Source: Apostichopus japonicus (lineage: Eukaryota > Echinodermata > Holothuroidea > Aspidochirotida > Stichopodidae). Taken from it: a stretch of DNA of 64,000 bases. The position numbers were made by a program, and so were the translations under genes. The stretch is from contig NC_092576.1 in assembly GCF_037975245.1 (NCBI RefSeq), forward strand, positions 39,701,611 to 39,765,610, given 5' to 3'. The notes below the pieces were generated by a model. The model ran no database searches. It was not told where the DNA came from and saw only the letters and a program-made list of their open reading frames with translations. Position 1 is the stretch's first letter. Each line of letters opens with the position of its first letter. Positions 1-64,000 of this stretch are shown here, in pieces.

Positions 1-940
1 ATGAAGTCATTGCACAGCTGCAGTATCACGGCAGGTGTATATATATGATACTACATACAGTAGTTATATAGCATATTAACATAGCTGGACTGTCATTATT
101 CATGTATAATGTTCTTGCTTGTTCAGTTAATTTTCTATTAATGTGTATATTAATTATACATATGTACAGGCTGGCTGCCAATGTTGTTGATAACATACAT
201 GTACAAGACTAAACTTTGAACTTTTTGTGGCAATGTTGAAAATAATCAGATAATATTAGACGTTGACGTCTGTGAATAATTAATAATCACATTGTGAAAT
301 TTATAGCTAATTTTCTATCAATGTGTACATACATACATGTATGCATGCACAGGTTGGCTGCCAATGTTCAATTCTTTTGATGTTTTGTAACAAGACTAAA
401 CTTTAATCTCATTGTGGTAATCTTGAAAGTCAATCAGACAAGTTTTAAACAGTTTTAAACAGTTGATCTATGATCTGTTTGCCTTGAGTATGATGAGAAG
501 GCAAAATAGGGCAAAGTAGGTCAATGACTGAAAAATACCAGTAAAAGTTCTGATTTTTTTTTTTTTTTTAAAGAAATGTTCCTAAATATTTACATACATA
601 ATGTCTGATAAAATGTAAAAAGATGTTACATGTACAGTATAGTGTTAGAATGTAGGCGGTAATTGGGTGACAATGGTTATTTAAAATATATCATTCAGAT
701 TTTTCAACGTTATTGTCTTATATTCTTCAATATTGTTGACATACAGGTATATCATTATAACATTGACTGTTTTAATGTATAAACAAATTGTATTTGAGGA
801 CTGACATGATATTATTAAATGTTACATATTATACAGTATGCTAACTTGGGTACAGGGGTTAGTGGCATAGGGGAAGAATTAGTAATAATAATTAACAGTT
901 CTTATGTAGCACAAATTACAATAAAGTCTCGCCGGGCTGT

Positions 941-1258
941 ACTTAACCCTGGTCATTGGTAACTTGTCACACCTACACACCAAAGTGTGCACAATCATAC
1001 AATCTCTCCTGGGGCACCACAGTGCACCACAGCCACATGTTCCCCGGGGGACTTCTCATTAGGGTGCAGCCACAAACCTGCTCACACAACTACATTTACA
1101 AGTTACCTCGCAGGTCCCCATTTATACACCTGGGTGAAGAGAGGCAATGGAGATAAAGTGCCTTGCCCAAGGACACAACGCAATGATCTGGCCAGGGCTC
1201 GAACCTGTAAACCTTAGATCACAAGTCCACTGCCTTAACCACTTGACCACAACGCCCT
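941..1258 (-). mobile_element. tRNA-derived SINE, family 1, copy 1
   Basis: Read on the minus strand, the element starts with a tRNA-like head: A-box-like TGGTCAAGTGGTT (1237-1249) and B box GGTTCGAGCCC (1195-1205). The body runs to about 941. A second copy with the same body lies at 20,253-20,572. Confidence 0.82.
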
Positions 1259-1315
1259 CCATTAATCCTGTACACAGGTATTAAACATGATCTTGCCTAA
1301 TTCTCCTCCCTCCAG

Positions 1316-1477
1316 CATTTAACTACCCTGATTATGGACCGAAAGGAGGGGATCATTAACATGGACGATGCCATGAGGAAACTACGACTGATGGACGCCA
1401 AGGGAAAGATTTGGGCGCAGGAAGCAACCATGCAGATATTTGAGAAGGATATTCGCCTAGTTGATAACTACACACAG
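1316..1477 (+). CDS. EPS8: EPS8 exon a (start of PTB domain)
   Basis: Acceptor ctccctccag precedes 1316 and donor gttag follows 1477. The exon is 162 nt, phase 0 in and out. It encodes [12 protein letters not shown] followed by [17 protein letters not shown], which closely follows the first strand and helix of the EPS8 PTB domain (HLTT...DRK, RKLKLLDAKGKVWTQD in vertebrates). The exon's 3' end and donor are duplicated three more times just downstream (donor copies at 1634, 1778 and 1877). Confidence 0.93.
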
Positions 1478-4400
1478 GTTAGTAGTGTTAGTATATATAT
1501 TCATACTGGTTCATACTGGTTCATACTGTCAGTGTGAGTGCATTGAAGCAGGGCATAAAAGTACAGTATTGAAAAGAATTGTCTCAACTTGAATAAAGGA
1601 GATACTGTACACCTAGTTGATAACTACACACAGGTTAGAAGTATTAGTATATTTCCTACTGGTTCATACTATTAGTGTGAGTGCATTGAAGCAGGGCATA
1701 AAAGTCCAGTATGGAAAAGAATTGTCCCAGCTTGAGTAAAAGGATATACTGTACACCTAGTTGATAACTACACACAGGTTAGTTGTGTTAGTATATTCAC
1801 ACTGGTTCATACTAATTCATACTGTTAGTGTGAGTGCATTGAAGCAGGGCATCAATGAGTTGATAACTACACACAGGTTAGTATAGTATATATTCATATT
1901 GGTTCATACTGTCACAATGATAGATGCAGTGGCGGAGCGTTGATATAGTCACTTATTCGTGTACTTATTTTCTACAGATAGTGTACTTATTCGCGATTAT
2001 TGACTTTTTTATTGCGCTCTCAAATACCTATTGACATTTGTCACATTTTGTTGGTGTAATTTTCTGACAAAATGGCGATGACACCTATTTATTCTTCGTT
2101 TATCTGCAAACTAGCAAGGCCCGGAAAGGGTCAGTTCTGGCGATCTAGGGAGTATCTTTTCTCAGAAAAAATTTCTGTGTGCTCCGTGCCAACCTGTGGT
2201 GGCGCTCCGCTTGGATAGTGTCGAAAGCGCCCCTACATACCATTCTCGCTCCCCCTGATCAATACCCCTAGCTCCGCCACTTGATAGATGGAATAATTAT
2301 GCATACTTGTATAATTATGCTTACTTCTATAATGATGCATACTACTAATTATGCATAAGTATGCAGTCTTCACTGGATCTGCTCAGTATATATACTGTAT
2401 ACAATGATAGCTACCGTTCCGTTGTTATCTTCTCTTCAGGATACGATTGAAACCTTGCCGTTAGCCGACCTGACCATGGTGCACGCCGAGCCAAACAAAA
2501 CACAGTACAAGAATCTGATACTACTGGTGTTTCAGTTCAGCAACAAGAAACCTCCCGAGATATTCTTCTTCAGCTGTGAAAACACTCCGGTAAATGTTTC
2601 ATCTTCCCCTTTCCCTCACTCCCTCCCTTTCCCCTCCCTCCCTCCTACCCTCCCTCCCTTGGTCCCTCCCTCCCCCCATTTTCTTCTGAAAAGAATCATT
2701 GTCTGTCTTCTGCCACAATCAGAGATCATAATCGTTGATATGTTTAGATCAGGGGTGGGCAACCTACAGCCTGCGGGCCACATGCAGCCCGTCAGTGAGT
2801 TTTTTGTGGCTTGTGCGTTGTCTCAAGAAAAAGAAAAAAATCTATTTTGCATCATCACAAATACGAGCTAGCTGCTTAGAATTTATCGGCACTAATGATG
2901 CTGTCAGGTTGGCCTACTATCTCCATTAATTATCAACTGTACTGTATTGACAATATGTTTTTGTGAATACAGATTTAGTACACACACCAATTGCTTGAAA
3001 GTCCTTGGAATCAAAGGTTTGAAATCAACAGCAGGTGGTTGGTTAGGTGCGGCCCAGTCAATTGTTCACTCCTTATATCTGGCCCATTCATTCAAAAATG
3101 TTGCCCACCCCTTGGTTTAGATGGTTTCTTTACGTTTATGATTTAATGAACACAATGTCCTACATGTTTCTCTCAAATGCGATATAATGGTCGACCAATC
3201 ACAGAGGCAGGAGGCAATAAGCCTGAAGTAACACCCGGGTAATTTGATTTTGGTTTTTACTTTTCTTTCGCCAGGGTCAGGAAGTTGTCCAGCAAGTCAA
3301 GAGGGCGGTGGATTCAGCGGCAGGAAAGAAAAAGAAAAAGTAAGTAGAAATGAATATTCAACAATATTCAAATATATATAAACTGTCATGTACAAAATGA
3401 ATATTCAATGATATTTAAATTGTAAGGTACAAAATGAATATTCAACTATAAATAAGTTGTAAGGTACAAAATGAATACTCAACTATAAGTAAATTATCAG
3501 GTACAAAATGAATATTCAACTATAAATAAGTTGTCAGGCACAAAATGAATATTCAACTAGAAATAAATGTTCAAGTACAGAATGAATATTCAACAATAAA
3601 GAAATTGTCAGGTACAAAATGAATATTCAACAACATCAATAACCTAGCCTTTCACAAGGTGCTCACTTTAATATGACAAGATACATTGTGAATGGAATTG
3701 AAACCACTAGTTGCATGCTTGTTAACATTAACTTTGTTAAAAAAAAATTAAAAATCAAAGAAGTTGCCCCACTTTAAAACTTTGCAGACTTAGTTGGAAT
3801 AACTTTGTGGAATTTGTTGAAATTTGTTTACAAAATGCATAAAGGTTTTCTAACTACAAAAAGTCATCTCTTAGAAAAGAAAAGTTGTAGGGTATAAAAG
3901 TTAGTGACTTTTCCATGCTAGCAGGAACTGTTTTAGAGATACAAAAACAAGGGCAAAACAAGAACAACTAGAGACAAAAGTCACCCAGAAATTTAATTGT
4001 CACATTGAACACATGAAGGATTAACTATCATAAGTTATCATGATATATTGAGGCTCACATTTATCTACTCTAGTTTTTTCTTCAAAATGGCACCTATATA
4101 GTTTGAGAGGTCTCATGAGTTGTTAAGTGGATGATTTTACTGTATTTGTAAACAGCCCGAAAAGGCTGCTTGCATTATAGACAACATGATGATACATGTA
4201 TCAAGTGATCGATAGTTTCGATAACAGAGCTACTTCGCAGGTTTATTCTGTGTCATAAACCTTTTGTATCCGTCTCGGTTCATGTCGTCGATTCTGTGAA
4301 TGATCAACAGCCCGTCCTGATAAGACTGTTGACTTGCTCATCAAAATTTAATTCTCGATCCACATCATACATTTATGGAAATGATAAAGTCAGACATAAA

Positions 4401-7400
4401 TCAAACATAGATTGTTCTTTTATTCTCTTTTCTTGTCTATGAATCCATGTTTCGTACTTTACCCTTACAGCCAAACAGGTTGGATATAGATAAATATAAA
4501 CGAGATTGTTCCCCTTTAATAATTATCGCTGATTTTTTTCTTCTTGATTTTTCATTTTGTTTTGTTTGGTTATTATTATATGGGATGATGTTTACATGTG
4601 TTTACGTAGCAACCTTTATGGTTCCCCGACAATCAAAATTTAAATACATGGATAAGTCTGTTTGAGTGGATTAGTGTTTCCTTTTTACTGTCTGCGATTG
4701 GAGAAATGAGAATTGCATTAATCTGAACCTTATTTATATTCTACATAAACATACATTATAAATAATTATAATGTATGTTTATGTAGAATCTATAAAGTAT
4801 AATGTTTGTGTATAATTGTTTATGTATCATGATTATGTATAATGTGCATGTACAATGTTTATATAGTATGTATGTGTAATATATGAAGCTAGTTCATGAA
4901 CATTATACATAAACATTATACACTCTATACATAATCATTATACATTATGCATAACGTTGTACGTTATACATGAACATTATACATAAACAGTATACGGTAT
5001 ACATAATCATGGTACATTATGCATAACCTTGTAAGTTATACATGAACATATACATTATACACTATAGTGTACATAGTGTACATATACATTATACACTATA
5101 GATGCATAATCATTATACATAAACATAAATACATTATAAATTTTACATTATACATTATACAAATTTTACATTATACATTATCATAGTGTACATATACATT
5201 ATACACTATAAATATTCATTATACATTATACATTATAAACATAAATACATTATAAATTTTACATTATACATTATACAAATTTTACATTATACATTATCAT
5301 AGTGTACATATACATTATACACTATAAATATTCATTATACATTATACATTATAAACATAAATACATTATAAATTTTACATTATACATGATACGTTATACA
5401 AATTTTACATTATACATTATCATAGTGTACATATACATTATACACTATAGTGTACATAGTGTACATATACATTATACACTATAGATGCATAATCATTATA
5501 CATAAACATAACTACATTATAAATTTTACATAAACATTTTACATTATACATAAAGGTACATATCATTATACATGTATACGTTAAATGCATAAACATTGTA
5601 TGTAACATTATACATGAGACATAACATGATACATCATATATGAACAGTAAACATATAACATTATCCATAAACAATAGCAAATGGACTGTACAATCCTCAA
5701 GTCAGGTTTGTAATATTTTCCATCTTGATATTTTGAAATTTGACTTATAAAATAATCATGAAAGTTTATCATTCTGTAATCTTGAAATGTTGACAGTTTA
5801 ATGAAATGAAAACCAAATCTGGCTTTAAAATCTTGACATTTGACTTCTTAATCTTGAAATGTTTGAACTTGAAGGTTGGAATCTTGAAGACTTTTCATAG
5901 TCACAATTGTCCGGAGGAATATTTAGAAAAATTTGTTCTGTAGAATATGTCCCTAACAAACCACCATAGAAAGAGGTATCGTGTAGAGCGGTTACTGTGT
6001 GTTTTAATAACAATGACCTTTGAGGTCTTACGTACAATGACTTAACACGAAAATGAATAATGACTCAAACAATAAAAAACAACACCAAAAGTCAACAGGA
6101 ACTTCTCTGTGAGGAGTTCCAAATACAAAGCTGTGGGTTTGGAAGTCTATAGGCTGGTATGAGGGCTCCCTTTGTTCTATGGATGGGCGACCATTGTTCC
6201 CCACAATAAACAATCTGATTTACATTTGAGTGCTGAGATCAGTTAACAATGATTAGGGGTATTCAGGGTGTGAGCTTTTCAACCACAGACAAATGAAGTG
6301 ATATTATATTGGTGGGAGGGTATTGTAACATCAGTTTAAACATGAAAGGACTTCCTTGAGACTATTGGCGGTCAATTGATGGTTTCCTTGAAGGAACGTT
6401 GTAAGTCATAAGAAATTTACAAGTTCTGACAGGTAGAACTATGTATTTAGGGTTTATAGTGTTAGATACCAATGAGCCTTACAGGAAGTCAGATTTTTGT
6501 TGGTTGTTTGGGGAGGTCCATTAATTAGGTTAAGGCGTGACTTAAGGGTTACGAGGTTCCATTCGTAAACAATAAACTGGTATTCCATGGGTACAGGGTG
6601 TGTTCTTAAGCTACCGATTAGTCATATTGGGAGACCAGTTTGCTGTATGGGGTCACCTAATACCGTTTAGCTACAGTATGACTAAGGGTATGGATTCATA
6701 TATATATATATAGATTAATGTGTCACATTCTATGTGTACAGGATTCTATTCTTAGCTACTAATTATTAATTAGTCATATAGGGAAAGACAGGTTACTGTT
6801 TTGGGTCATTTAATAATGTTTGGCTATGACTTAGGGTACATGCATTCATTCATCGTAAAGAACAAATCAGTGTTTTACGAAATGTTGAGATACAAATAAG
6901 CCGTTCAGGTATTCATTTTTTCATCGGGAGTCATTCCATAAATTATGGTCGTGATCATGTTTGTTCAGGTATAGAAAATAGTTACCAACTTTAACAAAAT
7001 TTGTTTAGTTCTTTCTATCGTGAACCAGTTTTACAACTTTGCATTTTGTACTCCTTTGGCATGCAATGCTAGATAAACTGTAGTACTCTTCTATGCGTTT
7101 TAATGATCATAAATAATCAGCAGTTATTTTTACTATGCTTAAGCGACCACGGATTTGGGAGTGATCCGCAGGGGCTTATAGATTACAACATTCACATTGG
7201 GTGGCTTCCAATTCAACATTTTAACATAAATTTGGAATCTTTTTCAATGTAGAAAGTCATTTCAGATGGCAAAACAGTAGATTGCTCTGGGATGAAAACC
7301 CCACCTGATAATGACCTGGCTGAGTATCGGGCCCTCAAACCTCCCGATTGCTAAGCCGAATTGCTTCAAATGCCACCCGCCTTTATCATCTCTGACACAG

Positions 7401-10400
7401 CACCAGTTTTGATTAAAATTAGACAGCAAATATTGTCTTGATCAAAGTTATTTTTATTTTGATCAAAGTTACAAATCTCTTTAGTCAGATGGCAAATTTT
7501 TTGTGTCTTAAACTTTTCATTGGGAATGGAAAATTGATAGCCAGAAAAATGTACCCCCCAAAGACAAACAGTAAAAAAAGTAGGTTCAACAAGGGAGTAA
7601 AGTGTAGTAGCAAAGTTTTGTAAAGAGGTTTTGTTTATTTTGATTCCTGAGAGGAAGGGAGGGGTGGGCCAACCCATTTTGATGGGTGTGCCACTGTTTA
7701 TGTGTACTGTTACCTGTTCGGCGGCGGTACATTTTTATGATATGAAAGTTCACTTTTTAAGAGGTATCGAGTGTTTGGTTTGACGTCAGAACTGTCACCT
7801 AAATTGTTTCCGAGGATGGGTTGTTTGCCCAGCTCCAAATTCCTGGAGTGCCAGTGGACAGGGAGGGTATAAGGTTCATATGAATGCTAAAAAGTCTGCT
7901 TTGAAATAAATACCAGGTCCTCATGGAAGTTTACGTTCCCTTTTGGGGTGCAACCAGTGGACAGGGAGGGTATAGGGTTCATAGACAGATCTTATAATGA
8001 ATGCAAAAAGTTGCTTTGAAATAAATACCAGATCCTAACGGAAGTTTACATTCCTTTTTGGGTGGGCAACCATGATTAAAGGGATGCTCCTGTGAACAAA
8101 GTTTAAAAGATTGCTGGAGAAGGTTTATGAATGCATCTGGCAACAAATGAGTTAGTGATGTCATTATTGCAATTGAGCTGCACACACTGTAGTCTGCAGG
8201 GATGTGCCCAGGATTTCCCGAGTGCCGGGTATACTGATCGCCGTCCTGGGGGAGGGGTTGAAGGTGCTCAGATGATTGTGGGGGATACAGAAGAGAGTCA
8301 TGGATTTAATCGATCGTTCCTCGGTTTGTCTTGCCCACAGGCTGTAATAAGTTTTATTCTTTGATTAATGACAGATCAGTCGCTGAATTATAGATTTCAG
8401 AGTTGGAGACACACTAGGCATGTCTTGAACCGGGGGAGAGGGGAAGCTAGTACAGGTGTATATATAGCTCTTTAAGTTAAGTTCTTTCTCTTCCCAAGGT
8501 AATAAATTAAATCTAGAAGAGAGAGAGAGATATCATTTCATGGAAATATTTTTCTGGTTTTTGGAAGGGTCCAGTGTTTTCTATACCAACCCACCCCTTC
8601 CCCCTCCTCCCCCATCCCCAAAAAAGAAAGAAACAAAGGATACAAAAACATCTCTACCATGTTGTTTACAGTTTTGTAATATGCAGGTCAAAGAGTTACA
8701 GGTTTATGGTTATTCAAGCAAGTCTTAAAGTACTATGGACTCATTTCCTTGTTGGTTTTGGTTGCTACACCAAGAATGTTGGTTTTGTAGATTTTAGGAT
8801 ATGAGTACTATACCTGTAAAGTTCAATATTGTGGTTAGGTCTGCCTTGAGAACCATACATTTTATTGCTAGGTGTGCTACCCTAGATATATGCAGCCTAC
8901 TGTATGTGGTTTATGTATACTTTTAAAGTGATACAGTATGTTCACTGATGGACCAACCAAAGAAAAAGAATACGGGTAATTTATGATTATAATCTATGTA
9001 ATTAATGCAATGTGTTATTGCCACAATCACAATATGTAAATGGGCTAATAACAAATATAAAAGAAATAAAAATAATAATAATAATGATATATAAAAAATA
9101 TAAAAAATTGGGTAATTTTGAAACATAATAAAAGTCATGTACTTAAGTCTTTGTAAAACTTACAATTGAGGGGGGGGGGGGGGGCGGTAAGGAACGCTGG
9201 TGGGGGTTCCAAATTCCAAAAGTAGTTTGACTTGCTTATTGGTGCATAAGTGGAGAAGGTGAAGAAACACTTGGAGGTTTCAGTATACATGTCACTGATC
9301 AATTATTGGACAAATTGTTGAAAAATGTTCAAAATGTTGTCATACAGACTATAACCACTTTTTAAAGGTAGTCAGTAGCATGCTATAATTGCTAGAAGTT
9401 TACAAAAAGGAATTTCCTGGAGGTCTTTAACCCTCCAAATTGTTCTCACACATTTTTAAGGAACACACAATTTTAGATGACTGAATGTCTAAGTGAGGAA
9501 AATATCCTGGAAGGTTGTAATAAAAACAGTTAAGTGAGGACAATAATTTCCTGGAATGTTGTATTTATTGTAAATAAAAACAGTCTTTTAAGAATTTCGA
9601 CCAAAGGTGACCATGTAATTGAATATCTAGCATATTTGGGGCCAATACAGCATACCTTTAAATTATTCCCATTGATATACTGTATGCACCCCAAATATGA
9701 CACCAAAACTCATTTGGCATTCTTGAGACTGTGCAAACAATGGAGGCCTTTGTCATTAGTTGTGAACCTGTGATATTATCAGTAATAATAGCACTATGGA
9801 CTTTCCATGGTGTCACCTTACCCAACAACCAGCCTGGATTTGTGTCTTACAGTCTATATGACAATGAGTTTTGGGTGAAGGAAAGGTCTACAGAAGTCAC
9901 CTCGTTACCATGGTTTTGCTCTCCTCCCTGCTGTAGTACATGCTGGTTTGCACTGATTCTTCCACACTAGTTACCACACACTGTTCAACCCGCCAGCACG
10001 GCTGTTTTTGGTATGGACGGTCAAGTGTGTAAACGTGATTGTTCAATTACTTTCTGCTGGTAGACTCTGCAGGGCTTCCTGTGTGCAGTACAGTACAGTA
10101 AACATAGTATTGAACTATCTATTGGAAATTACATCATTCACCCTGTATCGGGTTCAAAATTTTTATAGCTCTTCTAGAATCTCCTGCCAAAAGTGACCCT
10201 TGTCGATATATTAGGTCATGAAATGAGGGTCATATTTATAGATGGGGATAATTAGGGATAAGGAGATGAACAACTTTAAAAGTGTGAAATTCTGTTTTTT
10301 CTTTCTTTTAATCCTTGAGCAGTAAATTGCATCCTTGAATCATTGAATGTTATAAAGTTGTGCTTTCTTACATATACAGTATGTGGATTCTTCATATTTT

Positions 10401-13400
10401 CCTGTATATGAAAACTTTTTCCTAGTCGGCTACTGGTCAATTTGATGGATGTGAATTGTCCAGTCTACGGGGTTTGGAAATTTGGTGCCTTTTGACCGAT
10501 CATGGATGCAGTCATGGTTGCGGAGTGTGGTTGACATCTTGGGGATTAAAATGAGAGCGCTGAATTTTACATTGCGTTTAAATTCTGTTCTCTGATCTAC
10601 GGATATAAAATTGTGCTTTTTTACCTATATGTGGAGTCTGCAGGTTTCCCTGTACACCTGCAGTTTTACCCTCACTCTAAGCGCAGTCAATTTGAAGGAA
10701 CATATGCATCAGTCTTGCTAGGTTGAAAATTCTGTACTGTTAAGTATTAACCTAAAATTTGCTGTATAGTGGTAACATTAAAGGTCACTGTGGTTGACAC
10801 ACATCTTGGGGATTAAAGTGAGAACGCTCAGGAGATTAACAGCTCTCTGGGTTTTAAATTGTGGTATAATTCTGTTCTCTGATCCAAGAATATAACTTTA
10901 TTATGTGCTTTCGCCTACTTGTGGATTGACGATTTCAAGGTGACCCTTACGGATTCTACTGTAATTGCTGGTCCATTAATTGCGGTATATTTCTTGGAAT
11001 GCCAGCTACTTGTTGCCATAGTGATTAATGTGACATTTTGTATTCTTTTTTAACCAAAGTCATTATTGTCATGAGTTGGGTTATAAGGTACAGTAAAATT
11101 TTAAAATACCAGAGTTGAGGATTGCTAAGTTTTCTCACTTAACTGTACACTGTTTATATACTACCATGCTCATAAACCTTTCTGTATTCTGTGTGTGTTT
11201 TTGTCCCTTGTGTTACTGTTACTTGTCATTTAGCTTTGAAGAAGATCCTGCTAGGATCGAAACCTCAGGCCAACTTACTTTTACACATTCTCTTACACAG
11301 GCTCTCTAGTGGATTTAAGCAGTTTGCTAACAGTTTTATTTAATTTATTATTTAAATAATATTAATAATCATAATAATAAATGAGACTTGTATAGTGCCA
11401 AATCAGTAAACAAAAATCACTGCTCAAAGCGCTTTACAGAGAAAGCAGATTAATTGTTGTATATATCTACTGTGCATGCTGAATAGGGAATAATTTATCC
11501 GGCATCGCATTGCAAAATACTATGCAAAACAGTCAAGTTGCTATGCAAAGAGTAAAGATGTGTAGCTGTTATTGTACCATATTATTTTATAAAGGAGAAA
11601 ATTCAGTGCCTTGAAAACTGATAACACAAAATATAAAGTCATTGTTGCATACTGTAAGCACAGGGAATTAATTTTATATCTGTTATCTCATCACAAAATA
11701 CTATGCAAACTGGTCAAGTTCCTATACAAAGAGTAAAGATGTAAGGCTGTTATTGTACCATAGTGTTTAATCATTTAAGAGGAAAGTTAGAGCCTTTAAA
11801 ATTGGTTATTATGCATAATTATGCATAATTTGTCACTTTATAATCATGAATGCATAATTATGCATAAATTGGTTAATTATTCAGAGCCTTCAAAATTGAT
11901 AACTATGCAAAATTTGGTTAATTATTCCCTACTGTACACATCAATATATATACTGGATTTATATCAGAGAACTGTTGTAATACACACCCTACATGTCTGT
12001 TGAAACTAAAATGGCCATTATTATTATTAAAAAGAGAATCATCATGGGGATTGGGATAGGAGAGGGGAGAATGGGGGGTGGGGAGAGGGGGAATGAGAGA
12101 GGGAAAAGGGAAGAGGGTAGTGCAGATACAGGGGATGAGAAAAGGGGAGAGGAGAGTGGGGATAGGGGAATGGGGAGAAGGGAGAGGGGGAGGAGAGAGG
12201 GGAGAAGGGGTACAGTATAAGGAGAGAGAGGATGGGATTGATGGTGGGGGGATACAATTTTGTCAATGTCACTCCTCAACTGTTTGAGTTACAGGGCAGA
12301 ATTTTTAATTGAATTCCTTTTCATATGAATATGGTGAGATATTTTTGACCTTTTCGTTATTTGAAATATGACAATCTGTCCATTGTAATGACATACTGAT
12401 TGATCATGGGGTGTATGCTTTAAATGTGTTGTAAAAGTTATATAATATTATAAGTACTAAGTCCTTCACCAAGTGAAATTCCATCCCATTACTGTACAGG
12501 CCTATTGGCTTCAATCCCGAATCGCACAAATTCTGGATGGGTGTATTAGTTAGGTACACCCACTTATCTGTAACACTGTTGACTTTTGCTGTGAAATATG
12601 TGGTTCTCAACTGTAAATCCAATAAGCAAATCCAGTCGGTAAATTGACCAAGCTCTTGAGATGCCTTTTAAACCCTCCTTAAACCGAAGGGCAGTACTGT
12701 ATACGGCTTAGGCACATACAGTACCCTATTGGAATAATCTCGTTAGTCATATATATGGTATAAGATATATATCCAATTCCCAATGCATTGAATCTAGAGT
12801 TTGACATTGCTATTAATACTGAGAAAGACCACTGCAAACCAGTTGCAGTGTTTAAAGTGGCACTCTCATGTTGTTAGTACATGCCTACTATATACATGTA
12901 TAGAAAATCCGGAGTATTTTGTGTGTCATTTCATTGCAGTATTAGCAATTGAGCAATATCAGAAACATTTAAAAACATAAAACACTGTAACTTCTGTAAG
13001 AGTTTCTAAATTGAAACATGTTCATCAAATTCTTTACATGAGATCAATCGAATTGGTCTGGGTGATGAATCAAATTGCAGTAGACATGTGTCTATATGGC
13101 TTAGTCACATACAGTACAGTACATACCCTGTGGAATATCTCAACAGTCATATGGTACAAAACATTCAGGTCTCACAGTCACCGACTTGTATTGTTTAAAA
13201 TTGTAATTGTATTGTTTAAATGTATTGTTTGAATTGTATTGTTTAAATTGTATTGTATAAATTTTACACAGTGTGCATTGTTGATAAGCCTCAGTTGTCA
13301 TATATGGTTATGGTTTAATTGCAGGAAGTCCCCACCAAGTTCGGGGAGAAGTTCAGAGAATGGCATCGTGGTCCCGCCACCCCCACAGGAGCCAGCTCCT

Positions 13401-16400
13401 CTACCCCCAGATAGCCACGTCAAGGAAAAGGTGGCTCTATATGCAGCAGCTTATGCTGCAGCTCAAGGTATGGTGATGATTAATTCATGCATATTCATTA
13501 GTAACTGGCCCACAAGGATCAGCCAGTCAGGACAATTAAAATATGCTAATACCGATTGACACTCTCCTCCCATAAGCTTGCTTCAAAGCACTCTTACTGA
13601 CAGTACAAACAGTTCCTGCTGGTTCATACTGTCAATGTGAGTGGGGATGCACCGGATCCAAATTTTGGGATCCGGCTGGAACCGGATTTTGCCGGATAGT
13701 ACATGAAATCCGGCCGGATAAAATCCGGCCGGAACCGGATTTTCTCATTACACAAAAGAAAATCATTAATAAGAAGTAGAAGTATGAAACAAGGAGCAAA
13801 TATTAGGTGAGGTATACGCATATTATAAAGAAGGTGGTTTTTGTGGAATTTAAAAAAATTCAGATGTATTTAACCATATAAGAGATTGTTTCACACATAA
13901 ATATTCAGAGAAAACATGAATGCCAACAATAATGGGAAAGTAAAGTTTCAATGGAACAGTATTTTGACTGATAAGTATATGAATGGTCTATTTTAACTGC
14001 ACAATATTAAACTGATGAAGGCTGCAAGAAATGATTTCACTGCAAACTGTATTTGTTGTATATAGCTTCATATTATTACAGTAGTTGTATTACTTTGATT
14101 GATCTTTAGAAACAGTCGGTCAGACCATTGAGAAAATTAAATTAAACATGTTAAACCTAATTTTTTCCTTTGAATGTTTTTATTAATTTTTGGAAATAGT
14201 TTACATTGATTTAAGCTAATACCAACACCTTTTTAAGGAATAATTCAGGCCAGATTTTGAAAAAGATCCGGCCGGATTTTGAAAAATATCCGACCGGAAC
14301 TGGATAATTCCTCACTATCCGGCTGGATAGTCCGGCCAGACCGGATATCCGGTGCATCCCTAAATGTGAGTGCATGGAGGCAGGGCATAAAAGTACAGTA
14401 TGGAAAAGAATTGTCCCAACTTGAGTAAAAGGAGATACCCCTAGTTGATAACTACACACACAGGTTAGTAATTATATATATGAATTCTTACTGGCTCATA
14501 CTGGATAATACTGTCGAAATGAGTGCATTGATTCATTGTAATCCTAACATTTTCATATAAAGAGAAATCCTATTGGCAGAGTCTTTACAAGATGGCCTTC
14601 AACGGAAGATCAGTTGAAAGTTACCTGTGTGTGTAGGAGATGTGGGAATCAGCCCTGGGTTTTGGTTCCTTGTTCTTGCAATCCTTTGAGTAAAATGTTA
14701 GGGACAGTTAATAAGCTTTGAAAGAGCTAGAAGACTTTATATTTATATGATAACTGCTACTCCTGCTAATCATTAGTCTCTGTAAAACATTTTTCTAATA
14801 AAAAAACTTTTTTCTAAAAACTAAAAAAGTTTTCTCTATTTTCTTTTAAATCTCTTGTAACATTCATGATTGTTTCTTTGATGTTATTCATCTCTGCTCT
14901 CTTCTTGACCTGATTATAGCTGGTGGAGCCGTCATGCCACCCCACACACCGTCTTCCTCTATCCCCAAACCAGACAGGGGAGACAGCATTGAAGCACTGG
15001 CATTGAGAACAGAAAGAGATGTGGTGAGTAAGGGCAGTGAGACAGGAGGTGGTTATGGGATGAAGAGAGAGGGAGAGTGAGAAGTGGGGTGGAGAATGGG
15101 AGGAGGTGAAGGAATGGAGGAGAAAGCCACAGGGGATGGAGGGTGGGGTTATGGGATAACAGTATTGAGGCACTGGCATTGAGAACAGAAAGAGATGTGG
15201 TGAGTAAGGGCAGTGAGACAGGAGGTGGTTATGGGATGAAGAGAGAGGGAGAGTGAGAAGTGGGGTGGAGAATGGGAGGAGGTGAAGGAATGGAGGAGAA
15301 AGCCACAGGGGATGGAGGGTGGGGTTATGGGATAACAGTATTGAGGCACTGGCATTGAGGACAGAAAGAGATGTGGTGAGTAAGGGCAGTGAGACAGGAG
15401 GTTGTTATGGGATGAAGAGAGAGGGAGAGTGAGAAGTGGGGTGGAGAATGGGAGGAGGTGAAGGAATGGAGGAGAAAGCCACAGGGGATGGAGGGTGGGG
15501 TTATGGGATAACAGTATTGAGGCACTGGCATTGAGGACAGAAAGAGATGTGGTGAGTAAGGGCAGTCAGACAGGAGGTTGTTATGGGATGAGGAGAGAGT
15601 GAGAAGTGGGATGGAGAATGGGAGGAGGTGGAAGGGATAAGAAGGCCACTGGGGGTGGAGGGTGGGGTGACGGGGTTGATGTGGTAAGTCGGCGTGTGGG
15701 AGGGGGTATGGGGGAGGGGATAAGGTATGGATATAGAAAAGTGGGATGGGGAGGGGAGAATACAAAAGAGAAGGCATGTAGAATAGAATCATGTAAACTT
15801 ACTCTTGTTAGTAGTCTTCCCTAAATTCTTACCATGAAAGATGAAATTAGGTATTTTTAACAGTTGCAAATGAAGATGACTGCAATGTTATGGTGACTCT
15901 AGGTACTTAGGAGCTGAAAGGTGATTCAAGGGTTTATCTTGAGGTCGAGTTTAGGCACCCCTGGTTATTCTCCCGACTCAGGTGGAGAGTTGGTCACTCT
16001 AGATTTGTAACAATCTCTGTGGAAAAGTATCACACAAATCTTACTTTTTGGCAAATGAGTGACTCAAGGCCTTTACTAGTTAAAACACCGGGTCGTTGAA
16101 TCCACACTGATTTCTGAGTTCGGTTGCGGGGAACCCGATTATTGAGCTGACGAAGTCAGAGATAAATTAATATAATAGTCGCACTTCTGTATCTATCCCT
16201 CAATAACTCTCGAACAAATGTATTTTACTTCGCTCCTCGCTTACCTGTCTCCTCACAACCTCAGCACTCTAGTTCTACCCTTTTAGCACTGTGTGCCCTC
16301 TATGACCAGACCCCTCCATTCGATGCCCTCCTCGTTCTACCGTTTTTAGACTGAACCAGTAACCCTAAGTAGCTTAGACGTTCGTTTTGACCTCGGATTT

Positions 16401-19400
16401 CTCTATCCTCTTCAATTCCTTCAATTCTATCCCTCAGGAACTCCTGAACAAATGTTTCGACGAAATCGAGTTCTTCATCCAGCGACTCCAGAAAGCGGCG
16501 GAGGCTTACGTGGAATTGAACAACAAAAGGCAATCGAGACGACACCCGCACCGCGAACCGGGAGACGGCCTGTTGCTGACCAGATCCAAACCGCCATCAG
16601 ATGCCGACTACATCAGCTGTTACCAGATGTTCAAATACTCACTCAATCTACTGGTAAGTGATTAAAGGAATGGAATGGTCTGGGGTTGCCCTGGAAGATG
16701 GGGGAAAAAAACATGAAATAGGCCAAAAAATGAAAATATGCATAACACAGAGGTCTTGTGAAATGAAGCATATTAAACCAACTCCTAACAGCTTGTCTTG
16801 TTGTAGAAACGAAAAATAAATCCATCGATTTCTCGTTTTGTATTATCTGAGTAAAACCTGAATAATTTTCAAACCTTGTTGCTACCTCAGCAACGGATAG
16901 AGCTAATTAAAAATGGGAGTTGGATTGATGTGTTTCTGTTTAACTCGCTTGATGAAATAAATTCCTCTACCATTTTAGACTTCATTATCCCATCAACATT
17001 TGCAAAGTCTAGAAAAGTCTTGCAAGGAACAGAAATCTGCGTTGTGCGGGATCCTGGTAGTCAAGAGAATCCCGGTATCCCGATCCCGGTATTGACTAAT
17101 CCCGATCACAGTGCAATGTGTAACTACAACCGGTACTGGGAAAACAACCGGTTATTACATTCGTTTTGGTATCATTCCCGGGAATCCCGGACAAAATAAA
17201 AATATCTACGTGTTACTATTTGAATTAAAGAAAGAAAACACTTTCATTTCTGGTTTCTGTGTTCTTAGTTTGAATAATATCTGATCAATTTACATACTGG
17301 CCTATGCCTAGGCTATGCATATTGAATGTATGACATTGACAGTCTCGTAACTAAGTGCTTTGAACCATAGATAAAAGTTGAGGAAAATCCCGGTTGTAGT
17401 TACGATACCTGGATTCATGTTGCAACACTACCGGTTGTGTGAAATCCGACTACCGCACAACGCTAGTGGTTGGTTAATGGCAGATTAAACTGGTAGAACT
17501 GATAAAAAAATATTGTTAAAATCAGTATGTATATATTTAGATATATCATCTCTTCTCAACTCTTCTGAACTCAGCCATACATATTCTGTTTCTCTGATGT
17601 CATGTGATGTACAAAATATTACATTAAAGCAATTAAATACAGAGAAGTGAAACAATGACAATATGTAAATATGTGAAATATACATTATCTCAGTGAACTA
17701 AAATCATTAATAAGAGATTAATTAAAAAAAAATTAAAAAAAATCAGCTGATACAGGAGGAGGTGTTCCTTGGAATTTAAAAAAAAGAACAAAGAAGAAAA
17801 AGAGTAAAGTTTGAGTTCAATGTGTGTCAGAAACTCACTCGGATGTTGAAGTTTGATGTAACATTTATGTAAAAATAATAGAGCTGAGGAAATTCCTCTC
17901 CTTGTTCACTCCTGCACTTTCAGGCAAAACTGAAGAACCACATTCACGACCCTAACGCTCCGGAGCTTGTCCACTTCCTGTTCATACCGCTGAAACTAGT
18001 GGTAGAGGGCAGCCAGGGTCCCAACATGGCCCGGTCCGTAGAGTCGCCACTCCTGACCCCCCAGGCAGTGGACCTTCTCAACAATTGTCTCACGTCGAGG
18101 GAAGCCGACCTCTGGAAATCCCTCGGCCTCGCTTGGAATGTTCCATCGTAAGTGAAAAAAAGCGAGGAATTGGGAGCATGGTTCAAGTTGATCAATTCCC
18201 CACTTTTGGCCGTAGATATTATGTATTGATACAGCTACGATTCTGATTATAAACTATATTTTCTTGATGTTTCGTTTCATTGATCCTAAAACCTCTTAAG
18301 AGACTGCCAGAGTTGTGACTCTGTTTACGGGTCTAGTTGATTCAAAACCAGACAGTTTCCGGGGAGTTGGTTCACTTCTGAACTTTATCGAGTCTTATCC
18401 GGTTTCATGAGTTTCATGAACCAAGTCACCCATCTGTTTTATCCCTTAGGGGGAATACTTTATCAAATTTCTTGGAGTTGGTTTCGCTTTTGAAGTTTAT
18501 CGTTTAATAAACCAGAGGGTTTCCGAACCAAGTCATTTTCTGTTTCATCCCTAAGAGGAAATACTTTATCAAATTTCTTGGAGCATGGTTCAACTTTGAA
18601 AAATTTAAGCTATCAAGTTATGACTTACTACAACACTGGTGTCTACAGGCTGGTTTGAAAAATGTTTTGTTGAATCCGTCCAACTCTGATACCCAAAAAG
18701 TTGTCATGAGTGTTTACAGGATGAATTTGCATAAGTTTATGTTTGGTATTTTGCAGGACGGAATGGCCCAAGGACAAACCGATAGCCAGATTTGTACCAC
18801 AGTTTAGGGATGGTTGGACTCCACCACCAGTCCCCGCCGTTGAACAGGTAACCCCGGAGATTAATAAAAAACTGGCGGAACGTGCAGGCATGGCTGCCCA
18901 GGCGGCTGAGGCAGCTGCCAAACACGAAGCAAGGCGGAGTATCGCCATGGATATGGTAAACTAACACCATCTTCATGCTTTTGCTGCTTTCTTACTATCC
19001 TAACACACTAAATGTATAGCCTTCTGTAGCCTAGTGTTATTTTAGCATCAGTGATGTTAAATGGGGTGTATTTAAATCAGTTGCTGTGTTCTTTTATGGT
19101 CGATTGGAGATCAGCTTTGGGGAGCATATTGCAATTGATAGATTAAGAGAGAGAATTAGAGAGAGACAATGTTTCAAAAATAGATAATTCTCTTAATATT
19201 GAGATTATTGTCACAGTTTTAAACCAAACCACCACTTTTTAATAGTACAAAATAATTTTTCTGAGAAAAATATTATGGAGTAAAAATGGTATTACTGTTA
19301 GCCACACACTGTAAGTAAAAACTGATTTTACTTATAAATTGTACAAGTTGTTTTCTATCAGCAATTGCAATAACTGATAGCTGATTTGTTAAAATGTTTG

Positions 19401-22400
19401 TTTTGAATGCAGTATGCTCCTTAAATATCTTACCTTGTCAATTTCTTCAAAATTCCATATATCAAACTGTAGAATTTGAAACCATGTTAATTTTCTCAAT
19501 GCCGGTTACCATGGCAATATGATTTATTGTATTTAATAATCTTGTTTTGTTATTTGATGGTTGTTTTGATCTACTAATATTTTCCAGTTTCTGCTGTGTG
19601 CAACTGTATTAATCTATGCTTTAACATCCTTACTGTCTTCTCGCAGCAAAAGCAAAAATATTTCATCACCTTAGTAACCTATACCCATAGCGACTATGAA
19701 ACTGCAGAAACTAGACACTAACTCCGGTTTCCAAGGGTTACAAAATGGTTCATTCTGTCTTTGTGGGGTTTTTTTTTAATCTAAACATGAAAATTGGATC
19801 GGGGAGAAAGGGTTTCCTTTAAAGGGGAAGTAAACGTAAAACTGTTGTCTTGAGACATCAAGTGATAGAAATAACGCTCCCTTCGAATTATTCTTTGATA
19901 TGGAATGGAACAATGAGAAGATGGAACAAAAAATTTGCTAATTTTTAGTGACAGAAAAAACCGGTCATCATTGTCACCCACACATGGAAGAAATTTTTAG
20001 ACACAGAATAACGAAAAACAAAAATTTTTTGCTATTGTTGAAATTTTTTGGCATGTACGATAAGTGCAATTTTTACGACTGGAATGATGTAGTTACGAAT
20101 AATAGGTGGCAGTGCTACTACGTAACTGAAATAAAAAAATTTAAATAAAATTTAAAGAGAAAAGATGTTTGGGTAGAATGGAATGACTATCACTAAAAGT
20201 TGAAGGTTTACAGTCTTGTTCAAGGCCAAGGCCCCCCACACGACTTTAGACCACTTAACCCCTGGTCATTGGTAACTTGTCACACCCACACTCCAAGGTG
20301 TGCACAATTCAAACAATCTCTCCTGGGGCACCACAGTGCACCACAGCCACGTGTCCCCAGGGGGGCTTCTCATTAGGGTGCAGCCACAAACCTGCTCACA
20401 CAACTACATTTACAAGTTACCTCGCAGGTCCCCATTCATACACCTGGGTGAAGAGAGGCAATGGAGATAAAGTGCCTTGCCCGAGGACACAACATATTGA
20501 TCTGGCCAGGACTCGAACCTGTAATCCTTAGATTGCAAGTCCATTTGCCTTAACCACTGGACCACAAGGCCTGTGTTACATTTTCATTACATTACATAGG
20601 ATGTAATATAGTATATATATAAGCCCAACTTTGGAGATTGGGGTACACTCAATCAATCAATCAATAGTCATAAGCCAATTGGCCCATTCACATGAAAGCA
20701 ATAGATCAAGTGACACTATTGGTTAAGACAACGACAGTAAGTGTTGTCAGCATTTGAAACTGTTTACATTCGTAGGGTCATTGTGTCATTATTTTGGGAT
20801 TCAACCTCTGAAGATATGTATTACGAATCTGACCTCATGAATCGATTGTAATTATATAACTTTCAAGAAAATACAGCACAAACTGGAAATATCAAAACAG
20901 GACTTGGTGGGAAAATAAACCAAGCACTTCAACACATGAGGGCCAGGGTTCGAATCCCGGTGGAGGCTGGAAGTTTTGCACTGTTTCTGTAGGTATATAG
21001 ACACAGTGATTATAATTCTATTGTACAATAACAGTACAAGACGGTGACCACATGACCACAAAACTGAGGAAATATGTCTTGATTGCAATGAAAGAAAATG
21101 ACTTCACCTGTTTTGCACTTGCGAATTCCAAAACTTGTAAAGTTGATCTCTGAAGTAATTGACTGTCATCGCTATGTACGTGGACCACTTTAGAGGCCAA
21201 CTTTGTGATTGCATCAACAATCTTCTCATTTTTATAGTCTTGTTCCAGCATACACATCATAGCAAACTTTTCATGTTTAAGGTTGTCTTGCAGATAATTT
21301 ACAATTTTACCCGAAGCAGTTTTATTAAGACCACAGGCAAATCTGTAAACATAGTGAAGTTCAAAGGGATCCAAACAATGGAGCAGTTCAGCTACAGTCT
21401 GACTCTCTGTTGTAGCAGAGGTTGGAGATTCTTGAGATAGATAATCAGCAATGTAGTGTGCAGCATACCACTCACAGAACAATTTGTGGTAGAATCTGAC
21501 TTCATTTTTGTAGAGAAATTGATCACCAGTCAGAACTTCTTCCTCAAAAAATATTCCAGTTTTAAGGTACTGCTCATAAAAGTCATCCCCAAGTCCTTCT
21601 CTCAGGGAAGTACTATACCACACAATCAGTTGGTTTTTACCGCTCAATGCCTCAAAAGCAGCCTTGTTCAACTCATCATGTTTTGAGCCAAAACATACTT
21701 TTTAATTGTTTTGTTCATCAAATGACTATGTAAGCAAGCTATCACATTACGAAAGAAGCTAGTAACTGATTTGAATGTCTTCAAGTCTTTGTTCTCGTGG
21801 CTCATGTGAGCAAACAAAACAAACAACAAAGGAACTTGACACAAGTCACCGAGTAGAGGGTTTCGTTGGAATTTAAGTATTATTTCCCTGGCGGCTTGTT
21901 CGTCACCCTGTACAACTGCTTTTCGAATATATTGATCTCGGATATCCTCGTTGAAACCTGTTAAACATATTCAATCAGTATGCGGTGCAAATTCTTTCGG
22001 CAGGTAGAAAGGCCTGGTAGTCAGAATGACGTCTATATCCTGCAACATTTCTCTCCGAAGGATAAGAGAAATATCAGTCTCTTGATCGTCTTTATCAGGG
22101 TATTCGTCAAATCCATCCAAAATAACCAACACACCTGAACAATTCTTTATGATTGATTCCACAATATCCTCACTCAGATCTGAGTCTCTGGGTAATATAA
22201 AACGCTGTATTGCTTGGTATATTGACTTCACCCCTCTCAGTTGTCTTAGCCGCAGGTAAAGAAGTATCAGTACGTTTCTTAAAGGGGATTTTGGAACTCT
22301 TTGGCACCAATCGTATGCAAGCTGTAGTGTCAGTGTTGATTTTCCATATCCGGCTTTGCCCTCTATAATTTGCCTACCACAATTCTCAGGTTACTTTAGT

Positions 22401-25400
22401 AGTTCATGATGTGACTCAATGCAATGTAGTGGGCAGCATACCACTCACAGAACAATTTGTGGTAGAATCTGACTTCCTTTTTGTAGAGAAATTGATCACC
22501 AGTCAAAACTTCTTCCTCAAAAAATATTCCAGTTTTAAGGTACTGCTCATAAAAGTCATCCCGAAGTCGTTTTCTCAGGGAAGTACTATACCACACAATC
22601 AGTTGGTTTTTACCGCTCAATGCCTCAAAAGCAGCCTTGTTCAACTCATCATGTTTTGAGCCAAAACATACCCTTTTCAATTGTTTTGTTCATCAAATGA
22701 CTATGTAAGCAAGCTATCACATTACGAAAGAAACTAGTAACGGATTTGACTGTCTTCAAGTCTTTGTTCTCGTGGCTCATGTGAGCAAACAAAACAAACA
22801 GCAAAGGAACTTGACACAAGTCACCGAGTAGAGGGTTTCGTTGGAGTTTAAGTATTATTTCCCTGGCGGCGTGTTCGTCACCCTGTACAACTGCTTTTCG
22901 AATATATTGATCTCGGATGTCCTCGTTGAAACCTGTTAAACGTAAACGATCAGTATGCGGTGCAAATTCTTTCGGCAAGTAGAAAGGCCTGGTTGTCAGA
23001 ATGACGTCTATTTCCTGCAACATTTCTCTCCGAAGGATAAGAGAAATATCAGTCTCTTGATCATCTTTATCAGGGTATTCGTCAAATCCATCCAAAATAA
23101 CCAATTGATGCACCTGAACAATTCTTTATGATTGATTCCACAATATCCTCACTCAGATCTGAGTCTCTGGGTAATATAAAACGCCGTATTGCTTGGTATA
23201 TTGACTTCACTCCTCTCAGTTGTCTTAGCCGCAGGTAAATAAATATCGGTACATTCCTTAAAGGGGATTTTGGAACTCTTTGGCACCAATCGTATGCAAG
23301 CTGTAGTGTCAGTGTTGATTTTCCATATCCGGCTTTGCCCTCTATAATTTGCCTACCACAATTCTCAGGTTACTTTAGTAGTTCATGATGTGACTCAATG
23401 CAATGTAGTGGGCAGCATACCACTCACAGAACAATTTGTGGTAGAATCTGACTTCCTTTTTGTAGAGAAATTGATCACCAGTCAAAACTTCTTCCTCAAA
23501 AAATATTCCAGTTTTAAGGTACTGCTCATAAAAGTCATCCCGAAGTCGTTTTCTCAGGGAAGTACTATACCACACAATCAGTTGGTTTTTACCGCTCAAT
23601 GCCTCAAAAGCAGCCTTGTTCAACTCATCATGTTTTGAGCCAAAACATACCCTTTTCAATTGTTTTGTTCATCAAATGACTATGTAAGCAAGCTATCACA
23701 TTACGAAAGAAACTAGTAACGGATTTGACTGTCTTCAAGTCTTTGTTCTCGTGGCTCATGTGAGCAAACAAAACAAACAGCAAAGGAACTTGACACAAGT
23801 CACCGAGTAGAGGGTTTCGTTGGAGTTTAAGTATTATTTCCCTGGCGGCGTGTTCGTCACCCTGTACAACTGCTTTTCGAATATATTGATCTCGGATGTC
23901 CTCGTTGAAACCTGTTAAACGTAAACGATCAGTATGCGGTGCAAATTCTTTCGGCAAGTAGAAAGGCCTGGTTGTCAGAATGACGTCTATTTCCTGCAAC
24001 ATTTCTCTCCGAAGGATAAGAGAAATATCAGTCTCTTGATCATCTTTATCAGGGTATTCGTCAAATCCATCCAAAATAACCAATTGATGCACCTGAACAA
24101 TTCTTTATGATTGATTCCACAATATCCTCACTCAGATCTGAGTCTCTGGGTAATATAAAACGCCGTATTGCTTGGTATATTGACTTCACTCCTCTCAGTT
24201 GTCTTAGCCGCAGGTAAATAAATATCGGTACATTCCTTAAAGGGGATTTTGGAACTCTTTGGCACCAATCGTATGCAAGCTGTAGTGTCAGTGTTGATTT
24301 TCCATATCCGGCTTTGCCCTCTATAATTTGCCTACCACAATTCTCAGGTTACTTTAGTAGTTCATGATGTGACTCAATGCAATGTAGTGGGCAGCATACC
24401 ACTCACAGAACAATTTGTGGTAGAATCTGACTTCCTTTTTGTAGAGAAATTGATCACCAGTCAAAACTTCTTCCTCAAAAAATATTCCAGTTTTAAGGTA
24501 CTGCTCATAAAAGTCATCCCGAAGTCGTTTTCTCAGGGAAGTACTATACCACACAATCAGTTGGTTTTTACCGCTCAATGCCTCAAAAGCAGCCTTGTTC
24601 AACTCATCATGTTTTGAGCCAAAACATACCCTTTTCAATTGTTTTGTTCATCAAATGACTATGTAAGCAAGCTATCACATTACGAAAGAAACTAGTAACG
24701 GATTTGACTGTCTTCAAGTCTTTGTTCTCGTGGCTCATGTGAGCAAACAAAACAAACAACAAAGGAACTTGACACAAGTCACCGAGTAGAGGGTTTCGTT
24801 GGAGTTTAAGTATTATTTCCCTGGCGGCGTGTTCGTCACCCTGTACAACTGCTTTTCGAATATATTGATCTCGGATGTCCTCGTTGAAACCTGTTAAACG
24901 TAAACGATCAGTATGCGGTGCAAATTCTTTCGGCAAGTAGAAAGGCCTGGTTGTCAGAATGACGTCTATTTCCTGCAACATTTCTCTCCGAAGGATAAGA
25001 GAAATATCAGTCTCTTGATCATCTTTATCAGGGTATTCATCAAATCCATCCAAAATAACCAATTGATGCACCTGAACAATTCTTTATGATTGATTCCACA
25101 ATATCCTCACTCAGATCTGAGTCTCTGGGTAATATAAAACGCCGTATTGCTTGGTATATTGACTTCACTCCTCTCAGTTGTCTTAGCCGCAGGTAAATAA
25201 ATATCGGTACATTCCTTAAAGGGGATTTTGGAACTCTTTGGCACCAATCGTATGCAAGCTGTATTGTCAGTGTTGCTTTACCATATCCGGCTTCGCCCTC
25301 AATAATTTGCCTACCACAATTCTCAGGTTACTTTAGTAGTTCATGATGTGACTCTAAAAGTTTCCAAATTTTGTTTCCATGTGCTTGTTCAACTAACCGT

Positions 25401-28400
25401 TCAATGCACAATACATTCTGTCTCTGATGTAAGGCAATGGTTGTACGGAGTGATAAAGTATCTCATACTTTGCCTTTAATTCCGTGATGAATTGTTCCTC
25501 CTCTGTAGGAAACCAGAAAGTGTGATTAGTAACAAACTTATTTTATATCAGGAACAAATTCAATAATGAAAATGGTCAGAAGAAAGTTGTTTTTTTTTTT
25601 AAATTGAAATCTCATTATTGGTAGCTGCTCAACCAAATTTCTACAATGTCTTGATATTTTCATTTAATTGTTAGACTTTTTTCTCAAACTAAATGGCTAT
25701 TTGAACACCTTGTGTTAATTGCAAAGAGACAATTGATTCCAACATTTGGCAAAGATGTGTACAAACGAAATACAAACGAAGATTATAAACAATGTTAGGA
25801 TTGTAACCTTTTATAATGTTAATCCGGTGCCTGCCATCTTCCAGTAGCTGGGCTGCAGAACGGCCGGACCAATTGGTTAAATTGTCAATCCATCGTAAAT
25901 TCGGTCGGCCTGGCTTACGTTTGTAACCACAGGGTAGCCCACAGGGTAGCCCACAGAGTACAGCACATGTAAGGCCTCCACAACGTACTGCATTGGGATA
26001 CTATAGTAGCTTACTATCGCTAAACTGCAGATAAACAATCAGTGTAGTCCAAGAATCCCAGCCGAGATAGCCAAACGGCATTAAGTTACAAAGTCGATTG
26101 TCAAATGTGAATGTTCTTGGGACTAAGGCAGCCCAGGACCTGGCTAGATTTTTGTAAATCCTTTACACAGGGAATTATTTATCCTGCATCGCATCGCAAA
26201 CATTTTGCATGAAATGGTCCAATTGCAATATAAGTGCAAAGAGGTGTAGCAGTTTAGTATGAAGGAACCGGAGTATTTTATCAGAGACAAAACTTTGAAC
26301 TTTCAAGACGGCTACACAAAATCTGAACACTTAATATTGCCTGCCTTATAGTGTGAAAAGAGTACATTAGCTGGACAAAATCAAGTCTCATTTTCAAATG
26401 ATCGAAAAATGTATATTAACAAACGTTTGGGAAAATTTCTGATATCTTCTCCGATGTGATTGATGGGGTCTTGAAGAAGTGTCTGAATGAGGATCTGTGG
26501 AAAATGTGTGATTAAACGTGAGAACTGGCAAAGCTGCTTCTGTGTGTGTGTGTAAATCACACGTTTTCACACAAAATCACACCTTTTCACACGAATTCAC
26601 ACATTTCCATAGATAATCCCTGAGGGTTTCAGAGTTTCATCACAGGCTTCCTCCACCTGTAGTTATGGAACATGTGCCATACAGTAGGTTTCAAGTTGTA
26701 CGTGGAATCATTTAGAATCAAACCGATTCAGTGAATTCTCGCTATTTAACATCCAGTTTGGTGTAAAAAGACTGGTAGCTTGGTAAAAGGGTAATACTTT
26801 GATTCATTCCAAAAAGTTTGTTTAGAGTAGTAATCATGAAATGGTGACTTGGTGACATTAATAGACAAATTTACGCAAAGACTTATCTGTGAGTACACTT
26901 GATGTTTCTGTGCGTATGAGTCTAAAAATGTCAGTTTTCTGTTCTTACCTTCAAACTTTGAAGATAATGACCCAATTTGTGATTTATTCATTTTTTTTTT
27001 TTCATTAGAATGACAGCACAGACTTGGCCTACCATTCTCAAGAAGGGAGACTTTCGTCAGGCAACTCGGACCGTGGTCCCAGCTCCCCAAGGTAAGGGTA
27101 ACATTTCCAACCGTATAAGTTCAGAGAATTATGACAGAACGGATTAAATGTATCGCATAATCCCCTAAACATGCTAAGGTCTCTGATTGGCTGATGAAAG
27201 TTGCAATCACGGCTATCTAAACGGTATCAGTAACATATGCAGCCGTCATTTCGAAAGTAACATTTTGTTTATTTGTGAGCGAAAAAATTGATACCTGGTA
27301 TGTTTTCAAAATAACTGTATTACTATGTTGGTATCTCAGTCCACAGAAGCATGTGAAAGTGCTTGATTGGGTAAAACAAATACATGTTTTTTTACTTGAA
27401 AATACCCAAAATCAGACCTAAGCGTTTGTGTTTACGTTCAGGTATGCTTAAATGAAAGAGTTCTTACTGTTAAGGACAAGTATTCAGTGCATGTAATTTA
27501 CCTTTGTTGTCTTGTCAGTGCCTGTAATCATACACATGACTAACATGATTACATATGATTACATGCACTCACATGTTGTATATTGATACGATTGCAGTCA
27601 TTAACATGATTGTGATTACGCTTGCTGAAAATATTGTGTAGTGATGATACAGGCACTTTATACATGATTAACAGCAATCACACGAATGTATACATATGGT
27701 GGCGGGCATTAATATGATTACATCTAGCTTGATATGCTACACTGTAATCATAACATAACAATTAATAACAATTAATATTTATATAGCGCTATTCCATCTA
27801 GATCATAGCGCTTGTGACACAGACACAACTTAGCATGGAAATATCGTATATGTATCGTATATGTATATATGTGAGTGCATGTGATCATATGTAATCATGT
27901 TAATGCCTGTAATCATGTACATGTCACCACCTATTAGTGAGTGTAATCATATTTGTAATCATGTGTTAATGCCTGTCACCATACGTATGTTATCCCGTAA
28001 TTGCCTTTTAATAATCATGTATCAACACCAGCCCACATTCTAAACAATCACAATTAGCATCATACAAATATTTCCTTCTTTCTCCTTCCCTCACAGACAC
28101 AGTAACGAACAACCACCGCCCGTGAGTCCCAAACCTGTGTCTCCCATGGCAACGCCGTCCCATTATGCCTCCGGTCAAGTCAGAGCAACGTACGACTTTG
28201 TAGCCAGGAATTCAAAGGAACTGACCATCATGGCTGGAGAAATTCTGGATGTAAGTCTGCGTAAAATTTTATCTCGTCGTCAAGCAAATTTGCTGGATGG
28301 CATAAAACTGGGCACAGATAAGCTAAAAGTTTGTAGACTCTTCAATTTTGTTAACTGACCTCTACCAATCGAGTTACAACCAGGCTTTTAGCAGTTGCGT

Positions 28401-31400
28401 CTTCACCAACCCTCTGAAAATTACAACCGTCCATCAACTCTTTAAGAATGCTTTAAGAATGCTGTAAGAATGCTTTAAGAATGCTTTGAATAAGCACTTT
28501 AAGCATTGTAATCGGGTCTGTGTGTTTATGTCTTAAGTTTTTTTCCTCGCTCTATAGGGTCCTTGATGGGGACTTAAGTGTCCCTCCTGATCCATTTTTA
28601 CTACTAAACTAAACTAAACTATACTAAACTGAACTCTCTTCTTGCAATCCTTTCATTTCTGATTCTAATGCTGTTTCTCGTACTCATCATTTGGAACACC
28701 CTGTATATATCTCTCCACTACTCTCTCCCTATACTCTTGCCCATTGTTTTTCGTTCCTCTGCCAGGGCCTACTTTTCTCTTCCCAATCCACGATACAAAA
28801 CATACGGGAACCAATTTTTTGCCTACTCTGTTCCTTTATCTGTAGAACCAGCTACCAGACCGTATTAAACAATTTTGGACCTAAAATTTCTAGGTTTAAG
28901 TGTTTCCTAAAGAATCATTTGTTGACTTGGTTCATTTGATTGCTATTAACTTGTTTTGTCAAGCACATAGAGCAGCTACTTCTGGTTTCTGATTTGGCTC
29001 TATATAAATCCACTATCTTATTAATTATTATTATGATGACTGTTACAACAACATATATATATATAGATACATGTGGAATTGATGCCCATATACACTGTTA
29101 TTGTAACACACTGTATATATACATGTGGAATTGATGCCTATATATATATACTGTTATGATAACACACTAATACTAACATGTGGAATTAAGACCTATTTGT
29201 ACTGTTTTTATAACACACTAATATGTGTAAAAGTAAGTTGGCCTGACGTTTCGATCCTAGCAGGATCTTCTTCAAAGGCTAATAAGTATGCAGAATTGGT
29301 CCCTATATATTACTGTAATGATAACACACTAATATGTATGCAAAATAGATGCCTATACTGTGATTATAATACACTAACATGTCTGCAGAATTGATGCCTA
29401 TATATACTGTAATGATAACACACTTATTCTTATGCAGAATTGATCCCGATATATACTGTTCTTATAACAAACTAATTTGTATGCCGAATAGATGCCTATA
29501 CTGTGGTTATAGCACACTAATATGTATGCAGAGTTGATGCCTATATATACTGTTATTATAACACATCCACTGTGTTATTATTAATCATCTTTTCCAGGTT
29601 TTCGATAACAAGAGGAGATGGTGGGAAGTGAGGAATTCTTCTGGACAGACTGGTTTTGTTCCCTCCACCATCCTAGAGGCCATCCATCCTTCCTCGGGAA
29701 GCTCTGGCCAAAATCTGAATTTCAACCATTCAAACTCGTCGTTCGAGCCCGCACCCCTGCCATCACCACCCCTCAGTGACCCTAGCAACCACTCCAGAGA
29801 ATTGATAAGCAAAGCAGAGGTCCATGCACCTCCTCCAGTAAGTATAAAACCCCCCACCCACACCCTTCTCATCGACCCTGTTCCCCCACCCCTACCCATA
29901 TATTCTTCACATACTTTAAATTTTTCCATTTGGAGCAATAAGTTAAATTTGCTATATCAGAGTGGGAACATTGATCAATTTGGTTACAAGTCCTGTGTTC
30001 CACCAAATGAGCTCTCCAGGCCTTAGTTGTTCACAATCCCTATATAATATATTTAATATAGAGGGCGCCAAATCCTGTTCTATCCAAAAAGTTCTTGCAT
30101 TCAGTTCTCTGTTGTTCATTTAGTTAATAAATTAAAAAAATTAAATTTATTTTAAAATTAATATTAAGTTAATTTGAAGTAACTTTGCCAAATTATGTTG
30201 ATACCTTAGTACTTGACTGTTGAAGGAAACACATGGTACCCTGAAAACATAATGTATTAACTAGTGTCTACCGAAATCACTACAGGAATGAATATTAAGT
30301 CTGATATAGACTCCAAGGGTTAATCAATGAAGTAATGACACATCATGTTAATGTTGTTGCACACATGAAATCATTTATTTGGGTGAAATAGTTTAAGAAA
30401 GTCCAAGAACTTGGAAGTAACCATGTTGTTGTTACGAAAGAGATCTCTTAATAGATAGAGTGTTGTTCACATACATGACATGGTTAGAATGTTGTTCACA
30501 AACATTACATTATGGTTAAATAGAATGTTGATCACATTAATGACATTATGGTTAGATGGAATGTTTTTCACATTCATGACATTATATGGGTTTGACACAA
30601 TGGTGTTCACATTCATGACAATTATGGTGTGATGAGAATTATTCAAAATTTTACAAGCCATTTCAAAGGGCAGGTTTTAACATATTAAGGCCAAAACTCC
30701 TCCAGAAACCTGTCTCTTGCGCCGATTTTGTAAGAATTACGTTTATGGAGTTAATTTGTCATGATTAGTATGTAAGCATTGCAGTTGGAAGAAAGAAAAA
30801 ACTGAAGAGGTTGACGTTGAGCATTGCATATGGTTACTTGATACAAAATAATACACAATACTTGTTTCATTGTTTGAGTTAGTAAATTGCCTCATTAGTC
30901 AAATAACGTGGCCTTTTCATCACGTTTATCATGAAGTATAACCGTTTCGTGGTCTAAGTAAATACCTTCTATTTTGCTTTCCCACAGGAGTTTGCTCCAC
31001 CTCCTCCACAGGCACCGCCAGCCCCTCCTCCCCCACCCCCTCCCCCACCCCCACCACCACCACCACCTACAGCCGTTCCCGCTGCGACCAAGCTGAGCAT
31101 TCCGAAGAAGACCCATCAGTCGCCTCAAAGTAAGTATTGATTTTTGGCATTTCTATATAGCGCCCTTTGGTTGTATAGCAGCCAGTTTAGGTACTTCATC
31201 TCCGTGTGATTAAAGTTAGTCGTTTTCTCGATTCCAAGCTATGTAAATAAATGGCCCAAAAAAAGGGGGCAAAAATGAGAACAGAGGTATGAGTTACATA
31301 GATCAGTTTGAATACCTTCTCTTTTTGTTATCCCTTTAAGCTGACTTTATTCTTTGCAATTCTTGCCAGAAGAGGTTTCAAGGGTTGTGGTAGTTGATGG

Positions 31401-34400
31401 CGAGGGGGGGGGGGGAGTGGTTGGGGGGGCCATGTTTGGGAACAGTAAGGGGCAAAAATGAGGACAGAGGTACTGTGCAAACCTCTTGCAATGACACACT
31501 TACCAATGTTTATTTCCATTCAAATTAAGTGTGTGACGACTTAGGTTTTAAGGCTTGGAATATGAGGTTAAAGGTTTTAAAAAAAAGTCTAAAAATCCCC
31601 AAACTTATAATCACAGAGGAAAGTAAGGAGAAACATACAATATAATAATTTCTAATTAGGCTTTTGAGCCGATCAGTTGAATCGAGGTGGTTTCGTTTCA
31701 CGAGTTAAATAGATCTGTTTGAATATCTAGTCTTTGTTATCCCTTTAAGTTGACTTTATTCTTTGCAATTCTTGCCAGAATAGGAATCAAGGTTTGTGGT
31801 AGTAGTTGATGGTGAGGGGGGGGGGAGTGGTGGGGTGGGGTCATGTGTGGGAACAGAAAGTTCATTTGTACTACGGCATTGTACCTCGGGTACTGTCCTT
31901 GAGCCGAAGCGACCATATTTGAGGATATTTTCTGTCCGACTTTACTGCCATAGCTAGAGAACAAGAAGATATCGCCCAAGCTAGCGATGACAACCAAGGT
32001 AGAAACCATTTTAGTCATTTCAGATTGGTTTGGTTTGTTGAGTATTAATTAACCATACTTCCGTTGTTTTTAGCATCTCTCTTTGATCACTCGTTAATCG
32101 ACCATCCCGTCTCTTCACCGCTCGATCAATCCGACTCTACTAACCTTGTTTTATAATCTCTGGTTTTTCTGTAAAAAAAAAAATATTTTTGAACTTGATC
32201 GATTGCTTGTCTTGGCTGTCCGATGTATTGATTCAAAGTATTTCTCACAAAGAAGGAAAAAACAGTCTTGGATAATCTTATCTGATTTTGAGATATTCTA
32301 TTTTTTTACTTGGAATAACCTTTGTAGAACTTGTCCGATATAGCAGAATTTATGTATATAAAAGGTGATATTACAAGTGTTAGGTAGCACAGAAAACAAT
32401 TTGGTTTCCAGCCTATAGTTTGCACAAATTCTGCAAGGCACTAGCATTTAATTAATTTTTTTAGGTTCAAGTCATATAAAGCAAACATATAAAGTATATG
32501 AACCTGTGGTCCTATAAACCGAATCAGGTTCTAACCTAACTGTTTCATCGACACTTCCTTTCTCAGAGCAACCTTTGTAACTAGTCCGATGCAGCTGAAT
32601 TTATGTATATATGTAAAATGTGATAATACCAGTGTTGGAGGAGTACAGAAACAAATCCTTTTGCAAATTCCATAGTTCGAACGAATTCTGCAAGATGCTA
32701 GTTTTTTTAAAGCATCTTTAATTCTGATTTGCCTACATTTTGACAGTGAAACTAGGTGGTATTGGGTTGCATTCACATTTTTTTTCTATGGTAATCAATT
32801 TTTTTCTGTATTTTCCTTTGTTTTTAGCATGATTTACATATTGTTTAACAAATATTACCCACTAACATCTCAAAATCCTCCAAATCAAAATAAATTAACA
32901 TAGTCATGTTTCCATACCTCGTTAGATATATATTTCTGAATCTAATCATTATTTGTCAATTATGAGTCATATCTTATTTCTCTACTTTTTCTAGTACTTA
33001 CACATATATTACTTAATAACATCACATTAATTCATCACATATATATATTTTATGGAATATTTCCAATTTTCTACCAGGATATAGATATGCACAGGAGGTC
33101 ATGCTCCTTGCCCAATCTGTTTAATCATGTAAATCAAAATAAAATAAAACTGTTAGCAAACTGCTTATCCACTAGAGAGCCTGTGTAGGAGAATAATGTG
33201 TAAAAGTAAGTTGGCGTGGTATTTAGATCCTAGCAGGATCTTCTTCATAGGCTTAAAATGCCTTGATTTTTAGCCTGGATTGAAGAAGATCCTGCTAGGG
33301 TCAAATCGTCAGGCCAACCTACTAATAATGTAAATGTCAGATATCCAGTAAATTTTTTCGTAGCTAGCTTGTATGAAGTGTGTTTCCACATTAACTTGTT
33401 GCTAGGAGATATGCCTGTGTGCTGCAAAAATTTGACTAATTTCTGTTTTTATATATTTTTTTTATATTTTTTTTTATGTTCACTTATTTGTTCACAAAGT
33501 AAGATGATTTAGTCAATAAAGGACCATCAAAAGTTTGGAAATAGTGATTAAACCTTTAATGTTTCAAATATTTTCCTTCGACCTTAAGTCAGTTATTTCG
33601 GCAATCTCACCAAAGGTACGATGGTATCAATATTGCTTGTCAAGAAGACCTAGTAAACCAGATTTGTTACGACCATTTATCAGTTTTAACAGATAAACTA
33701 ACGCAATTTGTGGAAGTTTGGCAAGAGGTCTCACATTTCTCCAAATGATTCCCACATTTTGAGGATTGCTACAATCAGAAATTGTTATGTCTTTGTGAAA
33801 TATAAGATACTCACAGCAAGGCACTTGACGAGAATTGTTTGAATATCGGTGAACGTTTATCCAGGTTACTTCTTCTAGCATTTTTCCGGTCAATACCGAT
33901 GAACCGTCTTAGAGATATGACAGCTCAGAAGCCACTGAGATATATATCTCAACTTTTTGTTAAAACTTATTAACTTAATAATTTATCATTATTTATACTT
34001 ATATCTCCTTCTATATTACTTTTCATAAACGATAAGAGTTAAGCGGTATCTAATAAGGTGGGGGGGGGAAGTGGGAGTGGTAGTGGCCGATAGATATTAC
34101 CAGCTCTGAACATGTGATCCACTGGGGGTCTGATGAGTCACTACCAGGTCGAGGTGGCGATGGTAAAGATCATTTTCTCTTGGTCGCCAAAGATGCGCCA
34201 AATGGGTCTGTGGTTTCAAGGCCCCATCGCATTCGCTACTATTGAGTCGGTAGATTACTTTATGCCCAAATCTGCCCCTGACCGCATCCCTCGGATTTTA
34301 AGTTTTAACCGGTAGCAAAATTTAGTTTTTCTTTACCTTTTGCAAGATTCTTCTAAACAGAGTTGTATCTCTTTGTTTTCTTGATCTCTTTGTTTTTTCC

Positions 34401-37400
34401 AGCAAAACTACAAATCCCTCGAGGTAAAACATAATTTCAATAAAAGGATAATAAATAAGAACCGGTTGTTTACTGGTGTGACATGCTGGTTATCATGGGG
34501 GCGCTATTTATTTATCCAGCTTCTGTTTAATGGATCTCATTGGTGTCTCTTCCAACCTTTAAAGCTGCAAGCTCAAAATAAAAAGTATTTATACAAGTAT
34601 AATTGAAATGTTTGGCCAGTGGCAGAAATAGACTGTTTTATTACAGAAGTAGCTTCACACTATACAAGAGACTGCTATTAAAATGCTCCATCTTGATGAC
34701 GTAGTTTGCTACGAAATATGAGAATTTTGCTTAATATTTAAAAAAAATATTATTTATAGTGAATTACAACTGGGTTTGCTCAAAATTTACTTTGGTAATG
34801 TAAAAAGTCCTTATGCAGAAAAGGGACCGAGAAAATAATTAATGTGAAGAAAAGTTCCAACATTTCATGAAACTTTGACTTTGGATCAGTTGTAATCCAA
34901 ACATATAATTTTATTTTTATGGCGAAGACCTAGATAAGATTTGAAAATGAAAGAAATAATAAGAATTACTGAAAATCTGTTTTGATTGCATCGAAATAAT
35001 TGAAGTCTCCTGCTTTTTCTTGAAGTTAGCTGGGAACTTAAAAGGAAAATATTTTGTATCAAAAAAATTTGGAAACGAAAATATCCTATTGAAGGCATTG
35101 AAGACTTGCCCCAAACCGCGTACCGTGCTCTGAAAAAGTTCACTTTCTGTTGCTTGCAAGTGAAGTTTTTTTCTTGTCGCTACAAAATGCAGACAGTAAT
35201 GAAACGTGATACCTTTTTATCCCTCGCTGGACCTGAGATGTCCATCGCTGCTATGTACACTGTGTTGTGGGTATTGACCGCAGCTGTATGTACTGACTGT
35301 ACACTAGTGTCTAATTACCGAAGGAAGCAAGCTGTGTGCCTATTTTCTGGGGTCGGTGGTGGTGTCTAACACTTCTGTTACACCTTATTCGAAACTAGGT
35401 CAGATTACCGGCATTAGATGTTTCTTTTTTCACACCCTTTAAGGGTATCCCATTCTCTGCCACTGGCCATTCCCTAAAATGCTATTTATTTATGAATATA
35501 TATATGATATATATTAAAATACATATTCATGAAATCTGCTGCAGGTGTAGGTTCATGCTGATGCAATTATGTCCTGAATTTCTGGCCTGCCTATTTTTTA
35601 AACTTTAAACTAAATTAGTTTAATATATGACATGAACATATTTAATATGTCTACATGTATAAAATACTGTTTACTAACACATATTCGCTTAGTTACCTGT
35701 ATGCTATCCACATAACCATGTATGTGTGTGAAGCTGTACACACATATACACTTATGTACCTGAATGTTATACACATAAACCATGTATGTGTGTGTGTGTA
35801 TAGTACACTTTCATATGCTTATACTCCTGTATCTGTGTGTAATACACAATATGTAAATGTATTTATGTATGTAATATTCCACGCGTGTACATGTATTTCA
35901 TACACATAGATTTATGTACATGTATGGAATGTATATATACAAGTTTAGGTACATATATGTAATATGCATATTAACTTATGTATATGTATGTAATACACAT
36001 ATACACTGATGTAGGCCTACATGTATGTAATACACATACATTTATGTACATATATGGAATGTATATATACACTGATGTACACATATATGTAATATGCATA
36101 TCCATTTATGTACCTGTATGTTACACACATAACCATGTAGGCCTATGTATATTTATGTAATACACATATACACCTATCTACATGTATGTAACACTACACG
36201 ATACATTATACACGCATGTATGAAATACATATCTATATACATTTATGTACCTCCTGTATGTAATTTGCATATACATTTACGCACATGTATTTAATGCTGT
36301 ACGGATGTACATGTATTTAGTATATAATGCTATATAGTGCACATATATACTGAATGCATTGCATACAGATATGTAATCCTATGGGGTTTTGCTGGGGGAG
36401 GGGTAAAAAATTGAAATATTATTAGCAAAGGGAAAAAGTTACAAATGAGCAAAAACCATAAATGATTTAATATGAATCATATTGGATGGTAAATTTAATA
36501 ACCTGTAAAACAAAACTACATAAAGGGAACATAATAAATGATGCCATACCATGCTAGACCATATTCTCTCTCCATGAACTTGGCACACTATCGCAATATG
36601 CTGTAATATGGAACTTTGCTGTATAAACAGTGTCATGTGTATTGCTCGGTAGTACGATTGGCTAAGCATAACAAAACCCCAAATTTTTCTCTTATTTTGA
36701 AAAATATCTTTTCTGAGTCAATAAAATATATTATATAAATATATCATTTTGTTTTTTTTTCTTATGTTATTCTTTCATAATAATCTAAAATCATTTTTGG
36801 GTAAAATATGGCATGTTGCACACTGGTATACTAACATGCACTCTTCCTAGCCAGCCATATGTATGCCCTTGACGTCTGCATGGACATGCCACGATTAACC
36901 GCTGCTAACTTCTCCGTACTTTTTGTACCCTATCTCTCTAATTTCAGCGGCCTTTGGCAGCACAGATTTCCACTCTGAATTGACTAACACTGTTCGCAGA
37001 AAACAGCAGCAACGCCAGCAGCAAACTGTCAATGGGATATTCGAACCACAGAATAACAACAGATGTATGATATAACCCTCCTATTAATATGTATTTGTAG
37101 GTGGGATGGTGTTGGAGGTGGGATTAGGTGGAGTAGAGCATTCATGATGGAGATAATAGCACTTCGACCTACAGATGTATGATATAACCCTCCTATTAAT
37201 ATGTATTTGTAGGTGGGATGGTGTCAGAGGCTGGATTAGGTGGAGAAGAGCATTCATGATGGATGTAATACCACTTCAATTAACAGACGTGTTATATAAT
37301 CCTCTTATAAATATGTACTTGTAGGTGGGTGGTGTCGGAGGTGGGATTAAGTTGAGTAGAGCATTCAAGATGGAGATGATAGCACTTTGACCAACAGATG

Positions 37401-40400
37401 TATGATATTAATAATCCTATTTATATGTATTTGTAGGTGGGTGGTGTCAGAGGTGTGATTAGGTTGACTAGAGCATTCATGATGGAGATTATATCACTTT
37501 GACCAACAGATGTATGATATACCCCTAGTACCCTAAAATTAATATGTTATTTTAGGTGGGATGGTGTTGAGGGTGGGATTGGATGAGGTTTTACACCCAT
37601 TATAGAAATAATAGAGCCAACAGATATGTGATGCCATCTTGTTGTGAATATGTTTTTGTAGGTGGGATGGTGTTGAAGGTGAGATTGGGTGGGGTATTGC
37701 ATTCCATGATAGAAATAGTAGAGCTCCAACCAACAGATATGTGATGTTATCATGTTGTTAATGTATTTGTAGGTGGGATGGTGTTGAAGGTGGGATTTGG
37801 TACACAAAATTCTCATGCCCTTACCAAACTAAGTCAACAGGGAAAATTGGAATTTGACCCCTCCCTCACCCACCCCCACACACCTCTCCCACTTTTCAAA
37901 TCCTGTGTTAGTTACTGGATACAAGAAACTCAAATATTGGAAGTTTTACAACTCTCAAACTAATCAAGAATATATTGCATGGTAAACATTATTACTACTA
38001 ACGATTTCTCATTCTAACTGGTATTTTTTTCATTTGTTTTTTTGTCTTGTTCTAAGACATTGGTCCTGGTGTACGTCAATATGCTTTAACACTCATTTAT
38101 CGTTCTTCGGTGGTCTGTAGTCACTTACCAACCTGATCGTTACTGACGCCTTTTTTTTTTCCAGTTAATTTTTAAGTTACAAACTTATCGGTTTCATAAG
38201 TTTCTCAATTTCCTTTCCGGTTTCCTACTCTTGATAGCTTCATCAAACATGGACGCCCTGAATGAGGAGCTGATGAGGAGGGTGAGCAGGACGGGACCCA
38301 AGCGAAACTATAGAGTGGTGAGACAGTCCGGTCCTAATGTACCCCTCACCTTCGACTCGTCCCCGGAAGAGGTCACCGACTGGCTCAACTCTAAGGGATT
38401 CAGCAAACTGTGAGTTGGATCTTAAATGGCACAGAGGCCGGGGGGTTGGTCGGTCGGTCATGGTTCAGATTAAACAGGGTGCCAATGGGGTGGGGGGTGG
38501 GGAGGTGGGCTGGGATGCTGTATAAAGTAGTATCCAGTAGATGTGGAATAAATTTATGAACACCAGTTATCTGCATATAAGTTGATTTTTTTTCTGAATT
38601 ACGAACAGTAAGCACAAAATATGATCTATATAGTAGCATTCTTTGTGTAACTCATTTGCTTTGTGCAACAGATGAGCTTTGGAGGGCAGGGTGGGGGTTT
38701 GAGGTAGGAGGGGCTATGGAAAGAGCCAAGGAAATATGGGATATATAAAAAGTGCAAATTGGGGGGGGGGGCTGTGTTAAAACCAAAGCTCACTGTGAGA
38801 ACATTAGTTTTGTTTGTAGTTTACAAAGAAAGGAATAGTTCAGGTTGAAACATTGGAATGTTAAACTGGTCATTTCAATATTCCCCGAATCCTGGCTGCT
38901 GTTTTTCCTCTCAAGTGCACTCGGTAGGGCGTCCTTCTCCAGTGTCTCTCTATTCCTATTCCGCGAAAACACATGTGCAGTGCTTTCCACAAACAATATG
39001 GCGGAGCTTCTACTTGGCGGGAAATCATAAGGAACGCCAAAAGGGACAAAAAAACAATAGTAACAATTCTGAGGACGTTCAAATTTTGTGGGGGCAGACC
39101 TTCCCACTAACTCATTAAAATAATATAAATATAATAAAAAATATGATAAAATTAATATAAATGATGCAAAAGTCAGTCAAATCGGAGCATTGAACCTTCC
39201 AAGTTGTTCTGAAATTTGGTTTGATTTTGTACGCAATGACCCTCAATTTTTTTCGGCCCCCCCAGAATCCTTCTTTTAACTAATTTTGTCTGTTCCTTCC
39301 AATCCCCCTCCCCCCTCACCTCCCCCTTTCTAGGACCATCACAAGTCTCGGTGTCCTGTCAGGGGCACAGCTGTTCAGCTTGACGAAAGATGAGCTCCAA
39401 CAGGTGTGTCAGAATGACGGCGCCCGTGTCTACAGCCAACTAATGGTTCAAAAGGCAAACATACAGGTTAGCCCCTGAGCTGCTCTCTTTAAAAAATATT
39501 TCAACTTTCAATCTTGTTTTTTTATATTTCTTCTGAAATTGTCATCCAATTTTTTTCAATCTCAATTTTTATATCGTTTATTTTCCCCGACGATTGCTTT
39601 TACGTTCAAATCAGTTTACAAAAGAGAAATGTGTGGATATAATTTAAGGCTTGCTCGATTGCACCTGTTTGAATTTTTTTTTTTGTATGGAAATATTTCT
39701 TTATGCGTATTTATGAAGAATACACTCTCGCAGGATCGAGAATTATTTTAATATAAGAGGAACAATTCAGTATCAACCTTTAAGACTTTGATGTATATTT
39801 GATTCTATTCAGCGATTTTAAATGGATCAAATCCATAAAATTATTTTCATATTTTGTTTAATAATATGGTTCATAATAGTGGAGCAAAGTTGTATATAAA
39901 TTATGAGTCACAGCCTCAATCATTGTCCCTGGTTCCAAACAATCTTTACTCATTTCAGTTTGTACAACATGTGGTGAGAACCTCCTCCCCCACCCCCCCT
40001 CTCCCACCCCAAAAAACGTTCATTTCTTGTTTGGACAAGAAATGTCTACAACTTTGATAAACAGTAAGATTAAGTATCTAGAAATATAATAACAGAATAC
40101 TGCCACCTATCAGTGCATCCGCCCTATTTGATCAAAAAAGTACAAATTGGGATATTATTTATTAATATTAGGTGGAGATTTTGGCTGTTAGGAGATACAT
40201 GTATCAACGTCTCACAAAATGTAGTCAGCCAGGAACACAAATCGTTCGAGATAATTAAGTTAACCATATTGCTCAAATTTTAAAATTGTCGTAGGTTCCA
40301 AGGGTGGGGGGGGGGGGAGTTGTACAGGAGCTGTAATGTGGGTTTTGTAAAAGGAAAAGATTGAAAATATTATTTTGTCATTGTGTGGAAACCTGAGTAT

Positions 40401-43400
40401 AATTTTTTGTTTTTCTAATTTACAAACAGCATTAACAATATGTGTTTTCTGTTTAATTTGTTGCAACTTAATTGCCATACTACCGATCTTTTATTTTTAA
40501 TTTTGAAAGGAAAAAAAAATTTGAAATATTCTTTTCAATTACTCATTAAATTATTCTGTTATGTCTGAAATGTTGATAGCTTACAAAATATATGTGATAA
40601 AGTGATAAGTCAAGCACTTGTCTGTTTATATACAGGAGGGAGAGAATAAGGGTGCTATAGGAGTGAAGAAGATTGGTTTATTGGGAGAAATTATTTTAAT
40701 ACCTAAACAATAAGCTCAGTAATATGTTAATCGAACTATGAGGATCAGATATATATTAGAAATTGTGAAATTCCAGAAAGTCGATGGTTGATGGAATAAA
40801 ATGCCAAGATTAAAAAGTCTGCTTATTAGGTTTTCTGGAAATTTGTTCCAAAACTTTCTTAATTTACAAAAAATATCACTTTGTAGAAAAATCAGTTCTT
40901 AAATTTTTTAGAAAGGTCCATTTTCGTTTTCAAGACTTTTCTTTAATTCTTCCATGGCATTTTTTACCGTCTTGGGATTAATAGAAGGTGAGTATTAAAC
41001 TAAACAGCTTGATTTCTATGGGATGTTTTTTTTAATTTTTATTTGCACCACTCTTTTGCTGTGTTGTTTTATTAGTTATCTTTGTACAACTTTACTCTTC
41101 TGAAGTTATGCCCCCATTTTTCAACGAATTTTTACAGTTATTTTGGGTTTTCTTTTTGATGTGAATGCACTAATTTGTTTTAGGCCTGATTTGATTTGAA
41201 AAATATTTGGAAAAAAAAATTTCAACGGCAGTTTCCTCAAGGAGTGAGTCAGATATATACCTTCTTGGTGTCCACCCCTCTCCCAACACCCCCTTTTAAC
41301 AATTATCATCATCCAATCATCTGAGATGTCTGATATTTGAATCTCTTAACATAAAGACCAAAATTATCCTTTTTTCTTAAAAATTATCAGAAGGATATGT
41401 GAGCCTCTTCAATTTAATTGTGAAAATAGGACAGTTACTTCCACAAGGTTCATTTTGCTTCTGTCTTTAAAAATCCAATCCTTTAAAATAACCAAAATTT
41501 CTATTTGCATGAACCAAATTAAAAAGGATGAGTCTATTTTTTTTTCAAAATGAGAGCCTGAAATTTTTTTGTGAAAAATCAGTCCATTTTGTGGAAATTT
41601 TGTTGTTGTTGTTGGCATCCCTCTGCACGAAGATCTAGTGTATTGAACCAGCTGTACACAGTATTAGGAGTATATTCTCAACATTGCGCACTCACAGTAT
41701 ATATGTATATATATCACGACCAGACCTTTAGTAGCGGTGGGGCAAATCTCTCAGAATTTTTTTCCGGGTTCAATGGCCGCCGGACAACAAGGCGTCACGT
41801 CACGTATTGGTTGTCTGAACAGCAAATTTGGTTTCCTGAAAAAAAAAATTATTATAAAAATAAAATAATAATAATAAAATATAAAAAAATGATAAAAAAT
41901 ATTAAATTGACCAATATTTACACCGTGGGAGAGATGTGAAGGTTTGGTGAGTAGAACACCAGAAGTTTTTATCGTTTACCTATTGAAGGGGTCTGTGGTT
42001 ACAGTTTAATCTGAATATGAGGGAACCAACTGTTCGCCGGCCAGTCCACGGCTAAGCTTGTTAGTCCGAACAGAAATTTGGTTGTCTTGGGAAACCGCAC
42101 AATCTTTAAAAATTTGCCCTGATTCGTGATGCAAGTGAGATGGCCTTGTGGCTATTTTTTTGTTTAAAGCTTTTCAGCAGGGTATTGAGTTGGGTTTGCT
42201 GACCTATGTCTCCCACGTTTAATATGAGACGTTTAATAATCAACAGTAACATATCACCATTCACCCGTGCCTTATCGGGGAACTGGTAGACTCGCTGGTT
42301 ATTGCCTAACTTTTTCCCTTTTTTGTATCTGCTTTATGATGGTAGTGGTACCCCTAACCTTGTCATCCATATTGAAGTAATAAAAAAGAAATATCCAGAT
42401 AAATTAGGGACAAATTTGAGACGGTCGTAAAACTTTACGTCATTGTTGAGCGATCGCATAAAATTCGCATAAAGTGGATGTATTGTGTCAAACGAGAAAA
42501 AAAAATAAATATCAATAAAAATGGCCCTAAAGATGGAAATATGAACTTCAAAGAAGTTGTTGATCATTAATCATTCACAAAACAGGGCATAGACTCGTTG
42601 ATGTTTTATGGACATTTTTTATGATAGCTCGTCGAAAGTTCAGCTGTAATTTGCAAATTCGTGACCGTCGATAACATTAGAGGCCAAAAAAACATCTATA
42701 TTTTGTGTCATTTGGTGTCATAGATATCTAAAGGCAGGACTGTTCCTGGTAGGATAGGGGTTTGTTGAACTTTGCAATTGATTAAGGTGAAAGGTCGCTC
42801 GCTGAGGACAGCTACTTGCCTGTTAGTACTGGTGTCTGTGAATAATAGTGGTTTAAGTCGATTGAGAATAAAATGGCATAAATGAGGTTGTTTTCTTTGA
42901 AGGCATAAAGATAGATAGATGGATATAAGCATAAGTTAAAAGCACAAAAAAAAAATTGTTTAACTTAATATAATATAAATTTGGTCGACCTGCCGAATTT
43001 GAAAAGTGACTCTGTCAAAATGTCGCATTGTTTGACTGGGTAAACGTGTTGTCGGTACCAGCAATGAAACCTAGCATCTGGGAGGGTTTTTAGGTTGATA
43101 TCCCACCTCCGATAAATGTAAACTGGGTTCCTCATCCAGTGAGAAATTCTTTTTTTCATCGGCAACAATCTTCCAAAAAGAAATTGTTCCCAAAGACGAG
43201 AGACCAAACTGAGCTTGTAAGTGCAAAATTGGATACCAAACACCACCCTACCTGAGTTAGTAAGTTACAAGCCATTCTGCGTCTCGGAAATGAATATGTA
43301 GTCGCTTATGGCATCATAGAGTAATCTACCTCTCAGACCGATATCTGAATAAGTACAGTTAGTTAAGACGGTGGTACGCCCCAGGGGACACCCCCGCCCA

Positions 43401-45258
43401 TACCCCCTCGTTCTCACCTATCTCTAATATTCTTCCATCTTGGTGTGCGACCCTAATGGCTGCTATTAACATTCATTAACATCCTCTGCATTCTTTCTTC
43501 TCCCTCGTCCTCCTCCTCATCCTTTGTATTTCCCACTGCTGCTACCGCTGCCACCGCTCATACAGGCCCTGGAAGCCAGCGGTACCTCTGCCGAACTGCA
43601 GGCCATCATGGAGAGGAGGAAGGGCCGCAGTGTGACGGACGACGGCGCCCTCGGTGCTCCTCCGGACTTTGATCCTGGCCTGCCCGTAGGAGGTACTTAA
43701 TGAATCTACTCGCCAACATTTTGTGTTGAACTTTTTCGTTTTCGTCCATACGGCTTGCGTAACAGAGCAAGACACAAACATGGCTTATGTGTGTATTAAC
43801 ATGTGTTTGGGTATTGTCTAACATAATGGTATATGTTTGTGAAGGTTCCAATTCGAGTTCTAATTTCTTTTGGTTTTTTTCGTTTTTTGGGGGGGAGGGG
43901 GTTTAATATGGAGGGTACTATATATAGTGTACTGTCATAAAGAGTATCTTTATTTGTGAGATATTTCAAAAGTGATATAATTCTGGATCTTGTTTTGAAG
44001 GAAATTGCCTTCATCAAAGTGTGTTATTAGTATGCATATATATATGTAGATATATTATTTTGAGTCCAACCGGCATGAATTAAAATTCAGATTCCAGGTT
44101 AAAAATTTGCCTATATTTGCACATATTTTCAAGAGAACCATTTCAAGGGAGTTGATGATAAAGTACAAAATAATGGGCAAAACTGGTGTATTTGTTATCA
44201 TCATGAACTGTTACATTTCATCAATTCTCATACTCACCTTCTCGTGTTACGGTTAACCACGTTTGTTCGTCATACGTCTCCAGCCTTCCGGCTACCTGCG
44301 ACAAACAAAAAACAGACATGTTTTATTTACCACCTGTTGGCGTTTCATCCATCAATCATATTTAACGATCTTCGTGTTTTCAAAATTTTTCAGAGATAGG
44401 CCAAAATATCAGTCAGCAGCACTTAATAACTAGAAGTTTTGCCCGTATTATGTCCACGGTTGCTCAATCATGCAGGGTTATGGGACCTTGTTGAGATATA
44501 ATTCTAAGTCGATATGATTTCTGGTGATGGTAATCTGTAGGTTTAAGACCAAAAATATCACCTGGGAAACTTTTCTTTTTAGAGGGGGGGGGAGGGGGGG
44601 TAAAAAGTACTGCCAGGTCTGTTCAACCTAGGAAAGTCTGCAAATAATTTTAGTAATAGTTTAAGGGACATACAGAAAATAACTTGGGTGATTGAGGGTG
44701 GGTGTGACCAAGGGGGTGGGGTTGGATGCAGGGGGCTTGAGAAAAGAAGATGGAATAGGATAGGCAAGATTTCTTTTTGCAGAGTACAAAAAAAAATTAA
44801 AATTAATTAGTTAACAACCACTCTCCTGCATGCACAGTAAATGATGTCAAGTAAGAAAATAATATCTCACAGAAATATGCTAGATTAGAATACCTGGAAG
44901 AAATGGTCACATGGCAGCCAAATTGAAATAACTTGTTTTGTCCCTGATGTCATCAAGAGGTTTTGTGATTCACAAGGGATTAATTTCTTTCTAGGCGTTC
45001 TCAAAGATTAAAGATGAATAACGGTGCTTTGGACTGATCCACAAAACCTACTGATATAAATATATCTTTTCGAAAGAAAATAGATTTGTAAACCGAGTTC
45101 GAATTGGTTCATCATGATGCTTTATCACTTTTGCTCAATTCCAACATATTGCTTTTCATATCATGTTCCTACCTGTCTCTTAACTCCTCCCAGAAGACTG
45201 CTCCATCCACATTGCCATCCCATCCATCGAGTACACAGAAGACAACGACGACCAGTGA
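1316..45258 (+). CDS. EPS8: EPS8 orthologue, spliced gene (overview; 5' end outside window)
   Basis: Seventeen exons, each with AG acceptor and GT donor and matching phases, join into an open frame of 2,496 nt (831 residues plus stop). The order matches vertebrate EPS8: PTB domain (about residues 1-124 of this partial product), helical middle region (about 209-400), SH3 domain (about 477-530, with ATYDF and the WW pair), a run of 15 prolines (about 593-607) and the C-terminal effector region (about 671-790). Known role of the family: cytoplasmic adaptor that binds ABI1 through SH3, supports SOS1 Rac-GEF activity, and caps or bundles actin through its C-terminus. Human EPS8 is 822 residues; here the first roughly 60 are missing to the left. 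EPS8L paralogues are an alternative name, but invertebrates usually have one member. Introns are long (up to about 10 kb) and full of repeats; one holds an NLR pseudogene array on the other strand. Confidence 0.95.
1456..1900 (+). repeat. Minisatellite duplicating EPS8 exon a tail and donor
   Basis: A unit of about 100-156 bp carries cctagttgataactacacacag followed by gttag, then a tract with ttcatactg and gtgagtgcattgaagcaggg. Donor copies lie at 1478 (the real one), 1634, 1778 and 1877. The last unit is interrupted by a hAT MITE at 1927. Confidence 0.9.
1927..2282. mobile_element. hAT-type MITE, 356 bp, with 8-bp target duplication
   Basis: Left end CAGTGGCGGAGC and right end GCTCCGCCACTT are inverted. 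GATAGATG flanks it on both sides (1919-1926 and 2283-2290). An 8-bp duplication and CAGTGGCGGA-type ends are typical of hAT elements. It has no coding capacity. Confidence 0.88.
2440..2589 (+). CDS. EPS8: EPS8 exon b (PTB domain core)
   Basis: Acceptor ttctcttcag and donor gtaaat bound 150 nt, phase 0 in and out. It encodes [14 protein letters not shown], then [20 protein letters not shown], matching the PTB stretch around ENFPLNTI...VLALVCKE...DLHLFQC in human EPS8. The pyrimidine-rich tract at about 2607-2680 right after the exon belongs to the intron, although the frame stays open into it. Confidence 0.92.
2750..3114. mobile_element. hAT-type MITE, 365 bp, with 8-bp target duplication
   Basis: Ends CAGGGGTGGGCAAC and GTTGCCCACCCCTTG are inverted, and GTTTAGAT is duplicated at 2742-2749 and 3115-3122. 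The CAGGGGTGGGCAA end is a classic hAT terminus. It sits in the intron between exons b and c. Confidence 0.92.
3275..3339 (+). CDS. EPS8: EPS8 exon c (end of PTB domain)
   Basis: Acceptor tttcgccag and donor gtaagt bound 65 nt (phase 0 in, phase 2 out). It encodes [20 protein letters not shown], matching the C-terminal PTB helix and the basic lysine run (ISEDIESAISDSKGGKQKRR in human). A 40-bp minisatellite starts about eight bases after the donor. Confidence 0.88.
3345..3640 (+). repeat. Minisatellite of about 40 bp, seven or eight copies
   Basis: The unit is close to gtacaaaatgaatattcaac followed by tataaataagttgtcag, starting right after the donor of EPS8 exon c. Copies diverge by a few bases. 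Confidence 0.85.
4738..4789. repeat. Perfect hairpin, 23-bp arms
   Basis: The arm 4738-4760 (attctacataaacatacatt plus ata) is exactly complementary to 4767-4789, with a 6-nt loop aataat. It lies at the edge of the AT-rich satellite. Confidence 0.9.
4795..5690. repeat. AT-rich palindromic satellite
   Basis: Repeats of cattataca, ataaacat and tagtgtacatatacattata. A higher-order unit of about 116-123 bp starts with catagtgtac at 5182, 5298 and 5421. Many stretches are self-complementary. Confidence 0.85.
7190..7404 (-). mobile_element. tRNA-derived SINE, family 2, copy 1 (degenerate)
   Basis: Matches the copy at 50,397-50,604 along its length. The minus-strand head is tRNA-Ser-like (long variable region) but its B box is decayed (GTATCGGGCCC region on the plus strand). 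Confidence 0.7.
7850..8080 (+). repeat. Two-copy tandem duplication, about 113 bp
   Basis: Both copies contain ggacagggagggtata, then gctttgaaataaataccag and ggaagtttac. Confidence 0.75.
10270..10990 (+). repeat. Degenerate tandem repeat of about 290 bp
   Basis: Shared segments recur, such as attctgttctctgatc, gtgctttcttacatat and gttgacatcttggggattaa, about three times with heavy divergence. Confidence 0.6.
11222..11345 (+). repeat. Dispersed repeat with GATCCTGCTAGGATC core
   Basis: gaagaagatcctgctaggat, then caggccaacttacttttaca and ctctctagtggatttaagca. The same element in reverse orientation occurs at 33,140-33,322 and as a core at 29,229-29,282. Confidence 0.75.
11440..11900 (+). repeat. 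Tandem duplication of about 190 bp, dispersed family
   Basis: Two copies contain actatgcaaa, gtcaagtt, gcaaagagtaaagatgt and gctgttattgtacca. A related single copy lies at 26,165-26,300. A LINE 3'-tail-like segment in reverse (aatgagacttgtatagtgcc) precedes it at 11,380. Confidence 0.65.
12045..12245 (+). repeat. Polypurine (GA-rich) tract
   Basis: About 200 nt of nearly pure purine on the plus strand with ggggaga-type units. Open frames here are simple-sequence artefacts. Confidence 0.9.
13325..13467 (+). CDS. EPS8: EPS8 exon d (proline-rich linker)
   Basis: Acceptor taattgcag and donor gtatgg bound 143 nt, phase 2 in and 1 out. It encodes a Ser/Pro linker with [14 protein letters not shown] and then [14 protein letters not shown], aligning with IPPPPRAPAPAPP and RVAAWSAWAADQG of human EPS8. 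The preceding intron is about 10 kb. Confidence 0.93.
13644..14364. mobile_element. hAT-type MITE, about 720 bp, with 8-bp target duplication
   Basis: GGGATGCACCGGAT at the left and ATCCGGTGCATCCC at the right are inverted; several internal ccggccggat blocks add structure. TGTGAGTG is repeated at 13636-13643 and 14365-14372. It split an ectopic copy of the exon a minisatellite. Confidence 0.85.
14365..14520 (+). repeat. Ectopic copy of the exon a tail repeat
   Basis: gtgagtgcatggaggcagggcataaaagtacagtatggaaa and further to ctagttgataactacacaca with a donor-like gttag at 14464. It matches the 1.46-1.9 kb minisatellite. The left part of the same copy is at 13,609-13,643, before the MITE. Confidence 0.85.
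14920..15023 (+). CDS. EPS8: EPS8 exon e (linker into helical region)
   Basis: Acceptor ctgattatag and donor gtgagt bound 104 nt, phase 1 in and 0 out. It ends with [12 protein letters not shown], aligning with MMAARIDRDVQ of human EPS8. The last about 40 nt plus the donor form part of a 176-bp tandem repeat that creates three extra copies of the exon tail and splice donor (15200, 15376, 15552). Confidence 0.9.
14983..15690 (+). repeat. 176-bp minisatellite duplicating EPS8 exon e tail and donor
   Basis: Donor-like gatgtg|gtgagtaagg occurs at 15024, 15200, 15376 and 15552, exactly 176 bp apart. Each unit carries ttgaggcactggcattgaga from the exon, then a purine-rich intron stretch. The last copy is diverged. 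Confidence 0.95.
16438..16653 (+). CDS. EPS8: EPS8 exon f (helical middle region)
   Basis: Acceptor tccctcag and donor gtaagt bound 216 nt (72 codons, phase 0). It contains [20 protein letters not shown] and [20 protein letters not shown], very close to DDIEFFITKLQKAAEAF and LRAKPPPPDEFLDCFQKFKH of human EPS8. This is the most diagnostic exon of the gene. Confidence 0.97.
17039..17463. mobile_element. Nonautonomous TIR element, about 425 bp
   Basis: Ends GCGTTGTGCGG and CCGCACAACGC are inverted. The inside is rich in cccggta / taccggg blocks that are themselves inverted. No clear target duplication. hAT-like by the end sequence; family not certain. Confidence 0.7.
17924..18147 (+). CDS. EPS8: EPS8 exon g (helical middle region)
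   Basis: Acceptor cactttcag and donor gtaagt bound 224 nt, phase 0 in and 2 out. It encodes [20 protein letters not shown], aligning with AKLKSHIQNPSAADLVHFLF of human EPS8. It continues with [20 protein letters not shown] and [12 protein letters not shown], matching SPLLNKDTIDFL and LWMSLGGTW. Confidence 0.97.
18280..18620 (+). repeat. Degenerate tandem repeat in EPS8 intron
   Basis: gaaatactttatcaaatttcttggag occurs twice and gttggttc/gaactttatc motifs recur, with a period of about 115 bp. Confidence 0.55.
18757..18955 (+). CDS. EPS8: EPS8 exon h
   Basis: Acceptor tattttgcag and donor gtaaac bound 199 nt, phase 2 in and 0 out. It encodes [20 protein letters not shown], matching AEWPKEQFIPPYVPRFRNGW of human EPS8. 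An Ala-rich helix follows ([19 protein letters not shown]), comparable to the AESVANVAEHQRKQEIKR segment. A GT at the internal GAACAG|GTAACC could act as a shorter donor, but the longer exon fits the family. Confidence 0.93.
18956..21017 (+). other. EPS8 intron stretch, no gene
   Basis: First part of the 8-kb intron before the NLR array. It is AT-rich sequence with one SINE (20,253-20,572). A tRNA-like B box (GGTTCGAATCC near 20,946) is probably a truncated SINE. I see no exon. Confidence 0.6.
20253..20572 (-). mobile_element. tRNA-derived SINE, family 1, copy 2
   Basis: Same body and tRNA-like head as the copy at 941-1258, with A box TGGTCCAGTGGTT and B box GGTTCGAGTCC on the minus strand. 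The copies differ at scattered positions, so this is an older dispersed family. Confidence 0.82.
21109..22390 (-). pseudogene. NLR (NACHT domain) fragment, copy A, diverged
   Basis: Minus-strand reading gives NACHT parts in order: Walker [10 protein letters not shown] (about 22,350), Walker [12 protein letters not shown], sensor [11 protein letters not shown], then the winged-helix part ([43 protein letters not shown]) and about 100 further residues up to a donor-like GCAAAACAG|GTGAAG at 21,108. It is broken by a nonsense codon after FAPHTD (21,971-21,973) and by a frame break near 21,690. NLR proteins are cytosolic innate immune sensors, expanded in echinoderms and amphioxus. No LRR or death-fold domain is visible here. 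Confidence 0.85.
22391..23369 (-). pseudogene. NLR (NACHT domain) fragment, copy B (979-bp unit)
   Basis: Contains Walker A (GKAGYGKST, about 23,333), Walker [10 protein letters not shown], sensor LTTRPFYLP, and the winged-helix segment up to [11 protein letters not shown]. Compared with copy A it has a 4-bp net insertion before Walker B (ggtgcatcaattgg for ggtgtgttgg) that shifts frame, plus a frame break between NKTIEK and CFGSKHDE. An in-frame TAA precedes the P-loop. Confidence 0.85.
23370..24348 (-). pseudogene. NLR (NACHT domain) fragment, copy C (979-bp unit)
   Basis: As far as I can compare by eye it is identical to copy B, including the 4-bp insertion, the second frame break and the TAA before the P-loop. 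The copies sit head to tail at an exact 979-bp spacing (winged-helix frames end at 22,396, 23,375 and 24,354). Confidence 0.85.
24349..25502 (-). pseudogene. NLR (NACHT domain) fragment, copy D with 5' linker
   Basis: The outermost unit. Its P-loop reads GEAGYGKAT, so the Ser/Thr after the Walker A lysine is lost, unlike GKAGYGKST in the other copies. Upstream it keeps the NLR linker: [29 protein letters not shown], then after a frameshift [20 protein letters not shown]. An acceptor-like CTACAG lies at 25,503-25,508. It carries the same 4-bp insertion as B and C and the TAA before the P-loop. Confidence 0.83.
25815..25928 (-). pseudogene. LINE reverse-transcriptase ORF, C-terminal fragment
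   Basis: The minus strand reads [20 protein letters not shown] and [12 protein letters not shown]. The GRPRxRWxDD...W block followed by a basic tail is typical of the C-terminal end of non-LTR retrotransposon ORF2. Only about 110 bp remain. Confidence 0.7.
25929..27008 (+). other. EPS8 intron stretch before exon i, no gene
   Basis: Contains a diverged copy of the 11.4-kb repeat family (26,165-26,300) and a cacac/gtgtg-rich imperfect inverted repeat (26,460-26,610). I see no coding signal. Confidence 0.6.
27009..27091 (+). CDS. EPS8: EPS8 exon i (short Ser-rich linker)
   Basis: A T-rich acceptor (ten Ts then tcattag) and a GTAAGG donor bound 83 nt, phase 0 in and 2 out. It encodes [20 protein letters not shown] and a few more residues. 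There is little family conservation in this linker. The phase match with both neighbours and strong splice sites support it. It lies 8 kb after the previous exon, across the NLR array. Confidence 0.8.
27515..27925. repeat. Foldback element, about 55-bp arms
   Basis: The left arm (27,515-27,573: agtgcctgtaatcat, acatgattacatatgattac, atgcactcacat) is the reverse complement of the right arm (27,870-27,922) with few mismatches. Catgattac motifs and a LINE-tail-like segment (atttatatagcgctattcca, 27,778) lie between the arms. Confidence 0.7.
28097..28250 (+). CDS. EPS8: EPS8 exon j (first half of SH3 domain)
   Basis: Acceptor ccctcacag and donor gtaagt bound 154 nt, phase 2 in and 0 out. A Pro-rich stretch leads into [20 protein letters not shown] and EILD, matching SKYDFVARNNSELSVLKDD of human EPS8. 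The SH3 RT loop is present; EPS8 SH3 domains are known to prefer PxxDY ligands such as ABI1. Confidence 0.95.
28640..29030 (+). pseudogene. LINE ORF2 3' end and tail (CR1-like)
   Basis: Frames broken by shifts read [20 protein letters not shown] and QFFAYSVPL, then [20 protein letters not shown]. The order (SxR...P...KTYGxxxFxxxxPxxWN...FK..LK.HLL) is that of CR1/L2-type ORF2 C-termini. The 3' tail ctctatataaatccactatc with ttattatta fits. Confidence 0.72.
29050..29575 (+). repeat. Minisatellite of about 57 bp, about ten copies
   Basis: Units combine acacactaatatgtatgcag, aattgatgcctatatatact and gttattataac. It ends just before the acceptor of EPS8 exon k. The unit near 29,229-29,282 is interrupted by the GATCCTAGCAGGATC dispersed repeat. 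Confidence 0.82.
29598..29837 (+). CDS. EPS8: EPS8 exon k (second half of SH3 domain and linker)
   Basis: Acceptor ttttccag and donor gtaagt bound 240 nt (80 codons, phase 0). [20 protein letters not shown] and VPSTILEAI complete the SH3 domain, matching DDRKQWWKVRNASGDSGFVPNNILDIV. The WW pair and the G-F-V-P motif are intact. An Asn/Ser/Pro-rich linker follows. Confidence 0.96.
30988..31129 (+). CDS. EPS8: EPS8 exon l (polyproline stretch)
   Basis: Acceptor ttcccacag and donor gtaagt bound 142 nt, phase 0 in and 1 out. It encodes about 15 consecutive prolines with short Pro/Ala flanks, then [20 protein letters not shown]. Vertebrate EPS8 has a comparable Pro-rich segment between the SH3 domain and effector region, a likely profilin/SH3-binding site. 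The C-rich coding strand is a simple-sequence tract, so length polymorphism is likely. Confidence 0.92.
31310..31860 (+). repeat. Segment duplicated about 410 bp apart
   Basis: ttgttatccctttaag, tgactttattctttgcaatt and cttgccaga with a following G run occur at about 31,327-31,445 and 31,735-31,855. Confidence 0.7.
32325..32715 (+). repeat. Degenerate duplicated segment
   Basis: gtccgat, agcagaatttatgtatat and ggtgata...agtgttgg, ending in aattctgcaag, occur twice about 250 bp apart. Confidence 0.6.
33140..33322 (-). repeat. Dispersed repeat with inverted GATCCTAGCAGGATC cores
   Basis: The minus strand matches 11,222-11,345. At 33,200-33,322 two cores face each other (agatcctagcaggatcttct and tgaagaagatcctgctaggg), so the segment folds back on itself. 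Confidence 0.7.
33323..34402 (+). other. EPS8 intron stretch, no gene
   Basis: AT-rich intron sequence with T runs (33,440-33,475) and a short G run (34,060). I see no repeat family or exon until the candidate microexon at 34,403. Confidence 0.5.
34403..34423 (+). CDS. EPS8: Candidate 21-nt EPS8 microexon
   Basis: A strong pyrimidine tract (tgatctctttgttttttccag) ends at 34402 and gtaaaa follows 34423. The 21 nt keep phase 1 on both sides and would insert seven residues, TKLQIPR, between the polyproline exon and the next one. That resembles TKLSIPKK encoded in the preceding exon, which suggests coding origin. It may be an alternatively included cassette. No transcript is available to me. Confidence 0.5.
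35091..35432 (+). mobile_element. Nonautonomous TIR element, right end truncated
   Basis: It starts gaaggcattgaagact and matches, in reverse orientation, the complete element at 61,701-62,068 over most of its length (for example gcagacagtaatgaaacgtg and ggtcagattaccggca). The far inverted end is missing. The open frame inside is not conserved with the other copy, so I do not treat it as a gene. Confidence 0.8.
35640..36340 (+). repeat. Minisatellite of about 40 bp
   Basis: Degenerate units of atgtacatgtatgtaatac with acatatacac, more than 15 copies, rich in alternating purine/pyrimidine. Confidence 0.85.
36948..37064 (+). CDS. EPS8: EPS8 exon m (Gln-rich linker)
   Basis: Acceptor ctaatttcag and donor gtatga bound 117 nt, phase 1 in and 1 out. 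It encodes [20 protein letters not shown], then a Gln-rich tail and [12 protein letters not shown]. Conservation is low, but phases fit both sides. The exon's last bases and donor start a 112-bp tandem repeat of about seven copies running to 37,795. Confidence 0.78.
37059..37795 (+). repeat. 112-bp minisatellite duplicating EPS8 exon m tail and donor
   Basis: The exon end acagat|gtatgatat recurs at 37,171, 37,283, 37,394, 37,506, 37,620 and 37,733 with small changes. The rest of the unit is tatttgtaggtgggatggtg with a purine-rich tail. Confidence 0.9.
38238..38409 (+). CDS. EPS8: EPS8 exon n (start of C-terminal effector region)
   Basis: Acceptor ctcttgatag and donor gtgagt bound 172 nt, phase 1 in and 2 out. 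It encodes [20 protein letters not shown], then [20 protein letters not shown]. These match MEEVQDELIHRLTIGR and INITYDSTPEDVKTWLQSKGF of human EPS8: the amphipathic helix and SAM-like fold used for barbed-end capping and side binding of actin. Confidence 0.96.
39334..39466 (+). CDS. EPS8: EPS8 exon o (effector region)
   Basis: Acceptor ccctttctag and donor gttagc bound 133 nt, phase 2 in and 0 out. It encodes [20 protein letters not shown] and [16 protein letters not shown], matching TVNSLGVLTGAQLFSLNKDEL and GARVYSQITVQKA of human EPS8. Confidence 0.97.
39467..43565 (+). other. EPS8 intron between exons o and p, no gene
   Basis: About 4.1 kb, AT-rich, with T and A homopolymers and an AT-rich aataataataa run near 41,865. 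A 93-residue minus-strand frame at 42,965-43,246 has no recognisable family. No mobile element is evident. Confidence 0.55.
43566..43692 (+). CDS. EPS8: EPS8 exon p (end of effector region)
   Basis: Acceptor cgctcatacag precedes [20 protein letters not shown], matching ALEDSSGSSELQEIMRRRQEK of human EPS8. The 3' end is ambiguous. A donor at 43693 (GAG|GTACTT) leaves phase 1; a donor at 43686 (CCC|GTAGGA) leaves phase 0; reading through reaches TAA at 43698-43700. The coordinates use the first option. Confidence 0.9.
43701..45193 (+). other. Last EPS8 intron
   Basis: About 1.5 kb between exon p and the terminal exon. It carries G runs (43,889; 44,583) and a candidate minus-strand exon at 44,238-44,295, reported separately. 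Confidence 0.6.
44238..44295 (-). CDS. Orphan candidate exon on the minus strand
   Basis: On the minus strand a pyrimidine-rich tract ending TTTTTTGTTTGTCGCAG precedes 58 nt followed by GTGAGT. Only one frame is open: [20 protein letters not shown]. Splice sites are good on both sides and the residues look protein-like, but I cannot name a family or find partner exons. It lies inside the last EPS8 intron on the opposite strand. Confidence 0.3.
45194..45258 (+). CDS. EPS8: EPS8 terminal exon (C-terminal tail; frame ambiguous)
   Basis: A clear pyrimidine tract (ctgtctcttaactcctcccag) ends at 45193. Joined in phase 1 it encodes an acidic tail, [20 protein letters not shown], with TGA at 45256-45258. 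Joined in phase 0, using the alternative donor at 43686, it encodes a Ser/Thr-rich stretch then LPELQELLWNPDWGRYTHS with TAA at 45317-45319. Both look protein-like, and the two donors could give alternative tails. The vertebrate tail is also short and acidic, which mildly favours the first reading. Confidence 0.55.
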
Positions 45259-45449
45259 CCTCCCCGAACTTCAAGAATTGCTCTGGAATCCCGACTGGGG
45301 GCGCTACACGCATTCTTAAAAGAAACACGCTGCCACAATTTTCTGCCCATTTCTTGCATTTCAATTTTCTTTTGCTCTGTAACAAATTTTTCTTTTTGAC
45401 TGGTAAACTTGATTGGTGAAGATGAGAAAACCTATTTGTCGGACCAGGT

Positions 45450-45870
45450 TCCTCACGATTTAGCTCCGTTCTACTCCATCTTGTTCTGTTTGACGCTGTC
45501 CAGCCCTATTAGATTCAGCTCTATTCAATTCCATCTGGCCCTATTCAACTCTATCCAGCATTATGCGATGAAAGTCGATCGACGAAGACAAAACATATTT
45601 GATGGACGGGTAGATGAGATTGGGCTGTGGATTAAGTGATTTCCTGCTCTATTCAACTCTATATCAAAACTGGGGTAAACTCATTCATGCTCTATTCAAC
45701 TCTGTTCAGTCCCTGTTGAAAGTTGGTCGATTCAAAAGAAACATTTGGTGATAGACAAGCAGCTCAGATTCAGCTGTATTCAACTCTATCTTATTCATCC
45801 TCTATTCAATGGTATTCAACTCTATCTTGCTCTATCCAACTCTACCCAGCGCTGTTCAGTCACATGTTGT
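45450..45870 (+). repeat. Degenerate ctattcaactctat repeat
   Basis: Ctattcaactctat-like 14-mers recur more than ten times downstream of the EPS8 stop. They are probably in the 3' UTR or just beyond it. Confidence 0.7.
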
Positions 45871-46060
45871 AATTGCCAAACATATCCATTTAGCCCTTCA
45901 TCATCACATCTAGCTATATTTGTCTCATTCATCTCAAAACACAACCTTTGTTTTGCTTTACATCTGCTCATTTGAATTTTGGTCTAAGGTGCTCTATAAT
46001 TGGTGATTAATTCAATATTATATATTCTGGTGTATCCGGTGGAGAATTAATATTCATCCG

Positions 46061-46207
<147 letters not shown>

Positions 46208-48654
46208 GAGGAAACAATACCTCATATTAAATGTTGAATTTATTATTTGTGTAGCATTTTAATAAGAAAAAAAACCAAAGGGTTGCACATAGCAAAAATG
46301 TTAGCAGAATATTCAAAGCACAGATTATATCAATGCATAATTCTATCATTTTAAAGTTCACTGCGTGGAAGACTTGTCTTTTAAGCCTACACAGCTGAAT
46401 GAGGGTATAATCGTTCACCTCATGGAAAGCTCTTCTTTTAAACCTACTGAACTCAATGAGGTATTGTTTTTATCTCTAATAGTCTGCTTACACTGTCTGA
46501 AGTATCAGTGAATGGAATATTTTTGTTTTGGACAGATCTCTTGGTAAAAACAAAAATGGTTCACTAAAATAAAACTGTACTAACGAAATATTCTTTTATT
46601 AGGTTTAGAAACAACAAAAACTTCAGGTGTATATAAATAGCTACTCAAGATGGCGGTAACGTAATATTTTGACGACAGACATAATTTTTTTCTTTTTTTA
46701 AAATGAAAATCCTTCTTCGCTTGTTTTCGTTATATCTGGGTGCTACCTTTTATCACTTCCATTTTGTGTATTCAACTGCCTCATCTTGGTACCCCTGCAA
46801 ACGGCCAATTGTCTTTTTTGTTCAGAATCTATTGTTTGTAGCCTGCAAACTGTTATATCTATTGTTACGAGTGTGACAATAGACTATTGTTAAATTCGAA
46901 AGATTGTACAAAAGTCTCGTCAAAGCAGCAAGAATGTATTCTCCTCTTTAAAATCTTTTAAATTCCTGTCATGTGGGGTTTTGTTCTGTGATTGATGGCT
47001 CTTGAGAACATCTCACGGTCGTGATGTAGTACCATGGTCCTCTCCGGTAGCTCTATGAAGGTACTCATTTCCGTTCTTGTAATATATATATATATAAATA
47101 TATTTAAATGGAGTACTCACATATAATTTTGAAGTATTAAATATAAATTGTATTCAACATTTTATTGGCCTTGGTTATAATTCATCTTAAACTGATATCA
47201 TCTATGAATAGCTAACATTTTTACCTGGTTACTTCGGTCTTTTCATGAAGGAAATTAATTTCTTGAAATTAGATTTTGTTAAGTTTCAGATGATTTTCAA
47301 TCTTAACACAACAAGTCGGTGTATATGCACTACTGTACTTGTTTTATTTTTCTTTAAGGGGTACCATTTAGAGATTGGTACCTTCCTAATATTGTCCATT
47401 CATTGTATTCAGAATTGAACTGATTTGGAGTACAACCAATACTATGTGGATACCACCACCCACTTACAGTACAATCATTGTCATTCACAACTCAGTGGCT
47501 GCCAGGGTGTAACATAGTACAATGTATGGAGTACAGTCACAAATCATATGTGCTGGTACTCGCTTGCGTTACTTCTCATTGTACCCACAATCACCCAGTA
47601 TGTACAATGACGTTGTACAATTTGTTATAATATATTTGTTATTGTATTTATTTCAACAGTACTTTTAATTAATCCATGTACGATTAGACCTTACTCAGCA
47701 GGGTTCACACTCATTTGAGGTCAATCGTGTGATTTTAGGTGTGAACCGGCCTTAGTGATTACCTTGATCTTCATAGCCTTTTGTCTTGACATTCGTATTA
47801 ATTAATTAATTAATTAATTTAAATCTCTATCTTTGCACATGTATTCACCAGAAAGATTTAAATGATATATTTTCCGTATGTAGTTTTCAATTTTTTTTTC
47901 TTGGTTTCCCTCAAAAGTTATGGTTCAGGATATAAAAAAAATGAAACTTTATTTTTTTTTTGATGAAATAACAATAAAAAGGAAAGTTTTTAAATTTAGA
48001 TAATTCATAATTATTTTATATCCTCATACTCTTTTTGTTGTTGTTTACTTTCATGTATGCTATATAGAAGAATGTTATACCATTGTTAGATTCTACGCAA
48101 AGGTTGATAGTATGCAAACCTATTCTAAAGAGAGCTTTTATCTCGTTTGCAAGCGTCATAGTTGTTCATTTGCATATTCATGTAGTAGTGAAGGGGAAAT
48201 ATTTACATATTCGTCAGACTGAATATGCATGCAGATTAACTGCATCGGCTCCCATTTTCAAAAATGTTACTTTTAAATTTAGTAAAGACAACTAAAAGAT
48301 TTAAGAGTTTACATAAATTTTCTTGTATATGAATAGAAGACAACTGTTGTTTTTTTTTTTTTTTTTTAAAGATAGTTGTGTTGCCAGAAACCTAATTTGA
48401 CTAAACAACAAAAGTAGAACTGAAACCGCGTTTTTTATCGTCTATTTTTTTCGTTTCTTTTTTAAGCTTTAAGACATTCACGAAAATTCTTCATTTATAG
48501 TCGTGCGTTTGTTTCTGTTTGTATTTCTCTCTTGTTTTTATGTTTGTTTCAACGTCTCAGATATGAAGAATAAAATGGACTTCTCTCAAGTATTGAAACA
48601 AGTTTTAACTGCTAAAAGCTAACTTTGACATCGTTTGTAACAATGACAATAGAT

Positions 48655-48825
48655 TACAACAACATAAACTATCGTTTTGTCGCAGTGATTTTAAGAACAA
48701 TGCAGACCATTGTTTTGTCGCGTTGATGTTAAGAACAATGCACATCATTGTTTTGTCGCGTTGATGTTACGAACAATGTACACCATTGTTTTGTCGCATC
48801 GATGCCAAGAACAAAGAACATCGTG
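48655..48825 (+). repeat. Minisatellite of about 39 bp, four copies
   Basis: Units of ttgttttgtcgcgttgatgt followed by taagaacaatgcacatca. Confidence 0.88.
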
Positions 48826-50396
48826 CTTAGTCTGATTTATGTCAAACGGAATTGCCGTGCAAGTTTTGTTTACGCTTTGCTCTTCTAAACTGATCTTAGG
48901 CCAAAATTCGATGTTGAAACTTTTAGACAACTCGTAGAACTGCCGCCTTTAGGCCACACCCCCTATGAAGTTAATGGAATCTTCTTGTGCCTTGGACATT
49001 CATTAATGTATTCAGAAAATGTGTTTGTAAGAATATTTTCAATGTGAACGGGCACATCGTATATAGAGCACATTGTATATGTCCCAATTCATTACAAAAA
49101 CAAATGCCAATATAGTCTACTAATACACTCAACATATACGTCACGTGTCTTATCACGTGGAAGGGTCACAATGGATTTGAAAACAAATCTATTTTACATC
49201 AAGCAAGTTGTTTTCGTAAAGTCTATATTTATTCATAGCATACGCCGGGTTTTTTATTGCGTTCCATTATTCAGGAATGATTCCATGGTCTTTAGAACGT
49301 CCATATCGTTACGTCCATTGCAAAGTAATTAAAAGCGTATAAGAAGAAGGAAACGGTGTTGTCTTTTCCTTAAAGAGAAAGATTTTAAGAAACAAGAATT
49401 AAAATTCATGCACACCCACACTCCCTGCCCCCATTGTTTAAATTAATTGTTTGTTTCATTTTAAAATACGTACCATAAAATGTCTCTAAACAACACTAAT
49501 ATTACTTTTTGTCTCCAATTTTTTTTTTCATTGACTTTTTTTTTGAAGGAATTGGAAACAGAACCCAGGGGTCATTTTTAAGTGAATAAATTATACTGCA
49601 AATTAGTTGCGCACTTTACCTACGTTACGTGAGCTTACGTTATAACTCGAGCAAATATAACATTGTATAATAATAACAATAATAATAATATATTATCGAT
49701 TATTTTACTTCGTTTACGTAATATTCCATTGTACATCTCATGTTATTCTTTCTGCTGCATATTATTTGGTTTTGATCCTGTTTTAGAAATTTGTTGAAAA
49801 AACTGTTTCAATGGTAATATGTATCTGTTTGTTTCATTTCAATCTCATTTTAACCGTTGTATTGTTTGTTGTTTACTTCATCATCATTTGGAATGGCGTT
49901 ATGAATTAATTAAGAAGAAAAGAAAAATCAATTCATTGGAATTCAATTCTGTAAATTTACTTCACGATTCGTAATCAATATTAAGATAAAAAAAACATTG
50001 TGATATAATTGTAAATTACCATTAAAAAAATAGATATTATTTGTAAAAGTTTATTAATTAGAAAATAAAAGATTTGTATCTTCGAAACTAACTTAGACCA
50101 TTTAGTATTATCTATTGTTGTGTGTGTTTTACATATCGCCGAATATAGCGATCTTTAAACCATGATAGAAATGTTATCTTGATAGGGTGCAGGGCCTTAG
50201 CCCAGGGGGAAGGGGTGCCGTCGCCCCCTAATTTCCAGACTTTTATTTTGTTTCTAAATGGATTCAATTTAACAACACAAGCTAAATTATACATATTTCT
50301 ACTACAACAAATTTCGAACATCTTGCTTATCGCCCCCTAACCCCCCCCCCCTTCCCCTTGAAAACCTCATATAATAATAATCAACAGTTAGTTCAA

Positions 50397-50604
50397 CTCA
50401 CGCGTCGGGTAGCTTCCAATTCGACATTTTAACTCAAATTTGGAATTTTTTCAAGTTAGAAAGTAATTCAGATGGGAAAACCGTAGATTTCTATAGATGA
50501 AAAACCCACTTTATGACCCGGCCGGATATCGAACCCGGAACCTCCCGATTGCTAAGCCTCATTGCTTCAAATGCCATCGCCTTTATCCACTCTGCCACAG
50601 CACC
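50397..50604 (-). mobile_element. tRNA-derived SINE, family 2, copy 2
   Basis: The minus strand begins GGTGCTGTGGCAGAGTGGAT, a tRNA-Ser-like start with A box, and carries B box GGTTCGATATCC (plus 50,524-50,535). The downstream body matches 7,190-7,404. Confidence 0.78.
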
Positions 50605-50814
50605 GGTAAATATACCCCTCCCAAGTCGGACAACGGTCATCATTTGTACCCGCCACCCCCACCCCACCCCCACCAAAAAAAGAGTAAAAAAATAAACTTG
50701 TACCCGGCCGTTTACGTAGTTGTCCCCGGGTCCCACCTGACTATCGGATCACCCGCTCTGTTTTGTTCATTGCTAGCACTTGCCGTTATCTTAAGTTGGT
50801 ATACTCCTATTAGA

Positions 50815-50950
<136 letters not shown>

Positions 50951-51744
50951 ATCGGCCCGAACGTTCTCCTTCAGGAAAAGTGCCAAAAAAGCAGCAGGAG
51001 AACCTGTTTTTTTTTTACCTGTAATCAATCATGATCTGGTTTGTTGTGGCTTGTTGAAGAGCATGAATGGAAGTACATGTGGTGCAAAAATTGGGTCACT
51101 TGAGGCAATTTTAGGCCTCCCAGGAGCAGCGTACGAAAATTGTTTACTACTGAGTGAAGAGATTTGTTTACAAGGGGAGAAAAATTCCGGCTCGGATAGC
51201 AAAAAAATCTGCACCGACATGATACGGAGAATTGATAGTGCCATGAAAGGCCAACTCGTCAGCTATCCGGTGATGGGTAGCGTTTAGCTAGTGAGAACTT
51301 CTATCTAGAAATATAGACCACATTACTTTTGTGATTTAGTGTGTAAGTCAATGGGCTTTTAATGGGCGTATGCTGCCTTAAGTTAACAGTGTGTTGCTGT
51401 TGTGTAGCTGTTGTTTTTTTCGCCGGTCCTCACCTGCTAAAACATCATGTAGTAATTGAGAAGACATGGGGGGAGGGGGGGGGGACACATCCTGAAACTA
51501 TGATTACGGATATGAAGTGAGTCTAGGTCGGATTAGATGGAGCGGAGGGGTGGAGGAAAGGTTGAAAGGGATAGGGGTTAGAGCAGGGATCAAGGGAAGG
51601 GGTACGAGATGGGTGTTGCGTAGGTGGTACCAGAAATAACTCGAGCTTTGGATTCTGACGTGTCTTTTTGAGAGTCTATTTCGTTGCTTGGTTACATACG
51701 TTACAAACGATGTGTAAGTAACATCTGTGCGATACAAACACGTA

Positions 51745-51872
51745 TCATATCATGACATGCTTCAGAACACTTGTACTGACAGTATGAATAGGGAATACAT
51801 ATAGGGTTTATGCGTTAAGGTTGGAACGGAACTGTTCATACTACCAGTACAAGTGATTTGAAGCATGATAAT
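51745..51872. repeat. Short foldback MITE-like element
   Basis: tatcatgacatgcttcagaa, cacttgtactgacagtatgaa at the left is inverted at the right (tcatactaccagtacaagtg, atttgaagcatgata). Half copies of the arm occur at 13,574-13,610 and 53,239-53,282. Confidence 0.75.
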
Positions 51873-52274
51873 ATCAAAGGAGAGTTTAGAGTGGTTTAAG
51901 CGTAAGAAGAAACAAAATGGCGAGTATTTATAGATGATGAATATTCATAAATGCAAATGAGGACTTCAAAAAAAAATGAAGAGAGATGGTTAATTTATGA
52001 CCCAAATTTTATTCCGACTACTTACGGGATTGGTTTATCATAACAGAAGTTTTTTTTTTAATTTAATCCGTAGAGTATTTTAAGTACCAGTTACAATATA
52101 TATTATAACACGTTTTTTAACCAAACTAAGAAATTTAGCAACGTGTATATCCATCATGCAAAAATTATCTCTTATTTAAATGAGTCTTGGGTTTGGTAGC
52201 CTCGTCCCTCGGTGGCCTCCCAGCGCTGAAATTGAAACGGAGAAAGAAACCTAAATCAGTCTCTGGATGATGTT

Positions 52275-52625
52275 AAAATATAATATTTAGTACGGGTTCA
52301 GTAAGTATTAATATTAAGTACGCATGATGTAAGTCTCGATATTAATTATAAGTAAGTATTTATATTAAGTACGTGTTAACTAAGTATTACTATTAAGAAT
52401 GCATGAAGTAAGTCTCGATATTAAGTATAAGTATTAATATTAAGTACGTGTTTCAGTAAGTATTAATATTAAGTACGCATGAAGTAAGTCTCGATATTAA
52501 GTAAGTGTGAATACTAGGTACGTGTTAACTTAGTATTTATGTTAAGTACGCATGGAGTAAGTCTTGATATTAAGTACGTATTAAGTAAGTATTAATATTA
52601 AGTACGTATTAAGTATACGTAAACG
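52275..52625 (+). repeat. Tandem repeat of taagtattaatattaagtacg units
   Basis: Degenerate units of about 19-60 bp built from agtaagt, tattaatattaagtacg and gcatgaagtaagtctcgat. Confidence 0.85.
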
Positions 52626-53611
52626 TTCAGAGGACTTAACGTTTCTAACATAGAAGGATCTTCTTCAGAGGCTAACGGAAACTAAAAAGAACAGGAATAT
52701 GAACGACTAAATGGATAGCTAGAAGGGACTGTCTAGCAACAACTGTGATAGGATGGGGGGGGGGGGGGATTGCTTAGAAAGACAGTGAATCATTTCTATA
52801 TTGGTTCTTTTGTTTTAAAGAGAAACAGAGGGAAAGATGATAATGGGTCATTGTTCTCCCCTATAGTGTTCTACCTCAAACATTATACACTTCCCTTCTT
52901 TTTAGGGAGGGGTGCGGGGGGTTGCATGCACCTGTACCGAAGATGACCGTAACCCTGTAACCAGAAATTCTCAGTTTTGTTTTTGGTATTGGGGTTGGGG
53001 GCGAGGAGTGGGGTGCCGAGGGGAAAGCCATTTAAGAAAGGGAACATTTTTATCTCCCTGTAACTTTTGATTTGTTTTGTACCCATGATGGTGGCTCATA
53101 TGAAAGTAGAAGGGGTGCGGGGGGGGGGGGGTGTTGGCGATCTCACCAAATTCCCAATACTAATGAATATGCATATCACTTTTATTTTGAAAATCATCTT
53201 TGCCTTCTTGGCCGGAATATTTAAAAGCAATGTACTTTCATGCCATGCTTCAAAGCACTTGTACTTGGACAATATGAATATTAATGTGACGACATCGGGA
53301 ACACGTTGACAAATAGTTCATATCGTCAAGATGGATGCTAGCAATCATTATTTGAGGAGGAGGAGAGTAAAATCGCCAACATTTTATCCCAACTGGCTGT
53401 TTAATATTCATGCACATGCATCTTCGTACGTTCAGCCTATAGTCAACAGACGGTATCGTGGTAGAGACGTATTCCTGTCTCCCATTAACGATACGTGTAT
53501 AGCCGTGGTTAATCGTGTCTATATTGGTTTTACTGCCAAAGAACTGCCTCCAACATTCCAAATATCTTTACGGTTATACCACACGATAACAAGCATATTT
53601 TAAACGCTTAC

Positions 53612-56600
53612 CTCATGAGACCGCTAGCAACTCCCAGGAGTTGTGGTGCACTTGCCCCACTCACCACCCACGCATTTACACATCTTGCACGTGGGATTAT
53701 CTCCGTTAGGGTTCTTAGGGGTCACTTGAATCGAATTTTCCACACAACCATCAGCTGCAGATAACATAATAATAATAGTGATAATGAAAATAATAATGAT
53801 AATAATAATAGTAATAATGATGATGATGATGATAATAATAATAGACCCCGTCAGAAAAAAACCATTAGGTGGGAGGTTGGGGAGGGGGGGGGGGGGTGTT
53901 CAAATAGATTTCTATCTGGTCTTAGATTGGTTTGTTAACATCTTACCTACAATTCCATCAGATAACATTTTCGTTTGACAAACGTCGATAATATAGAAAG
54001 CTGTCTAGCCCACGAAAAACACAAGTTAAAAAACAAAAAGACATTTAGCATTGGTGCGTTTTAATAGAATTGCGTATCTATATATAATACTTCAGTTTGC
54101 AAATGAGAAATTTATAGAGGTGGTTTTATAACCAAAGAAAATTTCCTGTTTGGAAAAGCAAAACTGCAGACCAAGAACTCTCTGTGTCAAAAAGAATGGT
54201 GGAAAAGCTTCCGAAATGCCCTGAATTATTAAATCATTTAAAATTCGTTATTACATATTGAAAAGCGTCTCTCCTTGAAAAGCACTAATCATCTGATTAA
54301 GTATGATATTTTGAGAACTTTATTCAGCTTTTGTTTTATGCATTCTGAAGAGTAACTGCTTCAAGCGGCTCTCACCAATCGCCTTTCATTGTTTTAAATT
54401 TAATAATACTACATATTGCATTCAATGTATTCTGTACCTTATACTTTCTTGAGCGATAGAAAATAAATGACGGGGAAAAACATCGTGTATCTAGTATACC
54501 AATGACGTTATAACCAAAAGATTTGGCATATAGCCAAGTCTCAATACTTCCTATAACAGGGGTTCCCTAACTGGGGTGTATGAACCCCAGGGGGGGGGGT
54601 GCGTGAGTCCATCCCAGGGGTTTCGTGAGACGTTTCTGAAAGTCAAAACTATAGTACTTTTTGTTGAACTAAAATCTGATATATCATATAATTTAGTAAT
54701 GTTCGAAAGTGGTACCTCTCGACAAACTCTTTATGCGTTCCATACGCATATGTTGCCATAGTAGTACCGTGCAGTGCATGTGATCAATAACTGAATTATG
54801 AAACAGACACAGGCTGTTATGCGTATTATAGTATAATAATGACTCAGATCGTGTCTCGAAAAGTTGGGGGTTCGTGGACAACTCTGACATCCACAGGGGG
54901 TTCGTGGGGGCATAAAGTTAGGGAAACCCTGTTCTATTAGGTAAGAATTGTATTTTGGTTTAAGTAACATGATGTTATATATATATATAATCTATACGTT
55001 ACCTTGAACCATCATGATGGTAGCTGTGAGCACAAGAAGAGCAAGGCAGATGAATCGAATGGCGGCCATTTTTGATGTCTCGATTGAGGTGGTTAGTCTG
55101 TGAATGAATTATGAAAGATATATTAATATCACCGATAATATTGACCAATTACGCTTTCCATGTCAGTACGTGTTATAGACAACTCTTATTCATATTGTCA
55201 GCTGATATCCATGGAAACGTTAAGGTGCTGCCAGCATCTAACATTCACACAAATCATGTAAGAAAACAAACGCTATAGAGTCAAATATGATACAGTCACA
55301 AACACTATACAATCAAAAGTTATATAGTCGGAACGATTGAAACAGTCCAAGACTAATGTAAAACACTATGTATGCAAAGACTAACACAGTCAAGCTCTGT
55401 ACAATCAAACACTGTAGAGTCAAAGACTAAACATGTAGAACACGTTACAGTCCACGACCATACAGTCAGATACAGTGGAGTAGGAAAAACTATTTATTCA
55501 ACTTCTGTATTATTTGTATGTATGTATCTTTAGATACTCCTGCAAGCAGGAGCTAGCGAAGAAGCCATCATTGGCTTATCAAAGCCGCAAGCTGACTGAA
55601 GTCAGTCTCTTAGATTCATATTTAACGTCCATGGTTATGAATTGTCAATTGTCAACAACTCTGTACCTGGACGACGTACATTAATCTTGGAGCGACTCGA
55701 ACTCGGGACCTTATAATTGAATGACTATACATTACAATAGACTATAAGGTATAAAGCACCATATAATCAAAGATTGATTACAGTCAAGAACTATATACAG
55801 TCGTAACTATACAGTTCAATAATATAAAATGTAAGACATAATGAGGGAAATCATTTAATCATATAACGACACCAAGACAAATATTAAGTTGAGGAAATTT
55901 ACTAAAAGACAAAATAAGATCATTTCTTCCAAAATTTCAAACATTGTAAACATTAAGTATTAACTTGTTTAATAAACAAAATATCATCCGAATCTTAATA
56001 TGCAAATTAGACCTACTCTAGTTTTAAAATCGTGCATGTCACACAATATAGTAACTGGGAGGACTGGAACGTTTATTAAGTACATAAACGAAACAAAAAT
56101 ATGCATATCAGATCTGGGGCGAAATATTAGTTGAAAACCTAAGTGAATACATATTCTGTATGTTTGTGATAGAACATGTTAAATTATTGAGTAAATGCTT
56201 ATTCTTTTCTATATTCTAAACATTTTTCTTGCACTGATACTTTTTTTTTAATATAAAAAGTAGTAGTAATAACTTTTTGTGAAGAATAAAAAACTTTTTC
56301 TTTAATGGTATTATTTGAAAACAACGTTAAATATGAAAATATCATGCTAATTACCCTAGAAATACAGTTGATATCACGTAATATAACTAACACTATATTT
56401 AAATGAAACAAAGTTACTTCAGAAAGCAATTCGATGAAACACACGAAATTGCAACAAAGGCTGGAAAATTGCCATGTTAAACACGAGCATTACCTCAGCT
56501 ACTTGCAGGTAAAGTCTTATAGTAAGGGGAATATTTTTCTATATTTGGACTTTGAAGTTTCCAATGAAAACTTAAGTCCTAACCTCTGCATCACCTTTCT

Positions 56601-57769
56601 AAATCTATAAATGTTTATTATTTGTTTATCATCATCCATGCTCAGACAAAAGTTGTTTTTTTTCTAATTCTGGAAATACTTGCTAAGTATACTTTATCTT
56701 GAGTTATAAGATAAACATCAACAAATATTGGCATTTGAGAATCAGGTAATAATTCAAATTTCATTGACGTCTTAACCACAAGCTAGGATATACCATACAA
56801 CTGAATATAGAACACGAGGAACCAGATGAGTAATGAAACAAAAAAAGGTAAAACATACTTCATAACAGCCTGGAAAATAGGTTAAACTATTTTAAAATAG
56901 GTTTAAAATATTCGTTAAAATATTTGTTGAAATAGGTATAACGTAGGTGAACAAATATCAAATAGGTTAAAATATTCGAATGCTAACACCAAATGGTCGT
57001 AAAAGAAACTGTCTCTCTTATTGGAATCAATTATTAATTCGACTTGCATATGATTTAGGCGACTTATTTAGCTATAGGAGATAATTCTGTCCCTGCTGCA
57101 ATACAATAAACAATTAGTAAATTGTGAACAATTTGTTTGACTTGCCAAATTTCATTTCAAGAATTAATTTTTAAGTCAGGAAGTTTTCCAATTAGCTAAT
57201 TAAATGTAAGCAATACTTTACAATATGTAAGAATTATTTTGGCAGACATTATGTTAACACTTTGATTCCGAACCACTAATTACTCATTAACCTTTACACT
57301 CTTGAAAGAAATCTAGGAGCCAGTTGCCTAACTTCGACGAATAGTATATTATTTTAAATTAAGTTTAGGAAAATTCCTGGTCAATTCCGCAACAATCTGT
57401 TTAAGATATTAAGGTAGCAAAATGTTATGTTCGACAAATTCTGTCAGAAGAGAATTAAATTAATATGCTACATGTGATGAATTGTTTTTCTTATCAAAAT
57501 AAAAATATATTTTTTTTATGCAAATAAAATAAGAATTTACTGAAGAGAGAAATAGTCCATAGATTCCTCATAGAAATACAATCTTTTTAGTAAAAGCTAA
57601 CGAATATGATTTTTGATATCTGTTCACAGCAACGTCAAAAGAAATTAAAATAAGACATTATAATGTTACCAACTGATTATGAAATTAGATTTGAAACAAT
57701 TTTAAAAACAAAATGCTTACCTTCTCAGTAAAGTAGTAAGGTAGTATAGATAGGTCTTCAGTCAGGAAT
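53612..57769 (-). CDS. Small secreted cysteine-rich peptide gene (overview)
   Basis: A minus-strand gene: TATA box, noncoding first exon (57,721-57,769), second exon with 5' UTR and signal peptide (55,003-55,097), third exon with the mature peptide and stop (53,612-53,754). The phase 1 junction fits. The product is 65 residues: MAAIRFICLALLVLTATIMM is a clear hydrophobic signal peptide, likely cleaved near QGA|DGC. The mature part is about 41 residues with six cysteines (full-length positions 26, 45, 48, 50, 58, 65; spacing C-x18-C-x2-C-x1-C-x7-C-x6-C). The CxxCxC core recalls single von Willebrand C or small defence-type peptides, but I cannot assign a family. It converges with EPS8. A donor 12 nt after the stop (GAG|GTAAGC) implies a spliced 3' UTR. 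Confidence 0.75.
53624..53754 (-). CDS. Cys-rich peptide gene, exon 3 coding part
   Basis: Acceptor TTATCTGCAG ends at 53,755. In phase 1 the exon encodes DGCVENSIQVTPKNPNGDNP, then TCKMCKCVGGEWGKCTTTPG and SC, with stop TAG at 53,626-53,624. All six cysteines are in this exon. The following GAGGTAAGC donor starts at 53,611. Confidence 0.78.
53755..55002 (-). other. Intron 2 of the Cys-rich peptide gene
   Basis: Contains a taa/gat trinucleotide run (53,766-53,845), a G run (53,885) and a hAT MITE (54,557-54,931). No coding signal. Confidence 0.6.
54557..54931. mobile_element. hAT-type MITE, 375 bp
   Basis: Ends CAGGGGTTCCCTAAC and GTTAGGGAAACCCTG are inverted. Flanks tcctataa and ttctatta match at six of eight positions, a decayed 8-bp duplication. 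Confidence 0.82.
55003..55069 (-). CDS. Cys-rich peptide gene, exon 2 coding part (signal peptide)
   Basis: ATG at 55,069-55,067 follows CATCAAAA, a good Kozak context (A at -3). It encodes 22 residues plus one nucleotide: basic start MAAIR, then a hydrophobic core FICLALLVLTATIMM. Donor CAAG|GTAACG at 55,002. The 5' UTR part runs to 55,097 after acceptor TTCATTCACAG. Confidence 0.8.
55098..57720 (-). other. Intron 1 of the Cys-rich peptide gene
   Basis: About 2.6 kb of AT-rich sequence. It holds a degenerate acagtcaaagactata-type repeat (55,290-55,460) and a possible SINE piece with B box GAGTTCGAGTC on the minus strand (55,520-55,720, including tcctgcaagcaggagctagc). I see no exon. Confidence 0.5.
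57721..57769 (-). other. Noncoding first exon of the Cys-rich peptide gene
   Basis: Runs from a predicted start at about 57,769 to donor GAGAAG|GTAAGC (GT at 57,720-57,719). It has no ATG in frame with the peptide. Length about 49 nt; the start is inferred from the TATA and initiator spacing. Confidence 0.6.
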
Positions 57770-57802
57770 GAAGCAGAAACGACGAAAGTTCCCCTTTTTA
57801 TA
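57766..57802 (-). promoter_or_regulatory. TATA box and initiator of the Cys-rich peptide gene
   Basis: The minus strand carries TATAAAAAG (57,802-57,794) and, 33 bp after its first T, an initiator-like TTCATTC (57,772-57,766) with A at 57,769. A donor follows 49 nt later. This is the textbook layout of a strongly regulated metazoan promoter. Confidence 0.65.
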
Positions 57803-58329
57803 GAAACTGGGCGATAATAAATAATAATAATAATACACAACAAAAATGTGGGCAATCTGTTAATTAAAAAAGGGAAAATGTTTATCTTTTTAATTGGTTT
57901 ATTTTGTAATATTCCTTTGTTTTTCATACTTTTTCTTCCTGTTTGTTTTCTTTAAATTTTTAAATTAACGTTTTCTTGGGTAACGATATGCTGGGTGGTT
58001 TTAGAAATTTCCTTTAAAGTTTACAAAGTTCAGTTTCAGCACGAGAAACTACTAGTGCGGGTCTGTATTAATGTTATCTTCGTTCAGGCATGAGGATATT
58101 TTTCTAGCTTCTTTATATCTTCTATTCAACATCACTGACCTTAATTAAATGTAACCATTGGCCATGTGTTTTATCTTTACTGGTTTTTGCCTTGAAAATT
58201 GTCATTCGTTGGTCTGTTTACCACAGTTCATGACTTCATGATAAACAAATGTATATAGATATCGAAACTTCAGTCTTCAAAATTGTACATATCTTTTGGC
58301 TAGAAGTTTCAGCTTTAGCCTATTACTTA

Positions 58330-58615
58330 TATATAAGTTACCACTGATATATGTGTTATCACCTATGTATGTGTTATCACTTATTTATGTGTTATCACTT
58401 ATTTATGTGTTATCACTCATATATGTGTTATCACTCATATATGTGTAATCACATAAATAGAGATAGATGTTATCGTTCATGTATGTGTAATCTTATTTAC
58501 ATATATGTTATCACTTTTCATCACTCATATATGTGTTTTCACTCATGTTATCACATTTATATGTGTTATCACTCATATATGTGTAATCACATATATATGT
58601 GGTATCACTTATGTC
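58330..58615 (+). repeat. Minisatellite of atatgtgttatcactc units
   Basis: About 15 copies of an 18-bp unit, close to tatatgtgttatcactca. The 107-residue frame across it is an artefact of the repeat. Confidence 0.9.
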
Positions 58616-58626
58616 ACAGTGTTCTG

Positions 58627-58631
<5 letters not shown>

Positions 58632-58668
<37 letters not shown>
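58632..58668. repeat. (TA)n microsatellite
   Basis: About 37 bp of alternating TA directly after the minisatellite. Confidence 0.95.
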
Positions 58669-58670
<2 letters not shown>

Positions 58671-59737
58671 TTAGTATCACGGCGAATAAATTTGATTAAT
58701 TATGTCTCAGAAAGAACTTCATCACCATGCTGTCATTTTTTCCGGTATCGCTTTACAGATGGTTGAAACCAAAAAGGAAAGACCCATCCAAAGGAAGGAA
58801 GGGCTGGAGAGCTAAGCTAATTAAAGCAAAATTAAAGAGAGCAAGATAGACAAAGAGAAACAAAAGAAAGCGAATTGAGGATAACAAAGCACGAAGACAA
58901 TTCTTGAATTGTAACATATTGTCTTTCAATCCTCTCCTTTGGATTCAAGCTGTTGGTTACTGTTTATGGCTGTTCTTCATTTGAGAAAGTGCACAACATT
59001 TGCGACGTACCTAAAGGGTGACTTGAATTGCAACATTGACTTTGATTTGTACTTCTATCAGTCTAGGTGTTGCTATACCACTTTTACTTTCTTAGGAAGT
59101 AATAATTTTAGCAATGGACAGAAGGAGGGGAGGGGAGCCTCATCTAGCTTTGCAACGCCACAACTACTGCAGGTTAGCAAACGAATCAAGAAAGAAAATA
59201 AATTTAATTTTAAATACATTTGTTAGTAAATGAAAGCCGATAGAGTAGGGGTAAAGAAGACAACCAAATAAGTCTCAGACTGGAATCGGAAGAAATCGTA
59301 AAGACAAAGGCAGAAATACTGGCAGCTAGAGAAGGGGGCAAGCTAACTTCACTTTGAGACCCCCCCCCCTACAGCCCTGGCAATACCCCTTCTCCTAGGA
59401 ACATAAACCAAATTCAATGCAGGTGGCTAGGCTGTTCCTCGGAAGTAAACTTCAGTTCCGGAGTTTTACTCACAAGCCCTTTAGCCACTAGGTTCATAAA
59501 CTAGGGGCATCCTTCCCTTTGCCAGAGAGGACGCCTCTTCCCTCTTCATAAAGTCGAGTTTGTCTAGGAAAGATTTAAATTATTCTTAGCATAACTCTTA
59601 CGAAGTAGGTACTTGAGGAGTAGAATTGCATCGTTTAAATACTTTCTTGTTGGTCAAAAAGTTGAAAATGATTTATCGCTTCAAGCAGCTGTGTTGTGGC
59701 ACTCGGCTGCACCCGATACTCGTGGCTCATGCGTTCA
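58669..59737. other. Intergenic stretch, nothing recognised
   Basis: A purine-rich part (58,765-58,900) and a 95-residue plus-strand frame at 58,939-59,226 without recognisable family, splice context or codon pattern. I see no other structure. Confidence 0.5.
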
Positions 59738-60017
59738 TCCATAGGCCTATACTCGTAGCATTAAACGACTGAATACGACTTTGTTTTCGAATCGCGTTTG
59801 AATGAACTTGTTCTAAATGGTTGGTACAGTAACTTCTGTTCATGTCCTGTAACATATGTTACCGTGTTACGTACACAAATTCGTAATTACTGATGAACGG
59901 TTGTGGGACATGAACAGTAGTTGCTGTACCAATCATTGATTGCAAGTTCATTAAAACGCGATTCTAAAATAAAGTCGTATCTAGTCGTTTTATGCTATAA
60001 ACTTGTAGGCCTATGGA
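59738..60017. repeat. Foldback element, about 280 bp
   Basis: tccataggcct at 59,738 and aggcctatgga at 60,017 start two long arms that are reverse complements with few mismatches, through aacgactgaatacgactttg, gaatcgcgtttgaatgaactt and ggtacagtaacttctgttca. A partial copy of the centre lies at 60,190-60,325. Confidence 0.82.
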
Positions 60018-60329
60018 CACACCCGAACATGGCCTTTCTTCGTTCTCGGCATGCCGAATTGGCGTAATTTAAAGAGAGGCGTGAACTGGAATCAAGCGGT
60101 ACCCTACCTCCTTTACTTCATCTCGTCAGGCATTCTCATCTTCATAGACTCCTTGTCCAGTCGCGCAGTTCTATGTCTTATATGGGAACAAGTTAACAGC
60201 TTTACAGTTGTTACAGTGCCACCTGTAACACATGTTACCATGTTAAGGAACACAAAGTATTAATTACTGATGCACGGTTGTAGGGCATGAACAGTTGTTG
60301 CTGTACCAGCTATGAATATCGGCTGGTTG

Positions 60330-61700
60330 TGGATAAATACCTAGGGATGTTGAGACAATCTCTGATTGCATTGTCGTCTATAATATTTAAAAAATACTGA
60401 AGTAGGTGCTAATAGGTTGAATTTTAGAAATTATAGGATTTGCATGAGGAAATGGAGAGGGAGACATTGGAGACATAAAATATTACTTAAGCTTTTAAGG
60501 GTATTAAGGATCCTTCAGGCTCTCTCAGTAATGATGCTTTAACCCTTTAACCCTTTAAACATACGAGATACATCAATTAAAGCGACTGGACTACATGTTC
60601 TAACCAATACAGACCATTCACGCAATTCCTCAGGAGAATTACAAAACTCCTGTGGGCAAATATATGATTTTATGGACTCAAATAACACGCCGTTTAAACT
60701 GCAATATAATTTTTACCAATTTCTAGTTGTGATAAATGCCATCCAAATATATTTCGGCTAAGGTTTTTGTTATGATCTATACATTGAAAAATGGATTACA
60801 ATTTAAATTTAAACCTGCACTAAAAGAGTTGACAACATAATCAAATTAGCCTTAAAGGAACATTACACATATCTAATTATATTTTTATATGTTAAATATC
60901 GTGGAAACTTTACCAGCATTTCTTTTTCTCTTACTTTCTTGGCCTATAAAATATTATCTCAAAGTCTAAAATTCTGCCTGATATTTTCCTTTATCTATAT
61001 TATTTGTTTTTACTCGACTATATCTCATTCTGCTTTTTTCAATTAACTAATAATGTTGCAACGACACCCAACATGTACGGCTCAATTAGATTATAAGAAA
61101 TGTCGGGTTCTCGAACTTATAACGGATGATCGAAATAATATATGCAAATTTGCTTGTCAATGTATAGTGCTCTCAGTAACCCATGTATTCAATATACTTA
61201 GACACTTGTTCAAAGATGGGAGCTGTGGGAGGGGGCGTCCGTGATTCATTAAAGGGAAGGCGTGGTCCTGTGTTCGTTGAAGCTGCATAGGGGTCATTTT
61301 CATGCTTGTATGACCATGGTCAACTACATGGTTGTTATATTCTTCCTGTCTGCAGGATCCTTATAAGCTTCAGTACCTCACCTCGTCATCCTTTCACCCT
61401 TATTGCTGTTAATCGATGCGTAAGACCTTTTCTGGAGACGATGTTTGCTAAATATTTCAGTTTTCAGCAGACTGTGTAAGTATACTGCTATCGGTGCGCA
61501 ACACTGAACGCTGACATTTGGATATTTTAGAGGACGAGTAGTTTACTTTGTTTCGGAGTTTAGTTTATTAGTTTTGTGTGTGTTTGTATAAATAACTTCT
61601 CAAGAAAGCCTATCCAGAATGTTTATGATGACGTAATGGTGCGACGATATGTAAGATGATTACGGAATCAATGATACAATCCTACAATATTTTTGTTCAT
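60330..61700. other. Intergenic stretch, nothing recognised
   Basis: AT-rich sequence with no repeat family or exon that I can support. A 63-residue frame at 61,053-61,244 has no recognisable features. Confidence 0.5.
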
Positions 61701-62068
61701 TAAAGGCATTGAAGACTCGCGCACAAAGAAACGTCTCATGCCGGTAATCTGACCTAGTTTCGAATGAGGTGTAACAGAAGTGTTAGACACCACCATCGAT
61801 CCCAGAAAATGCACACGCACAGCTTGCTACCGTCAGTAATTAGACACTAGTGCATAGTCAATACATGCAGATACGGTCAATACCAACAACACAGTGTACA
61901 TAGCAGCGATGGACATCTCAGGTCTAGATAAAAGATAACAAGGTATCACGTTTCATTACTGTCTGCATTTTGTAGCGACAAGAAAAAAAAAACTTCACTT
62001 GCAGGCAACGGAAAGTTAACTTTTTCAGATGGCCTCACACGGTTTGGGGCGAGTCTTCAATGCCTTTA
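61701..62068. mobile_element. Nonautonomous TIR element, 368 bp, complete
   Basis: taaaggcattgaagact (61,701-61,717) is exactly inverted at agtcttcaatgccttta (62,052-62,068). The interior matches, in the opposite orientation, 35,091-35,432. No target duplication is obvious. Confidence 0.85.
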
Positions 62069-62274
62069 GACTTAATCAAGTTTAATTGTAAATAAATGAG
62101 ATAGTCAAAGTCGCTTTCGGCTTCTGACAACCCCCCCCCCCCCCTCCCTTATCATTCGGTAAGGAGTGGAGCTCTCCGGCCCGCCAAATTAACAGAGGGT
62201 GCTATCATATCGTCCCTACATAGTTTAACGAAACTTGTACTCTCTGACGTCATTTTGCGAAGGATAGGGAAGTA

Positions 62275-62545
62275 CTGGAATTGTATAGAGGAGGGCTACT
62301 AGGATGATTAGATCCTTAAAGGGTGTTCCTTATTATAGGCGGTAACCACTGTTGAATCTCACCACACTGGAGCTTAGGAGGTTACGTGGTGACTTGATTC
62401 AGGTTTCCAATTGTGTGTTTCGTTTTGACAATTTATCCTTCACTGACTTGTTCATGTTTGCTGATGGTAGTTTTACCAGAGGTCATTGTCTTAAACTCCA
62501 AAAGTCACAAAGTAGAATTAATATTCGGCATAACTTTTTTTTCTA
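62275..62545 (+). pseudogene. LINE ORF2 C-terminal fragment (CR1-like)
   Basis: RRATRMIRSLKGVPYYRR, a stop, then in a shifted frame LNLTTLELRRLRGDLIQVSN and GHCLKLQKSQSRINIRHNFF. The pattern (RRATRMI...L...LE.RRLRGDLI...RGH..KL.K.....NIR..FF) is the conserved end of CR1/Jockey-type reverse transcriptase proteins. Confidence 0.85.
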
Positions 62546-63500
62546 ATAGGGTTTTCTTTTGAATGAGGGGCTCTATACACCCTGTATGATTTAACTACAC
62601 TGTAGACATGAACATATTTCCACACGGTGTTTGAAAACACAAAGCCTAATGGTGTTAAGAAGCTATGCAGGCTAATTGTTTAGCCTGGGACCGATTTACG
62701 ACCGTGGCAGGTCGATTACGTAATCACATAACTTTCCTAGTTATAGCGTGCTACAATTGGAGCCAGTGAAGCAGATCTGTTAGCCCCGAGTGTCGGCAAA
62801 ATGGTATCCGATATAAAGTCATCGAAATGGAGCAAGTTAGATTTTTACCTGAGTTTCCAATCGACAGTTAGTCACAAGAGGTTTATACGATTTTGTTCGT
62901 AGTCATTGTAGAAGAAATCTTTCCAAACTAGCGCAAAACATTGAGATGGTAAAGTGCTATGCGCAACCAGTACATATTACTTGCACTGATATGACAGCAA
63001 TCTGTTAACCCCATTATCATGTAATTATCTAAAATGATATTTAAAACTTATAAACAAAAATAATAAATAAAGACAAGTATATTAGCCAATGACGTGCATT
63101 ATATTCCGTTTCTCCGTGACAGTTTGATCGTTTCAGAACCTTTTCCTTTTCTCTTTCAAACAAAAACTTTATGACAAACAAAACTGGAATATATGTATAT
63201 TTGTTTAAGTTAACAATATATGTATTTTTTTTCTGAAATGAACTGAACAGTTACATGCAAGGCGGTAGTGTCCATGCCACCTCACCAGTCCGGCGTTTCC
63301 ATAACAACGCACCCGAACAGCTGTAAGAACAAAAAAAAAACAAAGTAAACAAAAACGTAATACAAAAGTGTTTGTTTTAAAATCTTTACATCTCATGATT
63401 TATATCGTTCTAACAAACATGTGAACATTATTACGATGAATAATTCCCGAAGGTGACAACATTTATCTGACTGTTATGTAGTACTTTGGTCATGTAATCT
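62546..63500. other. Intergenic stretch with a possible minus-strand splice acceptor
   Basis: Mostly unique AT-rich sequence. A T-run acceptor (GTTCTTACAG) on the minus strand near 63,322 is discussed as a finding. No confident gene. Confidence 0.4.
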
Positions 63501-63517
63501 TTGGTGCCGATTACATT

Positions 63518-63685
63518 TCCCCCTCATGTCCCCTCATGTCCCTTAAGTCCCCTCATGTCCCCTCACGTCCCCTCACGTCCCCCATGTCCCCTCACGTCCT
63601 CTCACGTCACCTCATGTCCCCTCACGTCCCATCGCGTCCCCTCACGTCCCCTCATGTCCCCCTATGTCCCCTCTCCCCCTCACAC
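63518..63685 (+). repeat. Minisatellite of cccctcacgt units
   Basis: About 15 copies of a 10-11-bp unit, cccctca(c/t)gt. The open frame across it is an artefact of the repeat. Confidence 0.92.
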
Positions 63686-64000
63686 ACTATTTGACCCAGA
63701 CCTTGTCGCTTACCCCTCGATTCCTGCTAGACAGGGATTTAGCTTTCCGATTTTAAACGCGCGCGATTGATTTATTTATTTTGTTGATATCTAAATTGAT
63801 TTTTTTTCACACGCTGTTATTGCAGAGTCATTTGCACCGTGTTCACCAGTAGTCAAACATAGAATTCGTTTCGCAAATTCTGTTAAAGTTCTCTTTCTCG
63901 TTACACATATTATACACCTGAAATGTAACGATAAGAAATTAAGAAACGGATATCTGTCAATGTAAAGCCTTATTAGATTTTCCTAATATAATATTAGGTT

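Follow-up and report, generated by a model that had tools for sequence, protein, structure and literature searches.

Several described systems of small secreted proteins rest on closely spaced cysteines. In the sea cucumber Apostichopus japonicus, a PSP94-like family of 11 tandem genes is reported to be induced more than 10,000-fold early in gut regeneration (PMC5638244). SVWC proteins are presented in a second report as cytokine-like immune proteins, the arthropod members (Vago) having eight cysteines and four disulfides (PMC13115929). Subdomain 1 of the von Willebrand factor type C (VWC) domain, known for example from collagen IIA, chordin and NELL2, has the spacing C-x16-20-C-x2-C-x1-C-x6-C-x4-C in four PDB stretches, and ten cysteines are counted in the entire VWC domain of collagen IIA. 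Pacifastin inhibitors are defined by a short C1-C2 loop, a C-N-x-C motif and a short C5-C6 loop. How does a six-cysteine peptide gene from A. japonicus compare with these systems?

The window, by which we mean the whole stretch of 64,000 nucleotides analysed, carries this gene (m1) on its minus strand, in three exons. A sequence-only reading had proposed a gene for a secreted six-cysteine peptide with a TATA-containing promoter layout, which it likened to the genes of small inducible peptides of defence or signalling; each sequence feature that it listed is present where it was placed. In window coordinates these are:

57795..57802, minus strand: TATA box TATAAAAAG / TATAAAAA of the predicted promoter, running down from 57802, read from the sequence.
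57721..57769, minus strand: predicted noncoding exon 1, donor AAG/GTAAGC; its 5' end is approximate and corresponds to the initiator of the sequence-only reading.
55098..57720, minus strand: intron 1, in the 5'UTR, containing a repeat at about 55563-55721.
55003..55097, minus strand: exon 2, with the end of the 5'UTR and the signal peptide MAAIRFICLALLVLTATIMMVQ; ATG at 55069; phase-1 donor.
53755..55002, minus strand: intron 2, phase 1, 1248 bases.
53612..53754, minus strand: exon 3, with the entire six-cysteine domain; the TAG stop ends at 53624.
53624..53754, minus strand: coding part of exon 3, ADGCVENSIQVTPKNPNGDNPTCKMCKCVGGEWGKCTTTPGSC plus stop, its first codon shared with exon 2.

Exon 2 is bounded by an acceptor ..TTCACAG and a donor CAAG/GTAACG. 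Exon 3 has the acceptor CTGCAG, which adjoins low-complexity DNA, and a donor-like site of a 3'UTR intron, GAG/GTAAGC, 12 nt beyond the stop. This site is also the end coordinate chosen in the earlier reading, and a further 3'UTR exon is therefore implied. Exons 2 and 3 translate to MAAIRFICLALLVLTATIMMVQADGCVENSIQVTPKNPNGDNPTCKMCKCVGGEWGKCTTTPGSC and a stop, a precursor of 65 amino acids with a cysteine spacing of 18-2-1-7-6. The claim that all six cysteines lie in one exon, the one after the signal peptide, holds for the predicted mature peptide but not for the precursor, which has a seventh cysteine within its signal peptide.

The gene does not stand alone. With four neighbours it forms a tandem array that spans about 50 kb of contig C16 (39755234-39805550), with all five genes on one strand; m1 has the lowest coordinates and is thus the last gene on the coding strand, while the other four lie beyond the window. 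The coding parts equivalent to exon 3 are, in C16 coordinates:

39766806-39766939, minus strand: m2, outside the window.
39781328-39781437, minus strand: m3, outside the window.
39790587-39790696, minus strand: m4, outside the window.
39804255-39804370, minus strand: m5, outside the window.

Common to all five is a signal-peptide exon, equivalent to exon 2 of m1, followed by a phase-1 intron (746-1291 bases in m2-m5), a single six-cysteine exon and a stop codon immediately behind its sixth cysteine. The signal exon of m2 is 81.6% identical to that of m1 over 49 nt (E 4.5e-8), with identical intron phase. The cysteine frame of the family is C-x14-18-C-x2-C-x1-C-x6-7-C-x6-7-C; besides the six cysteines a single Gly is invariant, and few other residues are conserved. 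A donor-like site (GTAA or GTRAG) follows 4-13 nt past the stop in four genes, m2 having only AAAG/GTACTG; by chance, such a site is expected in 12% of 26-nt stretches. When each member in turn was left out of the profile, it was recovered as the first match after the four builders among 6,170 ORFs (E-values of 1.2e-6, 1.7e-4, 2.4e-15, 2.4e-13 and 4.4e-7 for m1 to m5), the best non-family ORF reaching E 0.16-0.53. A whole-precursor profile retrieved all five signal exons, listed as separate ORFs, at E 6.1e-11 to 6.8e-7, a recovery that is not independent, as the profile contained them. The marks of a tandem secreted-peptide family (a signal peptide, here called from hydrophobicity and layout, a short mature peptide, conserved cysteines and clustered copies) are found in all five. 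Related sequences with conserved cysteine spacing, the check that the earlier reading had set itself, occur as paralogues in the same genome, and the four tandem copies are the decisive evidence by which the m1 gene is confirmed at the sequence level. On these grounds we are highly confident that m1-m5 form a real, expressed gene family, and scarcely less so that each encodes a secreted single-module peptide.

The sequence-only reading did not recognise the family, and our searches agree with it: none of the five precursors reaches a curated Pfam cut-off or yields a VWC hit, and a PDB sequence search gave no credible match. The best cysteine-domain hint in Pfam is the CFC domain (PF09443), at residues 42-59 of m5 (19.7 bits, E 7.4e-4); membership was rejected, since the score lies below the cut-off of 23.2 bits, covers only 18 residues and has no counterpart in the other four members. 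The frame itself in part resembles VWC subdomain 1, and also the first half of PSP94. In the comparison with VWC, C2-C3 and C3-C4 agree, C4-C5 agrees in four of the five, and C1-C2 overlaps (14-18 residues here, 16-20 there), whereas the C5-C6 loop has 6-7 residues here and 4 in VWC. The VWC-like motif C-x-x-G-x-[aromatic/aliphatic]-x-C is present in m3-m5. Beyond the cysteines, the highest summed signal of any reference set, albeit a marginal one, comes from VWC; with seven references, 23 of 1000 shuffles reach it. A full VWC domain was rejected: the four further cysteines of its second half are absent, and the stop follows Cys 6 directly in every member. Unlike the halves of a VWC domain, the peptides stand alone. 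A single-sequence AlphaFold model has three strands at a mean pLDDT of 74.5, and we regard a VWC-half-like fold as fairly probable.

Could the gene model be fortuitous, or the five genes part of a family already described in this species? That m1 is a chance model or a dead gene is hardly credible. Its exons are short, low-complexity DNA lies beside the exon 3 acceptor, and a more permissive six-cysteine pattern that omits the stop, and that finds the same five genes in 183,990 bases, also appears once in the reversed control; yet the layout recurs in four paralogues and all five reading frames are intact. The strict frame with stop, a pattern fixed after the five members were already known, occurs once in the window and in none of 60 Markov-simulated windows; the 183,990-base stretch holds it five times, its reverse never. 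Membership of the PSP94-like family is very improbable as well. Species, tandem arrangement and small, secreted, cysteine-rich products are shared, the first-domain spacing 18-2-1 of human and porcine PSP94 (beta-microseminoprotein, PF05825) matches m1 and m2, and in comparison with the first domains of PSP94, m2 and m4 do somewhat better than most shuffled versions (57 of 1000 reach the score of m2, 69 that of m4); the summed score of m1, m2, m3 and m5, however, is reached by 420 of 1000. The identity is largely refuted: the CC doublet is missing from all five members, no precursor matches PF05825, and no convincing second-domain exon was found (the 6 kb downstream of each gene hold just two patterns of this kind, both at m4 and chance-like; tblastn gave nothing better than E 0.37 in 183,990 bases). 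A genome search with PF05825 gave three places, all below cut-off and none within the cluster. PSP94-type genes with CC lie elsewhere: one at C16:3.48 Mb, which has a second-domain exon and resembles m1-m5 in having a phase-1 intron after its signal exon, and six more at C17:3.53-3.71 Mb, arranged in tandem and almost identical to one another, a second-domain exon being seen in one of the six stretches (L046). This tandem cluster on another contig is probably the one reported as regeneration-induced.

Two further readings concern function. If the peptides were pacifastin-like protease inhibitors, the C5-C6 loop would be the reactive site and the residue two after C5 would set the target protease. 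The core C-x2-C-x-C-x6-7-C (x7 in pacifastins) and the total of six cysteines are shared, T follows C5 in m1, m2 and m4, m5 and m3 beat most shuffles (of 1000, 44 reach the score of m5 and 65 that of m3), and the putative contact residue varies (T, I, K, K, I in m1-m5), as it does from copy to copy in inhibitor families. Against this rather unlikely role, four pacifastin references have the spacing 9-2-1-7-4 while ours is 14-18, 2, 1, 6-7, 6-7, so that both outer loops are too long; C-N-x-C is absent, K or R replacing N after C2; and the pacifastin score summed over m1, m2, m3 and m5 is equalled or exceeded in 132 of 1000 shuffles. Membership was rejected accordingly. The peptides might instead be secreted signals, either cytokine-like ones comparable to arthropod SVWC/Vago proteins or VWC halves that bind growth factors, a reading we hold to be possible but doubtful. 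It draws on the VWC first-half frame, on the marginal residual signal and on the cytokine-like immune role given for SVWC proteins, which are likewise small, secreted, single-module and of VWC type, in PMC13115929. By the same source those proteins have eight cysteines as opposed to six in all five mature domains here, on which count membership was rejected; and most loop residues differ between neighbours, which would fit an effector better than the ligand of a single receptor.

What, then, would the peptides do? Most likely they would act outside the cell as binding peptides, locked by disulfides, in the defence of wounds or the gut. The signal peptide would be cleaved near the exon junction, leaving roughly 36-44 residues that may form one small three-stranded sheet locked by three disulfides, a frame of the type seen in VWC subdomain 1. 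By analogy with pacifastin and PSP94, the disulfides would pair as 1-4, 2-6 and 3-5. Loops C1-C2 and C5-C6 would be free to vary and to bind an extracellular partner. Such a product could be secreted as an effector in the defence of epithelia, gut or wounds, its copies diversifying through duplication. Between m3 and m4, the most recent duplicates, the signal part shows little amino-acid change (dN 0.027, dS 0.211) and the mature part more (dN 0.117, dS 0.085). We give gene family, secretion and fold jointly a probability of about 0.6, a reading with which the functional rivals overlap; a defence or wound effector, rather than a signal or protease inhibitor, is a tentative assignment at somewhat under even odds. 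More speculatively, m1-m5 may be an undescribed holothurian family in which a VWC domain, reduced to its first half, gave rise to self-contained secreted effectors that diversify. The family would then have arisen alongside the PSP94-like cluster yet independently of it, both building on one type of cysteine frame, and it might serve within the same wound/gut-regeneration response.

Gene finders easily lose lineage-specific secreted peptides, which are candidates for sea cucumber gut regeneration and immunity, both of them unusual. The cluster supplies defined junctions and peptides that can be tested directly against the RNA-seq and proteome data already available for A. japonicus. It is also now set apart from the PSP94-like genes, a distinction that could be missed if only the cysteine pattern were considered.

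The peptides may be made in bursts from a TATA promoter. In m1 the donor lies 82 nt downstream of the TATA box, and the arrangement is repeated in m2, the nearest paralogue, with a donor at 81 nt; relative to the ATG, the box stands at -2724 in m2 and at -2733 in m1. Across 183,990 bases, a strict TATAAA[AT] with a donor 70-95 nt downstream occurs five times on the gene strand and once on the opposite strand.

All elements that the sequence-only reading named for m1, the window's six-cysteine peptide gene (minus strand, 53612..57802), are present in the window sequence (C16:39701611-39765610). The product has 65 residues, and the six cysteines, spaced 18-2-1-7-6, are correctly counted for the predicted mature part; a seventh is located in the signal peptide. 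The cysteine frame with its stop codon occurs once in the real window and never in 60 simulated windows of the same dinucleotide make-up. In a 183,990-base stretch this pattern, defined only once family members were known, occurs five times, versus none in the reversed stretch. A looser six-cysteine pattern lacking the stop gives five versus one.

Does m1 stand alone? Searched against the whole genome (671,581,487 bases, 35 contigs), its 43-residue domain returns five weak places besides itself, including one on the same strand, 11.6 kb upstream. On reading the flanking DNA we found four paralogues, m2 to m5.

Precursors of the five tandem genes (six-cysteine domain and signal exon joined)
m1: MAAIRFICLALLVLTATIMMVQADGCVENSIQVTPKNPNGDNPTCKMCKCVGGEWGKCTTTPGSC
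m2: MAAVRIICLAFLLLTVAAVMTVEAGGPCVGNVVKAQTRGYLSGSPSCRRCVCVNREWDCTITPGVTC
m3: MASVRFVFLVLMVLSAVSMFAMVNAGCAPNSFTYTPTHDGSCKVCQCVDGVYECAKEDGAC
m4: MASVRFVFLVLVVLSAVSMFAMVNAGCSPNTFTYTTTHDGRCKVCQCVSGEYECTKEDGPC
m5: MASSVYMCLLVVVLLMTTMAYYVNAESCKSGSMTFTPIHGGKDCKVCRCKIGELDCLIEAGSC

The intron separating the two coding exons is in phase 1 in all five genes and measures 746-1291 bases. As a guard against circularity, the profile was rebuilt minus each member in turn: the omitted member always ranked fifth, directly after the four used (E <= 1.7e-4), and the next unrelated ORF among the 6,170 searched came at E 0.16 to 0.53. No sixth member was found in the 183,990 contiguous bases and three further 10-kb stretches. 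Genome searches with four single domains and one signal exon as queries found no member outside the cluster; these being single-sequence queries rather than a genome profile search, divergent members could escape.

Could the cluster belong to the PSP94-like genes? According to PMC5638244, 11 such genes, named for their cysteine topology, lie in tandem on Scaffold889, and their expression rises by a factor of over 10,000 on days 0-3 after evisceration. Membership was tested because m1 and m2 have the 18-2-1 spacing of PSP94. The PF05825 profile finds three places in the genome, all sub-threshold, one of them, at C16:3.48 Mb, a PSP94-type gene with a CC doublet and a second-domain exon. Its first-domain exon, used as query, matches six near-identical tandem copies on C17 (E 0.04 to 0.12, identity 35-39%) and, more weakly, one further place.

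PSP94-type loci in the genome
C16:3479854-3482700 (fetched stretches L042, L044): diverged gene of PSP94 type, under the PF05825 cut-off in a six-frame search; a signal exon (MKSPILLGLVIILLFHQSESQCLWG), then exons for a first domain with CC and for a second domain
C17:3534779-3711183 (L046-L051): six tandem PSP94-like first-domain exons, with C-x2-C-x-C and CC
C17:2762608-2762712 (L052): more divergent PSP94-like copy

All seven C17 exons carry the CC doublet. A second-domain-like exon is seen at C17:2.76 Mb and in one of the six cluster stretches (L046), each stretch extending only 1.5 kb past its match. The C17:3.53-3.71 Mb cluster, with at least six copies against the 11 reported, is probably the Scaffold889 regeneration cluster of PMC5638244. 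In contrast to the PSP94-type genes, the window's cluster has no CC doublet and no convincing second-domain exon downstream, and we reject it as PSP94-like; on sequence grounds it is a separate family.

All five precursors stay below the Pfam cut-offs, and in PDB sequence searches neither m1 nor a four-member profile drew more than short or spurious matches. As far as the searches made here go, we claim the family as undescribed. VWC first halves come closest to its cysteine frame, the last loop being longer in the family. A single-sequence AlphaFold model (three strands, mean pLDDT 74.5, pTM 0.38) is compatible with a VWC-half fold, short of proof. With cysteines held in place and other residues shuffled 1000 times, scores summed over members (m4, a near-duplicate of m3, omitted) were reached by 23 shuffles for VWC, 132 for pacifastin and 420 for PSP94; the best single-member values were 40 (m3, VWC), 44 (m5, pacifastin) and 57 (m2, PSP94). 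In an earlier run against four VWC references, between 13 and 186 of 500 shuffles reached the score, depending on the member. The shuffles thus offer a hint of a VWC link, not a demonstration. Separately, three VWC-like repeats, chordin-like by look, share a single reading frame in the region of C8:30876503-30876601 (L043).

What might these peptides do? The five coding copies are intact, with conserved frame, signal exon present and divergence outside the cysteines. In the mature part of the youngest pair, m3/m4, 9 of 11 counted substitutions (small numbers) alter the amino acid and none hits a cysteine. The predicted signal peptide suggests secretion; the mature peptide would hold three disulfides, and loops C1-C2 and C5-C6 may form extracellular binding surfaces. 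Action by protease inhibition and cytokine-like signalling are both live readings. We tentatively favor defence or wound effectors over signals or protease inhibitors (probability roughly 0.4), because defence and effector peptides typically combine a stable signal exon with a mature exon that changes.

The minus strand of the 183,990 bases holds five cases of a TATA box with a strong donor 70-95 nt on, and the plus strand one. The ATGs of m1, m2, m3 and m5 each have such a pair <3 kb upstream; the remaining minus-strand pair lies just downstream of m3, and m4 has none. The proposed noncoding first exon with TATA is credible for m1 and m2, since TATA-to-ATG (2733 and 2724) and TATA-to-donor distances (82 and 81) match closely, and weak for m3 and m5. 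The m1 and m2 promoter stretches give no BLAST alignment. Donor-like sites (GTAA or GTRAG) 4-13 nt past the stop in four of five genes, and a weaker one in the fifth, m2, make a 3'UTR intron probable. A stop near a downstream junction is not expected to trigger nonsense-mediated decay, and here the stop would be close enough.

A 159-bp repeat in intron 1 of m1 (window 55563-55721) is 92% identical to one upstream of the m2 signal exon; it is perhaps a tRNA-derived SINE, because a nearby GTTCGAGTC stretch resembles the tRNA B box. Upstream of the m1 promoter lies a tandem array of an 18-base repeat (window 58300-58678).

Other genes in the window
1301-38410, plus strand: EPS8-like gene exons; PTB, EPS8 spectrin-like and SAM above cut-offs
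21974-25327, minus strand: NACHT-domain exon fragments; both tested ORFs above the Pfam cut-off

The SH3 domain of the EPS8-like gene is divided between two exons, each half just below cut-off. Between exons of this gene, on the opposite strand, the NACHT fragments sit in near-identical tandem copies of 979 bases.
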